Below, in pieces: positions 1 through 64,000 of a DNA stretch of 64,000 bases. The stretch covers positions 3,100,001 through 3,164,000 of the forward strand of contig NC_020520.1 in assembly GCF_000348785.1 (NCBI RefSeq), given 5' to 3'. How positions within the stretch are numbered: the stretch's first letter is position 1; each line of letters opens with the position of its first letter. The notes under the pieces were generated by a model. It had not been told where the DNA came from. It did not search any database and saw only the letters and a list, made by a program, of their open reading frames with translations. Source of the DNA: Ilumatobacter coccineus YM16-304. Lineage in GTDB: Bacteria; Actinomycetota; Acidimicrobiia; Acidimicrobiales; Ilumatobacteraceae. Made by a program: the position numbers and the translations under genes.

Positions 1-49
1 GGGGACGAACGGTGGACGAGTCGGCGGTGTGTGGAAGGTGAAGGGTCAT
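1..49 (-). CDS. Partial gene, 5' end only, unknown product
   Basis: A leftward ATG at 49 is preceded by an AAGGAG ribosome binding site about six bases upstream. It opens a frame of 16 codons (MTLHLPHTADSSTVRP) that runs off the left edge. The residues visible are too few to assign a family. The gene lies in the same direction as the small gene at 134-355 and may be cotranscribed with it. Confidence 0.55.
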   Translation of the reverse strand, partial: MTLHLPHTADSSTVRP

Positions 50-133
50 GGCGTGCTCCTTGTCTGAAGGTGGGTGATTGTTGGTTGTTGTTGAGAGGTG
101 GGGGGGGTCGTGCGCCTCCCGGCGTCGACGTGC

Positions 134-355
134 TCAGCGCTGGTCGGAGGTGGGCGTGATGCGCACCACCTCGATGTTGAGCGAGGTGAAATGGCTGAGG
201 ATTCCGTTGAGATGTGACGGGTCACGGATCAGCCCGATCATGCGGGTGTTGCCCGCGTCGGTGGTTTCGATCGAGAACTCGTCGGCCACGGGACGGAGCG
301 CTCGCTCACTGGCCCGGCCCCGGATCTCGATCTCGTAGGTCGTGCGTTCTGACAT
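134..355 (-). CDS. Small conserved-looking protein, unknown function
   Basis: A 73-residue protein beginning MSERTTYEIEIRG. The frame extends 12 codons further upstream, but the internal ATG at 355 gives a more natural start. The hydrophobic pattern (two short beta strands, a helix and a closing strand ending near EVVRITPT) suggests a compact alpha/beta, ACT-like fold. This is only a pattern reading. There are no catalytic motifs, signal peptide or membrane segment. It lies just upstream of the partial gene at the left edge, and its own upstream side is the tandem-repeat block at 427-606. Function is unknown. Confidence 0.6.
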   Translation of the reverse strand: MSERTTYEIEIRGRASERALRPVADEFSIETTDAGNTRMIGLIRDPSHLNGILSHFTSLNIEVVRITPTSDQR

Positions 356-407
356 GACCCCACGGTCGCCTCGTTCCGGGTGACCCCGCATCGCCCGTCA
401 CCCGCGA

Positions 408-632
408 TCACCCGGGTGAGCCACCCGCGACGATTTCGAGCCTGGCCAAAAATCGCCCCCACGCGACCACATCGAGCCTGGGCAAGAATCACCCTCACGC
501 GACGATTTCGAGCCTGGCCAGAAATCACCCCCACGCGACGATTCTGAGCCTGGGCAGAAATCACCCTCACGCGACGACATCGAGCCTGGGCAGAAATCAT
601 CCTCACGGGTGGTGGGGGTGTCACCCGGGTGA
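408..632. repeat. Repeat block bracketed by two identical 12-bp palindromes
   Basis: The perfect palindrome TCACCCGGGTGA occurs at 408-419 and again at 621-632, exactly enclosing the 36-bp tandem array. It fills most of the 378-bp intergenic stretch between the small leftward gene and the rightward ABC operon. No convincing coding sequence was found in this stretch. The bracket could mark element borders or a pair of operator sites; neither is proven. Confidence 0.6.
427..606. repeat. 36-bp tandem repeat, five degenerate units
   Basis: Five units start at 427, 463, 499, 535 and 571, each exactly 36 bp. Each begins GCGAC and contains a core close to GAGCCTGGGCAGAAATCACC. Units differ at several positions and have no unique spacers, so this is not a CRISPR array. 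The same unit occurs in the opposite orientation at 56962-57135, which makes it a dispersed family. Both arrays are intergenic. Confidence 0.85.
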
Positions 633-733
633 GATGCGCGTCGGAGGGATACCAGGTCACCCTGGTCGCCCCGACAGTGGGATCCGTCAAGTCGTACGAG
701 CGATTCGGCTCGTACCCGAACGAAGGAAACCCC

Positions 734-1531
734 ATGTCTCGAACCGACACGCTCCAGCACCCCGCCGCTCCCGCTACTCCCCCGCCGGCTGCACCGCAGC
801 AGCTCCGATCGATCGCCGCGTCGGCCACCGATGCGGTCAAGGCCTACGGACGAGGCGACGCCGCCGTCCACGCTCTCGACGGCGTCACCGTCGCCTTCGA
901 ACGAGGTCGCTTCACGGCCATCATGGGCCCGTCGGGATCCGGCAAGTCGACGCTGATGCAGACCGTCGCCGGGCTCGACACGCTCACGTCGGGATCGGTG
1001 TCGATCGGCGACGTCGAACTGTCGACGCTGTCCGACAAGGAACTCACCCGGCTGCGACGCGATCGCATCGGCTTCATCTTCCAGGCGTTCAACCTCGTCC
1101 CCACGCTCACGGCGGAGGAGAACATCCTCCTTCCGCTCGACCTCGCCGGCCGCAAGCCCGACCGGGAATGGTTCGAGTCGATCGTCGACACGGTGGGCCT
1201 CGGCTCACGGCTCGGTCATCGCCCCGCCGAACTCTCAGGCGGTCAGCAGCAGCGCGTGGCGGTCGCCCGTGCGCTGGTCAGCCGGCCCGAGATCGTGTTC
1301 GGCGACGAGCCGACGGGCAACCTCGACAGCCGCTCCGGCAGCGAGATCCTCGCCTTCCTGCGCAACGCCGTCCACCAGCTCGGCCAGACCGTGGTGATGG
1401 TCACCCACGACCCGGTCGCCGCGGCGTACGCCGACCGAGTCGTGTTCCTCGCCGACGGGCACATCGTCGACGAGATGTCCGACCCCACGTCCGACCGGGT
1501 CCTCGACCGCATGAAGCGATTCGGTCGCTGA
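734..1531 (+). CDS. ABC transporter ATP-binding protein, MacB/LolD type
   Basis: 265 residues. It energises the large permease encoded next (1633-4122). Walker [10 protein letters not shown] is at residues 65-73, the ABC signature LSGGQQQR at 167-174 and Walker B IVFGDEP at 187-193. The N-terminus is about 30 residues longer than usual and rich in Ala and Pro. The start at 734 follows a GAAGGAA ribosome binding site; the frame is open further upstream without a better start. The family typically exports lipoproteins, peptides or drugs across the inner membrane; substrate unknown. Confidence 0.9.
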   Translation: MSRTDTLQHPAAPATPPPAAPQQLRSIAASATDAVKAYGRGDAAVHALDGVTVAFERGRFTAIMGPSGSGKSTLMQTVAGLDTLTSGSVSIGDVELSTLSDKELTRLRRDRIGFIFQAFNLVPTLTAEENILLPLDLAGRKPDREWFESIVDTVGLGSRLGHRPAELSGGQQQRVAVARALVSRPEIVFGDEPTGNLDSRSGSEILAFLRNAVHQLGQTVVMVTHDPVAAAYADRVVFLADGHIVDEMSDPTSDRVLDRMKRFGR

Positions 1532-1632
1532 CCGCTCACGGCAACGTCACATCAGCAGCCACTCGCTCGACGCCCCCGCTCGACGACACACCCACACCCA
1601 ACGACATCCCTCGACATCGAAAGCAGCCCATC

Positions 1633-4122
1633 ATGTTCCGACTCTCACTCCGCAGCCTCATCGCCAAGAAACTGCGTCTCGTCACCACGGCGATCGCCAT
1701 CGTCCTCGGCGTCGCCTTCACCACGGGGACCATGATCCTCGCCGACACCATGACCGCGTCGATTTCGACGGCACTCGACGAAGTGTCCTCCGGCGTCGGC
1801 GTCGTCGTCCGCGGCGAACCCGTCGGCGAAGACGAGGTGTTCACGCTCCGAGCGCCCGTTCCGCTCGACGACCTCGACCAGATCCGCAGCACTCCTGGCA
1901 TCGCCGCCGCGGCGCCGTACTGGGAGGGCTACACGCAGATCCTCGACACCGACGGGAAGGCGCTCGACCTGCTCCAGAGCGTCGGGCTCAACTGGATCGA
2001 CGACACCGAACTCTCGATGTTCGAACTCGACTCGGGTCGACCACCAGACCGACCAGGTGAGGTGGTCCTCGGACTCGACGGCGCCGACGAAGCCGGCGTG
2101 ACCACCGGCGACCGGGTCGAGTTGATCACGTCGGCCGGGCGCGAGACCTTCGTCGTCACCGGCCTCGCTCGCCTCGACGGCGTACCCGGCGTCGCCAACT
2201 CGGCGTTCACCTTCTTCACCGACGCCGACGCCGAACAGCGGCTCGGTGACCCTGGCACCGCGGAATGGTTCCTCGCCCGTGGAGACGGCTCGGTGTCGGA
2301 CACCGAACTCGCATCGACCCTCGCTGCCTCGCTGCCGGGTCTCGACGTCGTGACCGGCGCGCAGCGAGCCGCCGAACAGAAGGACGATCTCGGCGACGCG
2401 ATCGGGATCTTCGAGACGATCCTCCTGGTCTTCGGAGGGATCGCGCTCTTCGTCGGTTCGTTCACCATCGCCAACACGTTCACGATCACCGTCGCCCAGC
2501 GCACGAAGGAGCTCGCGCTCGTTCGAGCCATCGGGGCCAGCCGCGGCCAGGTGCTCGGTTCGGTCGTCATCGAAGCGGCGATGATCGGCACCATCGCGGC
2601 GATCGCCGGGCTCGCCTCCGGACTGGGTGTGGCCAAGGCGTTGACGTGGTTGCTCGCACAGGTCGGCCTCGAGTTCCCGGGCGGGTCACTCGTCGTCCAG
2701 TCGTCGACGATCGTCGCCGCCTTCGTGGCCGGCATCGTCGTCACCGTCGGCGCCGCGATCGTGCCCGCCCGACGTGCCGCTCGGGTCGCCCCGGTGGCCG
2801 CGATGCGCGACGCCAGCATCGAACCCGACTCCACGTCCCGCAAACGCGTCGTCGGTGGATCGCTCCTCGCCGCCGTCGGCACCGCGGCCCTCGTACAGGG
2901 AATCTCGCAGGCCTCGCCCGGCAAGGTCGGCCTCGGCAGCATCGCGCTGTTCCACGCCACGCTGGTCCTCGGACCCGTCATCGTGCGCCCGCTGGCACGT
3001 GTGCTCTCGATGCCGCTCCGCCACATGGGCGCCAGTGGTCGCCTGGCCGCGGCCAACGCGCTCCGCAACCCCAAGCGCACGGCAGCGACCGCCTCGGCGC
3101 TGACCGTCGGCGTGATGCTCGTCGCGGGTGCATCGATGTTCGCATCGACCGCGAGTGCGTCGATCCGCGGCGATGCCGTCGACGTGATCACCGCCGACCG
3201 GGTGATCCGGCCCGCCGGCTCGAACCCCGGCCTCCCCATGGACCTCGGAGCTGCGCTCGCAGAACTGCCCGGCACGTCCAGCCTCCCGATCCAGTCGCTC
3301 GCCGTGCGCGTCGACGGCGAGATGGAAGCGATCGGCGGAATCGACCTCGTCGACGCCGACGGCCTGTTGTCGATCGACGTGCTCGACGGACAGATCACCG
3401 CCGATTCGGAGGATGTCGTGATCGGCGACGAGCTCGCCGACGACCGCTCGTGGTCGGTCGGCGATCGCATCGAGATCGGGTTCGCCGACGGTGTCACCGA
3501 GCAGTTCCGGGTGAGCGCGGTGATCGAACAGACCAACGCACTCCCCGCGCTGGTGACCTCGTACGAGACCGCGGCCGAGCACGGCATCGGCCTCGATCAG
3601 GTGGTGCTGTTCGACGGCGACGCCGACGCGATCGCGACTGCCGAATCCATCACCGACGGCGTGCCCACCGCGCTGCTCGGGACGGTCGACGACTACGCGA
3701 CCGCGCTCGCGGGACCGCTCGACACGGTCCTCTCGCTCGTGCTCGGCCTCCTCGGTCTCGCCGTGGTGATCGCCGTGCTCGGCATCGCCACCACCATCGG
3801 GCTCTCGATCCACGAGCGCACTCGCGAGCTCGGCGTGCTGCGTGCCGTCGGCCTGAGCCGGCGTCAGCTCCGACGCTCGATCCGCCTCGAAGCGATCCTC
3901 ATCGCCCTGTTCGGCACCACGCTCGGACTCGCGATGGGCCTCGGGTTCACCTCGGCCGTGATCTCGACGCTCGCCGACGACGGGTTCCGCAGCGCCACCG
4001 TTCCGTCGTCGACGCTCGTCGCGATCGTGATCGGCGCGCTCCTCGCCGGGACGGCAGCCGCCGCGCTGCCAGCTCGCTCGGCGGCTCGCCGCAACGTCCT
4101 CGATGCCATCAGCACCAGCTGA
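1633..4122 (+). CDS. FtsX-like/MacB-type ABC transporter permease
   Basis: 829 residues starting MFRLSLRSLIAKKLR. It has two FtsX-type modules: an N-terminal membrane helix (about residues 15-37), an extracytoplasmic MacB_PCD-like region, then three helices around residues 255-375. The pattern repeats in the second half, ending with helices around 700-815 and the conserved ERTRELGVLRAVGLSRRQ segment. The double-module layout is typical of LolCE/MacB-like permeases of Actinobacteria. It follows the ATPase gene after about 100 bp and almost certainly forms its membrane partner. The open frame upstream is only a shadow of the ATPase gene. Confidence 0.88.
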   Translation: MFRLSLRSLIAKKLRLVTTAIAIVLGVAFTTGTMILADTMTASISTALDEVSSGVGVVVRGEPVGEDEVFTLRAPVPLDDLDQIRSTPGIAAAAPYWEGYTQILDTDGKALDLLQSVGLNWIDDTELSMFELDSGRPPDRPGEVVLGLDGADEAGVTTGDRVELITSAGRETFVVTGLARLDGVPGVANSAFTFFTDADAEQRLGDPGTAEWFLARGDGSVSDTELASTLAASLPGLDVVTGAQRAAEQKDDLGDAIGIFETILLVFGGIALFVGSFTIANTFTITVAQRTKELALVRAIGASRGQVLGSVVIEAAMIGTIAAIAGLASGLGVAKALTWLLAQVGLEFPGGSLVVQSSTIVAAFVAGIVVTVGAAIVPARRAARVAPVAAMRDASIEPDSTSRKRVVGGSLLAAVGTAALVQGISQASPGKVGLGSIALFHATLVLGPVIVRPLARVLSMPLRHMGASGRLAAANALRNPKRTAATASALTVGVMLVAGASMFASTASASIRGDAVDVITADRVIRPAGSNPGLPMDLGAALAELPGTSSLPIQSLAVRVDGEMEAIGGIDLVDADGLLSIDVLDGQITADSEDVVIGDELADDRSWSVGDRIEIGFADGVTEQFRVSAVIEQTNALPALVTSYETAAEHGIGLDQVVLFDGDADAIATAESITDGVPTALLGTVDDYATALAGPLDTVLSLVLGLLGLAVVIAVLGIATTIGLSIHERTRELGVLRAVGLSRRQLRRSIRLEAILIALFGTTLGLAMGLGFTSAVISTLADDGFRSATVPSSTLVAIVIGALLAGTAAAALPARSAARRNVLDAISTS

Positions 4123-4221
4123 CCGGTCCGTGTCGGTTCGCCACGGTCGATCCGCCGAGTCACTGCACGTTCCACCCCTCCCATGTCGGGACCACCGTCC
4201 CGCGACCCTCTGGAGATTTCC

Positions 4222-5613
4222 ATGACCCAACATCAACGAACACACATTGCCGCCGCAGCGCTCGCCGCATCGGCACTGCTCGCCGCCTGCGGCTCGTCGG
4301 ACGGCGATGCCGCGTCGGAGACCACCGACGCGGCAAGCGAGCCGGCGGCAGCCGACTCGGGCGACGCCTCGGTCAGCAACCCAGGTGTCGACCGCGGGCG
4401 AGTTGCGCCGGTCGTCGACGGCGAGCTCGCCCTCCCCGACGGGGCCTACGAGTTGTCGGGCTACGGCACCGTGCTCGCCGTCGACGGCGACCAGGTGACA
4501 CCGCTGTACGTCACCGCGAGCACCTGCACCGCGGGCGAACCGTTCGACAACGACTTCCCGGTCGACCATGCCGACGACGACGGCGGTGTGATCACGCTCG
4601 ACCTCGTCGGCCCGACCACCGACTACTCACTCCGGCCACTCGTCGCGGCACCCGAGTGCGACAGCACACCCGCCGACGCCCTGACGGCGCTCGACGAAGC
4701 GTTCTCCACGCACTACCCGTTCTTCGACGAACGCGGGATCGACTGGTCCGAACGGTTCGACGCCATCGCCGCGACGGTCGGCAACGAAGCCGATGGGCTG
4801 CAGGAGGCGCTCGTCTCGTTCATGGTCGACCTCGGCGACGGCCACACCACGTTCGACGAACTCGAACTCGACATCGATCGGGCGGCGTTCGACATGCCCG
4901 ACCTGGCGCCCGACGCCGACCTCGGCGAACTCATCGGCGCCGAGTTCGAGGCGACGTTCGAGCGCATCGTCGACCCGCGCACCGATGCGTCGGGCACCAT
5001 CGCGTGGGGCACGGTCGACGGCGCGCCCGACGTCGGCTACCTCGTCATGACCGCGTTCGAAGGGCTCTCCGGCACCGACGACGCTGCCGCCGACCGAGCG
5101 GCCCTCACCGCCGGACTCGACGAGGCGATCGCCGACCTCGACGCAGCGGTCGATCGTCTCGTCGTCGACCTCCGCTTCAACCCCGGCGGCTACGAAGACC
5201 TCGCCGTGGCCGCCGCCGGCTACTTCGTCGATACACCGACCGACGCGTACCGCAAGTGGGCGTATGCGCAACCCGACCCGGTCGCGCAGACGATCGAGGT
5301 GACGCCACAGGCGAGTCACTTCGATGGAACGGTCGCGGTGCTCACGTCGCCAGCGACCGCGAGCGCGGCCGAGGCGCTGGTGCTGTCGCTTCGCGAGGTG
5401 GCCGACGCGTCGATCGTCGGCAACCGGTCGTTCGGTGAGTTCTCCGATGCCATCGACTGGATGCTCCCCGACGGCACCGAGTTCACGATGTCGATGGAGG
5501 TCTACACCGACCTCGACGGCGAGAACTTCGAGGCGGTCGGCGTACCGACCGATGTCGGATCGCCGTTCGATCGGGCGCTCGACGCCGCGGTGGCGGAGCT
5601 GACCGATCGGTGA
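4222..5613 (+). CDS. S41-family (C-terminal-processing-like) peptidase, lipoprotein
   Basis: 463 residues with a lipoprotein signal (LLAAC, Cys23), then an acidic Ala/Asp-rich linker, so the enzyme is probably anchored outside the membrane. S41 hallmarks are the segment VVDLRFNPGGY and the nucleophile context SPATASAAEAL, followed by GNRSFGEF, where family members often carry the general base. An ATG 13 codons upstream is in frame, but the start at 4222 has a CTGGAGA ribosome binding site and gives a proper signal peptide. It lies about 100 bp downstream of the ABC exporter and ends before a strong terminator pair. Confidence 0.8.
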   Translation: MTQHQRTHIAAAALAASALLAACGSSDGDAASETTDAASEPAAADSGDASVSNPGVDRGRVAPVVDGELALPDGAYELSGYGTVLAVDGDQVTPLYVTASTCTAGEPFDNDFPVDHADDDGGVITLDLVGPTTDYSLRPLVAAPECDSTPADALTALDEAFSTHYPFFDERGIDWSERFDAIAATVGNEADGLQEALVSFMVDLGDGHTTFDELELDIDRAAFDMPDLAPDADLGELIGAEFEATFERIVDPRTDASGTIAWGTVDGAPDVGYLVMTAFEGLSGTDDAAADRAALTAGLDEAIADLDAAVDRLVVDLRFNPGGYEDLAVAAAGYFVDTPTDAYRKWAYAQPDPVAQTIEVTPQASHFDGTVAVLTSPATASAAEALVLSLREVADASIVGNRSFGEFSDAIDWMLPDGTEFTMSMEVYTDLDGENFEAVGVPTDVGSPFDRALDAAVAELTDR

Positions 5614-5659
5614 AGCGTGGCGTGCGGCGACTCGCTCGTCGAGTCACCGCGCCGACCCT

Positions 5660-5694
5660 GGGCATCCGGACCTCGCACTGAGGCCCGGATGCCC
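5660..5694. terminator. Strong hairpin terminator after the S41 protease gene
   Basis: GGGCATCCGG and CCGGATGCCC form the outer stem, continued by CCTC/GAGG around a 5-nt loop: about 15 bp with one mismatch. It lies 47 bp after the stop of the rightward protease gene. It has no T-run, which is common in high-GC genomes. Confidence 0.7.
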
Positions 5695-5702
5695 GGGTGA
5701 GA

Positions 5703-5734
5703 GTCTCGAGCCGCCGCCTCGGGCGGCTCGAGAC
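5703..5734. terminator. Second strong hairpin, for the converging sugar operon
   Basis: GTCTCGAGCCGCC pairs perfectly with GGCGGCTCGAGAC (13 bp, 6-nt loop). It lies 13 bp beyond the stop of the leftward substrate-binding protein gene. With the hairpin at 5660-5694 it gives each converging transcript its own barrier. Confidence 0.7.
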
Positions 5735-5746
5735 GATCGCGTCGGG

Positions 5747-6751
5747 TCAGGCGTTGTCGGCGGTGAGCACTTCGCCTTCGACGACGATCGTCTGTGACGA
5801 CGGCTCGGTGCCGGCCTGGAGTTCCTGGATCGTGTCGACGGCCTTGTTGGCGATCGCCTCCCAGTCCTGGCGGACCGTGACGATCCAGTTCTCGCCCTTC
5901 GCCACTTCTTCGCGAGCGAAGTCCTGACCGTCGACGCCGGTGACGACGACTTCGGTGCGGCCGGCTTCCTGCGTGGCCTGGAATGCGCCGAGCGCCGAGG
6001 CATCCCAACCGGCCCAGATGCCGTCGATCTCACCTTCGCCGTACTTGTTCAACCAGTCGAGCGACGTGGTCTTGGCGAAGCCGGTCGAGTCGGCCGGGTC
6101 ACCCTGGACGTCTTCGATCACTTCGATGCCGGCGGCTTCGAACAGCTCGCGAGCCGCTGCGCCCCGGAGACGAACCGGCTCGAACGGGTCGAAGTGGATG
6201 ATGGCGACCTTGCCGCCCTCACCGATCGCGTCGATCATGGCCTGAGCGCTCTCGCGGCCGAGGAACTCGTTGTCGGACGTGATGTTGGCGGTCACGCCCT
6301 CGACGGCACCGGCGTCGAGACCGAACACGGGCACGCCGGCTTCGACAGCGGCGTCGAGGCCCGGACCGAACTCCTGGGGGTCGCCCATGCCGAGGACGAC
6401 GAAGTCGGCGTTCTGCGACACGGCCGTCTCGATCTCACCGTTGACGGCACCGAGGTCGTTGTTGGTGTCGACGAGGCTGACCTCGAAGCCATCGGCTTCT
6501 GCGCGAGCGGTGAAGGCGTCGACGACTTCCTTCGTCGCCGGCTGCGCCGAGTAGTAGGGCGAGACGATGGCGATCGTGCCACCTTCGCTCTCGGCGGCGG
6601 TCTCCTCGCCGGCGGTGTCGGCGACGCTCGCCGCTTCGGTCGTCTCCGGGTCGTCGGAGTCGCTCCCGCACGCCCCGGCGACCAAGCCGAACACGGCGGT
6701 GATCGCAACGGTGGTGACGACGCGTCGTCGTGATGAGCTGAAGGTCTTCAT
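5747..6751 (-). CDS. Ribose-type ABC transporter substrate-binding lipoprotein
   Basis: 334 residues with a lipobox VAGAC (Cys28), followed by a Glu/Ala/Thr-rich linker and a type I periplasmic binding fold (Peripla_BP_4). The fold begins at GGTIAIVSPYY and includes the segments VVLGMGDPQEF and GIWAGWDASALGA that line the cleft in sugar-binding relatives. A strong AGGGGAG site precedes the ATG. It is the last gene of a leftward operon (ATPase, permease, kinase, binding protein). The 67-bp gap before it carries a direct repeat, so it may also have its own promoter, as expected for an abundant binding protein. The ligand is unknown. Confidence 0.88.
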   Translation of the reverse strand: MKTFSSSRRRVVTTVAITAVFGLVAGACGSDSDDPETTEAASVADTAGEETAAESEGGTIAIVSPYYSAQPATKEVVDAFTARAEADGFEVSLVDTNNDLGAVNGEIETAVSQNADFVVLGMGDPQEFGPGLDAAVEAGVPVFGLDAGAVEGVTANITSDNEFLGRESAQAMIDAIGEGGKVAIIHFDPFEPVRLRGAAARELFEAAGIEVIEDVQGDPADSTGFAKTTSLDWLNKYGEGEIDGIWAGWDASALGAFQATQEAGRTEVVVTGVDGQDFAREEVAKGENWIVTVRQDWEAIANKAVDTIQELQAGTEPSSQTIVVEGEVLTADNA

Positions 6752-6769
6752 GTGGTTCTCCCCTTGTGG

Positions 6770-6820
6770 TTGTTCACGGATCTGTCGATTGGTCGCAAAT
6801 CTCGTCGTTGTTCACGGATC
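6770..6820. repeat. 13-bp direct repeat before the binding-protein gene
   Basis: TTGTTCACGGATC occurs at 6770-6782 and 6808-6820, 38 bp apart. The second copy overlaps the stop codon of the upstream kinase gene. Position and spacing would suit a regulator binding upstream of the substrate-binding protein gene, but a chance or recombinational origin cannot be excluded. Confidence 0.5.
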
Positions 6821-8282
6821 ACGGCGAGTGTGTCGCGACCAGTTCGAGAAGCGATCGTGACACAGGGCGCAGCGCGGAATCGACCCGGTTGAACACGTCG
6901 GCGAGTGCACGATGGGCCTCGCTCCGCTCCGGTCTGGGTCGGATCACGGCTCCTCCACCGCCGAGCGTGAGGTCGAGACCGGCGACGATCGCCGCGCCGA
7001 GCAGTGACGCGTGTTCGTCGTTCGTCCGCTCGATCTCGCGACCGAGCACGTCGGCGATGGTCTGACACCATGCATCCGACAGTGCGCCCCCGCCGCACAA
7101 CGCGACCGGACCGCCATGATCGTGGCCGGTCGCGACGAGCCGTTCGGAGATCTGTCGCAGCGTCTGCGCCGTGCCTTCGAGCAGCGCACTCGCGATGTCG
7201 GCTCGAGCGGTCGACGCGCCGAGGCCGACGATCGCAGCGCGCGCCGTCGGGTCGTCGCGCGTTCCACTGAGATGGGGCACCGCCACGATCCCCGCGGCGG
7301 CGCCGTTGCCGGTCGCCGCAAGCGCTTCGAACTCGGCGACGCCGACGCCACCGAGCAGTTCGGTGCGCGCCCAGTCGATCACGCTCCCCAACGCCAACAC
7401 CGGCCCGACGGCGATCCAGTGATCGGCGTGCAGCCCGGGCAGCACGATCAGCCCGGTCTCGGTCGCCGGGGCCGATGTCGATGCGGCGACCCAACCGGAC
7501 GTACCGAGCGACGCATAACTCCGCCCGACCTCGGCGCCGATCACTCCCACCGTCGCTGCCACCGCGTCACCCGGTGCCAACACCACCACCGCGTCGGCCG
7601 AGAGACCGAGCTCGTCGGCCGCCTCGGGTCGGATCGGGCGCGGCTCGTGCGCGTCGAGTTCGGGAAGGCGCGATCCGAGACGAGCGATGGCCGGGTGCCA
7701 CCAACGGCGCTCCCGCAGTTCGTACAGCCCGGTCGTGGCAGCGGTTGCGTGATCGGACGCGACGACCCCGGTGAGTCGTCGCACCGCTTCGGCTCCGCCG
7801 CCGACGACCACGCGATCGGTGCGTGCCACCAGGTCGGGTTCGTGTGCCTCGAGCCAGGCCCACTTCGACAGCACGCTCGTCGCATCGGGCGGTGCCCCGA
7901 CAGCCGCAGCCCACTCGTCGCCGAAGTCGGCGACCAGAGCATCGTGTTCGGCGGCGGCTCGTGTGTCGCTGTAGAGCACCACCGGGCGGAGCGGTTCGCC
8001 GTCGGCGTCCAAGCAGAGCAGATCCTGCATCTGACCGGTGACGGCGACCGTCGAGACGGCGGCGCGCTCGTCGGCCGAGAGCGACCCGACCGCGGTGAGC
8101 GTCGACGTCCACCAGTCCGCTGCGTGCTGCTCGACACGACCAGGGCCGGGATGCGATGTGGCGATCGGTGCAGCAGCGACGTCGCCGATCACACCGCTTC
8201 GGTCGACGATCGCCGCCTTCACCGCCGACGACCCGAGGTCGATCGCCAACACTCGCTCGGATGGAACCCGGTCGGTCGACAC
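6819..8282 (-). CDS. FGGY-family carbohydrate kinase (xylulokinase-like)
   Basis: 487 residues. The N-terminal phosphate-binding motif is AIDLGSSAVKAA, and the C-terminal FGGY half contains GGGALSDAWCQTIADVLG and a closing helix with HASLLGAAIVAGL. It phosphorylates a sugar or polyol, presumably the cargo of the adjacent importer. The GTG start at 8282 was chosen because it lies 8 bp after the permease stop; the longer frame overlaps the permease. It sits inside the leftward transport operon. A second, dissimilar FGGY kinase is divergently encoded at 10994-12532, so the locus has two kinases. Substrate unknown. Confidence 0.85.
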   Translation of the reverse strand: MSTDRVPSERVLAIDLGSSAVKAAIVDRSGVIGDVAAAPIATSHPGPGRVEQHAADWWTSTLTAVGSLSADERAAVSTVAVTGQMQDLLCLDADGEPLRPVVLYSDTRAAAEHDALVADFGDEWAAAVGAPPDATSVLSKWAWLEAHEPDLVARTDRVVVGGGAEAVRRLTGVVASDHATAATTGLYELRERRWWHPAIARLGSRLPELDAHEPRPIRPEAADELGLSADAVVVLAPGDAVAATVGVIGAEVGRSYASLGTSGWVAASTSAPATETGLIVLPGLHADHWIAVGPVLALGSVIDWARTELLGGVGVAEFEALAATGNGAAAGIVAVPHLSGTRDDPTARAAIVGLGASTARADIASALLEGTAQTLRQISERLVATGHDHGGPVALCGGGALSDAWCQTIADVLGREIERTNDEHASLLGAAIVAGLDLTLGGGGAVIRPRPERSEAHRALADVFNRVDSALRPVSRSLLELVATHSP

Positions 8283-8290
8283 GAGACGAC

Positions 8291-9361
8291 TCAGCGAGCC
8301 CGTCGGAGCCGCGACAGCGCCGGTGGGACGACGGCGACCACGATCGCCACGCCCAGGATGACCTCCTGGACGTAGTTGTTGATCGAGGTGTAGTTGAGGC
8401 CGTTCTCGATCAGTCGCAGGAGGATGACGCCGAGGATCGTTCCCGGCAGGTTGGGCCGTCCATCGCGGAACATCGCCATGCCGAGGAACACCGCCGCGAT
8501 CGACATCAACAGCCAGTTGCCGGGAGCCGAGGTGTTGGCCGTCTCGTTGTACGCCGACTGCATGATGCCTGCGATCGCTGCGCCCAGACCGGCGATGACG
8601 AACGCGGCGAGCTTCACGCGCCGCACGTCGATTCCGGAGTACCGGGCCGCTTCGATGTTGCCGCCGACCGCGTACATCCGTCGACCGAGCGTCGTCCGGT
8701 CGAGCAGGAACCAGACGATGGCGGCGACCGCAACGGCGTAGAAGATCGTCTTCGGGATGCCGGCCCACTCCCCTTGCACCAGGTCGACGAAGTTGTTCTC
8801 GACGAGGCCGTACACCGGCTTGCCGTCGACGCGCCGGAGCGCCAGGTTCTCGAACACCACCGACATGCCCAGCGTCGCGATGAACGCGAGCACCCCCACG
8901 TAGCTCACGAGGTAACCGTTGAGGAGACCGCCCAGCACACCGACGCCCAGGCCGAGCAGCACGGCCCAGAGCACCGGGCCCGGACTGGCTTCGTCTCCCG
9001 ACACGGTGCGGGTGGCGATCAACCCGGCGGTCATCACCGTCGACAACGCCGCGAGGCCGCTGACCGAGAGGTCGAACTCGCCGACCACCATCACCACGGT
9101 CTGTCCGCTGGCGACGATGGCGAGGAACGTGATCTGGCCGAGCACGTTGTTCACGAGGTTGGTCTTCGTGAGGAACGTGTCGGGATACAGGGCACCGAAC
9201 ACGATCAACAGGGCGAGCATCACCAACGGGCCGAGGAAGGGGCGGATCGTGTCGAAGCTCAGCGCCCGCCCGGCGCGCTCTTGCGTGGCAGGCGAGTCGC
9301 CGCCCGCTGGGGCTGGTTCGGCAGGCGCGCCGCCCGCTGGATCGGTGGTGGTGTCACTCAT
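8291..9361 (-). CDS. Ribose-type ABC transporter permease (RbsC-like)
   Basis: 356 residues with about ten hydrophobic segments. The family signature region is present: GEFDLSVSGLAALSTV near the first third and GGNIEAARYSGIDVRRVKL, the coupling loop that contacts the ATPase, near the centre. The N-terminal 30 residues are a Pro/Ala-rich cytoplasmic tail. The ATG at 9361 overlaps the ATPase stop by four bases (ATGA), showing translational coupling. It forms the channel of the sugar importer with the genes at 9358-10869 and 5747-6751. Confidence 0.9.
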   Translation of the reverse strand: MSDTTTDPAGGAPAEPAPAGGDSPATQERAGRALSFDTIRPFLGPLVMLALLIVFGALYPDTFLTKTNLVNNVLGQITFLAIVASGQTVVMVVGEFDLSVSGLAALSTVMTAGLIATRTVSGDEASPGPVLWAVLLGLGVGVLGGLLNGYLVSYVGVLAFIATLGMSVVFENLALRRVDGKPVYGLVENNFVDLVQGEWAGIPKTIFYAVAVAAIVWFLLDRTTLGRRMYAVGGNIEAARYSGIDVRRVKLAAFVIAGLGAAIAGIMQSAYNETANTSAPGNWLLMSIAAVFLGMAMFRDGRPNLPGTILGVILLRLIENGLNYTSINNYVQEVILGVAIVVAVVPPALSRLRRAR

Positions 9362-10869
9362 AGGACTCTCCCGTAGCAGGCCTGCAACAGTTCGTGTTCG
9401 GTTGATGATTCGGCGTCGACGGTGCTGATCTGGCGACCCTCCGACATGACGGTGATGCGGTCGCACCAGCCGAGCAGTTCGGGGAGTTCGGACGAGACGA
9501 CGACGACCGCCGTGTCGTTCGCCGCTTGCTTGCGGATCAGGTGATAGATCTCCGACTTCGTTCCGACGTCGACCCCGCGAGTCGGCTCGTCGAGCAGCAA
9601 CACACGAGGCGACAAGGCGAGGTACTTCGCCAAGACGACCTTCTGTTGATTGCCACCCGACAGGGTGAGGATCGGCTGCTGCATCGTGCGCCGTCGCACG
9701 GCGAGCATGTCGGACAACCCTTCGGCGTGCCGCGTCGCCGCGGCGCCATCGACGACCACCTTTGCTCGCGTGTGCCGGTCGATGGTCGTGACGTTGGCAT
9801 TGCGCTCGATCGAGTCGGGCAAGATGCCCTCGGCCCGACGTTCCTGCGGCAGCAGGGCGACGCCGGCCTGCTGCCCCTGCTTGACGTTGCTCGGATCGAT
9901 GGCGGCGCCGTCGACCTCGACCGTGCCCGCCCGGCGACGCTGCGCTCCGGCGAGCAGCCTGACGATCTCGCTGCGACCCGAGCCGGCGAGCCCGGCGATG
10001 CCGAAGATCTCGCCCGGTTGCACCTCGAACGACACGTCGTGGGTACGCGGGCCGGCGAGACCGCTCACGCGCAGCGCCGGTGTCGTGGTCGGAGGTCGTT
10101 CGTCGGAACGCTCGGGAAACACGGCGTCGATCGAACGACCGACCATCGCCGCGATCAGCTTGTCGGCCGAGACGTCGGCGATGTCGCCGCGATCGACTTC
10201 GACACCGTTGCGCAACACGCTGTACGTGTCGCACATCGAGAGCACCTCGTCGAGGCGGTGCGAGACGTACAGCACAGCGACGCCGTGATCGGTCAGGCGC
10301 CGGATGGTGGCGAAGAGTTGCTCGGTCTCCTGGTCGGTGAGCGAGGCCGTCGGTTCGTCGAGCACCAGGATGCGAGCGTCGAGCGACAGTGCTCTCGCGA
10401 TCGCCGTCATGGTCTGCTCGACCGGCGAGAGGCGTCCGGCATCACGCGTGACGTCGATGCGCTGGCCGAGCTGCTCGATGATGGCTGCGGCCCTCCGGTT
10501 GAGCTCTCCCCAGCGCACGACACCGGCCGTGGACGGAACCGGGCGCCCGAGGAAGATGTTCTCCGCCACGCTGAGGCCCGGCACCATCGCGAGTTCCTGG
10601 TGCAACGTTGCGATGCCGGCGTCGGTGGCGTCGTGCGGCGTCGAGATGTCGACCGTTCGGCCGTCGACGGAGATCTCGCCACGGTCGGGCGCGACCACGC
10701 CCGACACGATCTTGATCAGCGTCGACTTGCCCGCGCCGTTCTCTCCCAACAGGGCGTGCACGCGACCCGCGTGCAACTCGAGCCCGACGTCGTCGAGCAC
10801 GGCGACACCGCCGTACGTCTTCGTCAGGCCCCGCAGCTTCAGGCGCAGCGGCTCGTCCTCGGTCTCCAT
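9358..10869 (-). CDS. Ribose-type ABC transporter ATP-binding protein (RbsA-like, double ABC)
   Basis: 503 residues with two nucleotide-binding domains fused, as in RbsA/MglA. The first has Walker A GENGAGKST near residues 36-44 and the sequence LSPVEQT in place of a canonical signature. The second carries LSGGNQQK and the Walker B segment LLLDEPTRGVDVG. The start at 10869 (METEDEPLRL) gives the usual family length. It is the first gene of the leftward operon and drives uptake through the permease at 8291-9361. It diverges from the second kinase operon across a 124-bp gap. Confidence 0.92.
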   Translation of the reverse strand: METEDEPLRLKLRGLTKTYGGVAVLDDVGLELHAGRVHALLGENGAGKSTLIKIVSGVVAPDRGEISVDGRTVDISTPHDATDAGIATLHQELAMVPGLSVAENIFLGRPVPSTAGVVRWGELNRRAAAIIEQLGQRIDVTRDAGRLSPVEQTMTAIARALSLDARILVLDEPTASLTDQETEQLFATIRRLTDHGVAVLYVSHRLDEVLSMCDTYSVLRNGVEVDRGDIADVSADKLIAAMVGRSIDAVFPERSDERPPTTTPALRVSGLAGPRTHDVSFEVQPGEIFGIAGLAGSGRSEIVRLLAGAQRRRAGTVEVDGAAIDPSNVKQGQQAGVALLPQERRAEGILPDSIERNANVTTIDRHTRAKVVVDGAAATRHAEGLSDMLAVRRRTMQQPILTLSGGNQQKVVLAKYLALSPRVLLLDEPTRGVDVGTKSEIYHLIRKQAANDTAVVVVSSELPELLGWCDRITVMSEGRQISTVDAESSTEHELLQACYGRVL

Positions 10870-10993
10870 TCTCGACAGTGTGGCGCACACCCCTCGCTGC
10901 GACCATGTTCGAATCGGCACTCCGTTCCGATCGCGCCGCCGACGTTCCGGCCGACCTGTGACCGCCACGGCGGCGCTCGCTAAGTTCGACCGA
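10870..10993. promoter_or_regulatory. Divergent promoter region of the two sugar operons
   Basis: This 124-bp gap separates the leftward importer operon from the rightward kinase-mtnD-mtnC-dehydrogenase operon. A -10-like TAAGTT (10981-10986) lies seven bases before the kinase ATG, fitting a leaderless transcript. Leftward, CACTGT lies five bases before the ATPase ATG and is a weaker candidate. A short CCGCC/GGCGG dyad lies at 10961-10972. No regulator gene is visible in the locus. Confidence 0.5.
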
Positions 10994-12532
10994 ATGTTCG
11001 TGGGGATCGACGTGGGAACGCAAGGCTCGAAAGCGGGGGTCTACGCGGCCGACGGCACGCGCCTGGGCGAGGGGTACGCCGAGCACGCCTTCGATCATCT
11101 CCGTCCCGGCTGGGTGGAGATGGATCCCGACCAGGTGCTCGGTGCCGCGCTCGATGCCGTCGCACAGGCGACCGCTCAGGCCAGCGCTGCGGGGGCGTCG
11201 CTGCCCGGCGTCGCGTCGATTGCGCTCTCGGGGATCCTCTGCGGCCCCGTGTTCGTCGACGACGACTGGAACCCGGTCCGGCCCATCATCCCGTTCCTCG
11301 ACGTTCGAGCCCAGGACGAGCTCGACTGGCTGCGCAACGACGTCGAACCACTCTGGATCACGGAGTCGGCCAACGCGAGCCTCGACACCTACGCCATGGC
11401 CACCACCTACGAGTGGATCCGGCGCAACGAACCCGACGTGCACGCGCGCATCGCCAAGATCATGTCGCTCGCTCCGTACATCGCCGGACGCCTCGGCCGC
11501 TTGCGTGCCGTCGACGCGTTCATGGACGCGTCGCACCTGTCGGGTTGGATCATCGGGTGGGACGCTGCCACCGGCACGGTCAGCGAGGCGCAGATGGACG
11601 CGCTGCGCATCCCGATGTCGCACTGCCCCCGAGTCGTCGAACCGTGGGACATCGTGGCGACGCTCGACGCCGACGTCGCACGCCGCACCGGCCTTCCGGC
11701 GGGCACACCGATCGTCGCTGGAGCGGGCGACGTGATGCAGTCGAACCTGTCGGCCGGCCTCACCGACTCCGGCATGGCAACCGACGTCGCCGGCACCGCA
11801 TCGATCCTGACCGTCGGCGTCGACGGCCCCCTTCCTGCCATCACCGCCGTCCCCGGCATGCTCTACTCGCTCGGCACGCTGCCCGGGCAAGCGTTGTACT
11901 GGGGCTACGTCAAGGCCGGTGGGCTGTCGCTGCGCTGGATGCGCGACCAGGTGCTGCGCCGCCCCGGTGACGACGACACATACCGCGAACTCGACGAACT
12001 GGCCGCATCGGTCGCGGCAGGTTCCGACGGCGTGCTGTTCGCCCCGTACCTGTCGGGCGGCGGCCCCGACAACCCGGCCGCGGCCGGCACGTGGCTCGGC
12101 ATGACCGAAGCGACCGACGTCGCCACGCTCTGGCGCTCGATGCTCGAGTCGATCGCGTTCGAGTACGCCGACTTCCTCGGGGCCTTCGCGGCCAACGGCG
12201 TGTCGGTGTCGGAAGTGCTCGCCGTTGGCGGCGGCGCGTCGGCGCCGATCTGGAACCAGATCAAGGCCGACGTCAACGGCATGCCGTGGCGTCTTCCGGC
12301 ACGGCAAGACGGCGCCATTCTCGCCAACGCGGCGCTCGCCGCCTACGGCGTCGGAGCCGTCGACGACCTCGCCTCGACCGTCCGCAACTGGGTCAGCGGG
12401 GGGCGATCATTCGATCCGGACCCCACGATGGTCTCGGCCTACGCTGGCATCCGTACAGCACGCAACGAGATCTTCGACGGCCCCCTGCGTTCGGTCTTCG
12501 AACGGCTCGCACCATTGCGCCAACAGAACTGA
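10994..12532 (+). CDS. Second FGGY-family carbohydrate kinase
   Basis: 512 residues starting MFVGIDVGTQGSKAG, the FGGY N-terminal motif. The C-terminal half has VLAVGGGASAPIWNQIKAD and DGAILANAALAAYGVG. Segments such as VAGAGDVMQSNLSAGL and DVAGTASIL match the family's hinge and ATP-site region. It starts the rightward operon, 40 bp before mtnD. The leaderless -10 TAAGTT supports this start rather than the long upstream frame, which is antisense to the ABC gene. The sequence is distinct from the xylulokinase-like protein at 6819-8282, so it probably acts on a different substrate or intermediate. The exact sugar cannot be read from the sequence. Confidence 0.85.
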   Translation: MFVGIDVGTQGSKAGVYAADGTRLGEGYAEHAFDHLRPGWVEMDPDQVLGAALDAVAQATAQASAAGASLPGVASIALSGILCGPVFVDDDWNPVRPIIPFLDVRAQDELDWLRNDVEPLWITESANASLDTYAMATTYEWIRRNEPDVHARIAKIMSLAPYIAGRLGRLRAVDAFMDASHLSGWIIGWDAATGTVSEAQMDALRIPMSHCPRVVEPWDIVATLDADVARRTGLPAGTPIVAGAGDVMQSNLSAGLTDSGMATDVAGTASILTVGVDGPLPAITAVPGMLYSLGTLPGQALYWGYVKAGGLSLRWMRDQVLRRPGDDDTYRELDELAASVAAGSDGVLFAPYLSGGGPDNPAAAGTWLGMTEATDVATLWRSMLESIAFEYADFLGAFAANGVSVSEVLAVGGGASAPIWNQIKADVNGMPWRLPARQDGAILANAALAAYGVGAVDDLASTVRNWVSGGRSFDPDPTMVSAYAGIRTARNEIFDGPLRSVFERLAPLRQQN

Positions 12533-12572
12533 CTCGCCGAGCGCGGCGAGCAACGAAGGAGACAGTCCCACC

Positions 12573-13166
12573 ATGTCCAAGCTGATCGTGATGCCGGTCG
12601 ACGACCCGTCGGCCACCCTGCTCTCGACGTCCGATCCCGCGGCCATCGCCGCCGATCTCGGCGCCGTCGGCGTGACGTTCGAACAGTGGACGGCCGACGC
12701 GACGCTCGCTCATGACGCCGGCCAAGACGCGGTGATGAGTGCCTATGCCGACGACGTCGCCCGCATCCGCGACATGGGCTTCGGCACGGTCGACGTGGTG
12801 CGTCTCCACGGTGATCCGAACGACGCCGAGTTCATGTCGAACGCCGCCGCAGCACGCGCCAAGTTCCTCTCCGAGCACGCGCACGCCGACGACGAGGTCC
12901 GCTTCTTCGTCGAGGGCAGCGGCGCGTTCTACCTCCGACTCACCCGACCCGACGGCATCGAGGCCGTGCACGTCGCGCTCTGCGAGCAAGGCGACTTCAT
13001 CTCGGTCCCGAAAGACACGCTGCACTGGTTCGACATGGGAACCGCCCCGAGCTTCGCGGCGATTCGCTTCTTCCAGATCGAAGACGGCTGGGTCGGCGAG
13101 TTCACCGGCGACGCGATCGCCGAACGCTTTCCGACGTTCGACGAACTCGTCGCCGCTGCCGGCTGA
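12573..13166 (+). CDS. mtnD: Acireductone dioxygenase (ARD)
   Basis: 197 residues of the cupin-fold ARD family, slightly longer than the usual 180-190. Metal ligands are complete: His102, His104 and Glu108 in EHAHADDEVRFFV, plus His151 in TLHWFDMG. The C-terminal block FTGDAIAERFP is also typical. With Fe2+ the family cleaves an acireductone and O2 into formate and a 2-keto acid. The start follows a GAAGGAGA site. It lies between the FGGY kinase and mtnC in one operon, so it should work on the product of mtnC. Whether that is the methylthio acireductone of methionine salvage or another acireductone is open. Confidence 0.92.
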   Translation: MSKLIVMPVDDPSATLLSTSDPAAIAADLGAVGVTFEQWTADATLAHDAGQDAVMSAYADDVARIRDMGFGTVDVVRLHGDPNDAEFMSNAAAARAKFLSEHAHADDEVRFFVEGSGAFYLRLTRPDGIEAVHVALCEQGDFISVPKDTLHWFDMGTAPSFAAIRFFQIEDGWVGEFTGDAIAERFPTFDELVAAAG

Positions 13167-13205
13167 GCCGGCTCCCCCCAACCTCTTCATGAAAGACATC
13201 GCCCC

Positions 13206-13940
13206 GTGCTGACACACGTCGTCTACGACATCGAAGGGACGACCTCGTCGACCGGGTTCGTCCACGACACGCTGTACCCGTACTCCCGCGAGCGGTTCGC
13301 GGCCTACATCGACGAACACGGCCACGACCCACAGGTCATCGCTCAACTCGACGCCGTCCGCGAGCTGGCCGGCGAGCCCGATGCCGACGTCGAACGAATC
13401 GTGTGGTGGCTGAACCACTGGCTCGACGACGACCAGAAGGTCACTCCGCTCAAGGCGTTCCAGGGTTGGATCTGGACGGATGGCTTCGCCGCAGGTGACC
13501 TCACGTCGCACTTCTTCGCCGACTCGATCCCGGCGATCCGGCGGCACCACGCCGAGGGACGCACGCTGTCGATCTTCTCCTCGGGCTCGGTCTCAGCGCA
13601 ACTCGCCTGGTTCGGCAACACGCCCGACGGCTCGCTGCTCGACCTCTTCAGCCATCACTTCGACACCGAGAACATCGGTCCGAAGCGCGTCACCGAGAGC
13701 TACGACCTGATCGCGTCGAGGCTCGGAGCTCCCGCCGACGAGATCGTGTTCTTCAGCGATCTCGTCGCGGAACTCGACGCCGCCCGCGACGCCGGCTGGC
13801 ACACCGTCGGCGTACGGCGCCAGGGCGACCAGTACTTCGACCAGGGCGTCGGCGATCACCTGGCGATCTTCTCCTTCGACGAGATCGACCTGTCGGGCGA
13901 CGCTCCAACGCTCGTCGATCGGGCCGCGAACACACGGTGA
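13206..13940 (+). CDS. mtnC: Acireductone synthase (enolase-phosphatase E1)
   Basis: 244 residues of the HAD superfamily. Nucleophile Asp8 and acid Glu10 lie in YDIEGTTSS. Motif II is the Ser pair around 125-126 (FSSGS), motif III is Lys160 in NIGPKR and motif IV is Asp185 in FFSDLVAELDAA. This is a complete E1 signature: enolisation and dephosphorylation of a 2,3-diketo-1-phosphate to an acireductone. The GTG start at 13206 lies 39 bp after mtnD. Its 3' end overlaps the dehydrogenase start by four bases (GTGA). No mtnA, mtnB or mtnK is present in the window. Confidence 0.92.
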   Translation: MLTHVVYDIEGTTSSTGFVHDTLYPYSRERFAAYIDEHGHDPQVIAQLDAVRELAGEPDADVERIVWWLNHWLDDDQKVTPLKAFQGWIWTDGFAAGDLTSHFFADSIPAIRRHHAEGRTLSIFSSGSVSAQLAWFGNTPDGSLLDLFSHHFDTENIGPKRVTESYDLIASRLGAPADEIVFFSDLVAELDAARDAGWHTVGVRRQGDQYFDQGVGDHLAIFSFDEIDLSGDAPTLVDRAANTR

Positions 13941-15703
13941 CCACGGCGGCCTTCCACCGGCCTGCGCTCGCGGACGCGTTCGACGGCGTCTACGACATGG
14001 TCGTGATCGGCGCCGGCATCACCGGCGTCCACGTGGCGCGCGAAGCCGCTGGTCGCGGGTTGCGCGTCGCGCTCGTCGACAAGGGCGACGTGGGCGGCGG
14101 CACGAGTTCGGCGACCACGAAGTACCTGCACGGCGGCATTCGGTACCTCGAACAGCGGCAATTCGGAGTCGTTCGCGACAGCCTGCGCGAACGCCGGATC
14201 CTGACCCTCGGAGCGACGCACCTCGTCGAGCAGCGGCGATTCCTCATGCCCGGCTGGTCGTGGTCGAAGCCGTCGACGGCGATCATCGGCCTCGGTGTGG
14301 CGCTGTACACCGCCATGGGGTTCGACCGAAATCGCGGGCTCCCACGCTCGCTTCGGAGTTCGTTTCCTCGTTGGGTGCGCAAACGCCGACTACTCGACGA
14401 GGTCCCCTGGCTCGACCCGGTCGGCCTGCGCGGCGCGTGGGCGTACGACGACACGCTCAACGTCCATCCCGAGCGACTCTTGCTCTCCTACGTCCGCGAT
14501 GCCGTCGACCTCGGGGCAACGGTGCGTACCCACTGTGCGGTGCGTGGCTTCGACGTCGACGACGGCCGGGTGGTCGGCGTCCGAGTCGCCGACGCTGTTG
14601 GTCGTGACGGTGTTGGTGGCGATGTTGGTGGCGGTGCGGCATCGGCCGATGCAACCGTCACGATCAGCGCCCACACGGTCGTCAACGCGGCGGGTCCGTG
14701 GATGGACGTCGTGCTGCGTCCGCTCGAAAACGATGATGTGCAACGCTCGACGCGCCCGCTCGGTGTCGGGGTCCAACGGTCGAAGGGCGTGCACACGCTG
14801 ACCCGTCCGCTCGGCGGCGAGGCGACGGTCTACTGCCGCTCGAAGACGGGCAACCACGTGATCGTGTCGCCGTGGCAGGGCCACTCGTTCATCGGACCGA
14901 CCGACACTCCGATCGACGCCGACCCCGACGCCGTCCACGTCGATCGAGACGACGTCGACTCGATCCTGGCATCGGTCAATTCGACGCTCGCCGACAGCGA
15001 ACCAGTGCTGACGATCGACGACGTCGAGGCGACGACCGTGGGTATCCGACCACTCGTCGACGGTGGCGCCGACTCCTACACGGCGAGCCGTCGACACCAG
15101 TTGTACGACCACGAGCCTGCGGGATTTCGAGGTATCTGGAGCATCGGCGGCGGCAAGTGGACCACCGGCCGGGCGACCGCGTCGGCGACGCTCGACGAAC
15201 TCGTCGCGTCACCGTTGTTGGCACACGTACGCGATGCTCCGCAGTCCCCCGAGTTCGATTCGACGACCAGACCCACCTTCGCCTCGCCCGGATGGGGCGC
15301 CGACCCGTCCGCGTTCTTCGACGCCGCGTTGACCACGTCGCCCGACGTCTCGCTCGCTCCCGAGGTCCGTCTCCACCTCGCCCGACTGTACGGAACGGAA
15401 CTCGACACGCTGCTCGACCTCGTCCGCGCCGACCCGTCACTCGCGGCGCCGATCTCCGAGCGAACGAACGACATCGCAGCACAGGTCGTTCACGCCGTGA
15501 CCGTCGAGGGGGCGCTCACGCTCGCCGACATCGTCGACCGACGACTCGTCATCGGCACGGTCGGACCGGTGACGCCCGACGAACTCACCGCCGTCGCACG
15601 TCTCGCGGCCCCGTGGATGGGGTGGAACGACGCGCTCGTCGAGGCCGAGGTCGCCGCCGAGGTGCAACGCCGGTCCGGCCTCGAACAGCGTTGGCGCGGC
15701 TGA
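13937..15703 (+). CDS. FAD-dependent sugar/glycerol-phosphate dehydrogenase, GlpD-like
   Basis: 588 residues. The N-terminal FAD motif is VIGAGITGVHVAREA, followed by GGGTSSATTKYLHGGIRYLEQ, the GlpD hallmark. The C-terminal domain (about residues 455-588) matches the GlpD cap. Mid-protein there is a Gly/Val-rich insertion around residues 216-232, encoded by repetitive GGTGTTGGTGGCG-like DNA. Family members oxidise glycerol-3-phosphate or polyol phosphates (for example erythritol phosphate in EryB) and pass electrons to quinone. Its translational coupling to mtnC and co-operonic kinase suggest that it oxidises the phosphorylated product of that kinase. A plain GlpD role is the alternative. Confidence 0.82.
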   Translation: MTTAAFHRPALADAFDGVYDMVVIGAGITGVHVAREAAGRGLRVALVDKGDVGGGTSSATTKYLHGGIRYLEQRQFGVVRDSLRERRILTLGATHLVEQRRFLMPGWSWSKPSTAIIGLGVALYTAMGFDRNRGLPRSLRSSFPRWVRKRRLLDEVPWLDPVGLRGAWAYDDTLNVHPERLLLSYVRDAVDLGATVRTHCAVRGFDVDDGRVVGVRVADAVGRDGVGGDVGGGAASADATVTISAHTVVNAAGPWMDVVLRPLENDDVQRSTRPLGVGVQRSKGVHTLTRPLGGEATVYCRSKTGNHVIVSPWQGHSFIGPTDTPIDADPDAVHVDRDDVDSILASVNSTLADSEPVLTIDDVEATTVGIRPLVDGGADSYTASRRHQLYDHEPAGFRGIWSIGGGKWTTGRATASATLDELVASPLLAHVRDAPQSPEFDSTTRPTFASPGWGADPSAFFDAALTTSPDVSLAPEVRLHLARLYGTELDTLLDLVRADPSLAAPISERTNDIAAQVVHAVTVEGALTLADIVDRRLVIGTVGPVTPDELTAVARLAAPWMGWNDALVEAEVAAEVQRRSGLEQRWRG

Positions 15704-15734
15704 CGTTCTGGCGACGTTCTGGCGCCGTTCTGGC
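15702..15734. repeat. Three 11-bp tandem copies at the dehydrogenase stop codon
   Basis: GACGTTCTGGC occurs twice and GCCGTTCTGGC once, head to tail, beginning inside the TGA stop. It looks like slippage duplication. No function is evident. Confidence 0.6.
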
Positions 15735-15835
15735 GTCGCTCCGACGCGCCGTTCACGCACTCGACGGTTCGCCGGTCCGCCCGCCGGGTACTGTCAGCCA
15801 GTAGCCTCAAAGCCTCGAATCGAGGGCGATCCAAC

Positions 15836-16438
15836 ATGGCGAAGAAAAAGGCAGTAGAACCCGACGTTCGCCGCGCTCGCTATGAGTACCGAGTGTGGGG
15901 ACGGCAACGATCAGCACGCAAGAAGCTCGCTCGCATGGCCGACGAGTCGTCGAAGGAGCGCGTCAAAGACTGCTACCTCCTCGTCGACGACGCATCGTGG
16001 AACGCCAAGGTCCGCGACAACACGCTCAAGATCAAGCAGCTCGTCGAGGACGACGCCGGCTTCCAACGTTGGTCACGCGAGCGGCACGTCGACGCGAAGT
16101 CGACCCCGTCGCCGTTCGACGAGATCTTCGAACACCTCCGCCTCGACCGTCCACAGCGCGGCAAGTCGTTCGACCTCCGCAAGGCCGTCAAGGCGCTCGA
16201 CGACGTGCCCGGGGTACGAGCCGTGTTCGTCACCAAGTACCGGCACCGCTATCGCATCGGCTCGCTGCGAGCAGAGGCGACCGACATCCAACTCCGCAAC
16301 TCCGGCGACGTGCTGCACACCCTCTCGATCGAAGGCGACGACCTCGACGAACTGATCGCGCTCCGCAAGCGCCTCGGTCTGCTCGACGAACCGAACCTGG
16401 CCGTCCACGAAGCCATCAGCGCCGAATCGCTCCGCTGA
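15836..16438 (+). CDS. CYTH-like hypothetical protein
   Basis: 200 residues starting MAKKKAVEPDVRRARYEYRVW. The order of an early basic strand, KLARMADE, KDCYLLVDD, NAKVRDNTLKIKQL, a central VTKYRHRYRIG and a late EATDIQLRNSGDVLHTLSIEG suggests a CYTH-type tunnel fold, which binds triphosphates or long polyphosphates. This is a pattern match only; the canonical ExExK start is not clear, so it may be a divergent or non-enzymatic member. A GAGG ribosome binding site precedes the ATG, and a CCTCGA/TCGAGG dyad lies next to it. It converges on sigJ. Confidence 0.6.
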   Translation: MAKKKAVEPDVRRARYEYRVWGRQRSARKKLARMADESSKERVKDCYLLVDDASWNAKVRDNTLKIKQLVEDDAGFQRWSRERHVDAKSTPSPFDEIFEHLRLDRPQRGKSFDLRKAVKALDDVPGVRAVFVTKYRHRYRIGSLRAEATDIQLRNSGDVLHTLSIEGDDLDELIALRKRLGLLDEPNLAVHEAISAESLR

Positions 16439-16465
16439 ACCCGGTGCTCGCGCGGCCGATGCGCT

Positions 16466-16482
16466 GATCGGTTCCGCCGATC
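16466..16482. terminator. Short hairpin between converging genes
   Basis: GATCGG and CCGATC flank a 5-nt loop in the 83-bp gap between the CYTH-like gene and sigJ, which converge. The stem is only six base pairs, so terminator function is tentative. Confidence 0.35.
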
Positions 16483-16521
16483 CACTTGGTCACCCGGTCA
16501 TCCGATTACCCGCTCGCCCGC

Positions 16522-17442
16522 TCAGCGCTCCGAGATCCACTCGAGGTGCGGCAGCTTCGCCGGGTTGAGCACCGAGCTCACCGTGCGCACCTTGTCGCCG
16601 ACGATGTCCAACGCGACGACGGCGTGCGGCGTCGCCGACCCGTCAGAGATGGCCACACCCGGCTCGCCGTTGACCTCGACCTCGACGATTCGGAGGCCGT
16701 CGCGTGCGAGCCGCGCCGCGAGCCCGACGAGCATCGCGGCGATCGCTCGCGGCGACGAGATGGGCTCGGCCCGCGTCGGCACGACTCCCCCACCGTCGCC
16801 GTACATCATCGCGTCGTCGCTGAGCATGCTCACGAGTGCGTCGACGTCGCCCGACTCGACGACGGCGAAGAATCGACCGGCCAGCTCCCATTTCGCTTCG
16901 GTGGTCGTCTCGAAGCGCGGACGGCGAGCGTGGATCGCCCGGCGGGCCCGACTCGCGATCTGCCGCGCGTTGACCTCCGATCGTCCGATCACTTCAGCGG
17001 CGTCGTGATAGCTGTACCCGAGGACGTCGTGCAGCAGGAACACCGCTCGTTCGGGCGGCGACAGCGATTCGAGCAGCACGAGAAACGCCATCGACAACGA
17101 GTCGGCGAGTTCGGCGCGCTCCTCCGGCCCGTCGCCGCGGTCGGCCACGAGCGGCTCGGGAAGCCACTGGCCCACGTACCGCTCGCGCCGCACCCGCGCC
17201 GACCGCAGGTAGTCGAGTGCGAGCCTCGTGACGATGGTCGTCGAGAACGCCTTGCGAGATCGGATGTCGTCGCCCGCCGCCTCCGAGGTGTGCAGTCGCA
17301 GCAGCGCTTCCTGCGCAAGATCTTCGGAGTCACCCGCGGATCCGGTCATTCGGTAGGCGATCGAGAAGAGCAACGGCCGAAGCGACTCTTCGGTTTCTTC
17401 CTCGACAGCGTGGTCGGGTCGGGCACTCGGAGTTCTGCTCAT
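16522..17442 (-). CDS. sigJ: ECF41-group RNA polymerase sigma factor (SigJ-like)
   Basis: 306 residues. Sigma regions 2 (residues 20-85, with AYRMTGSAGDSEDLAQEALLR) and 4 (about 115-170, with GYSYHDAAEVIGRS) are followed by a SnoaL-like C-terminal domain. The two ECF41 hallmarks are present: GDGGG around residue 217 and NPAKL near the C-terminus. In this group the C-terminal domain replaces a separate anti-sigma factor. An ECF41-type promoter lies directly upstream on its own strand (17452-17478), so autoregulation is likely. The facing target gene encodes an epimerase-like enzyme, a common ECF41 neighbour. Confidence 0.92.
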   Translation of the reverse strand: MSRTPSARPDHAVEEETEESLRPLLFSIAYRMTGSAGDSEDLAQEALLRLHTSEAAGDDIRSRKAFSTTIVTRLALDYLRSARVRRERYVGQWLPEPLVADRGDGPEERAELADSLSMAFLVLLESLSPPERAVFLLHDVLGYSYHDAAEVIGRSEVNARQIASRARRAIHARRPRFETTTEAKWELAGRFFAVVESGDVDALVSMLSDDAMMYGDGGGVVPTRAEPISSPRAIAAMLVGLAARLARDGLRIVEVEVNGEPGVAISDGSATPHAVVALDIVGDKVRTVSSVLNPAKLPHLEWISER

Positions 17443-17451
17443 GGCTCCTCA

Positions 17452-17478
17452 GACGATTGAGCTTGCTCGGACGTGACA
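17452..17478 (-). promoter_or_regulatory. ECF41-type promoter of sigJ
   Basis: Reading leftward: TGTCACG (17478-17472), a 16-nt spacer, then CGTC (17455-17452), ten bases before the sigJ ATG. This matches the TGTCACA-N16-CGTC promoter described for ECF41 sigma factors, with one change in the -35 box. It predicts autoregulation. Confidence 0.75.
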
Positions 17479-17484
17479 GCACGT

Positions 17485-17511
17485 TGTCACACCTCGGCGC
17501 CCCGATTCGTC
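17485..17511 (+). promoter_or_regulatory. ECF41-type promoter of the epimerase gene
   Basis: TGTCACA (17485-17491), a 16-nt spacer and CGTC (17508-17511) match the ECF41 consensus exactly as I know it. It drives the rightward epimerase gene 83 bp further on. Its -35 box lies back to back with the sigJ promoter's -35, six bases apart. Confidence 0.78.
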
Positions 17512-17593
17512 TCAGTTGGTGACAGCGGGCGCAGCGCCCCGACCGAACGGCCACGCAGCCCGCGGTCGTACCCAGTGAGAAAGCAGGAATGCA

Positions 17594-18529
17594 ATGAGAG
17601 TCTTCGTCGCCGGAGGAACCGGCGTGATCGGTTCACCCCTCGTCGAGCGTCTGGTGGCCGGTGGTCACGACGTGGCCGCATCGAGTCGCAGCCGGGGCGG
17701 CGCTCGCACGATCACCGAGCAGGGAGCGAACGGCGTCGTCCTCGACGCGCTCGACGCCGATGCGGTGCGCCGAGCGGTCGTCGAGTTCGGTCCCGACGTC
17801 GTGATGCATCAGTCGACCGCGATCGACTCGATCGATCCGAAGCGCCTCGACGAATGCTTCGCTGCCACCAACGCGCTTCGGACGACCGGCACCGACAACC
17901 TCGTCGCCGCGGCGCGCGCTGCCGGCGCACGTCGCGTCATCGCCCAGAGCTTCACCGGCTGGACCAACCAGCGAGGAGCCGCTCGGGCCCGGACCGAAGA
18001 CGAACCCTTCGATCGCGATCCCGACCCTGCCGCGTCCGAGAGCCTCGCTGCGATCGAGCATCTCGAACGCGTCGTGACCGGCACACCGAGCCTCGACGGC
18101 GTCGTCGTGAGGTACGGCAACCTGTACGGGCCACGGACGTCGTTCGATTCGGGCGGCGACAACCACCGCGCTGTCATCGAGCGACAGTTCCGCATCGTGG
18201 CGGGCGGCCGAGGGGTCTGGTCGTTCGTGCACGTCGACGACGCCGTCGAGGCGACCGTGCTGGCCATGACCGGACCGCCGGGCGTCTACAACGTCGTCGA
18301 TGACGAACCGGCCGCCGTACGCGAGTGGCTGCCCGACTACGCCGCCACCATCGGTGCCAAGCCGCCGCGAAAGGCACCCGGCTGGATCGCGAAACGGATG
18401 ATCGGCAGCCACGGGCTGCGGCTCATGACCGACATCAGCGGATCGTCGAACGAGCGGGCCAAGGCGCAGCTCGGCTGGAGTCTCGAGCATCCCACCTGGC
18501 GCGGCCACCTCGGCCCTCGCTCGGTCTGA
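17594..18529 (+). CDS. NAD-dependent epimerase/dehydratase family protein
   Basis: 311 residues with the extended-SDR Rossmann start VFVAGGTGVIGSPL (GxxGxxG) and VVVRYGNLYGPRT after the substrate region. The canonical YxxxK is not obvious: the middle segment reads AQSFTGWTNQRG, so it may be an atypical SDR of the kind often found beside ECF41 sigma factors. Substrate unknown. It lies divergent from sigJ under a perfect ECF41-type promoter, so it should be the main SigJ target. Translation starts at the ATG at 17594 after AAGCAGGAA. It is followed after 16 bp by a RidA gene that may share the transcript. Confidence 0.85.
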   Translation: MRVFVAGGTGVIGSPLVERLVAGGHDVAASSRSRGGARTITEQGANGVVLDALDADAVRRAVVEFGPDVVMHQSTAIDSIDPKRLDECFAATNALRTTGTDNLVAAARAAGARRVIAQSFTGWTNQRGAARARTEDEPFDRDPDPAASESLAAIEHLERVVTGTPSLDGVVVRYGNLYGPRTSFDSGGDNHRAVIERQFRIVAGGRGVWSFVHVDDAVEATVLAMTGPPGVYNVVDDEPAAVREWLPDYAATIGAKPPRKAPGWIAKRMIGSHGLRLMTDISGSSNERAKAQLGWSLEHPTWRGHLGPRSV

Positions 18530-18545
18530 GACGACGGGAGTCACC

Positions 18546-18965
18546 GTGCAGCGAACACGCCGACAGATCAGCCAGGGCAGCACCTTCGAGCGCGACATCG
18601 GCTACTCGCGAGCGATCGTCGCCGACCGCTGGGTCTTCATCAGCGGCACAACCGGTTTCGACTACAGGACGATGACGATCGCTCCCGGCATCGTCGAACA
18701 GGTCACGCAGACACTCGCCAATCTCGATGCAGCCCTCATCGACGCCGGCGGAACGGCGGCCGACGTGGTCCGCGTCAACTACCACCTGCCGGATCCTGAC
18801 GACTTCGAACCGTGCTGGCCATCGCTCCGGGAGTACTTCCACGAGTCGCGTCCCGCCGCCACCATGCTCGTCACCGGGCTGGCGGACCCGCGCATGAGGA
18901 TCGAGATCGAAGCGACCGCTCTGCTCCCCGACAGCGGCCCGAGCGATCAGCCGAAACCGTCGTAG
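18546..18965 (+). CDS. RidA/YjgF family protein
   Basis: 139 residues. The YjgF core is visible in GYSRAIVADRWVFISGTTG, ANLDAALIDAGGTAADVVRVNYHLPD and the closing RMRIEIEATALL, which holds the Arg and Glu that bind carboxylates in the family. RidA enzymes deaminate reactive enamine/imine intermediates; subgroup members have other roles. The start is GTG at 18546, just after the epimerase gene, suggesting an operon under SigJ. Its 3' end overlaps the converging SDR gene by 19 bp. Confidence 0.85.
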   Translation: MQRTRRQISQGSTFERDIGYSRAIVADRWVFISGTTGFDYRTMTIAPGIVEQVTQTLANLDAALIDAGGTAADVVRVNYHLPDPDDFEPCWPSLREYFHESRPAATMLVTGLADPRMRIEIEATALLPDSGPSDQPKPS

Positions 18966-19795
18966 GCCGGCGGGTTCGTCTGGGAGACGATGCGCTCGGC
19001 CCGTTCCAACACGCTCGGCTTGGTCTCGGGGTGTGTGAGGATCCAGAACTGCTCGTCGACCACCGCGTCGTGCACCGCCTCGGCAACCACGTCGGTCGGC
19101 AGGCCGTTCGCCACCAGTTGTTTGATCGGGCTGGCGAGCGGCTCGGGTTCGCGGATGGCGTGGTCGCCGGGCCGCACGTCGGCAGGCAGGTTGCGACGGC
19201 TGTCGGCGATGCCGGTCTGCACGAAGGCCGGGCACAGCACCGACACGCCGACCGACGTCTTCATCATGAACATCTCCTGCAGCATCGTCTCCGACAGGGC
19301 GACGACGCCGTACTTCGAGATGTTGTACGGACCCATCAGCGGCGCCGACGCCAGCCCCGCCATCGACGCCGTGTTCACGATGTGTGCCGACTCGCCGTGG
19401 GCGATCATGTCGGGGAGGAACACCTTGCACCCGTAGATCACCCCCCAGAGGTTGACGTCGATCGTCCACTTCCAGAGGTCGAGGTCGTCTTCGGCCGCCA
19501 CGAGGCCGCCGCTGCCGACACCTGCGTTGTTGCAGAGAAGGTGCACCTTGCCGAAGGTCGCCTTGGCGTGCTCGTTCAGTGCCCGGATCTGGTCGAGGTC
19601 ACGAACGTCGACCACGAACGACGTCACCTCGTGACCCCGACTGGCGAAGTCGGCGGTGACCGTGTCGAGCGGGCCTGCGTCGACGTCGGCGAGCACGAGC
19701 TTCATTCCCGCCGAGCCGAAGCGTTCGGCGAGCGCGAGTCCGATTCCGCTCGCTGCTCCGGTGATGACCGCGGTCTTGCCGTCGAGTTCCTGCAT
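18947..19795 (-). CDS. Short-chain dehydrogenase/reductase
   Basis: 282 residues. Classical SDR motifs are TGAASGIG (residues 12-19, cofactor), NNAG (residues 90-93) and YNISK as the active-site Tyr/Lys, with a Ser about 13 residues before it. The Asp at the end of the second strand (LVLADVD) favours NAD(H). Substrate unknown. The C-terminal WILTHPETKPSVLERAERI resembles uncharacterised actinobacterial SDRs. It overlaps RidA tail to tail and is preceded by the 46-bp repeat cluster. Confidence 0.88.
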   Translation of the reverse strand: MQELDGKTAVITGAASGIGLALAERFGSAGMKLVLADVDAGPLDTVTADFASRGHEVTSFVVDVRDLDQIRALNEHAKATFGKVHLLCNNAGVGSGGLVAAEDDLDLWKWTIDVNLWGVIYGCKVFLPDMIAHGESAHIVNTASMAGLASAPLMGPYNISKYGVVALSETMLQEMFMMKTSVGVSVLCPAFVQTGIADSRRNLPADVRPGDHAIREPEPLASPIKQLVANGLPTDVVAEAVHDAVVDEQFWILTHPETKPSVLERAERIVSQTNPPAYDGFG

Positions 19796-19839
19796 CAGAG
19801 CAGTCTCGCGGCCACCGCCAGGCCCCGACGAAACCGATG

Positions 19840-20080
19840 AAGTTGATTACGTCGCTCCCGGAGCCGCGTCACCAAGTCGCCGACCAAGTTGATTACATCG
19901 CTCCCGGAGCCGCGTCACCAGGTTGGAGACCTGGAGACTCTGCCGAGCGTGAGTCCGCACCGCTCCGAGAGCTGCGTCACCAGGGACGATCCGCAAAGTT
20001 GACGACATCGCTCCGGGAGCCGCGTCACCAGGTCGGCGGTGAAGTTGATTACATCGCTCCGGGAGCCGCGTCACCAAGTT
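19840..20080. repeat. 46-bp hairpin repeat cluster
   Basis: Clear units begin at 19840, 19886, 19996 and 20042 (spacing 46 within each pair), with a degenerate copy around 19948-19986. Each unit starts AAGTTGATTACATCGCTCC and continues GGGAGCCGCGTCACCAAG, forming an imperfect palindrome centred on CTCCCGGAG. The cluster fills the 306-bp gap between the SDR and bicupin genes, which contains no gene. Related single copies lie at 21188-21223 and 36680-36718. Confidence 0.85.
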
Positions 20081-20101
20081 GGCGTCGGGTGGCGTCGTGG
20101 C

Positions 20102-21181
20102 TCAGGCGGGGCGAATGGCGTCGGCCGGCAGGGTGACCACGAGGAGTTCGTGATCGGGCGACGCCGCGGTGTGCTGCCAGACCGATCCCGGCGGCAACGC
20201 GACCGAGGCACGCTCGGCCACCTCGACCGGTCCGTGGCCGTCGACGGCCAGCGTGCCGGTGCCACGCACCCCCACCATCAGTGCGAACTCGCCGGCGTTC
20301 GTCAGCGCTGCGTCGGCCAACTGGCCGTCACCGTCGGGCGACACCACGATCGCCGACGCTTCGCCGTCGGTCGCCGCGTCGATGCCGGTGTCGCGCCACC
20401 GCAGCCCACCGACCAGCCACGGGCTGACCGGCGCATCCGCTGCCACGTGACGAACGAAGCGTTGGCCGCCGAAGTCTCGATCGGGAGCGATGATCGATGT
20501 CGGCAGCTCGAGTTCGTGATCGGCGAGCGTGTCGTGTTCGGCCGGACAACCGATCTCGATCACTTCGAGACCAGGCGAGCTCCGCAACACTCGGTGGCGG
20601 ATCTCGGGCGGCTGCAACACGCAGTCACCGGCCTGCATCCGAAACGGGTCGCCTTGGTCCTCGTAGACCACATCGACCCAACCGGCCGCCACGAAGATCA
20701 TCTGGAAACGGATGCGGTGGAAGTGGACCCAGTCGGCCACGTCGCCACCCTCGTCGATGCGGATGTGACTGGCGATGAACCGCCCACCCCAGCGATCGGG
20801 CAGAAGGTCGCGGTACTCCATCCCGGCGCGTCCGATGCCGAACCCACCCGACGACCCGCCGGTCACGGTGAGCGACGGCACCGAGTCGGGCATGATCATC
20901 TCGTCGCTGGGCGGCTGCACGGTCACCGTCGACCCGCCCGGAGCCTCGCCGATCACGCCCGGCGTCAGATCATCCGCCTGCTGTTCGATCACGACATGGG
21001 CCGGCGCGTCGACGTCACTGCGTTCGAGCGAGATCGTGACGCCGTGGCGGGAGACGACGAAGCGACGGGGATCGTCGGCAGGGTTGACCAGATCGACGCG
21101 AAACCCGGCGTCGTCGACGAACCATCGGAGGTTCGCCTCGAGATCGACGCACCGTACGACCGTCCAACCGCTCTGTCCCAC
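20102..21181 (-). CDS. Bicupin (two-cupin-domain) protein, unknown substrate
   Basis: 359 residues. One cupin is seen around WVHFHRIRFQMIFVAAGWVDVVYED (residues 165-235), and a second in the C-terminal third ending VALPPGSVWQHTAASPDHELLVV. The N-terminal 60 residues (VDLEANLRWFVDDAGF) may be an extra small domain. The family includes dioxygenases and sugar-binding proteins; the substrate is unknown. The GTG at 21181 was chosen because TAACCT lies seven bases upstream as a leaderless -10. The upstream extension to 21253 would translate the repeat at 21188-21223 and is unlikely. It is followed downstream by the repeat cluster. Confidence 0.7.
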   Translation of the reverse strand: MGQSGWTVVRCVDLEANLRWFVDDAGFRVDLVNPADDPRRFVVSRHGVTISLERSDVDAPAHVVIEQQADDLTPGVIGEAPGGSTVTVQPPSDEMIMPDSVPSLTVTGGSSGGFGIGRAGMEYRDLLPDRWGGRFIASHIRIDEGGDVADWVHFHRIRFQMIFVAAGWVDVVYEDQGDPFRMQAGDCVLQPPEIRHRVLRSSPGLEVIEIGCPAEHDTLADHELELPTSIIAPDRDFGGQRFVRHVAADAPVSPWLVGGLRWRDTGIDAATDGEASAIVVSPDGDGQLADAALTNAGEFALMVGVRGTGTLAVDGHGPVEVAERASVALPPGSVWQHTAASPDHELLVVTLPADAIRPA

Positions 21182-21187
21182 GAAAAG

Positions 21188-21223
21188 AAGGTTACGCGGC
21201 TCCCGGAGCGATGTAACCAGGTT
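21188..21223. repeat. Single copy of the 46-bp family palindrome
   Basis: GGTTACGCGGCTCC and GGAGCGATGTAACC form an imperfect palindrome with the family centre CTCCCGGAG. It sits between rskA and the bicupin gene. The probable -10 box of the bicupin gene (TAACCT, reading leftward at 21194-21189) lies inside it. Confidence 0.75.
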
Positions 21224-21252
21224 GCGGGGCGCGACCGGGCGGGCGGCAGGCA

Positions 21253-21966
21253 CTACGCGGTGGCGAGGATGGGTTCGGTGGGTGTGGTGACCGCACCGAT
21301 GGGCTCGGCGGTGATGCCGAGCACGGCGTCGGACGGGTCGATGCCGTCGAACCTGGCGCTCACCCCACCCGACGTGTCGGGGCGGAACTCCGCAGCCGGT
21401 GTCGCTTCACCGTCACGGATCAGCCACAGGACGTACGTCTGTGCGTCGTCGAGCGACGGAACGCCGTTGCCGTCGAGCACGATCGCATCCTCGGACGGCG
21501 AGTAGACCAACCGGAGTTCGGCGTCGGCCATCCCGACGAAGTCACGCTCCACCGCATCGGGGGCGTCGGCCACCAGTGCGAACTCGTCGCCGGACGAATC
21601 GTCGCCGCCGGTGAGCACCACCGCACCTCCCACCACCAGGACGACGGCAGCAGCAGCCGACAGGATCGGGAGCAGACGGCGGCTTCGACGCTCTCGACGC
21701 TCCTCGATCGACACGACCGCAGCCGGCGCCTCGGCGGGCGCGACCTGCGCGACGTCGCCGATGGCTTCGAGCACGGAGGCCCGCAGCGATGCGGGAGCGT
21801 CGATCGGCGTCGCTGACATGAGCTGCGCAGCGGTGTCCAACTCGGCGGCGAGTTCGGCCGCGACCGCCGGATCGGCGGCAGCGAGCCCGTCGAGTTCGAG
21901 TCGCTCCTCGGCCGTCAGTTCGCCCAGTGCAGCGAGCACGATCAGATCTTCAGCCCGCTCGTTCAT
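21253..21966 (-). CDS. rskA: Anti-sigma-K factor RskA-like
   Basis: 237 residues. The N-terminal anti-sigma domain (residues 1-75, ELTAEERLELDGL) is followed by a single membrane helix around residues 98-118 (LLPILSAAAAVVLVVGG) and an extracytoplasmic C-terminal domain (about 140-235) with the RskA-type segment TYVLWLIRDGEATPAAEF. It sequesters the sigma factor encoded just upstream; the ATG overlaps the sigK stop by four bases. Length matches the mycobacterial protein. Release probably follows regulated proteolysis. Confidence 0.9.
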   Translation of the reverse strand: MNERAEDLIVLAALGELTAEERLELDGLAAADPAVAAELAAELDTAAQLMSATPIDAPASLRASVLEAIGDVAQVAPAEAPAAVVSIEERRERRSRRLLPILSAAAAVVLVVGGAVVLTGGDDSSGDEFALVADAPDAVERDFVGMADAELRLVYSPSEDAIVLDGNGVPSLDDAQTYVLWLIRDGEATPAAEFRPDTSGGVSARFDGIDPSDAVLGITAEPIGAVTTPTEPILATA

Positions 21967-22520
21967 GTTTCACTCCCGAGTTGCCCACGTAGTTTCCTGA
22001 GCCCACCCCGGACCCGTCCCTTGACCGTGCCGAGCGGCAAACCGAGCCGATCGGCGATGTCGGTGTGTGCGATGCCGTCGATGAACGACAGTTCGATCAC
22101 CTCGCGTTGATCGTCGGGAAGCGTCGCCACGGCGGCCCGCACGCGCGTGACCTCCATCGACGACACGACCTCGTCGGCTGGTCCGTCGTCGGGCGTCACC
22201 CGCTGTTCGCCGAGTTCGTCGATCCGGTTGCGCTGCGACTGCTCGCGGCGGACCCGGTCGACGGCGCGGCGCCGCGCGATGGTGATCGCCCACGCGGTGA
22301 CGTTGCCCCGTTGAGCGTCGAAGCGGGCGGCCGTCCGCCACAGTTCGACGAACACCTCCTGGGCCACCTCCTCGGACATGGCGGGATCGCGGAGCACTCG
22401 CGAGATCGCTCCGAGCACCCGGGCCGAGAGCAGGTCGTAGAACACCGCGAAGGCGGCCTGATCGCCTTGTTGGACCCGAACGAAAGCGTCGTCCACGGTT
22501 CGGGTCAGCGGGGCAGTCAC
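21963..22520 (-). CDS. sigK: ECF sigma factor SigK-like
   Basis: 185 residues. Region 2 includes EVAQEVFVELWRTAARFD and WAITIARRRAVDRVRR; region 4 includes LPDDQREVIELSFIDG and GLPLGTVKGRVRGGL. The GTG at 22520 gives the length usual for SigK; the longer frame reads through upstream intergenic DNA. Translationally coupled to rskA, it forms the classical sigma/anti-sigma pair. Such pairs usually autoregulate, but I could not confirm a promoter by eye. Confidence 0.9.
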   Translation of the reverse strand: MTAPLTRTVDDAFVRVQQGDQAAFAVFYDLLSARVLGAISRVLRDPAMSEEVAQEVFVELWRTAARFDAQRGNVTAWAITIARRRAVDRVRREQSQRNRIDELGEQRVTPDDGPADEVVSSMEVTRVRAAVATLPDDQREVIELSFIDGIAHTDIADRLGLPLGTVKGRVRGGLRKLRGQLGSET

Positions 22521-22597
22521 AACGACCCCATTCTGCCGAGCCGGAGCGACAAAAGAAAGCAGCGTCGTCGCGACAGTTCCATGTGTCGCGACGACGC

Positions 22598-23122
22598 TCA
22601 TGATCCCTGACCGATGAAGTCCTCGAACGTGAGGAAGTCGAGGGCATGAATCGCGAGCGACCCACCCGGAACTTCTCGACCGAGGAGCCGGAGCGGCGCC
22701 CGCCAGTCGACCGACCCGTCGGCGAGCACGTGGCCGATCTCGAAGTGCATCGAGTGATCGCGCAGCATCGCTTCCACACGGAAACCGACCGTCTCGCCGT
22801 CGATGGTCGAGATCATCACGACCTCCGCATCGATCGACACCCGAACGTGGGTGAACAGATCGACGACCGGGATGTCCCGCTTGGCGATGTCGGAGAGCCG
22901 TGGACCCGCGGCGAGCGATCGCAGCTCGGCGAAGCCGATGCGGCCCGGTCGATCGACCAGCCCGGAGACGTCGATACCGACGAGCGAGCCGAGCAACGCG
23001 GCGAGGTCCATCGAACGCCCACCTTCGGGGGCTTCGGCACACTGCTCGTAGTAGCCCGCCGGACGCCCGCGGCCCGAGCGCACTCGCGTCGCCCGGTGTC
23101 GAGTTGTCTGTTCGTCGTTCAC
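22598..23122 (-). CDS. Hypothetical protein
   Basis: 174 residues from a GTG at 23122, or 137 from the ATG at 23011 (MDLAALLGSLVG), which has a better purine-rich upstream site. I do not recognise a family. The conserved-looking core IPVVDLFTHVRVSIDAEVVMISTIDGETVGFRVEAMLRD (described in parts: beta-rich, then DGSVDWRAPLRLLG and LAIHALDFLTFEDF) suggests a soluble alpha/beta fold. There is no signal peptide or membrane helix. It lies 77 bp upstream of sigK in the same direction and diverges from the DUF35 gene. Confidence 0.55.
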   Translation of the reverse strand: MNDEQTTRHRATRVRSGRGRPAGYYEQCAEAPEGGRSMDLAALLGSLVGIDVSGLVDRPGRIGFAELRSLAAGPRLSDIAKRDIPVVDLFTHVRVSIDAEVVMISTIDGETVGFRVEAMLRDHSMHFEIGHVLADGSVDWRAPLRLLGREVPGGSLAIHALDFLTFEDFIGQGS

Positions 23123-23316
23123 GTCGTTGGTTCGTTCGTCGAGTGGCGTTGGATCACGGTGGGCCTCACATTCTTGGAAGTGTCACCGGAGGGACGATCC
23201 GCACCCGTCGCAAGTCGCGAATCACCGTGTGTCGTTCGGCATGCACCCGGCCCAGCGGATGCGAGGTGTGTCACTCGGTTCGCTTCGCGCGGGTCGACTT
23301 TCCTAACGTGCGTTCA

Positions 23317-23757
23317 ATGGCACGCGTACCAGTGGCAGACGGCGTCTTCACGTCCGTCGACGATCCACGACTCATCGGAAGCAAATGCGACAACTGTGGC
23401 AACCACATGTTCCCCACACAGGGCAGCTGCCCCAAGTGTGCGGGCACGTCGACCTCAGACGTCGAACTCGAAACACGAGGTGAACTCTGGACCTGGACGG
23501 TCCAGGGATACCCGCCCAAGGCACCTCCCTACCTCGGCGACGCCGACCCGAAGACGTTCCAGCCCTTCGGCGTCGGATACGTCGAACTGCCCGGACAGGT
23601 CAAGGTCGAGGCGCGCCTCACCGAGGCCGACCCGGAGAAGCTGAAGATCGGCATGCCGATGGAGCTCACCCTCGTCCCCCTCTACACGAACGACGACGGC
23701 GACGAAGTCGTCACCTTCGCCTTCGCACCCATTTCTGAAAACGGAGAACAGTCATGA
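23317..23757 (+). CDS. DUF35 OB-fold/zinc-ribbon protein, partner of the thiolase
   Basis: 146 residues. A rubredoxin-like zinc ribbon (CDNCG at residues 24-28, CPKC at 39-42) is followed by an OB-fold with WTWTVQGYPPKAPP and FGVGYVELPGQVKVEARL. DUF35 proteins pair with thiolase-fold partners; in the ChsH2-Ltp2 aldolase such a pair cleaves steroid side-chain CoA esters. The ATG at 23317 has TAACGT seven bases upstream, a leaderless -10. The stop overlaps the thiolase start by four bases, implying a fixed stoichiometric complex. Confidence 0.88.
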   Translation: MARVPVADGVFTSVDDPRLIGSKCDNCGNHMFPTQGSCPKCAGTSTSDVELETRGELWTWTVQGYPPKAPPYLGDADPKTFQPFGVGYVELPGQVKVEARLTEADPEKLKIGMPMELTLVPLYTNDDGDEVVTFAFAPISENGEQS

Positions 23758-24902
23758 GCAACGACGTTGCAATCGTCGGCATCGGAATGCACAAGTTCGG
23801 ACGCACCGAAGGCGTGTCGGGCATGGAGCAAGGTGCCGTCGCCGTGCGCGAAGCCTGCAAGGACGCCGGCGTCGACTGGAGCGACATCGAGTTCGCGTTC
23901 GGTGGCTCAGCGGCCGCCGGCGCACCCGACACGATGGTCAGCCAACTCGGCCTCACCGGGGTGCAGTTCATCAACGTCGCCAACGGTTGCGCGACCGGTG
24001 GCTCGGCCCTGTTCTCGGCGGTCAACACGATCAAGGCCGGTGTCGCCGAACTCGGCATCGCCATCGGCTTCGACAAGCACGAGCGTGGCGCCTTCCGCGT
24101 CAACACGAAGGGCGCCGGACTGTCGGACTGGTACGGCGCGTCGGGCATGGCGCTCACCACGCAGTTCTTCGGCATGAAGATCAACCGCTACATGGAGGAG
24201 TACGGCATCAGCCACGAGTCGCTCGCTCGTGTCTCGGCCAAGGCGTTCCGCAACGGGGCGAAGAACCCGATGGCCTGGCGCCGCAAGGAACTCAGCGAAG
24301 CGCAGGTGCTCGAAGCCGCGATGCTCTCGTACCCGCTCACGCAGTACATGTTCTGTTCGCCCGGCGAAGGTGGCGTGGCGATGATCCTCGCTCCGGCCGA
24401 CAAGGCGCACAAGTACACCGACAAGCCGGTCTTCTTGAAGTCGGCGGTCGTCCGCTCCCGCAAGTTCGGTTCGTTCGAAGTGATGGCACCGCACATCGCG
24501 CTCGAGCACAACGCCGGACCGACCGTCGACGCGTCGAAGGCTGCGTTCGAGATGGCGGGCATGGGGCCCGACGACATCGACATCGCCCAGCTGCAAGACA
24601 CCGAATCGGGTGCCGAGATCATGCACATGGCCGAGAACGGCTTCTGCGAGCACGGCGAGCAGGAGCGCATGCTGGCCATGGGCGAGACCGAGATCGACGG
24701 TCGCCTGCCGATCAACACCGACGGCGGCTGCCTCGCCAACGGTGAACCGGTCGGTGCGTCCGGCCTCCGCCAGGTGTACGAGAACGTGCTGCAGTTGCGC
24801 GGCGAGGCCGGGGCCCGTCAGGTCCCGAACGACCCGAAGACGGCGTACACACACGTGTACGGCGCGCCGGGCATCTCCGGCGTCACCATCCTGTCGCGCT
24901 GA
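23754..24902 (+). CDS. Thiolase-fold lipid-transfer (Ltp2-like) protein
   Basis: 382 residues. The N-terminal thiolase half has a Cys in the usual nucleophile context (VANGCATGGSALFSAV). The classical C-terminal GHPxGAxG block is replaced by NTDGGCLANGEPVGASG, lacking the His, and the distal segment VYENVLQLRGEAGARQVP is typical of SCP-x/Ltp proteins. It is therefore unlikely to be a regular thiolase. With the DUF35 partner it more probably forms an acyl-CoA retro-aldolase acting on branched or sterol-like side chains. That is an inference from family; the substrate is not visible. Confidence 0.82.
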   Translation: MSNDVAIVGIGMHKFGRTEGVSGMEQGAVAVREACKDAGVDWSDIEFAFGGSAAAGAPDTMVSQLGLTGVQFINVANGCATGGSALFSAVNTIKAGVAELGIAIGFDKHERGAFRVNTKGAGLSDWYGASGMALTTQFFGMKINRYMEEYGISHESLARVSAKAFRNGAKNPMAWRRKELSEAQVLEAAMLSYPLTQYMFCSPGEGGVAMILAPADKAHKYTDKPVFLKSAVVRSRKFGSFEVMAPHIALEHNAGPTVDASKAAFEMAGMGPDDIDIAQLQDTESGAEIMHMAENGFCEHGEQERMLAMGETEIDGRLPINTDGGCLANGEPVGASGLRQVYENVLQLRGEAGARQVPNDPKTAYTHVYGAPGISGVTILSR

Positions 24903-24938
24903 TCACGCCGACACCGCTCGATCCGATGGTCGATGCGC

Positions 24939-25823
24939 TCACCTCGTGAGCGCATCGATCACGGCTCGCCACGCCGGATGTGTCGGGTCGAGGTTCGAGA
25001 AGTGGTCGGCGCCGTCGACCACCACGAGGCGAGCGGTCGACCCCGCCGCTGTGGCCCGTTCGACGTAGGTCTCCGACTGCGAGACGGGCACGATCCGATC
25101 GTCGGCACCGTGCACGGCGATCACCTCTGCCTCGATCGGCTGCAGCTCCGCCGGCGACGTCTGCGCATACCGCACCGGGTCGTCCCCGGGCAACGCACCG
25201 ACGAGATCTGTGCACGCGGTCCCGCCGATTCCCTCGTCGACGCATCCGATGAGGTCGAGCACGCCGGCCTGTGACACGGCCGTCTCCGGAATCACTTCGG
25301 GATCGACACCGGGGACCCCGACCGGGAGCAGCCGCCTGCTCGCGAGCCACACGGCGAGATGCCCGCCTGCCGAGTGGCCCACCGTGGCCACGTCGCCGAG
25401 GTCGAGCACACCATCGAACCGCTCGGGCAGATCGGCCAACACGTCGATGGCCGCGGCAGCGTCGACGAACGTCTGGGGATATCCGCCTCCCGCACCGACC
25501 CGCCGGTACTCGATGTTCCACACGGCGAACCCTTCGTCGAGCAGCGACGGCACCAGCGGGTCCATGAGATCGAGCGCGAACCCGTCACGCCAGAACCCGC
25601 CGTGGATCAGCACCACGACCGGCACGCCTTCCGGGTCGGGACCGTCGTCGTCGATGGGCAACCACAGCTCGCCGTACGTGTCGGGGTGATCGCCGTAGTC
25701 GATGCGCTCCGGGCCTCGCGTCAGCGAGCGGGCGTCGGATGCCGTGTCGCCGCTGCCCGAGCAACCGGCGGCCACGAACGCTGCCGCGAGCGTCACCGCA
25801 ATCGCTCGCCGTCGGCTTCGCAT
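24939..25823 (-). CDS. Alpha/beta-hydrolase lipoprotein (carboxylesterase-like)
   Basis: 294 residues. A lipobox with Cys21 (FVAAGC) is followed by an alpha/beta-hydrolase domain: oxyanion HGGFW, nucleophile elbow GHSAGGH, acid in VHGADDRIVP and His in DGADHFSNL. This resembles BD-FAE/esterase-type enzymes that act on short acyl esters. It is anchored outside the membrane. The ATG at 25823 has TACTGT seven bases upstream (leaderless). It diverges from another lipoprotein hydrolase across only 42 bp. Its substrate is unknown. Confidence 0.82.
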   Translation of the reverse strand: MRSRRRAIAVTLAAAFVAAGCSGSGDTASDARSLTRGPERIDYGDHPDTYGELWLPIDDDGPDPEGVPVVVLIHGGFWRDGFALDLMDPLVPSLLDEGFAVWNIEYRRVGAGGGYPQTFVDAAAAIDVLADLPERFDGVLDLGDVATVGHSAGGHLAVWLASRRLLPVGVPGVDPEVIPETAVSQAGVLDLIGCVDEGIGGTACTDLVGALPGDDPVRYAQTSPAELQPIEAEVIAVHGADDRIVPVSQSETYVERATAAGSTARLVVVDGADHFSNLDPTHPAWRAVIDALTR

Positions 25824-25830
25824 GGCGCGG

Positions 25831-25858
25831 ACAGTAGCCGGTGCCGCGCCAGTACCCT
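25831..25858. promoter_or_regulatory. Two divergent leaderless -10 boxes
   Basis: TACTGT reads leftward at 25836-25831, seven bases before the esterase ATG. TACCCT reads rightward at 25853-25858, seven bases before the serine-hydrolase GTG. The two promoters are packed into a 42-bp gap. Confidence 0.55.
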
Positions 25859-25865
25859 TCGCTGC

Positions 25866-27176
25866 GTGAGTGGTCGGGGCCTGCGTCGAGGGGGTGTGAT
25901 CCTGCTCGCCGTCGCCCTGCTCACGAGCGCCTGTGGTTCGAGCAACGCGTCGGTCGACGCCTCGTTCGGTCGCGACGACCCGGTTCCACCGACCGAGCCG
26001 ACCCTCGCCGCGACCGACACGCCGTCGACCACTGCGAGCCCCGATGACGCGTCGACGACCACCACCACGGCCGACACGACAGACACGACCACCGTGCCGG
26101 CCACCACCGCGCCCGTCACCACCGTGCTCGTGGCACCGGCATCGACCACGACGGCGCCCACGACCGTCCCGGCGCCCACCACGACCACGTTGCCACCGCT
26201 CGTCCCCGTCGAGCCGATCCCCGCAGCCGAGGCCCCGGATCGTGCACCCGTCGACCCGAGCTTCGGGGCGACCAACGCAGCATTCGATCGTCTCGCCGCC
26301 AACAACGTCGGCGCCTCCCTCTCGGTCGTGCGCGGTGGCGAACTCGTCGTGTCGCGAGCGACCGGCCTCACCGTCGACGGCAGCCCGGCCACCGGCGACA
26401 CGCCGTTCGTCGTGGCCAGCGTCAGCAAACTGGTGCTCGGAGTGGCGCTCGCCCGGCTCCATCAACAGGGACTGATCGACGTCGCCGAACCGGTCCCGTG
26501 GGGCGAGATCGGCATCTGGCCCGGCAACGGCTGGACCGACGTGACGCTGTGGGAGTTGATGAACCACTCGGCGGGCGTGCCCGTCGCCAGGTCGACCTGG
26601 TTCACCGGCGGGGCGCGCTGCGAAGAACACATCGTCCCACTCGTGAGCTCTCCCCCACGCGGACACCGCGGAACCTGGACCTACTCGAACGGGAACTACT
26701 GCCTGCTCGGCATGGTGATCGAAGCCCGCACCGGGCTGCCGCTCGACGAGGCCGTGCAACAGTTGGTCTTCGACCCGGTGGGCGCCGACGGCGTCCACCT
26801 CACGCTCGACGGGCTCCTCCCGGGCGACATGCCCCACCCGCACGGCGCAGGCGTCCAGCGCCTCTCGCGGCTCGGTGGAGCGGGCACGCTCGTGGTGTCG
26901 ACCGATGATCTCGCCCTCGCGGTCGGCCGACTCACCGACGCCGACGTCGAGATCGTCCGGCGCGGTGTGTTCGTCGACCAGTACGGCTTCGGCCACACCG
27001 GCACCGTCGACGGCGCCAAGGCGTGCACGTGGTGGCTCGATGGCGGCGACACCGTGATCTCGGCCACGATCGCCGGTGACGCCCGCTCGACAGGCGGTGC
27101 CGTGTGCGACCTCGTGATCCCGGCGATCGCCACCGACCTCGGCATCGCCGCCGGTCGCCCCAACCGGTCGTCGTGA
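25866..27176 (+). CDS. Serine hydrolase lipoprotein, beta-lactamase/class C PBP family
   Basis: 436 residues. A lipobox (LLTSAC, Cys23) is followed by a long Thr/Pro/Ala-rich linker (residues 35-120) likely spanning the cell wall. The beta-lactamase fold follows with the SVSK tetrad (SxxK), YSN (YxN) and HTG as third motif. Such proteins hydrolyse or transfer D-amino-acid peptides or esters; a true beta-lactamase role is less likely. GTG start with a leaderless -10 (TACCCT) as noted upstream. Confidence 0.82.
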   Translation: MSGRGLRRGGVILLAVALLTSACGSSNASVDASFGRDDPVPPTEPTLAATDTPSTTASPDDASTTTTTADTTDTTTVPATTAPVTTVLVAPASTTTAPTTVPAPTTTTLPPLVPVEPIPAAEAPDRAPVDPSFGATNAAFDRLAANNVGASLSVVRGGELVVSRATGLTVDGSPATGDTPFVVASVSKLVLGVALARLHQQGLIDVAEPVPWGEIGIWPGNGWTDVTLWELMNHSAGVPVARSTWFTGGARCEEHIVPLVSSPPRGHRGTWTYSNGNYCLLGMVIEARTGLPLDEAVQQLVFDPVGADGVHLTLDGLLPGDMPHPHGAGVQRLSRLGGAGTLVVSTDDLALAVGRLTDADVEIVRRGVFVDQYGFGHTGTVDGAKACTWWLDGGDTVISATIAGDARSTGGAVCDLVIPAIATDLGIAAGRPNRSS

Positions 27177-27201
27177 CCCGGAGCCGCCACCGATCAGGCG
27201 G

Positions 27202-28209
27202 TCAGATCTCCCAGCGTTGCTTGGCCGCCACGATCGTCGGACGGCCGATGTCGCCGGTCGACGCCGCTTCGGGGCGGTACGACTCCCCGACGAGCGAGCT
27301 CAACACCACGCCGGTCGACAACGACAGCGCTTCGAAGTCGTAGCCACCCTCGAGCGCGACCAGCGTTCGGCGTGCCGGCACCAGCCGTTGGAGCCGCAGC
27401 GCGAGGTCGCCGTAGTCGGCCGACGAGAGCTCGAGGCCGGCCAGCGGATCGTTGCGGTGTGCGTCGAAGCCGGCCGAGATGATCAGCCACGTCGGAGCGA
27501 ACCGCTCGATCACCGGCACGATCACCTCGTCGAACATCTCGCGGAACACGTCGCCGCGGGTGCCCCTCGGTACGGGCAGGTTGAGGTTGGAGAACGGCGC
27601 GTTGGGGCCGCCGGTCTCGTCGGCGCGCCCCGTGCCCGGGTACAGCGGCGACTCGTGCGTCGACACGTACAACACGTTCGGATCGTCGTAGAAGATGTCT
27701 TGCGTGCCGTTGCCGTGGTGCACGTCCCAGTCGACGATCGCCACCCGCTCACCACGGTCGACCAGCGACGCCGCCGCGACCGCCACGTTGTTGAACAGAC
27801 AGAACCCCATCGCGCTGTCGGCGACCGCGTGATGACCGGGGGGCCGACTGGCGGCGAAGGCGATGTCGCACTCGTCGTTCGCCAGCGCATCGACCGCATC
27901 GAGCACGGCCCCGGCCGCCCGGCGCGCCGTGGTGAACGAGCCGGCTGCCGCGTAGGTGTCGGCGTCGAGGTGCCCGCCGCCAGCAGCGCAGATCGCTTCG
28001 ACCCGACGAACGTGGGCGGGGGCGTGCACGCGTTCGAGTTCGGCGTGCGTCGCGAGACGCGGCTCCACCTGTCGAACGGCGTCGCCGAGCCCCGCGGCCG
28101 GGATCCCAGCGAGCGAGGCGTCGAGGCGGCCTCGCCGCTCGGGGTGACCATCGGGCTCGACGTGTTCGTCGAGCTCGGCGGCGCTGAAGACGGCGATCGG
28201 TTGATCCAC
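27202..28209 (-). CDS. Histone-deacetylase-family protein (AcuC/APAH-like)
   Basis: 335 residues. The arginase/deacetylase fold shows the zinc and catalytic signatures RPPGHHA (His pair), VDWDVHHGNGTQ (zinc Asp and His), the second Asp in SAGFDAHRNDP and LEGGYD. The family deacetylates acetyl-lysine or acetylpolyamines. The GTG at 28209 has TATGGT six bases upstream; an earlier ATG at 28287 would run into the divergent gene. It diverges from the GNAT/acyl-CoA-synthetase gene, so the pair may add and remove lysine acylation, as AcuA/AcuC do in Bacillus. Confidence 0.87.
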   Translation of the reverse strand: MDQPIAVFSAAELDEHVEPDGHPERRGRLDASLAGIPAAGLGDAVRQVEPRLATHAELERVHAPAHVRRVEAICAAGGGHLDADTYAAAGSFTTARRAAGAVLDAVDALANDECDIAFAASRPPGHHAVADSAMGFCLFNNVAVAAASLVDRGERVAIVDWDVHHGNGTQDIFYDDPNVLYVSTHESPLYPGTGRADETGGPNAPFSNLNLPVPRGTRGDVFREMFDEVIVPVIERFAPTWLIISAGFDAHRNDPLAGLELSSADYGDLALRLQRLVPARRTLVALEGGYDFEALSLSTGVVLSSLVGESYRPEAASTGDIGRPTIVAAKQRWEI

Positions 28210-28215
28210 AGGTGC

Positions 28216-28252
28216 ACCATACTTTCCACGCTCGACAGTGCCATGCTGGCAC
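28216..28252. promoter_or_regulatory. Shared deacetylase/acyltransferase promoter with palindrome
   Basis: The dyad GTGCCATGCTGGCAC (28238-28252) has six-base arms around a 3-nt centre. A leaderless -10 TATGGT for the leftward deacetylase lies at 28221-28216, so the dyad would cover its -35 region. It also lies 15 bp before the acyltransferase ATG, making it a good site for coordinated repression. Confidence 0.55.
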
Positions 28253-28267
28253 GGTGAGGCCGCCAGC

Positions 28268-30826
28268 ATGAGTTCCGAAGCAACCACGTCTCGCTGGGCG
28301 ACGTCCGTCGTCCTCGGCGACGGCGAGTCCGCCTACATCCGCCCCCTCGTGCCCGAGGATCAGGACGCGCTGCTCGCCTTCCACGAACGTCAATCGCCCG
28401 AGAGCCTCTACCGCCGCTTCTTTTCCCCCAAACCGTCACTCACCCGCGCCGAGCTCGAGCACTTCACCACCGTCGACATGGTCGACCGCGTTGCGCTGGC
28501 CGTCGAGCTGCACGACGAGCTGGTCGCCTGGGCGAGCTACGAACGCTGGACCGGTCGAAACGAGGCCGAGGCCGCGTTCATGGTCGACGATGCACACCAC
28601 GGGCGCGGCATCGCCACGCTGCTGCTCGAACATCTCGCGGCGATCGCCCGAACCAACGGCATCACCCGGTTCACGGCCGAAGTGCTCGCCGACAACCGCG
28701 GCATGCTCGCCGTGTTCGCCAAAGCCGGTTGGCCGCTCGAACGCCGATTCGATTCGGGCGTCGTCGACCTCGACTGGGAGCTGGCCACCACCGACGAGTT
28801 CCTCGACAGCGTCGAACGGCGCGAGCAGCGCGCCGACTCCCGAGCGGTCGCGCGGGTGCTCCTCCCCCGGGCCATCGCCATGGTCGGCGCATCCGACCGG
28901 GTCGACACCATCGGCCACCAACTGTGGACCCACCTCCGCGACAGCGCTGCGGTACCGGTGTACCCGGTCAACCCGCGGCTCGAAGACCTCGACGGCCGCC
29001 GGTGCTACGGCTCGGTCGACGACCTGCCCGACGACGTCTCGCTCGCGATCATCGCCGTGCCACCCAAGTCGCTCGAGTCGACGATCGACGCGTGCATCGC
29101 CAAGCGCATGCGTGGCGCCGTCATCGTCACCATCATCAACGGCCCGAAGGGGCCGCAGATCGACATCGCGTCCATCGTCGCCCGCGCCCGCCGCAACGGT
29201 CTGCGCATCATCGGCCCGAACAGCATGGGCGTCGCGTCGCTCCACGCCGGGTCGGCGCTCCAGGCCTCGCTCGTCGACGTGTCGCTCCCGCCGGGACGAG
29301 TCGCCATCTCCATGCAGTCGGGCACCCTCGGCGCGTCGCTGCTGCGACGCGCTCGCGATCTCGATCTGGGCCTGTCGTGGTTCGTGTCGCTCGGCGACAA
29401 GTCCGACGTCTCGGCCAACGACCTGCTCCAGTTCTGGGAGGACGACGACAACACGAAGGTGATCGGTCTGTACACCGAGACCTTCGGCAACCCGCGCAAG
29501 TTCGCGCGGATCGCCCGACGCGCCGGCCGCAAGCGTCCGATCGTCGCCGTCCGTACCGGCGCCGCCGCCGACGGGCCGATGGGCAGCGCGCTCTACCAGC
29601 AGGCCGGACTGATCGAAGTGCCGTCGGTGCACGCGCTGCTCGACGCTGCCCGTGTGCTCGCCTACCAGCCCACGATGCGGGGGCCGTCGGTCGCAGTGCT
29701 CACCAACTCGGTGAGCCCGGGCACGCTCGCTATGGCCGCGCTCAGAGCGGCCGGCATGTCGCCGGTCGAGTCGACCGCCGGTCTCGACTGGCAGTCGAGC
29801 ACCGACGAGTACGGCGACGCGATGTCGAGCGCGCTCGACGATCCCGAGATCGACGCCGTGTTCGTGATCTATGCGCCGTCGATCCCCGCGCACGAGTCGT
29901 TGATGTCGAAGACCATCACCGACGCTGCGCGAGGCGCCTCGAAGCCGGTCGTCGCCGTCATGATCGGCTCGACCGACGGACCCATCGCACCCGACTCCGA
30001 GGTTCCGGGGTTCGCGTTCCCCGAGGCCGCCGCTGCTGCGCTCGGCGCGTCGTTCGCCTACGGCGGCTGGCTCGCCACCGAGGCCGACACCACGATCACT
30101 CACCGTCCGGTCGACCCGGCTCGCGCCAAGGCGCTCATCAGCCAGGCGCTCGACGCCGCCGAGGGCAACGAGATCGAACTCGGCGTCGGTCCGGCGATCC
30201 AGTTGCTCTCCACCTACGGCATCGCCGTCGCCGGAGCCGAGGAGACGCCGGCGGCACGCGCGACCGACGTGGCCGAACGGCTCGGCTACCCCGTCGCGGT
30301 CAAGGCAGTCCACCGCCAACCCGGTCGATCGGCACGCTCGGGCATCGCGCTCGACCTCAACAACGCCGATGACGTCACCGATGCCATCGCGGTGATGAAC
30401 GAGTCGCTCGGCAACGCCGCCGATCGCTTCGTCGTCCAACGGATGACCTCGCCGGGCATCACGGTGCGTATCAAGTGCACGCACGACGACCGACTGGGCG
30501 CGATCGTGAGCGTCGGCTACGGCGGCGTCGACGCCGACGTGATCGGCGACCGGTCCGATCGACTGGCACCGATCTCGCCGTCGAGCGCCGCTGCGATGCT
30601 CACCGAGACCCTGGTCGGCCAAGCACTCGCCGACGCCGGGTTCGACCCGTCACCGCTCGTCGACACCATCGTGCAGTCGTCTCAGCTCTGCGCCGACCAC
30701 GCCGACATCGACGTGCTCGACCTCAACCCGGTCATCGTGTCGGCCGGGTCGGCGATCGTCACCGATCTCACCGTGCGCCTCGTCGATCGTCCCGACGACG
30801 ACGGCCCGATTCGCCGACTCGGCTGA
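28268..30826 (+). CDS. GNAT acetyltransferase fused to ADP-forming acyl-CoA-synthetase-like domains
   Basis: 852 residues. GNAT domain at about 20-175, with the acetyl-CoA motif HHGRGIATLL (residues 110-119); CoA-binding Rossmann domain from about 198 (AIAMVGASDR); succinyl-CoA-ligase-like domain; ATP-grasp-like domain after about 630. The segment that normally holds the phosphorylated His (SHTGALAG type) reads VRTGAAADG at about 427-435, so the synthetase half is probably non-catalytic and regulatory, as in PatZ. Domain order is GNAT first, the reverse of PatZ. Start ATG at 28268 after a GTGAGG site. Likely a protein lysine acetyltransferase, divergent from a deacetylase. Confidence 0.85.
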   Translation: MSSEATTSRWATSVVLGDGESAYIRPLVPEDQDALLAFHERQSPESLYRRFFSPKPSLTRAELEHFTTVDMVDRVALAVELHDELVAWASYERWTGRNEAEAAFMVDDAHHGRGIATLLLEHLAAIARTNGITRFTAEVLADNRGMLAVFAKAGWPLERRFDSGVVDLDWELATTDEFLDSVERREQRADSRAVARVLLPRAIAMVGASDRVDTIGHQLWTHLRDSAAVPVYPVNPRLEDLDGRRCYGSVDDLPDDVSLAIIAVPPKSLESTIDACIAKRMRGAVIVTIINGPKGPQIDIASIVARARRNGLRIIGPNSMGVASLHAGSALQASLVDVSLPPGRVAISMQSGTLGASLLRRARDLDLGLSWFVSLGDKSDVSANDLLQFWEDDDNTKVIGLYTETFGNPRKFARIARRAGRKRPIVAVRTGAAADGPMGSALYQQAGLIEVPSVHALLDAARVLAYQPTMRGPSVAVLTNSVSPGTLAMAALRAAGMSPVESTAGLDWQSSTDEYGDAMSSALDDPEIDAVFVIYAPSIPAHESLMSKTITDAARGASKPVVAVMIGSTDGPIAPDSEVPGFAFPEAAAAALGASFAYGGWLATEADTTITHRPVDPARAKALISQALDAAEGNEIELGVGPAIQLLSTYGIAVAGAEETPAARATDVAERLGYPVAVKAVHRQPGRSARSGIALDLNNADDVTDAIAVMNESLGNAADRFVVQRMTSPGITVRIKCTHDDRLGAIVSVGYGGVDADVIGDRSDRLAPISPSSAAAMLTETLVGQALADAGFDPSPLVDTIVQSSQLCADHADIDVLDLNPVIVSAGSAIVTDLTVRLVDRPDDDGPIRRLG

Positions 30827-30846
30827 CCGGCCCCGACCCGCTCGCA

Positions 30847-30877
30847 CTGCGGGCATCCACACCCCGGACGCCCGCAG
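30847..30877. terminator. Hairpin terminator after the acyltransferase gene
   Basis: CTGCGGGC and GCCCGCAG flank a 15-nt loop, 20 bp after the acyltransferase stop. It separates that gene from the membrane-anchored protein that follows and supports a start downstream of 30878 for the latter. Confidence 0.5.
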
Positions 30878-30901
30878 GTGCTGAAATACAGAGGCGTGGT
30901 A

Positions 30902-31486
30902 GTGCGAATCCTGATCCCGTTGTTCATCGTCATGTTCGTCATGGCCGGGTTCTACTGGTGGTACACGAAGAAGATGGCCGACATGCAGCCGGGCGACTCC
31001 GAACGGTCGCTTCCCGGCGCCCGCCTCACCTCCGAGCGACTGCGTTCGATGCCCCATCCTCCGTGGCGTGTGGTGTTCGAGATCGGCGAGAAGTCACTCG
31101 GCAACATCGACCACGTCGTCATCGGCCCGTGCGGGCCGATCGCGATCGAGACGATCATGGCCGACCGGCCGTCGCTCGAGGCGGTCGAAGCGCAGAGCAA
31201 CGCCGCCCAGGTGATGGCCAACGCCGCGATCACCCGTGGCGAACTCGACGACGTCACCAGCGCGGTCGGCGTGCCGTGCAAGCTGCTCGCCAAGGTCTAC
31301 TGGGGGACCCCCGTTCCCGATCGGCCGGCCGGAATCGCCGTCACCGAAGGCCTGGTCGCCGTCGAAGGTCAACGCCTCGAACAGTGGCTGATGATGCTCC
31401 CACCCGGTTCGCTCGGCGCAGCGCAGGTCGATCAGGTGTGGCAGGCAGTGCTCACCGGGATCGGCCGCCCCGATCCGCTCGCCTGA
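30902..31486 (+). CDS. Membrane-anchored NERD-like protein
   Basis: 194 residues. One N-terminal helix (about residues 3-20, ILIPLFIVMFVMAGFYWWY) is followed by a cytoplasmic domain with GNIDHVVIGPCGPIAIET, close to the core of NERD (nuclease-related) domains, but I do not see a complete nuclease signature. Start is uncertain: GTG at 30902 has a GAGG site seven bases upstream; GTGs at 30878 and 30896 are alternatives, the first lying directly after the terminator hairpin. Function unknown. Confidence 0.65.
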   Translation: MRILIPLFIVMFVMAGFYWWYTKKMADMQPGDSERSLPGARLTSERLRSMPHPPWRVVFEIGEKSLGNIDHVVIGPCGPIAIETIMADRPSLEAVEAQSNAAQVMANAAITRGELDDVTSAVGVPCKLLAKVYWGTPVPDRPAGIAVTEGLVAVEGQRLEQWLMMLPPGSLGAAQVDQVWQAVLTGIGRPDPLA

Positions 31487-31571
31487 CCCGGTGTCCGCTC
31501 GCCGAACCGGGGAGCGGTCGCGTCGGTCACCTGTCGACTTCGGTCAACAGTGCGTCGGGTAGCTTCGGCGC

Positions 31572-32921
31572 ATGGCGACTGCTGAAGAATTCGAAGGCCC
31601 CACGACCGAGCTGTTGCAGACACTCATCCGCAACGAATGCGTCAACGACGGCACCGGCGACACCGGTGGCGAGACCCGAAACTCCGACACGCTCGTGCAG
31701 TACCTCGAAGGTCCCGGTGTCGACATCGAGACCTACACGCCGCGACCCGGCCGAGACTCGATGGTCGCCCGCATCGCCGGCTCCGACCCCGACGCCCCGT
31801 CGCTGTGCCTCATGGGCCACACCGACGTCGTCCCGGTCACACCGTCGGGCTGGAAGGAAGACCCCTTCGGTGGCGAACTCATCGACGGAGAGGTCTGGGG
31901 CCGTGGAGCGATCGACATGCTCAACCTCACCTCGTCGATGGCCGTCGCGTTCCGACAGCTCGCCAACGAAGGGTTCAAGCCGAAGGGTGACCTCATCTAC
32001 TTCGGAGTCGCCGACGAGGAAGCCGGCGGCGTGTGGGGTGCCGAGTGGATGGCCGAACACCACTGGGACGCCATCGACGCCGACTACGTGCTGACCGAAC
32101 TCGGCGGCTGGTCGAGCATGTCCCCCGACGGGGTGCGCCACATCACGGTGAACGTGAACGAGAAGGGGATCGCCTGGCGTCGCATCCGCGTCAAGGGAAC
32201 CCCGGGCCACGGTTCGATGCCGTTCGGTGCCGACAACGCGGTCATCAAGGCCGCTGAAGTCGTGCGCCGCCTCACCGAGTACCGCCCGTCGCCGCTGCTC
32301 GACGACGTGTGGGCGGCCCAAGTGGCGAGCATGAAGCTCAGCGACGAGATCCGCGAGGCGCTCCTCGACCCGGCCCGGGTGTGGGACACGATCGCGTCGC
32401 TCCCCACGCCGATCGCCCGCACGTGTCATGCCCACACGCACACGACGTTCTCACCCAACATGGTCGACGGTGGCACGAAGACCAACATCATTCCCGACGT
32501 CGTCGACATCAACGTCGACATCCGCACCGTGCCCGGCACCACGCAGGAAGACGTGATCGGTCACCTGCGCGAGGCCCTCGGCGACATGTTCGACCACGTC
32601 GAGATCGACACCCTCCAGAGTTCGAATCCGACGAGTTCCCCCTTCGGCACCGGCACGCCGCTGTGGGATGCCTTGGAGAAGCACACGCAGGTCGCCTACC
32701 CCGATGCCCAACTCGTCCCGGGGCTCATCGTCGGCGGCACCGATGCTCGGTTCTACCGCGAGCGCGGGCGCACGGCCTACGGCGCCGGACTGTTCTCACA
32801 GAACGTCGACTTCGCCACCTTCGGATCCCGGTTCCACGGGCACAACGAACGCATCGACGTCGAGTCGCTCGGCCTCGCCGCCAACTTCTGGTACCACATC
32901 GCCTCCGACCTCGTCGGCTGA
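31572..32921 (+). CDS. M20-family metallopeptidase/deacylase
   Basis: 449 residues. Zinc motifs are GHTDVVP (His ligand), GRGAIDML (bridging Asp) and ADEEAGG (catalytic Glu and metal Glu), with GHNERID near the C-terminus. The insertion between them (about 185-330) is the dimerisation domain. The family hydrolyses dipeptides, acyl-amino acids or succinyl-diaminopimelate; the substrate is not determined. The ATG has TAGCTT six bases upstream, a leaderless -10. Its stop codon lies at the first copy of a 45-bp direct repeat. Confidence 0.85.
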   Translation: MATAEEFEGPTTELLQTLIRNECVNDGTGDTGGETRNSDTLVQYLEGPGVDIETYTPRPGRDSMVARIAGSDPDAPSLCLMGHTDVVPVTPSGWKEDPFGGELIDGEVWGRGAIDMLNLTSSMAVAFRQLANEGFKPKGDLIYFGVADEEAGGVWGAEWMAEHHWDAIDADYVLTELGGWSSMSPDGVRHITVNVNEKGIAWRRIRVKGTPGHGSMPFGADNAVIKAAEVVRRLTEYRPSPLLDDVWAAQVASMKLSDEIREALLDPARVWDTIASLPTPIARTCHAHTHTTFSPNMVDGGTKTNIIPDVVDINVDIRTVPGTTQEDVIGHLREALGDMFDHVEIDTLQSSNPTSSPFGTGTPLWDALEKHTQVAYPDAQLVPGLIVGGTDARFYRERGRTAYGAGLFSQNVDFATFGSRFHGHNERIDVESLGLAANFWYHIASDLVG

Positions 32922-33083
32922 CGAGCTCACGCAACGCAGTCGACGGCGAAGCTGGCTCGCCTCGACGACAGTCCTCTGAGGCGAGATCACGGTTCGTCGT
33001 CGACAAGGCGCGTGGCGAGGACGTTGAGTGGTGTTCAATGACGAGCTCACGCAACGCAGTCGACGGCGAAGCTGGCTCGCCTC
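32919..33083. repeat. 45-bp direct repeat, copies 120 bp apart
   Basis: An identical segment beginning TGACGAGCTCACGCAACGCA occurs at 32919-32963 and 33039-33083. The first copy starts in the M20 gene stop codon and the second ends in the cofE stop codon, so both gene ends lie in a copy. Between them CTCGCCTC and GAGGCGAG form a hairpin. The duplication fills the convergent gap, which contains no gene. Confidence 0.8.
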
Positions 33084-33834
33084 AGCGGAAGAGGTCGCGT
33101 TCGGAGTCGCGGAGCACGGGGGCCATGGAGGCGGTGTCGTCTCGCTCCCAGTCGAACCCGCGGATCACGGCAACCGGCACCCGACTCGTGTTGCCCTTGA
33201 CCAGCTCGCCGGCTGCGGCGAGTTCGTCGGCGGTGCAGATCTCCTGCACGTGGAACTCGTGGCCGTGCGGATCGGTCTGACCGATGTAGCTGAACAACGG
33301 GTTCATGCCGGCGATGCCGATGGCGATGTCGGTCTGCCCTTCACGCCACGGCCGACCGAACGTGTCGGACATGATGACGGCGACGTCGACGCCGAGTTCG
33401 GCGAAACGAGCGCGGTGCGCTCGACATGTCGCGTCGGGGTCGACGGGCAGCGTGAGGATGCGGCCGGCGGCACCCGACGACGACTGATCGACACCGGAGT
33501 TCGCGCAGCAGAAGCCGTGGTGTGTCTCGGTGATGAGCACCGGCCCGATCTGACGGATCACCCGCTTGGACTCACGGAGTACCACTTCGGTCACCCGCGG
33601 GTCCTTCTCCCACTTCGCCGACCACCGTTCGGCGAACTCGGACGGCGTGATGTCGGCGAGTTCGACCGTGCACCCTTCTGCCTTCGAGACGATCTTCGAC
33701 GTGACGATCACGATGTCGCCATCGGCGAGCGGATCGCCCTGCTCGGCCGCCGAGGCATGAATCATCTCGGCCAGGTCCATGCCTGCGGTGATCTCGGGAA
33801 GACCGGTGACCCCGAAGATGCCGAGCGAACTCAT
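33082..33834 (-). CDS. cofE: Coenzyme F420-0:L-glutamate ligase
   Basis: 250 residues. It adds gamma-linked glutamates to F420-0 with GTP. The family signature is seen in DIVIVTSKIVSKAEG, the metal-site region SDTFGRPWREGQTDIAIGIAG and a central CCANSGVDQSSSG. The CofE domain is free-standing, not fused to the nitroreductase-like FbiB C-terminus found in mycobacteria. A GGGAG site precedes the ATG. Its presence indicates that the organism makes F420. It diverges from menB. Confidence 0.9.
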   Translation of the reverse strand: MSSLGIFGVTGLPEITAGMDLAEMIHASAAEQGDPLADGDIVIVTSKIVSKAEGCTVELADITPSEFAERWSAKWEKDPRVTEVVLRESKRVIRQIGPVLITETHHGFCCANSGVDQSSSGAAGRILTLPVDPDATCRAHRARFAELGVDVAVIMSDTFGRPWREGQTDIAIGIAGMNPLFSYIGQTDPHGHEFHVQEICTADELAAAGELVKGNTSRVPVAVIRGFDWERDDTASMAPVLRDSERDLFR

Positions 33835-33896
33835 CGTTGCGCTCCCATCTGGTTGACGGTTGGCGCGACTGCTCCCGAACCTGCGATGGAGGTCGA

Positions 33897-33908
33897 CTCA
33901 CCGGTGAG
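33897..33908. promoter_or_regulatory. Perfect 12-bp palindrome between cofE and menB
   Basis: CTCACCGGTGAG lies in the 175-bp divergent gap, 63 bp from cofE and 101 bp from menB. It could be an operator; no regulator gene is nearby. No other strong motif was seen in this gap. Confidence 0.4.
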
Positions 33909-34009
33909 GGCTGGATGCGGCATGCCCGAAAGCTACATGGGCGACCGGTCTGGCTCCTCGCCCGGAGCGGACATGGTGGCGATCACCGCCGAGCGGGCAG
34001 ACTGGGTCG

Positions 34010-34972
34010 ATGAGTACCGACGGCGTGGCCAGCAACGACGTGTCCGAGATCTTCGACCCGGAACTGTGGGACGAGGTTCCCGGGTTCGACTTCACCGACA
34101 TCACCTATCACCGAGCACGCGGCGAAGGTCGGGACTCCGGCGTGGTGCGGATCGCCTTCGATCGGCCGGAAGTACGCAACGCCTTTCGCCCCCACACGGT
34201 CGACGAGTTGTATCGGGCGCTCGATCACGCTCGCATGTCGACCGACGTCGGCTGCGTCCTCCTCACCGGCAACGGCCCGTCATCGAAGGATGGCGGCTGG
34301 GCCTTCTGCTCCGGCGGCGACCAGCGCATCCGCGGTAAAGACGGCTACAAGTACACGCAGGCCGACGGCGACGACGGCTCGCTTGGCACAACAGCCGCAT
34401 CGATCGAGCCGGGCAAGGCCGGGCGTCTGCACATCCTCGAAGTCCAGCGGCTCATCCGCTTCATGCCGAAGGTCGTCATCTGCCTCGTCAACGGGTGGGC
34501 CGCGGGTGGCGGCCACTCGCTCCACGTCGTCGCCGACCTCACGTTGGCGAGTACCGAACACGCTCGTTTCAAGCAGACCGATGCCGACGTCGCGAGCTTC
34601 GACGGCGGGTTCGGTTCGGCGTATCTCGCTCGACAGGTCGGGCAGAAGTTCGCCCGCGAGATCTTCTTCCTGGGCGAGACCTACTCGGCCGACCAGATGT
34701 TCCAGATGGGCGCGGTCAACCGCTCGGTGCCTCACGCCGACCTCGAACGCGTCGGTCTCGAATGGGGTCGCACGATCTGTGCGAAGAGCCCGACGGCGCA
34801 ACGGATGCTCAAGTACTCGTTCAACCTGATCGACGACGGACTCGTCGGACAGCAGATCTTCGCCGGCGAGGCGACACGGCTCGCGTACGGCACCGACGAG
34901 GCTGCCGAGGGTCGCGACAGTTTCCTCGAGAAGCGCGATGCCGACTGGTCCGACTACCCGTACCACTTCTGA
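34010..34972 (+). CDS. menB: 1,4-dihydroxy-2-naphthoyl-CoA synthase
   Basis: 320 residues, crotonase fold. MenB-type features are FDRPEVRNAFRPHTVDEL, the loop GGWAFCSGGDQRIRGKDGY, which binds the CoA ester, and the C-terminal SFLEKRDADWSDYPYHF. It closes the second aromatic ring in menaquinone synthesis. The length and the extra N-terminal 25 residues are typical of actinobacterial MenB. No other men gene is adjacent. The stop is followed at once by the GTG of the methyltransferase gene, so the two are cotranscribed. Confidence 0.92.
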   Translation: MSTDGVASNDVSEIFDPELWDEVPGFDFTDITYHRARGEGRDSGVVRIAFDRPEVRNAFRPHTVDELYRALDHARMSTDVGCVLLTGNGPSSKDGGWAFCSGGDQRIRGKDGYKYTQADGDDGSLGTTAASIEPGKAGRLHILEVQRLIRFMPKVVICLVNGWAAGGGHSLHVVADLTLASTEHARFKQTDADVASFDGGFGSAYLARQVGQKFAREIFFLGETYSADQMFQMGAVNRSVPHADLERVGLEWGRTICAKSPTAQRMLKYSFNLIDDGLVGQQIFAGEATRLAYGTDEAAEGRDSFLEKRDADWSDYPYHF

Positions 34973-34973
34973 C

Positions 34974-35753
34974 GTGATCATCGTCGTCGACGATCCCGAC
35001 GATCCGCGCTTCGCCCAGTTCCGGCTCAACGAGCGGGGACTCGCGAGCCGAGCCGAGAAGCGGGATGACGCCGGCGCCGGGATGTTCCTCGCCGAAGGCG
35101 ATCTGGTGGTGGAGCGTGCCCTCGACGCCGGCTGCGTACCGGTGGCCGCGCTCGTCGACGCCGACCGGGTCCCCGAGGTCGCGCACCGGTTCGAGGCACC
35201 CGTCTACGCGGGTGGCACACAGATCCGCAAGGTCATCTCCGGGCTCGGCATGCCGCAGGCGATCATCGCCCTGTTCGAACGGCCTGGTCGGCCGTCGGTC
35301 GCCGAATTGGCTGCGAGGTGCCGACGACTCGTCGTGCTCGAAGCGGTCGACAACCCGGCCAACGTCGGTGCGATCATCCGCAACGCTGCCGGGCTCGGCT
35401 GGGATGGCCTGATCCTCGACCACACGAGCGCCGACCCGTTGGCCCGGCGATCGCTTCGGGTCGCAATGGGCACCGCATTCGCCCTCCCCCACGCTCGCAC
35501 CATGAACCTCGCCACCGAACTCGCTCAGCTCGACGGGTTCGAGCTGTACGGAATGACCCCGAACCCCGAGGCCCGCGACCTCGACACCGTCGTCGCCGGC
35601 GAACGGGTCGCCGCCCTGATCGGCTCCGAACGCGCCGGTCTCACCGACGAGTTGCTCGCGCTCGCCACACCGGTGCGCATCCCGATGGCGGCAGGTGTCG
35701 ACTCGCTCAACGCCGCTGCGGCGTCGGCGATCACCTGCTGGGCGCTGCGGTGA
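34974..35753 (+). CDS. TrmH/SpoU-family RNA 2'-O-methyltransferase
   Basis: 259 residues. An N-terminal substrate-binding domain (about 1-100) precedes the SPOUT knot: motif 1 VDNPANVGAIIRNAAG, motif 2 ALIGSERAGLTDELL and motif 3 VRIPMAAGVDSLNAAAA. These motifs bind AdoMet in the knot and form the dimer. It probably methylates rRNA or tRNA; the target base is unknown. GTG start at 34974, one base after the menB stop. It is followed by purU. Confidence 0.9.
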   Translation: MIIVVDDPDDPRFAQFRLNERGLASRAEKRDDAGAGMFLAEGDLVVERALDAGCVPVAALVDADRVPEVAHRFEAPVYAGGTQIRKVISGLGMPQAIIALFERPGRPSVAELAARCRRLVVLEAVDNPANVGAIIRNAAGLGWDGLILDHTSADPLARRSLRVAMGTAFALPHARTMNLATELAQLDGFELYGMTPNPEARDLDTVVAGERVAALIGSERAGLTDELLALATPVRIPMAAGVDSLNAAAASAITCWALR

Positions 35754-35809
35754 CCACTTCGCCTGACGAATCGATCGGATCGACCGGCTCAGGCGGATAG
35801 ACAGGGCGC

Positions 35810-36670
<861 letters not shown>

Positions 36671-36679
36671 CGCCACCCA

Positions 36680-36718
36680 AAGTTGATTACGTCGCTCCCG
36701 GAGCGATGTAATCAACTT
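36680..36718. repeat. 39-bp near-perfect palindrome, 46-bp family copy
   Basis: AAGTTGATTACGTCGCTCC and GGAGCGATGTAATCAACTT are complementary apart from one position, centred on CTCCCGGAG. It lies 10 bp after purU, where it can form a strong hairpin. It is the most symmetrical member of the family in the window. Confidence 0.85.
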
Positions 36719-36727
36719 GCTCCGCGA

Positions 36728-36764
36728 ACCTGGTGATTTCCATCCGGGATGGAAACAACCAGGT
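36728..36764. terminator. Second palindrome, terminator of the ABC operon
   Basis: ACCTGGTGATTTCCATCC and GGATGGAAACAACCAGGT form a stem with two mismatches around a single G. It lies 4 bp after the stop of the leftward permease gene. Together with 36680-36718 it serves the two converging transcripts. Confidence 0.65.
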
Positions 36765-36767
36765 CGG

Positions 36768-37601
36768 TCAGGCGTCGGCGTCGGCCTTGGAGCGGCGGCC
36801 TCTCGGTGCGGCGCCACTCGGTTCCCAGCGGAAGCGAGTGACCGCGATGACGAGGCCCACGACGCCCCATGCCGCCACGAACGCCAGACGACCCGGGCTG
36901 AACGCCGATCCCTCGACGAACGGCGTGAAGCAGTCCTGGAAGGCGTTGGCGAACGGCTTGAGGGGGAAGATGTTGCCCAGCACCTCGAGCCAGCGGGGTG
37001 GTTCGTTGACCACGACGAACACGTCCGACACGAACGCGAGCGGCAGGATCGTGGCGTTGGCCACGGCAGACGCGGACGCCGCTGTCTTGATCAGGGCCGC
37101 GACCGCCATGCCCAACGCGGCGAACGACGCCACCCCGACGAGGAACGTGACCACGGCCGCCGGCATCTTCTCCAACTCGACCTCGAGGTCGTAGAACAAC
37201 ACGCCCATCACCAGCATCACGACGACACCGACAGCGGCGATGACGACCGCCGAGCAGATGAAGCCGGCGATGTGGATCCACGTCGGCAGCGGGGTGCCGC
37301 GCCATCGCTTCAGCACGCCCTCGTCGCGCCGGATCGGCACCATGTTGGCCAGGTTCGTGTAGGTCGCCGACACCGCCGTGAACGCTGCGAGTCCGCCGGT
37401 GTAGAACTGACCGGCGGTCCACGTGCCCTCGTCGGTGTCGATGTCGGCGCCACCGAACAGCGCATTGAACAGCACCAGCATCACCAGCGGCAGCACGAGG
37501 GTGAAGAAGAACGCCACCGGCACACGCTTGAAATAGCGCAGTTGGTACGCAGTCTGACGACCGATCTGCGTGATGGTGGACGGAAAGCCGTCGTTGCTCA
37601 T
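36768..37601 (-). CDS. ABC-2-type transporter permease
   Basis: 277 residues. Six membrane helices: one at about 28-48, then five between about 65 and 260, with the ABC-2 signature region around RRDEGVLKRWRGTPLP. The C-terminus is short and basic (RRSKADADA). It overlaps the ATPase gene by four bases (ATGA), so the pair forms a two-gene exporter, of the DrrAB/antibiotic-efflux kind. Cargo unknown. Regulation is probably through the palindrome at 38564-38596. Confidence 0.88.
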   Translation of the reverse strand: MSNDGFPSTITQIGRQTAYQLRYFKRVPVAFFFTLVLPLVMLVLFNALFGGADIDTDEGTWTAGQFYTGGLAAFTAVSATYTNLANMVPIRRDEGVLKRWRGTPLPTWIHIAGFICSAVVIAAVGVVVMLVMGVLFYDLEVELEKMPAAVVTFLVGVASFAALGMAVAALIKTAASASAVANATILPLAFVSDVFVVVNEPPRWLEVLGNIFPLKPFANAFQDCFTPFVEGSAFSPGRLAFVAAWGVVGLVIAVTRFRWEPSGAAPRGRRSKADADA

Positions 37602-38515
37602 GCCGGGGCCTCCGACGAGAGCTGGAGATACACCTCTTCGAGCGATGCTCGCTTCACGCTCAGCGATTCGAGTTCGACGCCTGCGTCGAGCGCCCAGCCG
37701 GTGAGCGCGTGCACCGCCCGGGTCGGGTGATCGATGGTCACCTCGACCAGCCGCCCCGACAGCCGAGGTTCGGTACCGAGCACCGCAGCGAACGTCGTGA
37801 CGGCGTCGGACGCGGCGACGTCGTCGGGCAGCATGAAGCTGACGACCGTGCCGCTGATCTCGTCGATCAACTGCGCCGGTGTGCCCTCTGCGATGAGCGA
37901 GCCGCCCGACAGCACGCCGACGCGATCGGCGAGATGCTCGGCCTCGTCGAGATAGTGGGTGGTCAACAGCACGGTGGTGCCCGAATCGACCAACCCCTCG
38001 ATGAGATCCCACGACTTGCGCCGAGCCGACGGGTCGAAGCCCGTGGTCGGCTCGTCGAGAAACAGCAGTTCGGGGCGGCCGACGATGCCGAGCGCGAGAT
38101 CGATGCGGCGCTTCTGCCCGCCCGACAGCGACCCGACTCGTTCGTCGACCTTCTCCTCCAAGCCGACCAGTTCGACGACCTCGTCGACCGTGCGCCGGTT
38201 GCGGTAACAGCTGCCGTACAGCTCGATGACCTCACGCACCGTGAACTCGCTCTCGACGCCCGCCGACTGGAGGACGATGCCGATGCGATCTCGCCACGCC
38301 CGTCCGGCACCGGCCGGGTCGACCCCGAGCACGCTGACGGAGCCGCTCGTGCGCTCGCGGTAGCCCTCGAGGATCTCGACCGTCGTCGACTTCCCGGCGC
38401 CGTTCTCGCCGAGCAGGGCGTACACCTCGCCGGCTCGAACGTCGAACGAGATGCCGTAGACGGCACGGTTGGATCCGTAGTGCTTGTGGAGGTCTCGAAC
38501 CTCGATCACCGACAT
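37598..38515 (-). CDS. ABC-2 exporter ATP-binding protein (DrrA-like)
   Basis: 305 residues. Walker A GENGAGKST near 36-44, signature LSGGQKRR near 131-138 and Walker B LLFLDEPTTGFDPS. The C-terminal extension (about 220-305) is the DrrA-type regulatory tail. The ATG at 38515 has TAGCGT seven bases upstream (38528-38523), a leaderless -10. The gene energises the permease at 36768-37601 and is the first gene of the operon. Confidence 0.9.
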   Translation of the reverse strand: MSVIEVRDLHKHYGSNRAVYGISFDVRAGEVYALLGENGAGKSTTVEILEGYRERTSGSVSVLGVDPAGAGRAWRDRIGIVLQSAGVESEFTVREVIELYGSCYRNRRTVDEVVELVGLEEKVDERVGSLSGGQKRRIDLALGIVGRPELLFLDEPTTGFDPSARRKSWDLIEGLVDSGTTVLLTTHYLDEAEHLADRVGVLSGGSLIAEGTPAQLIDEISGTVVSFMLPDDVAASDAVTTFAAVLGTEPRLSGRLVEVTIDHPTRAVHALTGWALDAGVELESLSVKRASLEEVYLQLSSEAPA

Positions 38516-38563
38516 GGCGACGACGCTAGCGCGAGCCCCCTACGTCCTCTCAGCGACACCCCG

Positions 38564-38596
38564 CCGGACGGTTTGTCTCTGAGACAAAGCGTCCGG
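38564..38596. promoter_or_regulatory. 33-bp near-perfect palindrome, TetR-like operator
   Basis: CCGGACGGTTTGTCTC and GAGACAAAGCGTCCGG flank a single T; 15 of 16 pairs match. The core TTTGTCTC/GAGACAAA resembles many TetR-family operators. It lies about 35 bp upstream of the -10 of the leftward ABC exporter and 8 bp after the globin stop. No TetR gene is in the window. A transcription terminator for the globin gene is the alternative reading. Confidence 0.6.
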
Positions 38597-38603
38597 TGGC
38601 TGG

Positions 38604-39038
38604 TCAGGTGGGTCGGCGTGACGAGATGGGCAGGCCGGTGTCGTTGCGCAGGTGTTCGGCAGCGGGGACGAAGTAGGCGGTCAGCTCGTCGGCCACGCCG
38701 TCGGGGATCGCATCGTCGGCGCACACCTGCTCGACGGCGGCGGCCATGTGCACGAGCCAACGATCGCGTTCGAGCGGGCCGACGTGGAACGGCATGTGCC
38801 GCATCCGCAGCTTCGGGTGGCCCCGCTCGTCCATGTAGGTGGTCGGCCCACCCCAGTACTGCGCGAGAAACAGCGTGAGGCGATGTCGAGCGCCCGTCAG
38901 GTCGGGTTGCTCGGGGTAGAGCGGCAAGAGCACCTCGTCGGTGGCCACGCCCTCGTAGAACGCGTCGACCAGGCGCTCGAAGAAGCTCATCCCACCGACC
39001 CTCGAAAACAGCGAAAGCGCCGTGGAATCTGATTTCAC
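38604..39038 (-). CDS. glbO: Group II truncated hemoglobin
   Basis: 144 residues from the GTG at 39038. The globin core aligns with TrHbO: LFSRVGGMSFFERLVDAFYEGV (as separate helices A-B), LPLYPEQPDL, LFLAQYWGGP, the proximal His in LRMRHMPFHVG and Trp in DRWLVHM. Such proteins bind O2 or NO and often aid oxygen or NO handling. A second GTG at 39047 is possible, but it overlaps the -10 box TAGCGT (39051-39046), which lies seven bases before 39038. A palindrome at 39016-39044 covers the start. Confidence 0.88.
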   Translation of the reverse strand: MKSDSTALSLFSRVGGMSFFERLVDAFYEGVATDEVLLPLYPEQPDLTGARHRLTLFLAQYWGGPTTYMDERGHPKLRMRHMPFHVGPLERDRWLVHMAAAVEQVCADDAIPDGVADELTAYFVPAAEHLRNDTGLPISSRRPT

Positions 39039-39044
39039 GGCGCT
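39016..39044. promoter_or_regulatory. Palindrome over the globin start codon
   Basis: AGCGCCGTGGAATC and GATTTCACGGCGCT are complementary apart from one position around a single T. The dyad spans the translation start of the globin gene and lies just after its -10 box. It could be an operator or an mRNA hairpin that hides the start codon. Confidence 0.55.
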
Positions 39045-39182
39045 CACGCTACTGGTCCGACCGGATGGGGGCTCCGGTGAAACCGTTGCTTCGTCCTCGA
39101 AGCGACAAAGGGGAGAAATCGCGTCGAGGAGATCGTTCGGGCTGCGGGCCGACGTGATGCCGGTTGCTGCCCTCGGGGCGGT

Positions 39183-39401
39183 TCAGCTGATGCCGAGCAC
39201 GTCGGCGACGTCGAACTTGCGGTACTCGATCAGTTCGTCGGCTCGCACCACGAACGGCGTCGAGTCGTCACACGGATCGAGGATCACGAAGTCGTCGGTG
39301 GCGAGCAACACGAGCACGGTGATGACGTCGTCGTGGCTCGCCACGGTCTTGACTTCGATCACATCGCCGCTCCGGAGTTGTTCCATCAGCATCGTCGTCA
39401 T
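39183..39401 (-). CDS. Small hypothetical protein
   Basis: 72 residues starting MTTMLMEQLRSGDVIEVKT. An SH3-like small beta barrel is plausible from the alternating strands and the segments VLVLLATDDFVILDPCDD and VRADELIEYRKF. The ATG at 39401 has a GAGAAG site; the longer frame to 39473 lacks one. The gap to the globin gene (136 bp) holds only the palindrome described. Function unknown. Confidence 0.6.
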   Translation of the reverse strand: MTTMLMEQLRSGDVIEVKTVASHDDVITVLVLLATDDFVILDPCDDSTPFVVRADELIEYRKFDVADVLGIS

Positions 39402-39583
39402 GGTGTTCTTCTCTCGTCGGATGTGCGCTGCCCGTGCATGCGCTCGTAGTCCTTTCATCGGGACGAGATTCAAGAACCTTGAGACGAATTCTCAAGAAAG
39501 CCGAGAATCGGGGTGGCCGACCGTGACCGACACGCCTCGAACGAATGTCGACCCGCATCGGCCACCCCGTCGGAGGTGGCAGC

Positions 39584-39895
39584 TCAGGTCAGTTCGTAAT
39601 GGCGCTCCAGCTCTCGGCTCACCGTGGCGTCGACGACGTGGTTGCGTTCGACCTTGGGTGCGCTCTTGACGACCTTCTTGTCGAAGGGCACGACGAACTC
39701 GCCACTCTCGGTCATGTACCCGCTGGCCACGGGTAGATAGTGCGACGACCGCAGTAGACCGAGGTCGACCACCGCCCACTGCGGGTCACCATGATCGTCG
39801 AACACGACGTCGCTGATCGTCCCGATGAGACGGTGCGTCGGATCGACCACATCGTGGCCGCGATAGCTCGTCGAGTGAGGCAGATGCTCGCTCAC
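39584..39895 (-). CDS. PRC-barrel domain protein
   Basis: 103 residues. PRC-barrel features are the segment STSYRGHDVVDPTHRLIGTISDVVFDDHG (in parts: first strand, turn, second strand) and WAVVDLG, followed by a stretch with VVPFDKKVVKSAPKVERNHVVDA. Such small barrels bind RNA or protein partners, as in RimM and photosynthetic reaction-centre H. GTG start at 39895 after a GGAG site, seven bases away. The gene is isolated, and its role is unknown. Confidence 0.72.
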   Translation of the reverse strand: MSEHLPHSTSYRGHDVVDPTHRLIGTISDVVFDDHGDPQWAVVDLGLLRSSHYLPVASGYMTESGEFVVPFDKKVVKSAPKVERNHVVDATVSRELERHYELT

Positions 39896-39996
39896 AACTG
39901 GACTCCGGTTCTCCGCCCGCCAATGTTGATTGGTGGGAACACATCCGACCGCTGTCATCAAACCGTAACACGGCCGGTGAGCCCGTCAAGAGCGAG

Positions 39997-40857
39997 TCAG
40001 GAGAATTCTGGGTCGACCCATTCCGGGAAGAGATCGGGCAGTTCGTCGCTCACTCGGTTGGTGTAGTTGGCGGCGCGCTTCTCGAGGAAGCTCTCGACGC
40101 CTTCCTTCGCATCCGCGCTTCGACCACGCTCGAGGATGCCCCGCGAGTCGGCCTTGTGCGCTTCCATCGGGTGGTCGGCACCGAGCATCCGCCACATCAG
40201 TTGGCGGGTCAACGCGACCGAGACCGGAGCCGAGTTCTCGGCGATGTCGGCGGCGATCACCCGAGCGGCCGGGATCAGGTCGTCGGCAGCGTGGAGACTG
40301 CGCACCAGTCCCCCGTCGAGCGCCTCCTGCGCCGGGAACACGCGCCCGGAGTAGCACCACTCGACCGCCTGGCTGATGCCGACCACACGCGGCAGGAACC
40401 ACGACGAACACGCTTCGGGCACGATGCCGCGTCGGCCGAACACGAACCCGAACTTCGCGTGCTCGCTGGCGAGGCGGATGTCCATCGGCAGCGTCATCGT
40501 GACCCCGACGCCCACCGACGCTCCGTTGATGGCGCCGATCACCGGCTTCTTCGAGTTGTAGATGCGCAGGCTCGTGAGTCCACCGCCGTCACGAGGCACG
40601 CCGATGTCGGTCTGCACGTCGCTGCCACCCTTCGCGAACGTCGAACCGCCCGCACCGAGGTCGGCGCCGGCGCAGAAGGCTCGGCCGGCTCCGGTGACGA
40701 TCACGGCACGCACGTCGTCGTCGGCGTCGGTCTGATCGAACGCGTCGATCACCTCGCGCATCATCGTGCCGGTGAATGCGTTCATCCGGTCGGGTCGGTT
40801 CAGCGTGATGGTCGCGATGTGATCAGCGACGTCGAACAAGATCTCGGAATACTTCAT
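39997..40857 (-). CDS. Enoyl-CoA hydratase/isomerase family protein
   Basis: 286 residues with a crotonase fold. The oxyanion-hole segments are AFCAGADLGAGG and INGASVGVGVTMTLPMDIR; an acidic residue occurs in FGRRGIVPEACSSW, where the hydratase Glu sits. It hydrates or isomerises acyl-CoA esters. The ATG has TACGGT six bases upstream (leaderless). A GGTGTC/GACACC dyad follows upstream, then ftsX. The substrate is unknown. Confidence 0.86.
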   Translation of the reverse strand: MKYSEILFDVADHIATITLNRPDRMNAFTGTMMREVIDAFDQTDADDDVRAVIVTGAGRAFCAGADLGAGGSTFAKGGSDVQTDIGVPRDGGGLTSLRIYNSKKPVIGAINGASVGVGVTMTLPMDIRLASEHAKFGFVFGRRGIVPEACSSWFLPRVVGISQAVEWCYSGRVFPAQEALDGGLVRSLHAADDLIPAARVIAADIAENSAPVSVALTRQLMWRMLGADHPMEAHKADSRGILERGRSADAKEGVESFLEKRAANYTNRVSDELPDLFPEWVDPEFS

Positions 40858-40938
40858 CCCCGCACCGTACGTACTCACCCCCCTCCCCAGGAAAGCGAAC
40901 GCCCCTGAAACGGCCGCTGAGACCACAGCCCGTCATCC

Positions 40939-40951
40939 GGTGTCTGACACC
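40939..40951. repeat. GGTGTCTGACACC palindrome
   Basis: A perfect 13-nt dyad followed by CAATTG, in the 137-bp gap between the enoyl-CoA hydratase and ftsX genes. It looks like a short intergenic palindromic element. It could equally be a hairpin after ftsX. Confidence 0.45.
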
Positions 40952-40994
40952 AATTGACCGGGACCCTGCGGCGAGCCGGGCGATGTGGCAAGGC

Positions 40995-41897
40995 TCAGAC
41001 GTCGAGGAAGCGGCTAGCGGCGATACCGGAGCCGATCGCACCGGCGAGCGCACCGATGGCCAGCATGATCAACATGACCTGCTTGTCGTAGCCGTCGGTG
41101 ATGACGAGGGCGGCGAATCCGCTGTTCTCCGGGAACGCTTCGACGCCGCTGGTCCACTGCGAGTTCCAGATCCAGAGCCCACCGCTCGCGAGCGCACCAC
41201 CGATCACCCCGTGGAGCAGCCCTTCGAGCATGAACGGAATCCGGATGAACCAGTCGGTCGCGCCGACGAGTTTCATCACCTCGATCTCGCGACGGCGCGC
41301 GAAGATCGCCGTGCGGATCGTGTTCCAGATCAGCAGGACTGCAGCGAGCAGCAGGAACCCCGAGAGCAACAGCAGTCGGAACCCGAAGAAGCCTTGGAGC
41401 TGGCTGATCAGCGTGATCTGGTCTTCGGCGAACGCGACCTCACGCACACCCGGGCCGGTGCTGAACGCCTCCGACACGAGGCGCAGCAGTTCGACCTCGG
41501 TCCCGTCGGTCGGCACCGCCTTGAACTGCGTCGGGATGTTGTCGAGCGTCAGCAGGTCGAGGATGCCGGGCTCCCCTGCGAGCACGCGCTGCGCTTCGTC
41601 GAGCGAACACTGGGCATTGCAGTACTCGTACGACTCGATGAACTCGGCGTTGGCCGTGAGGTTGGTCTCGATGAACGCGAGCTGGTCGTCGGTGACCCCC
41701 GGCTGCATGAACACGATCATCTCGACGCCGCCCTCCCACCGCTGCAGCAGGTTGTCGAACCCGTGCTGGCTGAGGAACGTGAGTCCCACGCCGAGCAGCG
41801 AGATCGCGGCGGTGATGATCGACGCGATCGTCAGCGTCGCATTGCGGCGAAAGCTGTCGAACGTTTCACGGAAGATGTATCGGAGGCGAGAAAGCAT
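40995..41897 (-). CDS. ftsX: Cell division protein FtsX
   Basis: 300 residues. Cytoplasmic N-terminus, first helix near 20-42, then a large extracellular domain (about 43-165) including the two-Cys region EYCNAQCSLDEAQ, and three further helices after residue 170, with RRREIEVMKLVGATDWFIRIPF in the FtsX coupling position. Together with FtsE it activates peptidoglycan hydrolases at the septum. The gap to ftsE is 9 bp, so they form an operon. smpB, which often follows, is absent; an enoyl-CoA hydratase follows instead. Confidence 0.93.
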   Translation of the reverse strand: MLSRLRYIFRETFDSFRRNATLTIASIITAAISLLGVGLTFLSQHGFDNLLQRWEGGVEMIVFMQPGVTDDQLAFIETNLTANAEFIESYEYCNAQCSLDEAQRVLAGEPGILDLLTLDNIPTQFKAVPTDGTEVELLRLVSEAFSTGPGVREVAFAEDQITLISQLQGFFGFRLLLLSGFLLLAAVLLIWNTIRTAIFARRREIEVMKLVGATDWFIRIPFMLEGLLHGVIGGALASGGLWIWNSQWTSGVEAFPENSGFAALVITDGYDKQVMLIMLAIGALAGAIGSGIAASRFLDV

Positions 41898-41906
41898 GGG
41901 TTCAGA

Positions 41907-42584
41907 TCACTCGTAGACGCCGCGAGCCTGGTCACGCACGATGATGCCGCGATCGAGCTGGATGACGCGCTTGCGCATCGTGTTGACGATGCGTTGGTCG
42001 TGTGTGGCCATCACCACGGTGGTGCCGGTCTTGTTGATCCGGTCGAGCAGTCGCATGATGCCTTCACCGGTGGCCGGGTCGAGGTTGCCGGTCGGCTCGT
42101 CGGCGAGGAGGATCAGGGGCCGGTTGACGAACGCGCGAGCGATCGACACACGCTGCTGCTCACCACCCGAGAGTTGGTTCGGAAGTCGCTCTTCCTTGCC
42201 TGCGAGGCCGACGAGGTCGAGCACGGCGGGCACCTGCTGCTTGATGACGTGCTTCGGCCGACCGATCACCTCCTGAGCGAAGGCGACGTTCTCGAACACG
42301 TTCTTCTCGAGCAGGAGCTTGTAGTCCTGGAAGATGTTGCCGATGTTTCGTCGCAGCAGCGGCACGCGGCCGCCGGGCAGGTCGACGATGTTGCGGCCCG
42401 CCACCCAGACCGCCCCACGTTCGGGACGCTCCTGACGGTTGAGCATCCGCAGCAGTGTGCTCTTGCCGGAACCCGAGGGGCCGACGAGGAACACGAACTC
42501 TCCCTTGGCGACATCGAAGCTGGCGTCTTTCAACGCGATGACATCGGAGGAGTAGCTCTTGGTGACGTTTTCGAGTCGAATCAT
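41907..42584 (-). CDS. ftsE: Cell division ATP-binding protein FtsE
   Basis: 225 residues. Walker [10 protein letters not shown] (about 36-44), signature LSGGEQQR, Walker [13 protein letters not shown]. The length and the sequence [13 protein letters not shown] near the Q-loop are typical of FtsE. It provides ATPase action for FtsX. prfB lies upstream, the order known in mycobacteria (prfB, ftsE, ftsX, smpB). Confidence 0.94.
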
Positions 42585-42709
42585 GGTGAAGTCCGCCCCA
42601 TTGCCGAGGCTGGAAAACAGTACCGCTCAGCGGTCACCCAAACGTGGCACCCCGACGTGACGCGTGTTACCGGCGCCGGAGCATGGTGACCGGCCGAGGG
42701 CGACGACAC

Positions 42710-43819
42710 TCAGTCTTCGTCGTCGGCGTGGGCCCGCTTGTTCTGCAGGAACCCTTCGATGAACTGGTCGATGTCTCCGTCGAACACGGCGCTCACGTTG
42801 GCGGTCTCGATCTCGGTGCGCAGGTCTTTGACCATCTGGTACGGCTGCATCACGTACGACCGGATCTGACTGCCCCAACCGACCTGCGCCTGCTTCCCGG
42901 CGATCGCGTCGAGTTCGGCCTGACGGTCTTCCTCCGCCTTGGCAGCGATCATCGACTTGAGTCGACCCATCGCCCGCTCACGGTTCTGGAGTTGGCTGCG
43001 TTCTTCCTGCGAGCTCGCTACGAGACCGGTCGGATGGTGGATGTAGCGCACCGCCGACGAGGTCTTGTTGATGTGCTGACCACCGGCTCCCGACGCGCGA
43101 AACACCTGCATCTCGATGTCGGATTCGTCGATCTCGACGTCGACGTCTTCGAGCAGCGGCCACACCTGCACCGCCGCGAACGAGGTCTGGCGGCGGCCCT
43201 GGTTGTCGAACGGGCTGATGCGCACGAGGCGGTGCGTGCCGCGCTCGGCCGACATGAGCCCGTAGGCGTAGCGGCCCTGGATCGTGACCTCGGCCGACAT
43301 GATGCCGGCTTCCTGGCCTTCGCTCACACCGTTGAGGCTGATCGTGAACCCGCGCCGCTCGCACCACTTCTCGTACATGCGCAGCAACATCTCGGAGAAG
43401 TCCTGTGCGTCGACGCCACCGTCTTTGGCGTTGATCTGGACGATGCAGTCGGCGTCGTCGTGTTCGCCGGTGAAGAGACTGCGCAGCTCGAGCGAGTCGA
43501 GCTTGTCGCTGACCGCCTTGATCGAGTTCTCGATCTCGGGTTCTTGCGACTCGTCGTCCTCTTCCCGGGCGAGTTCGTGCAGCACTTCGACATCCTGGAT
43601 CTGCGTCGCAAGCGAGTCGAAGGTCTCGAGGTCGTCTTTGAGGTTGGCGTATTCGCCGTTGAGCTTCTTGGCTCGGTTCTGGTCGTCCCAGAGCGCAGGG
43701 TCGGCGATCTCGGCTTCGAGCACGGCGAACCGTTCGCGGTTGTCGGCGATCGACAGGTACGACTCGGCTTCGTCGAGCCGACGTTGCACGTCGCGGATGT
43801 CTGCTGTGAAGTCACGCAT
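42710..43819 (-). CDS. prfB: Peptide chain release factor 2
   Basis: 369 residues in one frame, so the programmed frameshift found in many bacteria is absent. The anticodon-like motif SPF lies in VRISPFDNQGRRQTS and the catalytic GGQ in ASGAGGQHINKT. It releases peptides at UGA and UAA codons. Start ATG at 43819, with a TAACCT -10-like box about 12 bases upstream. A pair of 48-bp palindromes separates it from secA. Confidence 0.96.
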   Translation of the reverse strand: MRDFTADIRDVQRRLDEAESYLSIADNRERFAVLEAEIADPALWDDQNRAKKLNGEYANLKDDLETFDSLATQIQDVEVLHELAREEDDESQEPEIENSIKAVSDKLDSLELRSLFTGEHDDADCIVQINAKDGGVDAQDFSEMLLRMYEKWCERRGFTISLNGVSEGQEAGIMSAEVTIQGRYAYGLMSAERGTHRLVRISPFDNQGRRQTSFAAVQVWPLLEDVDVEIDESDIEMQVFRASGAGGQHINKTSSAVRYIHHPTGLVASSQEERSQLQNRERAMGRLKSMIAAKAEEDRQAELDAIAGKQAQVGWGSQIRSYVMQPYQMVKDLRTEIETANVSAVFDGDIDQFIEGFLQNKRAHADDED

Positions 43820-43859
43820 AGGGGCGTGTCGAGGTTACCGGCGCCCCTCACCCCGCAGG

Positions 43860-43978
43860 GTTTTGCCCCGCGAAACCGTCACAAATGACCGATCCCCGGG
43901 GCAAAACGATCCGGCACCCGGGCGAGCCTGGTTTTGCCCCGCGAAACCGTCACCGATGACGGATCTGCGGGGCAAAAC
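43860..43978. repeat. Two 48-bp palindromic repeats between secA and prfB
   Basis: Copies at 43860-43907 and 43931-43978 share most of their bases. Each begins GTTTTGCCCCGCGAAACCGT, ends CGGGGCAAAAC and folds into a hairpin with an 11-bp outer stem. They lie between the secA stop and the prfB start, both genes being leftward. They could work as a terminator/attenuator pair or belong to a REP-like family. Confidence 0.85.
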
Positions 43979-43986
43979 AGGGTGGG

Positions 43987-46857
43987 TCAGGATTCGCCGT
44001 GGCAGTTCTTGAACTTCTTGCCGCTGCCACACGGGCACGGCGCGTTGCGCGGGGTCTTGTCGAAGGCGTCTTTGACGACCGTCTCCTGCTTCGTCGACTG
44101 CGCCGGCGGTGCCGCCTCGGGCGGGAGTTCGCCGCTCGCCACCGATGCGCTGGCCGCCGACGCGAACCCGTTGCGCTCGACGTCGTCGGAGCTGCTGGTC
44201 TGCAGGTTCGACACGACCGGACCGTCGGCCGCGTCGATCACACCGTCTTTGTTGGTGTCGGCCGGATCGTCGATGACGGCCTTCTGCCCGTCGGACGACG
44301 TGGGCTGGCCGGCCGCGTTCTGGACCACCTGCACGTGCATCACGTACTTCACGAAGTCCTGCGCGATGCCGGTCATCATGCCGCCGAACATCTCGAAGCC
44401 CTCGCGCTGCCACTCGACGAGCGGATCCTTCTGACCCATGGCCCGCAGGTTGATACCGCTCTGCAGGTAGTCCATCTCTTCGAGATGCTCGCGCCAGCGC
44501 TGATCGATGATGCGCAGCATCACCTGGCGCTCGACCTGGCGCAGCACGTCTTCGCCGAGCTCGGCTTCACGCGCTTCGTAGTGACGAACGGCGTCGGCCA
44601 TGACGATGTCGTAGATCTCGTCGGTGTCGGCGGTGTCGCGCAGCTGCTCCTCGGTGATGGAGTTCGGCCAGTAGAGACGCAGCTCCTTGACCAACCCGTC
44701 GAGGTCCCATTCGTCGTCGGCGACCGACGCACAGTGCGTGGAGATCAACGCGTCGACCGCGTCGGCGAGGTACTCCATGCCGGCCGAACGAAGGTCTTCG
44801 CCGTCGAGGATCTGATCGCGGCGCTTGTAGATGACCTTGCGCTGCTCGTTCATCACCTCGTCGTACTTGAGGACGTTCTTGCGGATCTCGGCGTTCTTGG
44901 TCTCGACGGTGGTCTGCGCCCGCTCGATGGCCTTGGTGACCATCTTCGCTTCGATCGCTTCGTCGTCAGGCAGTGCCCGACCCATGACGTAGTTGAGGGC
45001 ACCCGTGGCGAACAGTCGCATCAGGTCGTCTTCGAGGCTCAGGAAGAAACGCGACTCGCCCGGGTCGCCCTGACGACCGGCGCGACCACGCAGCTGGTTG
45101 TCGATACGGCGGCTGTCGTGACGCTCGGAACCGACGACGTACAGGCCCCCGAGCTCGCGCACCTTCTCGCCGTCGGCCTTGCAGGTCTCGGAGTGTTCGG
45201 CGAGCAGTTCGTTGTAGCGAGCGAGGGCCTTCTTGCGGTCTTCCTGGAACTCCTCGGGCATCTGCTCGATCGGCACCGGCAACTCGAACTCGTCGACGAG
45301 CAGCCCCTCGTCGAAGCCTTCCTTCAGCACGTCACGGCGGGCGAGCCCTTCGGGGTTGCCGCCGAGGAGGATGTCGACACCACGACCCGCCATGTTGGTG
45401 GCCACGGTGATGGCGCCGAGGCGACCTGCCTGCGACACGATCTCGGCTTCACGGGTGTGCTGCTTGGCGTTGAGCACCTCGCGCGGGATGCCCCGCTGTT
45501 CGAGGAGTCGTCCGAGCAGCTCGGAGCGTCCGACGCTGGCGGTACCGACGAGCACCGGCTGGCCACGCTCGTGGCGCTCTTCGATGTCGTCGATGATCGA
45601 GTTGAACTTCGCTTCTTCGGTCTTGTAGATCAGGTCGGGTTCGTCGACGCGGATGACCGGCTTGTTGGTGGGGATCGGCACCACACCGAGCTCGTAGGTG
45701 CTCATGAGCTCGGCAGCCTCGGTGGCAGCCGTACCGGTCATGCCGGCGAGCTTGTCGTAGAGGCGGTAGTAGTTCTGCAGCGTGATCGTGGCGAGGGTCT
45801 GGTTCTCCTCTTTGATCTTCACGCCTTCCTTGGCTTCGACCGCCTGGTGGATGCCTTCGGACCACCGGCGGCCTTCGAGCACACGGCCGGTGAACTCGTC
45901 GACGATCTTCACTTCGCCGCCCTGGACGATGTAGTCCTTGTCGCGCTTGTAGAGCTCCTTGGCCTTGAGCGCCACGGTGAACTGGTGCACGAGGTTGGCC
46001 TGCACGTTGTCGTAGAGGTTGTCGACGCCGAGCGCGGCTTCGACCTTCTCGATGCCCTCTTCGGTCGGCACGACGACGCGCTTGTCTTCTTCGAACTCGT
46101 AGTCGACGTCGCGCTTGAGGCTGCGCACGATCGAGGCGAAGCGGTAGTAGAGCTTCGCGGCGTCGGCCACACGACCAGAGATGATGAGCGGGGTACGCGC
46201 TTCGTCGATGAGGATCGAGTCGACTTCGTCGACGATGCAGAAGTTCTGACCGCGCTGCTGGACCTTGGCGTCTTTTGACGGCGCCATGTTGTCGCGCAGG
46301 TAGTCGAAGCCGAGCTCGTTGTTGGTGCCGTACGTGACGTCGGCCATGTAGCTCTTGCGCTTCTCGTCGGGGCGGCTCTTGTGCCCGGCGATGATCAGGC
46401 CGACGTCCATCCCCATGAAGCGGTAGATGCGACCCATGAGCTCGGACTGATAGCGGGCCAGGTAGTCGTTGACCGTGACCAGGTGCACGCCCTTCTCGGC
46501 GAGCGCGTTGAGATACACGGGGGCGGTCGAGGTGAGGGTCTTGCCCTCACCCGTCTTCATCTCGGCGACCCAACCGAAGTGGAGCGCGGCGCCACCCATG
46601 AGCTGGACGTCGAAGTGACGCTGCCCGAGGACGCGCACGGCGGCCTCACGAGTGACGGCGAACGACTCGACCAGCAGGTCGTCGAGGTCGGCACCGTTGG
46701 CGAGGCGTTGGCGGAACTCGGCCGTCTTGCCCTGCAGCTCGACGTCGGACAAGGCTTTCATGTCGGCCTCGAGAGCGTTGACTTCGGGAACGATGCCCTG
46801 CAACGCCTTGAGTTTCTTGCCTTCACCAGCTCGGAGGATGCGGTCCAGAATTCCCAT
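43987..46857 (-). CDS. secA: Preprotein translocase subunit SecA
   Basis: 956 residues, the size of mycobacterial SecA1. Walker A is in AEMKTGEGKTLT (about residues 98-109), a DEAD-like VDEVDSILIDEARTPL near 200-215, and the helicase block AGRGVDILLGG with QLRGRAGRQGDPGESRF. The C-terminal zinc tail NAPCPCGSGKKFKNCHG binds SecB or the ribosome. It drives preproteins through SecYEG. Conserved gene order with comF and ahcY further right matches other Actinobacteria. Confidence 0.96.
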   Translation of the reverse strand: MGILDRILRAGEGKKLKALQGIVPEVNALEADMKALSDVELQGKTAEFRQRLANGADLDDLLVESFAVTREAAVRVLGQRHFDVQLMGGAALHFGWVAEMKTGEGKTLTSTAPVYLNALAEKGVHLVTVNDYLARYQSELMGRIYRFMGMDVGLIIAGHKSRPDEKRKSYMADVTYGTNNELGFDYLRDNMAPSKDAKVQQRGQNFCIVDEVDSILIDEARTPLIISGRVADAAKLYYRFASIVRSLKRDVDYEFEEDKRVVVPTEEGIEKVEAALGVDNLYDNVQANLVHQFTVALKAKELYKRDKDYIVQGGEVKIVDEFTGRVLEGRRWSEGIHQAVEAKEGVKIKEENQTLATITLQNYYRLYDKLAGMTGTAATEAAELMSTYELGVVPIPTNKPVIRVDEPDLIYKTEEAKFNSIIDDIEERHERGQPVLVGTASVGRSELLGRLLEQRGIPREVLNAKQHTREAEIVSQAGRLGAITVATNMAGRGVDILLGGNPEGLARRDVLKEGFDEGLLVDEFELPVPIEQMPEEFQEDRKKALARYNELLAEHSETCKADGEKVRELGGLYVVGSERHDSRRIDNQLRGRAGRQGDPGESRFFLSLEDDLMRLFATGALNYVMGRALPDDEAIEAKMVTKAIERAQTTVETKNAEIRKNVLKYDEVMNEQRKVIYKRRDQILDGEDLRSAGMEYLADAVDALISTHCASVADDEWDLDGLVKELRLYWPNSITEEQLRDTADTDEIYDIVMADAVRHYEAREAELGEDVLRQVERQVMLRIIDQRWREHLEEMDYLQSGINLRAMGQKDPLVEWQREGFEMFGGMMTGIAQDFVKYVMHVQVVQNAAGQPTSSDGQKAVIDDPADTNKDGVIDAADGPVVSNLQTSSSDDVERNGFASAASASVASGELPPEAAPPAQSTKQETVVKDAFDKTPRNAPCPCGSGKKFKNCHGES

Positions 46858-46892
46858 GCGACTTCACATGCTACCGGGGGGTGCGGAGCAAC

Positions 46893-48116
46893 TCAGGGCA
46901 CGTCGTGGCTGGCAGCAGCCGGGATCGTGCCCACGATTCGTGTGCCGACCCGCTTCGTCGACTCGATCTCGACCGTGCCGCCCATCGCTCCGAGACGGTC
47001 GCGCAGGTTGGTCAGCCCGTGGCCGCCCGCCACCGACGGATCGAAGCCGAGTCCGTCGTCGACCACCGTGAACGTGATCGAACGGTGATCACGTTCGAGG
47101 CGCACGTCGACACGACTCGCCGACGCGTGGCGCGACGCGTTCTGCAGCGCTTCGAGAATGCAGAAGTAGACCGCTGCTTCGACGTCGGGAGCGACTCTGC
47201 CGACTCGGTGCAGGTCGAGCTTGACCGGAGCGTCGACTCGGTCGGCGGCGGCTTCGACCGCGGCGACGAGACCGTGCTGGGTGAGCACGGTCGGATACAG
47301 CCCGTGCGCCAGGTCACGGAGCTCGGTGTGTGCGTGACGAACCTCGCGGCTGATGTCGTCGAGTGCCGAGCGCACGTCGTCGGGGGCGTCGACCAGCTTC
47401 GACTTCGCCGCAGCCAACTGCAGGTTGATGCCGACCAGCCGCGACTGCGCTCCATCGTGCAGGTCCTGTTCGATCCGACGACGAGCACGGTCGGTCGCGG
47501 CCACCACACGCTGCCTCGACTCGCGCAACTGCTCGGCCTGCACGTCGAGCGCTCGACGCATCTGGCGTTCTTCCTCCAACGCTCGCGTGAGGTTCTTGTG
47601 ATGTTGCAACGCCACCGTCACCAGTACGCCTCCGAAGCCCGGTGCGGTGCAGATGAGGATCGCCGTGAGCAGCCATTCGGGGACGTCGTCGCTGAGGCCG
47701 GTGACGTCTTGCAGGGTGCCGACGGCGGTGACGGTGACGGCGACGACGAACGACGGCACGACGAATCGCCACAGCCGCCCGACGGGAGCGAACGACGCCG
47801 CCACGACGCTCGGGAACAGGGCACTCACCATCAGCAGCGGCCAGGCGAATGTGGCGATCGCGGCGGCGGCCACCGACACCGTCCAGTTCGCACCCGACAG
47901 CACCCAGAGCGCTCGCTCGACCCGACCGCGACGCAGCGGGATCAGACCGCAGAGGATCACGCCGCCGATCGCAGCGACGAAACACCCGACGGCAAACAGC
48001 CACCCGATACGGGCGACCGTGAGCGACATCGCCACCGTGAAGGCCCCGGCCACGATCGCGAGGAGACCGTCGGCGACGAGGATCCATCGCAGCCGGCCGG
48101 CGCTGACGTCGGTCAC
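46893..48116 (-). CDS. Membrane sensor histidine kinase, NarL-type partner
   Basis: 407 residues. Six N-terminal helices (about 10-175) have no large sensor domain. A HisKA_3-type dimerisation helix follows, with the phosphoacceptor His220 in RRRIEQDLHDGAQSRL, then HATPase motifs N (ALQNASRHA) and G (VDDGLGFD, GGHGLTNLRDRL). GTG start at 48116, overlapping the response-regulator stop by four bases, so the pair is coupled. Signal unknown, probably membrane or envelope status. Confidence 0.9.
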   Translation of the reverse strand: MTDVSAGRLRWILVADGLLAIVAGAFTVAMSLTVARIGWLFAVGCFVAAIGGVILCGLIPLRRGRVERALWVLSGANWTVSVAAAAIATFAWPLLMVSALFPSVVAASFAPVGRLWRFVVPSFVVAVTVTAVGTLQDVTGLSDDVPEWLLTAILICTAPGFGGVLVTVALQHHKNLTRALEEERQMRRALDVQAEQLRESRQRVVAATDRARRRIEQDLHDGAQSRLVGINLQLAAAKSKLVDAPDDVRSALDDISREVRHAHTELRDLAHGLYPTVLTQHGLVAAVEAAADRVDAPVKLDLHRVGRVAPDVEAAVYFCILEALQNASRHASASRVDVRLERDHRSITFTVVDDGLGFDPSVAGGHGLTNLRDRLGAMGGTVEIESTKRVGTRIVGTIPAAASHDVP

Positions 48117-48811
48117 CGACTCGACCGAACTCCCGGCACCTCGGCGGCATCACCGGCGAGGAAGAGCAACACCGCCTTCACTCTCCGATTGACCTCGCGA
48201 TCCTCGGCGAGCCCGAGCTTGGAGAAGATCGAGTTCGAGTGTTTCTCGACGGCGTGCTGGCTCACGTGCAGCCGATCGGCGATGATCGCATTGGTGGCAC
48301 CCGTCGCCATCTCGGCCAGCACATCACGTTCACGCTCCGACAACAGATCGAGCGGCGAATCGACCATCCGGGTGCGGCTGCGAACGAGCGCATCGACCAC
48401 GGCGTCGTCGACGAACGATCCACCGCTGTGCACCGAACGGACGGCATCGGCCAGGCGATCGATCTCGTCGATCCGATCCTTCAACACGTAGCCCCGTCGA
48501 CCGGTCCCGGCATCGAGCAGAGCCAGGGCATAGGCCGGGTCGACGAACTGTGACAGCACCACGACACCCAGCCCGGGTCGGGTGCGACGAAGTTCGGCGG
48601 CCGCCCGGATGCCTTCGTCGTGATGCTCGGGCGGCATGCGGATGTCGGTGAGCACGACGTCGGGGTCGTGACGCTCGACCGATTCGAACAACTCGGGCAG
48701 CGAACCGCACGCCGCCACCACCGTGAGATCTGGCACCGTGTCGAGCAGGGCGATGAGCCCTTCGCGCACCAGGAGGTTGTCCTCAGCCACGACGATCCGG
48801 ATCTCGCTCAC
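48113..48811 (-). CDS. NarL/LuxR-family response regulator
   Basis: 232 residues. Receiver domain at 1-125 with phospho-Asp56 (VVLTDIRMP) and LKDRIDEID at the Lys site. LuxR-type HTH at about 165-225 (LSERERDVLAEMATGATNAIIADRLHVS). Its partner is the kinase at 46893-48116. GTG start at 48811 with TAGCGT seven bases upstream (48824-48819), a leaderless -10. It diverges from the RCC1-like protein across 123 bp, which could be a direct target. Confidence 0.9.
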   Translation of the reverse strand: MSEIRIVVAEDNLLVREGLIALLDTVPDLTVVAACGSLPELFESVERHDPDVVLTDIRMPPEHHDEGIRAAAELRRTRPGLGVVVLSQFVDPAYALALLDAGTGRRGYVLKDRIDEIDRLADAVRSVHSGGSFVDDAVVDALVRSRTRMVDSPLDLLSERERDVLAEMATGATNAIIADRLHVSQHAVEKHSNSIFSKLGLAEDREVNRRVKAVLLFLAGDAAEVPGVRSSR

Positions 48812-48934
48812 CGTGCCGACGCTACACAAGGCGCCGAATCGCGGGAGCGTGGCGACCCGCACTTCGAGGGTAAGGCTGTCCGGAGTGTCGAGGTGTCGGC
48901 ACCCGGCTGTCGACGTCGGCGCGCCACGTCGACG

Positions 48935-51900
48935 ATGGACGTCATGCTCCTCCGACGCGCACTGTCGACCATCACCACCTGCCTCCTCGCCGTGTCTGCC
49001 GGCCTCGGCGTTGCTCCGGGCGCGTCGCACGCCGAGTCGTCGTTCATCGGCGAGCCGCTACCGCTGCCCGACCTCTCCAGGAGCGTCGCCGTCGCCGCCG
49101 ACACGACGTGCGCGATCGACGCCGACGCAGCGCTCCGGTGCTGGGGCAGCAACGAGTACGGCCGACTCGGCGGCGGCAGCCTCTCGCCCGGTTCGGTCGC
49201 GTTCGCCGACGCACAGTCGCTCACGCTCCCCGCAGCGGCGCTGCAGGTGGTCGGTGGCGCCGCCCACTTCTGCGCCCTGCTCGCCGATGGCGACATCCGG
49301 TGCTGGGGCAACAACGGCTTCGGACAGGTCGACCCCGGCGCCGGCAACGGCGTCGGCACTCCGACATCGGTCGAGCTCCCGGTCGGACGGCGCGCCGTCG
49401 AGATCAGTGCCGGTGGCACCTTCAACTGTGCGCTGCTCGACGACGGCCGCGTCGACTGCTGGGGAGCCGGCGGGTCCGGCCAACTCGGTGTCGTGCCAGC
49501 TCCGAGCGCGGCAACGGTGGCCGAACCGATCTCGATGCCAGAGGGAACGAGTGCGGTGTCGGTGGCGACCGGGAACTCCTTTGCGTGTGCGCTGCTCGAC
49601 GACGGACGCGTGTCGTGCTGGGGCGCCAACGGCAGCGGCCAGGCGCTCGGCGCGGGAACGACGGTGCCGGAGCCCGACACCCCCACGATGATCGCTGGGC
49701 AGGTCACCGTGTCACTCGCCGCGAACACCTCGACCGCATGCGCGCTACTCGCCGACAGCACCGTGTCGTGCTGGGGCGACGGAAGCGCCCCCAAGCCCAT
49801 CCAACTGCCGGCCGGGGTCACACCGGTCCGGCTCACCGCCCCCATCGACGCAGCGACCACGTCGATGTGTGTGACCGACACCAATCGAGCGGTGTGGTGC
49901 TGGGGCGATCACCACCTCGCGTCGAACGCCGCTGCTGCAGCGGCACCGGTCGTCGACGAACCGACCCTTGCCGTGGCCACCGGCTCCGAGCACACGTGTG
50001 CCGTGCTCGACGATCGGTCGATGTTGTGCTGGGGCGACAACAGCGCCCGACAGCTCGGCTTCGAATCGACCCATGCCTCCAACACGCCGGTCGCCGTCCC
50101 CGAACCCCTGTCGGCGGTGGGCACTCCGGTCACCGGGATCTCGTCGGTGGCGACCGGTGGTTCGCTGACGTGCGCGATCGCCGACGGCGTGGCCCGTTGC
50201 TTCGGCCTCACCGCCGTCGGTCAGCCGGTGCTCGACGGAGCCCCGCTCGCGATGCCGGGCGGTGCCGCGCCGGTCGAGATCGCCGTCGCACTGCAGCAAG
50301 GAACGGCGTGTGCGATCTTGTCGACCGGTGACGTCGCCTGCTGGGGCAGCAACTCGTCCGGCCTCGCCGGCCAGGTCGACGTGGGCGCACCCTCCGTCGT
50401 CTCGACGCCGACCCTCGTCCCGATCCCTGGCACCGCCGCGGCGACGCAGATCGAAATCGGCGGCGACATCGCCTGCGCGGTGCTCGACGACGGCGACGCT
50501 CGATGCTGGGGTGACGACGCCTCGCTGGGCAACGGTGCCCAAGGCGACTTCGCTCCCGTGCTTCGCCCGGTCGCGCGCTCGGTCGAGGAAGTGGCGGTGG
50601 GGCGCGACCACGCGTGCATGCGTCTCGACGACGGGTCGGCCCAGTGCTGGGGAGGCAACGCCGAGCAGCAACTCGGATCGAACTTCCCGTTGACCACGTT
50701 CATCGATGACCCGGTCGAGATGGTGCTTCCGCCGGCCATTCCCCCGTTCACGGTCACCGAACTCGCCGCGGGCTCCTCGTTCACGTGTGCCCGGCTCAGC
50801 AACGGTCGAGTCGGCTGCTTCGGCGACGGGGCCGATGGTCGCCTCGGCACCGGCGACGTGTTCGACAACGACCAACTCGATCCCTCGGAGTACGTCAACA
50901 GCAACCTGGTGCGTCTCGACGGGCTGGCGGCCGGCTCCTCCCACGCGTGTGGACTCGCCGGCGCCGGCCTGTCCGCGTCGTCGTGGGTCACCTGTTGGGG
51001 CAACGGCTTCTACGGGGCACTCGGGACCGGAGAATCGACCGACTCGAGCACGGGCATCTCGCCCGCACCGTTCGCCGACGAGGTGACGCCGACGCAGATG
51101 GCCGCCGGTTTCGATTCGACGTGTGCCCGGCTCAGCGACGAAACGGCATCGTGCTGGGGCCGCGCTGCTTCGGGACAACTCGGCGTCGGATGGTTGCCGC
51201 CGCAGATCGACCGGGCGGGAGCGCGCTTGCTCGACACGCTGTTCACCCTCGGCGAGACCAGCCGCTACGAACCCGACGCCACCGATCCGACCGATCCCAC
51301 TGACCCCACCGATCCGACCGATCCCACTGACCCCACCGATCCGACCGACGCTGCGGACACGATCGTGCCGATCGACCCGGCGCGCCTGCTCGACACCCGG
51401 GCGGGTGCGGAGACGATCGACGGCATCGCCGCCGAAGGCGGTCCGGTCACCGGTGACTCGTTCATCACCGTTCCGCTCGCGGGCCGCGGGGAGGTTCCGT
51501 CGTCGGCGACCGCCGTGGTGGCGAACCTGACCGCCATCGGTGCGCCGACCAACGGGTACGCGACCCTCTACCCGTGCGGCGACCGCCCGCTGGCGGCGAA
51601 CCTCACGTTCACGCCGGGGGCGCCGAGCGGCAACAACACCGTGGTCCCCCTCGACACCGACGGCAACGTGTGCCTCTACTCGAGCGCCACGGCGAACTAC
51701 ACGCTCGACGTCTCGGCGTACGCCCCAGCCGACTCGCCGCTGGTCGGCATCACTCCGTCACGGTTCTACGAGACTCGCCCGGGCCAATCGACCGTCGACG
51801 GCGCGGGCACTCCCGGCACCATGGTCGAGGCTGGCGATGCCTCAGAGATCACCATCGCCGGCCGCGCCGGGATTCCCACCGACGCTGCGGCCGTGATCGT

Positions 51901-52498
51901 CAACCTCGCCGTGGTCACTCCCAGCAGCAGCGGCTACGCAACCCTGTATCCGTGCGGGGAACGGCCGCTCGCTGCCAGCCTCAACTTCCGAGCCGGCGAG
52001 AACACGCCGAACGGTGCGGTCGTCTCGCTGTCGGCGACCGGCTCGATCTGCGTGTTCACGAGCGCGACCACACATCTCGCGCTCGACGTGTCGGGCTATG
52101 TGCCGGCCGGCACGACGACGCTCCGCTCGACCACCCCGGCACGCTTCCTCGACACCCGAGCAGGCGAAGCGACGGTCGACGGCGAGGCAGCCGGCAAAGG
52201 ACGGGCGGCGGCCGGCGACACGATCGAACTCCAGATCGCCGGACGAGGCGAGGTACCCGCCGACGCCACGGCGGCAATCGTGAACCTGGCGATGATCAAC
52301 CCAGATCACGTCGGCTACGCGACCATCTTCGCCTGTGGCACCGCTCCGTTGTCGAGCAGCATCAACGTGTCGACCGGAGCCACACGAGCGAACAACGCGA
52401 TCATCAAACTCTCGCCAACGGGTTCGATCTGCATCTCGACGAGCGTCGGAGCACACGTGGTGATGGACGTCGGTGGGTTCTTGCTTCCGTCGGCCTGA
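48935..52498 (+). CDS. Secreted RCC1-like double-propeller protein with three C-terminal modules
   Basis: 1187 residues. Signal peptide of about 33 residues (cleaved after SHA). Then 14 repeats ending in CWG or CFG (for example RCWGSNEYGRLGG, SCWGRAASGQLG), each with a second upstream Cys: 14 = two seven-bladed RCC1-type propellers. A TDP-rich linker (about 785-808) follows. The rest is three copies of a ~120-residue module starting near RLLDTRAG and containing LYPCG and a second Cys. The modules occur alone in other acidimicrobial surface proteins and suggest adhesion. Start could also be the ATG at 48944. Confidence 0.85.
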   Translation: MDVMLLRRALSTITTCLLAVSAGLGVAPGASHAESSFIGEPLPLPDLSRSVAVAADTTCAIDADAALRCWGSNEYGRLGGGSLSPGSVAFADAQSLTLPAAALQVVGGAAHFCALLADGDIRCWGNNGFGQVDPGAGNGVGTPTSVELPVGRRAVEISAGGTFNCALLDDGRVDCWGAGGSGQLGVVPAPSAATVAEPISMPEGTSAVSVATGNSFACALLDDGRVSCWGANGSGQALGAGTTVPEPDTPTMIAGQVTVSLAANTSTACALLADSTVSCWGDGSAPKPIQLPAGVTPVRLTAPIDAATTSMCVTDTNRAVWCWGDHHLASNAAAAAAPVVDEPTLAVATGSEHTCAVLDDRSMLCWGDNSARQLGFESTHASNTPVAVPEPLSAVGTPVTGISSVATGGSLTCAIADGVARCFGLTAVGQPVLDGAPLAMPGGAAPVEIAVALQQGTACAILSTGDVACWGSNSSGLAGQVDVGAPSVVSTPTLVPIPGTAAATQIEIGGDIACAVLDDGDARCWGDDASLGNGAQGDFAPVLRPVARSVEEVAVGRDHACMRLDDGSAQCWGGNAEQQLGSNFPLTTFIDDPVEMVLPPAIPPFTVTELAAGSSFTCARLSNGRVGCFGDGADGRLGTGDVFDNDQLDPSEYVNSNLVRLDGLAAGSSHACGLAGAGLSASSWVTCWGNGFYGALGTGESTDSSTGISPAPFADEVTPTQMAAGFDSTCARLSDETASCWGRAASGQLGVGWLPPQIDRAGARLLDTLFTLGETSRYEPDATDPTDPTDPTDPTDPTDPTDPTDAADTIVPIDPARLLDTRAGAETIDGIAAEGGPVTGDSFITVPLAGRGEVPSSATAVVANLTAIGAPTNGYATLYPCGDRPLAANLTFTPGAPSGNNTVVPLDTDGNVCLYSSATANYTLDVSAYAPADSPLVGITPSRFYETRPGQSTVDGAGTPGTMVEAGDASEITIAGRAGIPTDAAAVIVNLAVVTPSSSGYATLYPCGERPLAASLNFRAGENTPNGAVVSLSATGSICVFTSATTHLALDVSGYVPAGTTTLRSTTPARFLDTRAGEATVDGEAAGKGRAAAGDTIELQIAGRGEVPADATAAIVNLAMINPDHVGYATIFACGTAPLSSSINVSTGATRANNAIIKLSPTGSICISTSVGAHVVMDVGGFLLPSA
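51286..51352. repeat. Tandem TDP-codon linker repeat
   Basis: Short in-frame repeats of Thr-Asp-Pro codons, with a longer near-exact period of about 27 bp in DNA (alternating ACCGATCCG and ACTGACCCC). They encode the linker between the propeller half and the C-terminal modules. The length may vary between strains by slippage. Confidence 0.75.
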
Positions 52499-52531
52499 CG
52501 CCATGCACCGAGCGGGCGCTGGCACACACGA

Positions 52532-53164
52532 TCAGGCGGCGACCGGGGACACCTCGCGCACTGGGCGCAGTTCGGCGCGACGACGCTCGGGGGTTGCGGC
52601 GAATGCGACGAGCGTTGCCTCGGCACCTTGCTCGGCCAACGCTGAGCGGGCCGAGCGCAGCGTGGCTCCGGTCGTGACCACGTCGTCGACGACGAGCACG
52701 TTGCGACCGGCGAGCCCGGGGCGAGCTGCGAATCCGGGGCCCGACAGTCGTTCGGCTCGACTTCTTCCGGTCTGCGACCCGGTCTCGCTCCGATCGAGCA
52801 GCCGGCGACACGGCACGCCGAGTTGGCGAGCCACGGTGCGCGCGATCAGTTCGCTCTGATCGAAGCCGCGCTCGCGCCGACGCTGCGCCGAAGTGGGTGC
52901 CCAGGTGACGACGTCGACGCCCTCGTGCGCTCGAGTCTCGACCAGGCGATTGACCACGAGTCCGGCGAGGTGCCGAGTGACCGCTCGCCGGTTGCGATAC
53001 TTCAGGCCGAGCACGATCGAGCGGACTCGCCCGGTGAACGGCAAGACGGCGATGATGCCATCGCCGTGGTCGTGCGGGGCTTGCCCGAGCAGTGCGAAAC
53101 GGCAGGTCGTGCAGATGGCAGAGCCGGGCTTGTCGCAACCGGCGCAACGGGTTTCGAAGAACAT
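52532..53164 (-). CDS. comF: ComF-family phosphoribosyltransferase
   Basis: 210 residues. An N-terminal zinc-finger-like CAGC...CTTC pair is followed by a phosphoribosyltransferase fold with the PRPP loop VLVVDDVVTTGATLRSA and the tail segment RRERGFDQSELIARTVA. In other bacteria ComF supports DNA uptake; here there are no competence genes next to it. The position between secA and ahcY matches mycobacterial gene order, although hpf and other genes of that block are missing. Confidence 0.85.
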   Translation of the reverse strand: MFFETRCAGCDKPGSAICTTCRFALLGQAPHDHGDGIIAVLPFTGRVRSIVLGLKYRNRRAVTRHLAGLVVNRLVETRAHEGVDVVTWAPTSAQRRRERGFDQSELIARTVARQLGVPCRRLLDRSETGSQTGRSRAERLSGPGFAARPGLAGRNVLVVDDVVTTGATLRSARSALAEQGAEATLVAFAATPERRRAELRPVREVSPVAA

Positions 53165-53391
53165 GCCTCCATGATGACGAAGGGGTACCTCAGAGTTGTC
53201 CGCCCCGCATCACCCCAGCGTGCGGTGGTTGCCGGACGTCGAAGGCTTCGCCAGCCACCCCGACTTCGGGTGTCGGCGTGCTGGTTCGCCTTGGTGGCGA
53301 CCGATCGCCGACCCGAGCGTGGCATCGACAGCACCAGCCCGACGCACGAACTCGTACGACGGCGGTTCCGCCCGGGCTCTACCGTGCAGGT

Positions 53392-54051
53392 GTGCCCGCC
53401 CTCGAACGCTTCATTCCCGCCGATCGGGCCGTCGAACGGATCAGCCGGTGCGTGTTCGGCCTGTTCCTGTTCGGTGTCGGCATCGCGCTCCTGATCGATG
53501 CGGAGTTGGGCGCCGCGCCCTGGGACGTGTTCCACACCGGCGTGAGCGAACTCACCGGGATCGGCGTGGGCAACGTGATCGTCCTCACCGGCGTCGCCCT
53601 GCTGCTGCTCTGGATTCCGCTGCGCGAGCAACCCGGCCTCGGCACCATCCTCAACGCGCTGCTCATCGGCGTGTTCGTCGACCTGACGTCACCCTTCCTC
53701 CCCGACACCGATCTCCTGGTCGCCCGCTCCGTCATGATGATCGCCGGCATCGTGCTCATCGGGATCGGTTCGGGCTTCTACATCGGAGCAGGCTTGGGGC
53801 CAGGCCCGCGCGACGGTCTGATGACCGGCCTCGCAAAGCGTTCGTTCGGCTCCCGACGCGTGTCGATCGGAGCGGCCCGCACGTTTGTCGAGATCTCGGT
53901 GCTGCTCATCGGCATCGCCCTCGGCGGGGCCGTCGGCATCGGCACCGCTGCATTCACCTTCGGGATCGGACCGCTGGTGCAGATCTTCCTCCCACCGCTC
54001 ACGATGGCGCCTCCGAGCCCGACACGAGCCGCTCCCGCACTGCGCCGCTGA
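53392..54051 (+). CDS. YczE/YitT-like membrane protein
   Basis: 219 residues. Five or six helices: FGLFLFGVGIALLIDA, then IVLTGVALLLLWIPL, ILNALLIGVFVDL, VMMIAGIVLIGIGSGFYIG and a C-terminal pair. The loop GLGPGPRDGLMTGLAKR is characteristic of the YczE family. Function unknown; relatives affect antibiotic or surfactant production. GTG start at 53392. The 227-bp gap upstream of it shows no clear gene. Confidence 0.75.
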   Translation: MPALERFIPADRAVERISRCVFGLFLFGVGIALLIDAELGAAPWDVFHTGVSELTGIGVGNVIVLTGVALLLLWIPLREQPGLGTILNALLIGVFVDLTSPFLPDTDLLVARSVMMIAGIVLIGIGSGFYIGAGLGPGPRDGLMTGLAKRSFGSRRVSIGAARTFVEISVLLIGIALGGAVGIGTAAFTFGIGPLVQIFLPPLTMAPPSPTRAAPALRR

Positions 54052-54132
54052 CCTCGGTCGCCGACGCGCACGGCGTGGCCGCGTGCACGGCGTGACGGTG
54101 TGGCGCCTGTCGCCACGTCAGCACCGGCTTCC

Positions 54133-54145
54133 GGGACTTTGTCCC
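54133..54145. promoter_or_regulatory. DevR/DosR-like operator upstream of the multicopper oxidase
   Basis: GGGACTTTGTCCC, a perfect 13-nt dyad, lies 72 bp before the oxidase ATG. It resembles the mycobacterial DosR box (GGGACT-WW-AGTCCC), with a half-site spacing of three instead of four. A DevR-like regulator is encoded at 59913-60551 in this window. Confidence 0.5.
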
Positions 54146-54216
54146 CTACCTCCGCGGGCCCCGGTCGCCCAGGCTGGCTCTCGAACCAACACGAGTTCGA
54201 GAACCAGGAGATGAAC

Positions 54217-55653
54217 ATGACCGTGATCGACACACCCGACGCCCCGTCGGGTCCGCCCCCGATGGTGCCGCAGCGAGCCGACACGTCGTCGAGCAGCAAC
54301 ACCTTCGGCACGATGATCTTCAGCGCGGGCGTGCTCGGCGTGTTCGCGATGATCGCCGCGCTGATCGCGCTCGCCTTCGTCGCGTTGCTGCGAGACAACA
54401 GCGGGGGCGGCGAGGCGGCGATCTCGTCCGACCTCGACATCTCCCTCACCGAGTTCGCCATCGAAGGCGAACTCTCGGCGCCAGCCGGTGACGTGACCCT
54501 GAACGTGGTCAACGCCGGAGCCATCGAGCACAACCTCGCCGTTCGCGAACTCGGCATCCAGAGCAACAACATGATGTCGCGAGGCGTCGACTCGCTCGCA
54601 CTCGGTGAGCTCACCCCCGGCACCTACGAGCTCTACTGCTCGATCTCCGGACACGAGGCATCGGGCATGGCCGCCGAACTGGTCATCACCGACGCCGACT
54701 CGTTCGAACCGGCCGACCTCGGCGGTGAACACGCCGGCCTCACCGCCGAGGAGATGGACCAACTGATGGTCGACTCGATGCTCGCCTTCCCGGCCGAGAC
54801 CGAGGGCAAGGGCAACCAGATCCTGGAGCCCGAGATCCTGCCCGACGGCACGAAGAAGTTCTACCTGACCGCCGAAGTGATCCCGTGGGAGGTCTCCCCC
54901 GGCGAGATCGTCGAAGCCTGGGCGTACAACGGCCAGGTTCCCGGACCGCAGATCAAGGTCGACGTCGGCGACAACGTCATGGTCGAGTTCACCAACCTGA
55001 CCCCGATGGGCTCCGACATCCACTGGCACGGCGTCCACACGCCCAACGACCAGGACGGCGTGTCGCCGTACACGCAGGACCCGGTCGCCTCCGGCGAGAC
55101 GTTCACCTACGAGTTCCTCGCCGAAGACCCGGCGATCGGCATGTATCACGCTCACCTGCACAGCCAGACCTCGGTCATCAACGGCATGTTCGCCGCCTTC
55201 CAGATCGGCCCGACGCCGCTCCCGTACGGACAGACGATCTCCGGGGTCACGATCCCCGACGACCTGGAGCCGGCCTTCGAGATGCCGATGGTCCTGAACG
55301 ACGCCGGCACGATCGGCCTCTCGCTCAACGGCAAGAGCTTCCCGGCGACCGAGCCGATCGTCATCGACGAAGGCGAGTGGGGCGTCGTCCACTACTACAA
55401 CGAGGGGCTGACGGCGCACCCGATGCACCTCCACCAGTTCCCGCAGTTGGTGTTCGCCAAGGACGGCATCCCGCTCGACAACCCGTACTGGGCCGACACG
55501 ATCAACGTCGCCCCCGGCGAGCGGTACTCGGTGCTGTTCAATGCCGACACCGCCGGCACCTGGGTCTACCACTGCCACATCCTCACCCACGTCGAACGAG
55601 CCGATGGCATGTTCGGCATGGTCACCGCCATGATCGTCAACCCCAAACAGTGA
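54217..55653 (+). CDS. Membrane-anchored multicopper oxidase with N-terminal cupredoxin
   Basis: 478 residues. A cytoplasmic tail and one helix (33-57) are followed by a cupredoxin domain (about 70-165) with type 1 copper ligands in IEHNLAV and CSISGHEASGM. A two-domain laccase-type oxidase follows: HWHG, YHAHLH, HPMHLH and HCHILTH...GM supply trinuclear and type 1 copper. Three cupredoxin domains in all, with an extra electron-transfer copper. The ATG at 54217 has AGGAG at the right distance; that at 54211 is too close. It may oxidise copper, metal or phenolic substrates; nitrite reductase is less likely. Confidence 0.85.
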   Translation: MTVIDTPDAPSGPPPMVPQRADTSSSSNTFGTMIFSAGVLGVFAMIAALIALAFVALLRDNSGGGEAAISSDLDISLTEFAIEGELSAPAGDVTLNVVNAGAIEHNLAVRELGIQSNNMMSRGVDSLALGELTPGTYELYCSISGHEASGMAAELVITDADSFEPADLGGEHAGLTAEEMDQLMVDSMLAFPAETEGKGNQILEPEILPDGTKKFYLTAEVIPWEVSPGEIVEAWAYNGQVPGPQIKVDVGDNVMVEFTNLTPMGSDIHWHGVHTPNDQDGVSPYTQDPVASGETFTYEFLAEDPAIGMYHAHLHSQTSVINGMFAAFQIGPTPLPYGQTISGVTIPDDLEPAFEMPMVLNDAGTIGLSLNGKSFPATEPIVIDEGEWGVVHYYNEGLTAHPMHLHQFPQLVFAKDGIPLDNPYWADTINVAPGERYSVLFNADTAGTWVYHCHILTHVERADGMFGMVTAMIVNPKQ

Positions 55654-55708
55654 TCACCCCGGTCACTCGCTGACGACGCCGTGGTCACTTCGGTGCACCA
55701 CGTTCCCC

Positions 55709-55737
55709 GCCGGGCTCGCCGTGATGGCGAGCCCGGC
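55709..55737. terminator. Strong hairpin terminator after the oxidase
   Basis: GCCGGGCTCGCC pairs perfectly with GGCGAGCCCGGC around a 5-nt loop (12 bp), 56 bp after the oxidase stop. It separates the oxidase from the cupredoxin lipoprotein gene. Confidence 0.7.
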
Positions 55738-55823
55738 TTCGGCGGTGACCGACCCGTCAACCCGCTCGCCCTTCCGCCTTCCCCCCCTCCCCTGCCGTCC
55801 TTCTCGCCCTCGGAGACTCCGAC

Positions 55824-56243
55824 ATGATCCTCTCGCTGCCCGCCCGTCCGATGTCGCCATCGAGCCATCGTGCGCTCCGCTCACCCGTCCGCCGGCTCGC
55901 CGCCCTGATGGCTGCGATCGCATCGCTCACCCTGTTCCTCGGCGCCTGCGGCAGCGACGACACCGGAGGAGCCGAGCAGCCGACGTTCTCGTTCGTGATC
56001 CCGGCCGGCGCCGGCGTCGACATCGAGAACGGCGAACCGCTCGACATCCTCCCCGCCCAGATCACCGCGCAACTGAACGAAACCATCCAGATCGTCAACA
56101 ACGACGATCGCGCGCACCTGCTCGGACCGTGGTTCGTCGGTGCGGGTGAGACGTTGCGTCAGCGTTTCACCGAACCCGGCGTGTTCGACGGAGAATGCTC
56201 GGTGCATCCGTCCGGCGAGTTCACGATCATCGTCGAAGCGTGA
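55824..56243 (+). CDS. Cupredoxin-like lipoprotein
   Basis: 139 residues. Lipobox FLGAC is followed by a cupredoxin-like beta-sandwich with copper-ligand pattern AHLLGPW (His), ECSVHPSGEF (Cys and His); the usual axial Met is absent (Gly/Glu/Phe follow). The start at 55824 gives an arginine-rich signal sequence. It lies 170 bp downstream of the multicopper oxidase and could feed electrons to it or bind copper, but the electron-transfer role depends on copper loading. Confidence 0.75.
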   Translation: MILSLPARPMSPSSHRALRSPVRRLAALMAAIASLTLFLGACGSDDTGGAEQPTFSFVIPAGAGVDIENGEPLDILPAQITAQLNETIQIVNNDDRAHLLGPWFVGAGETLRQRFTEPGVFDGECSVHPSGEFTIIVEA

Positions 56244-56322
56244 TTCGGCCCGGGCGGCCCGGCGCAGGTCGAGCTCGTCCCGCTCGCTCGATCCGAGCGC
56301 GACCAGCAGGTACCGTCGCAGC

Positions 56323-56952
56323 GTGAACACCGCGGGTCTGACGTTCTTCGCCATCGCCGCGGTCGCGATGCTGACGGATTGGTGGGCCGTCTCGTCGGGG
56401 CGACTCCACGTCGAGCGGATCGCCAAGCCGTCGGTGATGGTGGCGCTCGTGGCGGCGGCCGTCGTGATCGACATGGAGCCGTCGGCGCTGCGTCCGTGGA
56501 TCATCGCGGCGCTCGTCGGTGGGTTGATCGGCGACGTCATGCTGCTGCCGGAGGTCGACCGATTCCTGTTCGGACTCGGCGCGTTCCTGTGCGGCCACCT
56601 CTGCTACGTCGTGGCGTTCTCGCTCGACTGGAACCCGGGCTGGCTCATCGCTGCCGGCCTGGTCGGACTCGCTGCGATGGTCGCCGCGGCGGGTGTGCCG
56701 ATCCTGCGGGCGGTCGCGTCGACGGCGATGTTCGTGCCGGTCGCCGCCTACTTCGCCGTGAGCATCGCTGTCGTCCTCGTCGCCGCGGCGAGCGGGCGCT
56801 GGTTGCTGTTCGCCGGGGCGCTCACGTTCGCCACGTCCGATTCGATTCTCGGCCACGACCGCTTCGTCGACCCCGACGCCGATCACCGGACAGCGGTCCA
56901 CGTCACCTACCACCTCGGGCAAGCCGCCATCGTTCTCGGCACCCTCCCCTGA
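56323..56952 (+). CDS. YhhN-family (lysoplasmalogenase-like) membrane protein
   Basis: 209 residues with about eight helices. YhhN signatures are IAKPSVMVAL near residue 33, GLIGDVMLLPEVDRFLFGLGAFLCGHLCY (in parts) and SDSILGHDRF. Family members hydrolyse the vinyl ether of lysoplasmalogens. The GTG start has TACCGT six bases upstream, a leaderless -10. The 36-bp repeat array begins just after its stop. Confidence 0.78.
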   Translation: MNTAGLTFFAIAAVAMLTDWWAVSSGRLHVERIAKPSVMVALVAAAVVIDMEPSALRPWIIAALVGGLIGDVMLLPEVDRFLFGLGAFLCGHLCYVVAFSLDWNPGWLIAAGLVGLAAMVAAAGVPILRAVASTAMFVPVAAYFAVSIAVVLVAAASGRWLLFAGALTFATSDSILGHDRFVDPDADHRTAVHVTYHLGQAAIVLGTLP

Positions 56953-56961
56953 CCCCAGCGG

Positions 56962-57135
56962 GCGACATCGAGCCAGGCCAAAAATCGTCGCCTGAGGGTG
57001 ATATCTGCCCAGGCCAAACATCGTCGCGTGAGGGCGATATCTGCCCAGGCCAAACATCGTCGCGTGAGGGCGATATCTGCCCAGGCCAAACATCGTCGCG
57101 TGAGGGTGATAACTGCCCAGGCCAAAAATCGTCGC
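56962..57135. repeat. Second 36-bp tandem repeat array, opposite orientation
   Basis: Markers TCGTCGC recur at 56985, 57021, 57057, 57093 and 57129, spaced exactly 36 bp. Read on the reverse strand the unit is close to that of 427-606, containing GCCTGGGCAGATATCGCCCT. It fills most of the gap between the YhhN gene and ahcY; this gap contains no gene. Confidence 0.85.
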
Positions 57136-57171
57136 GAAACTCACTTCAGGGTGGAGGGGCGGAAAACGGGC

Positions 57172-57211
57172 GATGCCGCCGCTCCCCGCAGAACGGGGTG
57201 GCGACGGCATC
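57172..57211. terminator. Hairpin near ahcY 3' end
   Basis: GATGCCG and CGGCATC enclose a CCCCG/CGGGG inner stem with a 5-nt loop. It lies beyond the ahcY stop in the convergent gap and probably ends one of the two transcripts. Confidence 0.5.
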
Positions 57212-57218
57212 GTCGTGT

Positions 57219-57249
57219 CGAGGCGGGTGGCGACCACCCGCGAGCCTCG
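57219..57249. terminator. ahcY terminator hairpin
   Basis: CGAGGC and GCCTCG form an outer stem around GGTGG/CCACC, ending two bases from the ahcY stop codon. A two-hairpin terminator with 57172-57211 seems likely. Confidence 0.55.
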
Positions 57250-57250
57250 A

Positions 57251-58723
<1,473 letters not shown>

Positions 58724-58736
58724 GTGGAACCTCCAT

Positions 58737-58818
58737 GGTTCGCGTGGAAACGGAATGCGAACCAGGCCGGGACCAACTGGTCCGGGTCAGCAACAGCCCA
58801 GTGGCGACGATCCTAGCG
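58737..58818 (-). promoter_or_regulatory. ahcY leader: two dyads and a candidate -10
   Basis: A GGTTCGC/GCGAACC hairpin lies at 58737-58763, and the perfect dyad GGACCA-AC-TGGTCC at 58770-58783. On the minus strand TAGGAT lies upstream at about 58818-58811, a possible -10. The consensus of the SAH riboswitch was looked for and not found, so control, if any, would be by protein. Confidence 0.4.
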
Positions 58819-58901
58819 GCACCGAGGGAGGGTCACAGCCGGGCCCGGAGCGGGTCGTGCACCCGACGACTGCGCTCCCTCGACCGCCGACGGCACCGCC
58901 C

Positions 58902-58915
58902 GGGACCTTCTTCCC
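58902..58915. promoter_or_regulatory. DevR/DosR-like operator upstream of the stress protein gene
   Basis: GGGACCTTCTTCCC matches 11 of 14 positions of the mycobacterial DosR box and lies 36 bp before the universal stress protein ATG. Such proteins are classic DosR targets. A DevR homologue lies next to it. Confidence 0.45.
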
Positions 58916-58951
58916 TGGCAGTACCCCATCGGCATGGTGTTTGATGGGCGC

Positions 58952-59875
58952 ATGACATCATCGCAGACCTCCACCGTCGAGGCTCAGGGCTCCGACGCGT
59001 CGACGCCGTTCTGGGTCGTCGGCGTCGACGGCTCGGAGTGCGCCGAGCACGCCGCCGAGTGGGCGACGCAGCACGCGACCGGTCGAGTCGAGCTGCTGAA
59101 GTTCGTCACCGCGTGGACGGTGCCGAACGCTCCCGCCCTCCCGCCGATCGGGCCGATGGCGAAGTACTGGGACCTCGATGCGTTCGCCCAGAGCGCCACC
59201 GACCAGGCCGCCGCCTCGGCGACCGCTGCCGGCCAGCGCACCGATGTGCGCATCGAGTCGGCCGCCGTGCAAGGCCAGGGAGCGTCGGTGCTGACGAGCC
59301 AGGCGGACGACGCCGAACTGCTCGTCATCGGCAGCCGCGGCAACGGCGGGTTCAAGCGGCTGCTGCTCGGATCGACCAGCACGCAGTGTGCGACGCACGC
59401 CGTCGTGCCCACCGCGGTCATCCCCTGCAGCGCGACGATCGGCGAGATCGGTCGGATCGTCGTCGCGGTCGACGGATCGGACAACTCGCTCGCTGCCGCG
59501 TCGTGGGCGTTGCAGTTCGCTCCTCGCGATGCCGTCGTCGAGTTGGTCAACGTCTGGGACGTCGCACCGATCGCGGTCGGCGCCGACCAGTTCTTCTTCC
59601 CCGAGGCGATCGATCTGGCCGAAGAACAGTTCGGCCAGCAGGTCGCCGAGTTGCGTGCGATCGTCGGCGACGGCGTCGACATCCGTTCGACCTTCACCCG
59701 GGGCAACCCGCGCACCGACCTCGAGATCGCCGCCGAGCGAGCCGACCTCTTCGTGATGGGAGCGCGCGGGCACGGAGCCGTCGGCGCCGCGCTGCTCGGT
59801 TCGATCTCGACGTGGTTGCTGCACCATCTCAGCTGTCCGATGGTGGTCGTGCCGGCCGACGATCCCCCCGGCTGA
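58952..59875 (+). CDS. Tandem universal stress protein
   Basis: 307 residues, two USP domains: the first starts WVVGVDGSECAEHAAEWA and closes with LLVIGSRGNGGFKRLLLGSTSTQCATHA; the second starts RIVVAVDGSDNSLAAASWAL and closes with LFVMGARGHGAVGAALLGSIST. The GxxGxxxxxxxGS pattern binds ATP. Start ATG at 58952; a GTG six codons earlier is possible. It lies 37 bp before the DevR-like gene, suggesting a hypoxia or dormancy module. Confidence 0.87.
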   Translation: MTSSQTSTVEAQGSDASTPFWVVGVDGSECAEHAAEWATQHATGRVELLKFVTAWTVPNAPALPPIGPMAKYWDLDAFAQSATDQAAASATAAGQRTDVRIESAAVQGQGASVLTSQADDAELLVIGSRGNGGFKRLLLGSTSTQCATHAVVPTAVIPCSATIGEIGRIVVAVDGSDNSLAAASWALQFAPRDAVVELVNVWDVAPIAVGADQFFFPEAIDLAEEQFGQQVAELRAIVGDGVDIRSTFTRGNPRTDLEIAAERADLFVMGARGHGAVGAALLGSISTWLLHHLSCPMVVVPADDPPG

Positions 59876-59912
59876 CGTTGCATTCCGTTGCTCGGAGTGC
59901 CACAGTCGGCGC

Positions 59913-60551
59913 ATGATCCGGATCTTCCTGCTCGATGATCACGAGGTCGTGCGCCACGGCGTACGAGCGGCCCTCGACCTCGAATCGGACATGACCGTGG
60001 TCGGCGAATCGGGAGACGGCGAAACCGCCTTGGCGGCCATACGCGAGTGTGCACCCGACGTGGCGGTCATCGACGTGCGACTCGGGGAGGTCAGTGGCAT
60101 CGACGTGTGTCGCGCCGTCACCGACGAGCTTCCCGACGTCAAGACGTTGATCCTCACGTCGTTCGAGAACGACCGGGCGATCTCCGAGGCCGCTGCGGCC
60201 GGCGCGAACGGCTTCGTCCTCAAGCAGATTCGCAGCACCGAGCTGGTCGATGCGATCCGCCAGGTCGCCGATGGTCGCCAGCTCCTCGACGACGCTGCGG
60301 TGCGGATGGCTCAGCGACGCCTGAGCGAGAGCGAAGAGGGACAGCTCGATCAGCTCACGCCGCAGGAACGCAAGATCTTCGATCTGATCGGCGCCGGGTT
60401 GAGCAATCGCCAGATCGCGCTCGAGATGTACCTCGCCGAGAAGACCGTCAAGAACTACGTCTCGAACCTGCTCGCCAAACTCGGCATGTCGCGCCGGACC
60501 GAAGCGGCGGCGTTGTCGGCACGGCTCGACGAGCGCCTGCGCGACGTCTGA
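59913..60551 (+). CDS. DevR/DosR-like response regulator
   Basis: 212 residues. Receiver domain with phospho-Asp54 (VAVIDVRLGEVSG) and Lys in FVLKQIRS; LuxR HTH at about 148-205 with LTPQERKIFDLIGAGLSNRQIALEMYLAEKTVKNYVSNLLAKLGM (in parts), very close to mycobacterial DevR. It should bind GGGAC-type boxes, two of which lie in this window. It converges on a DevS-like kinase 15 bp downstream. Confidence 0.9.
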   Translation: MIRIFLLDDHEVVRHGVRAALDLESDMTVVGESGDGETALAAIRECAPDVAVIDVRLGEVSGIDVCRAVTDELPDVKTLILTSFENDRAISEAAAAGANGFVLKQIRSTELVDAIRQVADGRQLLDDAAVRMAQRRLSESEEGQLDQLTPQERKIFDLIGAGLSNRQIALEMYLAEKTVKNYVSNLLAKLGMSRRTEAAALSARLDERLRDV

Positions 60552-60566
60552 GCGAGCCGTGGCCGG

Positions 60567-61553
60567 TCAGCCGGCGATGATCGGGACGTTCCAGGTCAGC
60601 AGAGTCCCCGATGGCTGTGCCGCCCCGATGGCACACTCGCCGCCGAGCTCGGCGGCGCGCCACATCATGTTCGACAGCCCGCCGTTGGTCTTGGGTTGCC
60701 CGACGATGCCGCGCCCGTTGTCTCTCACGGTGAGGCAGACCTCGTCGGCTCGCCGTTCGATCACCACCGATGCCTCGGTCGCTCCAGCGTGGCGGGCGAC
60801 GTTCGACAGGCTCTCGGTGAGCGTCGCCACGAGCTGATCGGCGAGGAAGTCGGGCAGGCCGGTGAGCGAACCGTTCACCGTGAGGTGCGGGCGGAAGCCG
60901 AGGTGGACGGCCCGCCGGTCGATCACCGCCGCGATCTGGCTGGACAGGGTCCGTACATCGTCGGTCTGGCCGAGTTCGAAGATCGACTGTCGGAGCTGAC
61001 GGATCGTCTCGTCGAGGTCGTCGATCACCCCGGCGATGCGCTCCTTGGCCGTGCGGTTCTCGATGATCGAGTCGAGCGCCTGCAGGGTCATGCCCGCGGC
61101 GAAGATCCGTTGGATCACCATGTCGTGGATGTCGCGGGCGATGCGTTCTCGCTCGCGGAGCAACGTGATCCGCTCTGCTGAGTTCTGGCGCTCGGTCACG
61201 TCGCGCACGGTGGCGATCGTGTACGACTCGCCGTCGATCTCGACGGAGTTCAACGAGATCTCGACCGGGATCACCGTGCCGTCGGCGTGCTGCGCGAAGA
61301 GTTGGAGCCCGGTGCCCATCGGCCGGCTGGTCGGCTGAGCCGTGTAGGCGTTGCGGAGTCCGGCGTGGCCGGCGCGCTGTTCGACCGGAACGAGCTGGTC
61401 GACGTTGTTGCCGACGAGATCGCCGAGTCCGAAGAGCTCGGACGCCGACGAGTTGGCGAGACGGATCACCCCGGCGTCGTCGACCAGCAGCAATCCGTCG
61501 GGCGATGCCTCGAGCAGCCGCTCGGCGAGATCGATCGTGTCGGAGACGCTCAT
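60567..61553 (-). CDS. DevS-like PAS sensor histidine kinase
   Basis: 328 residues. N-terminal PAS domain (about 5-125, SPDGLLLVDDAGVIRLANSSASELFG), then HisKA_3 with His143 in RERIARDIHDMVIQRIFAAGMTLQ and an ATPase domain (LSNVARHAGA, RDNGRGI, NGGLSNM). The sequence around the His matches DevS, but a PAS domain takes the place of the two heme GAF domains, so it may sense a different signal. It converges with the DevR-like gene. Confidence 0.88.
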   Translation of the reverse strand: MSVSDTIDLAERLLEASPDGLLLVDDAGVIRLANSSASELFGLGDLVGNNVDQLVPVEQRAGHAGLRNAYTAQPTSRPMGTGLQLFAQHADGTVIPVEISLNSVEIDGESYTIATVRDVTERQNSAERITLLRERERIARDIHDMVIQRIFAAGMTLQALDSIIENRTAKERIAGVIDDLDETIRQLRQSIFELGQTDDVRTLSSQIAAVIDRRAVHLGFRPHLTVNGSLTGLPDFLADQLVATLTESLSNVARHAGATEASVVIERRADEVCLTVRDNGRGIVGQPKTNGGLSNMMWRAAELGGECAIGAAQPSGTLLTWNVPIIAG

Positions 61554-61665
61554 CACGACACCATGCCACACACCGCGGCACACGACACCACACACCGTGA
61601 GCCTCGGGCATGGCCAGGCAGCGTCGCTCGCCTGCTCGCGATCCCACCGACGACGTCGAAAACGA

Positions 61666-61699
61666 CGAACTCCCGCCGACCGGGGTCGACGGGAGTTCG
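61666..61699 (-). terminator. Hairpin terminator of the secreted protein gene
   Basis: CGAACTCCCG and CGGGAGTTCG enclose a second GACC/GGTC stem. It lies 32 bp beyond the stop of the leftward gene and is followed on that strand by TCGTTTTCG, a weak T-run. It also precedes the kinase gene in the same direction. Confidence 0.65.
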
Positions 61700-61731
61700 A
61701 GTCGAATCGTGTGGGCCGACGCCCGACGGGA

Positions 61732-63180
61732 TCAGTCGGCGAGAATCACGGCGTACACGTCGAGCGTGTAGTGGATCTTGCCGTCGGAGTTGTACGCCGA
61801 GACCATGTTGTCGTCGCCGTCGCCGTTGCTGCCGTAGGTGACCAGCGACATGTTGGTGACGACCTGGTTCTCGCCGACGTTGAGGTTGGCGTTGCCCGGT
61901 GCGCCGGCCTGCCCGTGATCGGGAGTGTTCTCACGGTCACGAGGGTCGGTCGGGTTGAGCGTCATGAAGCTCTGCACCGGCTGCGTCGGGTAGTTGCGCT
62001 CGAGTGCGAACGCCGCGAGGTTGCCGAGCAGACCCGACTGTGCACCGACGGGAGCGCCGTCGAGCGTGACCGAACCAGCGAAGTCCTGGAAGCTCCAGTC
62101 CTCCCACGACGAGTACGGGAGCTTCTGGTTGTTGAACTCGTCGGCACGGGTGTCGAACGAGCGGAACGGCGCTTCGAGCGGGACGATGCGACCCTCGAGC
62201 GTGGTGTCGTCGTCGTTCTTCTCGAGGTAGCCGACCACGTCGAGCGTGACGTCGATCTCGCCGAAGCGGTTGTAGAGCCAGAAGCTGCCGTCGTCGTTGA
62301 GCGGCACCATCACGTGGTTCGACTTGATGTCACCGGCGACGAAGTTGCCGTTCGCCGTGTCGGCATCGTCGGCGCCGTCAGCGACCTTGTCGGGGCTGGC
62401 GGCGAGGTACGTGCGAGCGCTCGGACGGATGCCGGCCATGTTGAGGATGACGCCGGTGACGGCATCGGTGTCGGGAACGCCGGCTTCGCCGCGGACCTGG
62501 ATCTCGACCGATTCCTGCTCGCCGAGCGCCGAGTCGGTGGCGTCGCCTGCGGGCGGCTGACCGGCACGGGTGTCGAGGAGACGTTCGGGCGTCTGGGTGA
62601 CGACGCGTGCGCCGTCGGCCTCGTCGGGCGTGGTGACGCCGTCGCCGTCGTAGTTGGAGGTGGCGACCCAGCCGAACACGTCGACCGCGACGTGAGCGTT
62701 GCCGCCGCCCGGGGCGACGAGTTCGATGGTGAGCTTGCCTTCGGAGCCGACGCCCACGATGGCGAAGTTCGGCACCACTTGACCCTGCTTGAAGTTGAGC
62801 AGCGTGGTCGGTTCGTCGGTGGCTGCCGGTTCGAAGTCGGACGGACGCATCGACAGGTAGCCGTTGCCCGGCGCGTTGATGACCGTGACGTTGACGGCGA
62901 CCGCCAGAACGTCGTCGGCCGGAACGCCGGCGACACCGACGACGTCGAGGTCGAACGTGGCGTTGGCGGGCTTGGCGCCGGCGGGCGACACGTCGAGGTC
63001 GGCGTCGCGAGTGTCGAGGATGCGCATCGGCGTCACGGGGAAGAATTCGCCACCGGCGCCGACGTCGTCAGCCTGCGCTGACACGGTCGGAGCGGAAGAG
63101 CCCACGGCCGGCACGATGCCAACCGATGCAGCCGCCACTAGGAGCGCTGTGGTGCGTCGTGTCCACTGTTTTGAGATCAT
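61732..63180 (-). CDS. Secreted protein with repeated RxLDTR modules
   Basis: 482 residues. Signal peptide of about 37 residues (ISKQWTRRTTALLVAAASVG...SSAPTVSAQ, in parts). Three modules begin near MRILDTRDAD, ERLLDTRAGQ and FRSFDTRADE, each with a VDVFGW/VDVVGY or similar closing strand, related to the modules at the end of the RCC1-like protein but without the Cys pair. Probably a surface or biofilm protein; function unknown. The ATG at 63180 has TACGAT eight bases upstream, leaderless. Confidence 0.78.
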   Translation of the reverse strand: MISKQWTRRTTALLVAAASVGIVPAVGSSAPTVSAQADDVGAGGEFFPVTPMRILDTRDADLDVSPAGAKPANATFDLDVVGVAGVPADDVLAVAVNVTVINAPGNGYLSMRPSDFEPAATDEPTTLLNFKQGQVVPNFAIVGVGSEGKLTIELVAPGGGNAHVAVDVFGWVATSNYDGDGVTTPDEADGARVVTQTPERLLDTRAGQPPAGDATDSALGEQESVEIQVRGEAGVPDTDAVTGVILNMAGIRPSARTYLAASPDKVADGADDADTANGNFVAGDIKSNHVMVPLNDDGSFWLYNRFGEIDVTLDVVGYLEKNDDDTTLEGRIVPLEAPFRSFDTRADEFNNQKLPYSSWEDWSFQDFAGSVTLDGAPVGAQSGLLGNLAAFALERNYPTQPVQSFMTLNPTDPRDRENTPDHGQAGAPGNANLNVGENQVVTNMSLVTYGSNGDGDDNMVSAYNSDGKIHYTLDVYAVILAD

Positions 63181-63367
63181 CACTACCAATCGTAACCCGT
63201 TCGTCACATCTCGCGCGGTCAGGCGTCGAATTCCGTGGTGGAACCCACCGCTGGTGACCGCACGCACATTTGCTGTTCCTCCGTCATCGGCACGTCCGAT
63301 GAGCGTCTTGAGTCGAAATTCCCCGATCCCGGTCGCGACGATTCGGGTCGTGCCCCGGCTCGGCCGA

Positions 63368-63604
63368 TCAGTCGGCGAACGTCGGCGCGATGCCGTCGCT
63401 CTCGACGATCTGCATCAGGCGATCGTGCTCGGCGGCGTCGACCGTCGTGGCCTCGTCGATCAGCATGACCGGGATGCCGTCGCGCACGGCGTAGGTGCGG
63501 GTGAGGCGCGGGTTGTACAGCACCGATTCGGACTCGATGTAGTACAGCGGTCCGTGATCGTCGGGGCAGGCGAGGATCGAGAGCAGGTCTGCGGAGAGTG
63601 TCAC
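63368..63604 (-). CDS. Trm112-like zinc-ribbon protein
   Basis: 78 residues. Typical start LSILACPDDHGPLYYIESE and closing DGIPVMLIDEAT; Trm112 usually has two CxxC pairs, but here only one Cys (ACP) is seen, so metal binding may be lost or weak. The family activates methyltransferases or aids lipid modification. An AAGGAC site precedes the ATG. It lies beside manB, as in other Actinobacteria. Confidence 0.82.
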   Translation of the reverse strand: MTLSADLLSILACPDDHGPLYYIESESVLYNPRLTRTYAVRDGIPVMLIDEATTVDAAEHDRLMQIVESDGIAPTFAD

Positions 63605-63693
63605 GTCGGGTCCTTGTTGGATGAGTCGGGTGTACGTCGGTGGGCTGACGGTGCGGGTGGGGCTGATGGTGGGGATGACGGTGCGGATCGCGC

Positions 63694-64000
63694 TCAGGCG
63701 GTGATGAGCGCGAGCAGTTCGGCGACCCGATCATCGCACGCATCGCGAGTGGGTGCTTCGAGGTTGAGACGCAACAGCGGCTCCGTGTTGGACGGGCGCA
63801 GGTTGAACCACCACGACCCGCAGTCGACGGTCAGTCCGTCGAGGTCGTCTTGATCGAACTCGGCGTAGTGCTCGCTGATCGAAGCGATCACCGCTGCTGC
63901 GTCGTCGACCTCGGTGTTGATCTCACCGCTCGAGGCGTAGCGCTCGAACGGCTTGCGCACGATCGAGAGCGGCTGTCCGGATCGGCTGACCTCGGCCATC
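63694..64000 (-). CDS. manB: Phosphomannomutase/phosphoglucomutase, C-terminal part
   Basis: Only the C-terminal 102 residues lie in the window; the gene runs off the right edge and its start is not here. The fragment SWWFNLRPSNTEPLLRLNLEAP is the domain 4 phosphate-binding signature of alpha-D-phosphohexomutases (RPSNTEP). It makes mannose-1-phosphate or glucose-1-phosphate for glycan synthesis. Trm112-like lies downstream by 89 bp. Confidence 0.88.
   Translation of the reverse strand, partial: MAEVSRSGQPLSIVRKPFERYASSGEINTEVDDAAAVIASISEHYAEFDQDDLDGLTVDCGSWWFNLRPSNTEPLLRLNLEAPTRDACDDRVAELLALITA

Follow-up and report, generated by a model that had tools for sequence, protein, structure and literature searches.

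Genes and promoters at the sigJ locus

The window analyzed here, a stretch of 64,000 nucleotides from the genome of Ilumatobacter coccineus YM16-304, contains the sigma factor gene sigJ (positions 16522 to 17442, minus strand) and, divergent to it, the gene of an atypical extended-SDR enzyme (17594 to 18529, plus strand), separated by an intergenic region of 151 bases. A search of the 64-kb window for TGTCACR-N15..17-CGTC returned exactly two matches, running from 17478 to 17452 on the minus strand and from 17485 to 17511 on the plus strand. Ahead of sigJ, the -35 heptamer TGTCACG (17472 to 17478, minus strand) is followed after 16 bases by the -10 element CGTC (17452 to 17455), which lies 9 bases ahead of the sigJ ATG. 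The enzyme promoter consists of the -35 heptamer TGTCACA (17485 to 17491, plus strand) and, again 16 bases away, the -10 element CGTC (17508 to 17511), 82 bases ahead of the enzyme ATG. Both heptamers are exact matches to the search pattern and are kept in related divergent loci; that of sigJ carries a G at position 7, where the consensus has an A. They flank the 6-base sequence GCACGT (17479 to 17484) and form a perfect 6+6 dyad, GTGACA-N6-TGTCAC.

An earlier, sequence-only reading of this DNA had placed both motifs, and the 6 bases between the back-to-back -35 boxes, correctly to the base. It had called the promoters "facing"; there are indeed two, and their true orientation is divergent. 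Its assignment of both to the ECF41 class is supported by the motif match, by the uniqueness of the pair in the genome, and by its conservation in related divergent loci. In the stretch from the enzyme -10 element to the enzyme gene (17512 to 17593), a third GTGACA is visible at 17519 to 17524, without a CGTC at promoter spacing, and a short GC-rich inverted repeat that follows it was spotted by eye.

The 306-residue SigJ protein matches Pfam Sigma70_r2 (PF04542) and Sigma70_r4_2 (PF08281) above their cut-offs, and scores 300.9 bits against the NCBIfam SigJ model NF007214 (cut-off, 271). It aligns over residues 15 to 295 with the Mycobacterium tuberculosis SigJ structure 5xe7 (E value, 4e-45), a distant homologue matched through the C-terminal domain. 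The NF007214 score and an alignment reaching residue 295 reveal the large C-terminal extension; the matches to Pfam SnoaL_2 (24.8 bits) and TIGR02957 (308.4) are under the respective cut-offs of 27 bits and 323.25. The WLPEP linker between regions 2 and 4, an ECF41 trait (PMC3426412), appears in the translation as YVGQWLPEP. SigJ is the sole ECF41 factor of the genome, the next match having 34% identity over query residues 31 to 168 (36 bits). Its family matches, its single copy, and the conserved divergent loci support the proposed assignment of sigJ to ECF41. ECF41 genes are described as having no obvious anti-sigma gene beside them. Around sigJ, the proteins scanned are the enzyme, a RidA-family protein, an SDR, a protein resembling glycerol-3-phosphate dehydrogenase, and one of 200 residues that matches nothing in Pfam or NCBIfam.

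The divergent neighbor, a 311-residue protein previously read as an epimerase, matches Pfam Epimerase (PF01370) with 88.5 bits, so that sigJ adjoins a gene of the COE class, one of the marks of ECF41 loci. Its best NCBIfam match, to AvaA7 (NF058621; residues 1 to 307 of 311 aligned), reaches 271.2 bits, below the cut-off of 400, and the score does not qualify it as an AvaA7-type diazo reductase. At the aligned site, the window enzyme lacks YxxxK, the catalytic Tyr-Lys pair of classical extended SDR epimerases, and so do 11 of the 12 relatives aligned with it; the remaining one, the fragment L163, stops short of this site. "Epimerase" is to be taken as the name of a fold, and the nearest named family, below its cut-off, is that of the diazo-removing reductase AvaA7. 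AvaA7 and CmaA7 are described as NADPH-dependent diazo-removing reductases, with AvaA7 preferring NADPH (PMC10777205).

A gene for a RidA-family protein (18546 to 18965, plus strand; Pfam Ribonuc_L-PSP, 73.8 bits) begins with a GTG 16 bases past the enzyme stop. From this 16-base gap, it is plausible that ridA is the second gene of the enzyme transcript. No homologue of the window RidA turned up when the 120 dual-promoter loci listed (see below) were searched with it; three of the loci with relatives of both sigma factor and enzyme (L068, L107, and L117) have more than 2 kb of DNA 3' of the enzyme gene, and L160 does not.

Related divergent loci and the proposed circuit

A gene-blind DNA scan for the double motif, over one genome per species and with the left spacer fixed at 16, yielded at least 120 stretches. 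When the 120 listed were checked with a 77-sequence ECF41 profile, many of whose members were drawn from the same loci by similarity to the window SigJ, an ECF41 gene was found divergently adjacent in 94 of them; in 12 of the remaining 26, the motif lies within 900 bp of the locus end. Among the stretches listed, the double motif therefore predicts an ECF41 gene. The matches listed include Actinomycetota, Pseudomonadota, Acidobacteriota, and others.

The same divergent pair of sigma factor and enzyme genes occurs in two loci from Acidimicrobiia (L068 and L107), one from Thermoleophilaceae (L117), and one from Nitriliruptorales (L160). In these four, the sigma ATG lies 9 to 10 bases past CGTC (9 in the window) and the spacers are 16, with one of 17; the gaps between the two boxes are 12, 12, 6, and 5, respectively. 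Since the search pattern demands CGTC, its presence in related loci is not independent evidence; the independent evidence is the drift of the gap, the distance from -10 to ATG, and the flanking genes. On the enzyme side, the -10 element is 82 bases from the ATG in the window versus 28 to 37 in these four loci, a distance some 50 bases longer. In two further loci (L099 and L149), the sigma gene and a related enzyme gene are arranged in tandem instead of divergently.

A tree was built from 57 sigma factors (the window, counted once, together with 28 dual-promoter loci and 28 of the 29 family loci described below). In it, SigJ clusters with L160, L068, and L107 (support, 99/97), separately from a clade of 22 rows (99/93) formed by ECF41 factors of its own family. 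That family was sampled through 29 other ECF41 loci from 26 of 199 other genomes, with one further match left out. An exact TGTCACR-N16-CGTC lies upstream of the sigma gene in 23 of the 29; of the 6 loci without it, 3 offer less than 300 bases of sequence ahead of the sigma domain. The motif stands ahead of a tandem upstream gene in 20 of the 23 motif-bearing loci, and Pfam searches on 10 of these 20 genes gave eight Amino_oxidase matches, one DAO, and one Epimerase, that is, nine flavin oxidoreductase-like proteins and one epimerase, in agreement with the COE classes of Wecke et al. Thus, many ECF41 genes of the family (L030-L057) sit in tandem after another gene behind one ECF41 promoter, and the divergent pair of the window lies on a different branch of the sigma tree from these tandem loci.

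The divergent layout was already published in 2012, and the window locus is an ordinary, well-supported example of it. Wecke et al. gave the ECF41 consensus as TGTCACA-n16-CGTC with a spacer of 16 ± 1, and COE as a carboxymuconolactone decarboxylase, oxidoreductase, or epimerase (PMC3426412). In their Table 4, 55 of 373 ECF41 loci have the divergent <ECF< >COE> arrangement, and the motif precedes 36 of the ECF genes and 41 of the COE genes, "often both" (PMC3426412). As described there, such loci share with the window the gene order, the two-sided consensus, an epimerase-class COE, the WLPEP linker, and the C-terminal extension (PMC3426412). The layout of the window does not differ from theirs; its details are a gap of 6 bases between the boxes, a sigma start that follows very closely on the -10 element, and an adjoining ridA. 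The same TGTCACA-N16-CGTC motif forms the promoter of the rpoE9 operon of Sinorhizobium meliloti, in which SMb20029 and rpoE9 are cotranscribed, in contrast to the divergent pair of the window (PMC3616915).

We consider it very likely that the locus is a divergent ECF41 sigma factor/COE module in which active SigJ would drive sigJ, the enzyme gene, and perhaps ridA. In SigJ, a SnoaL-like regulatory domain fused to the protein would take the place of an anti-sigma factor; when active, SigJ would direct RNA polymerase to two near-identical promoters. Use of the sigJ promoter would amount to positive autoregulation, while the second promoter would serve the divergent NAD(P)H-dependent enzyme gene, perhaps together with ridA, from a transcript with a leader of about 70 to 75 bases. 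Both autoregulation and enzyme activation by SigJ are predictions made from sequence. Given the footprint of RNA polymerase, there would hardly be room for two of them on boxes separated by 6 bases, and polymerases on two promoters packed so closely would presumably exclude each other. According to PMC3426412 and PMC8999054, ECF41 factors are controlled through their fused C-terminal domain. The title of a paper cited in PMC8999054 names an Azospirillum ECF41 factor that controls motility; single ECF41 targets are therefore not universal.

Alternatively, SigJ could use the enzyme promoter only, with sigJ read from another promoter and the minus-strand motif weak or silent. The G at position 7 of the sigJ box would suit such an arrangement, as would the findings of Wecke et al., who could detect no ECF41 target other than the COE gene or operon in either of their two organisms (PMC3426412); the results given there for these two factors thus do not show autoregulation of a divergent pair. 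In the same survey, 19 of the 55 divergent ECF genes are without the motif and the other 36 have it (PMC3426412, Table 4). Against an idle sigJ promoter, the boxes, the spacers, and the 9-to-10-base distance to the sigma ATG persist in the four related loci despite the changed gap, and the genome has no other ECF41 gene that could explain the motif, which makes this alternative improbable.

A different view would treat the GTGACA-N6-TGTCAC dyad as the operator of an unrelated dimeric transcription factor, the CGTC elements being coincidental. The idea is suggested by the perfect 6+6 symmetry of a sequence that lies between divergent genes, and an inverted box with one mismatch does occur within 40 bases upstream of 4 of the 23 single ECF41 promoters of the family; an exact inverted box occurs within that distance in none of the 23. 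What decides is the half-site gap. Over the loci in which an ECF41 gene diverges from an enzyme relative, it is 4 in L108 and 17 in L171 (where the enzymes are more distant), 5 in L160, 6 in both the window and L117, 12 in L068, L107, and L189, and 16 in L190, a range that a rigid dimer would hardly tolerate. Conserved boxes and spacers with a drifting distance between the two boxes favor two promoters over one palindromic operator; we rejected the dyad as an operator on these grounds and give this view very little credence.

The host genome is a single contig of 4,830,181 bases. A genome-wide motif search, suggested in the sequence-only reading, gave 24 single matches, versus 10 for a reversed control pattern, and the back-to-back pair only once. 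That reading had also held the match to be hard to obtain by chance, which is true of the pair and not of single matches, as the 24 in the genome attest. Indeed, at least two single matches turned up in 24 of 100 shuffled 64-kb windows, whereas the pair appeared in none of 300 shuffles of the window and in none of 20,000 dinucleotide-shuffled versions of the 151-bp intergenic region, and a first-order Markov estimate derived from the window puts its expectation at about 0.013 per genome of this size. The pair was present in 6 of 396 genomes in a phylum draw (the host genome being one of the 6) and in 4 of 200 in an order draw, the two draws overlapping in some genomes; the reversed control pair stood at 0 in every match listed for either draw. 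A scan of 17 genomes of one family for the pair added no locus to those of the draws. No larger regulon emerged from the other 22 single motifs of the host genome, each of which lies under at least one mechanically called ORF of at least 150 codons, a weak criterion in GC-rich DNA because L020, one of two intergenic sites, also lies under such an ORF. Chance alone, for which the yield of single matches in shuffled windows might speak, has a negligible probability in view of the 20,000 intergenic shuffles without a pair and the recurrence of the pair in relatives, where it is flanked by these two genes again.

Leader lengths and box spacing

In S. meliloti, the ECF41 motif of the SMb20029-rpoE9 operon lies 9 nt upstream of a mapped transcription start (PMC3616915). 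Since 9 bases also separate CGTC from ATG at sigJ, the sigJ start would fall at or next to the ATG, and the sigJ transcript probably has no leader or almost none. Start codons 7 to 10 bases past CGTC are seen at several ECF41 promoters and suggest leaderless or near-leaderless mRNAs. With start codons chosen mechanically, the longest frame has its earliest start codon 7 to 9 bases past CGTC in 12 of the family's 20 upstream genes in tandem, and an in-frame sigma ATG or GTG lies 5 to 11 bases past the sigma-side CGTC in 24 of the 94 dual-promoter loci listed. By cluster, a short sigma leader is found in all members of 12, in some members of 3, and in no member of 25 of the 40 dual-promoter clusters. 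A leaderless sigma gene is therefore likely in the window and is not the rule. Among the papers listed by a literature search, none was recognizable by its title as a study of leaderless ECF41 transcripts.

The gap between the two boxes was compared over 103 ECF41-adjacent pairs (94 loci from the scan, 8 from the phylum and order draws, and the window), which form 45 clusters at 70% identity, each represented by its modal gap. With the scan-derived part consisting of the matches listed, 8, 16, 3, 16, and 2 clusters fall into the gap bins 0 to 8, 9 to 14, 15 to 19, 20 to 24, and 25 to 30. Gaps of 9 to 14 and of 20 to 24 predominate, and the gap of 6 in the window belongs to neither of these main classes. 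The 10 pairs from the draws other than the window have gaps of 11, 11, 12, 15, 16, 19, 24, 24, 24, and 30. The 15-to-19 trough is not seen among them, 3 of the 10 falling there, or 2 of the 8 with an adjacent ECF41 gene (the other two being L193, without an ECF41 gene, and L194, whose ECF41 gene is about 830 bases away; L195, one of the 8, shares its sigma sequence with L063). Since the trough is absent from these 10 pairs and the bins are post hoc, the gap classes remain a lead. A Rayleigh test on the 45 clusters gave a P value of 0.0024 at a period of 10.5 against a uniform-gap null, the period and bins having been chosen after the histogram was seen; with such a null and post hoc choices, we do not claim helical phasing of the boxes.

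The centers of the pairs also differ in composition. In wide pairs (gap, 20 to 24), the central 8 bases are 57% AT versus 35% for the locus, and 15 of 20 clusters have a center richer in AT than the locus; for pairs with gaps of 9 to 14, the figures are 17% versus 33%, and 5 of 18 clusters have such a center. The center of wide pairs is GAAATTT-like in several taxa and that of narrow pairs is GC-rich (L058-L177 and L187-L196). The AT-rich center of the wide pairs fits a shared upstream element. Among the papers listed by a literature search on box spacing, none was recognizable by title as a study of it in ECF41 promoters, and the observation on spacing and AT-rich centers may be new.

We raise as a speculation, with the balance of probability against it, that distinct geometries might wire the pairs differently: wide pairs (20 to 24) could share the AT-rich element, and close pairs could hold only one polymerase at a time, so that a leaderless sigma gene would compete with its enzyme gene for that polymerase.

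Implications for ECF41 circuits

If this speculation proved true, competition within a close pair such as that of the window (6 bases, GC-rich) would restrain self-amplification with no anti-sigma factor involved. Should the spacing classes hold, they would reveal how a sigma factor lacking such a partner can balance its own synthesis against its target. As for the enzyme, AvaA7/CmaA7 is the closest named family, albeit at 271 bits against a cut-off of 400, and the removal of a diazo group in that related family offers a first guess at its chemistry. Wecke et al. stated in 2012 that no inducing conditions were known to them for ECF41 factors (PMC3426412). With a single-copy ECF41 circuit and one evident target region in a 4.8-Mb genome, I. 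coccineus allows the sigma factor, the enzyme, and the signal to be investigated in one system.
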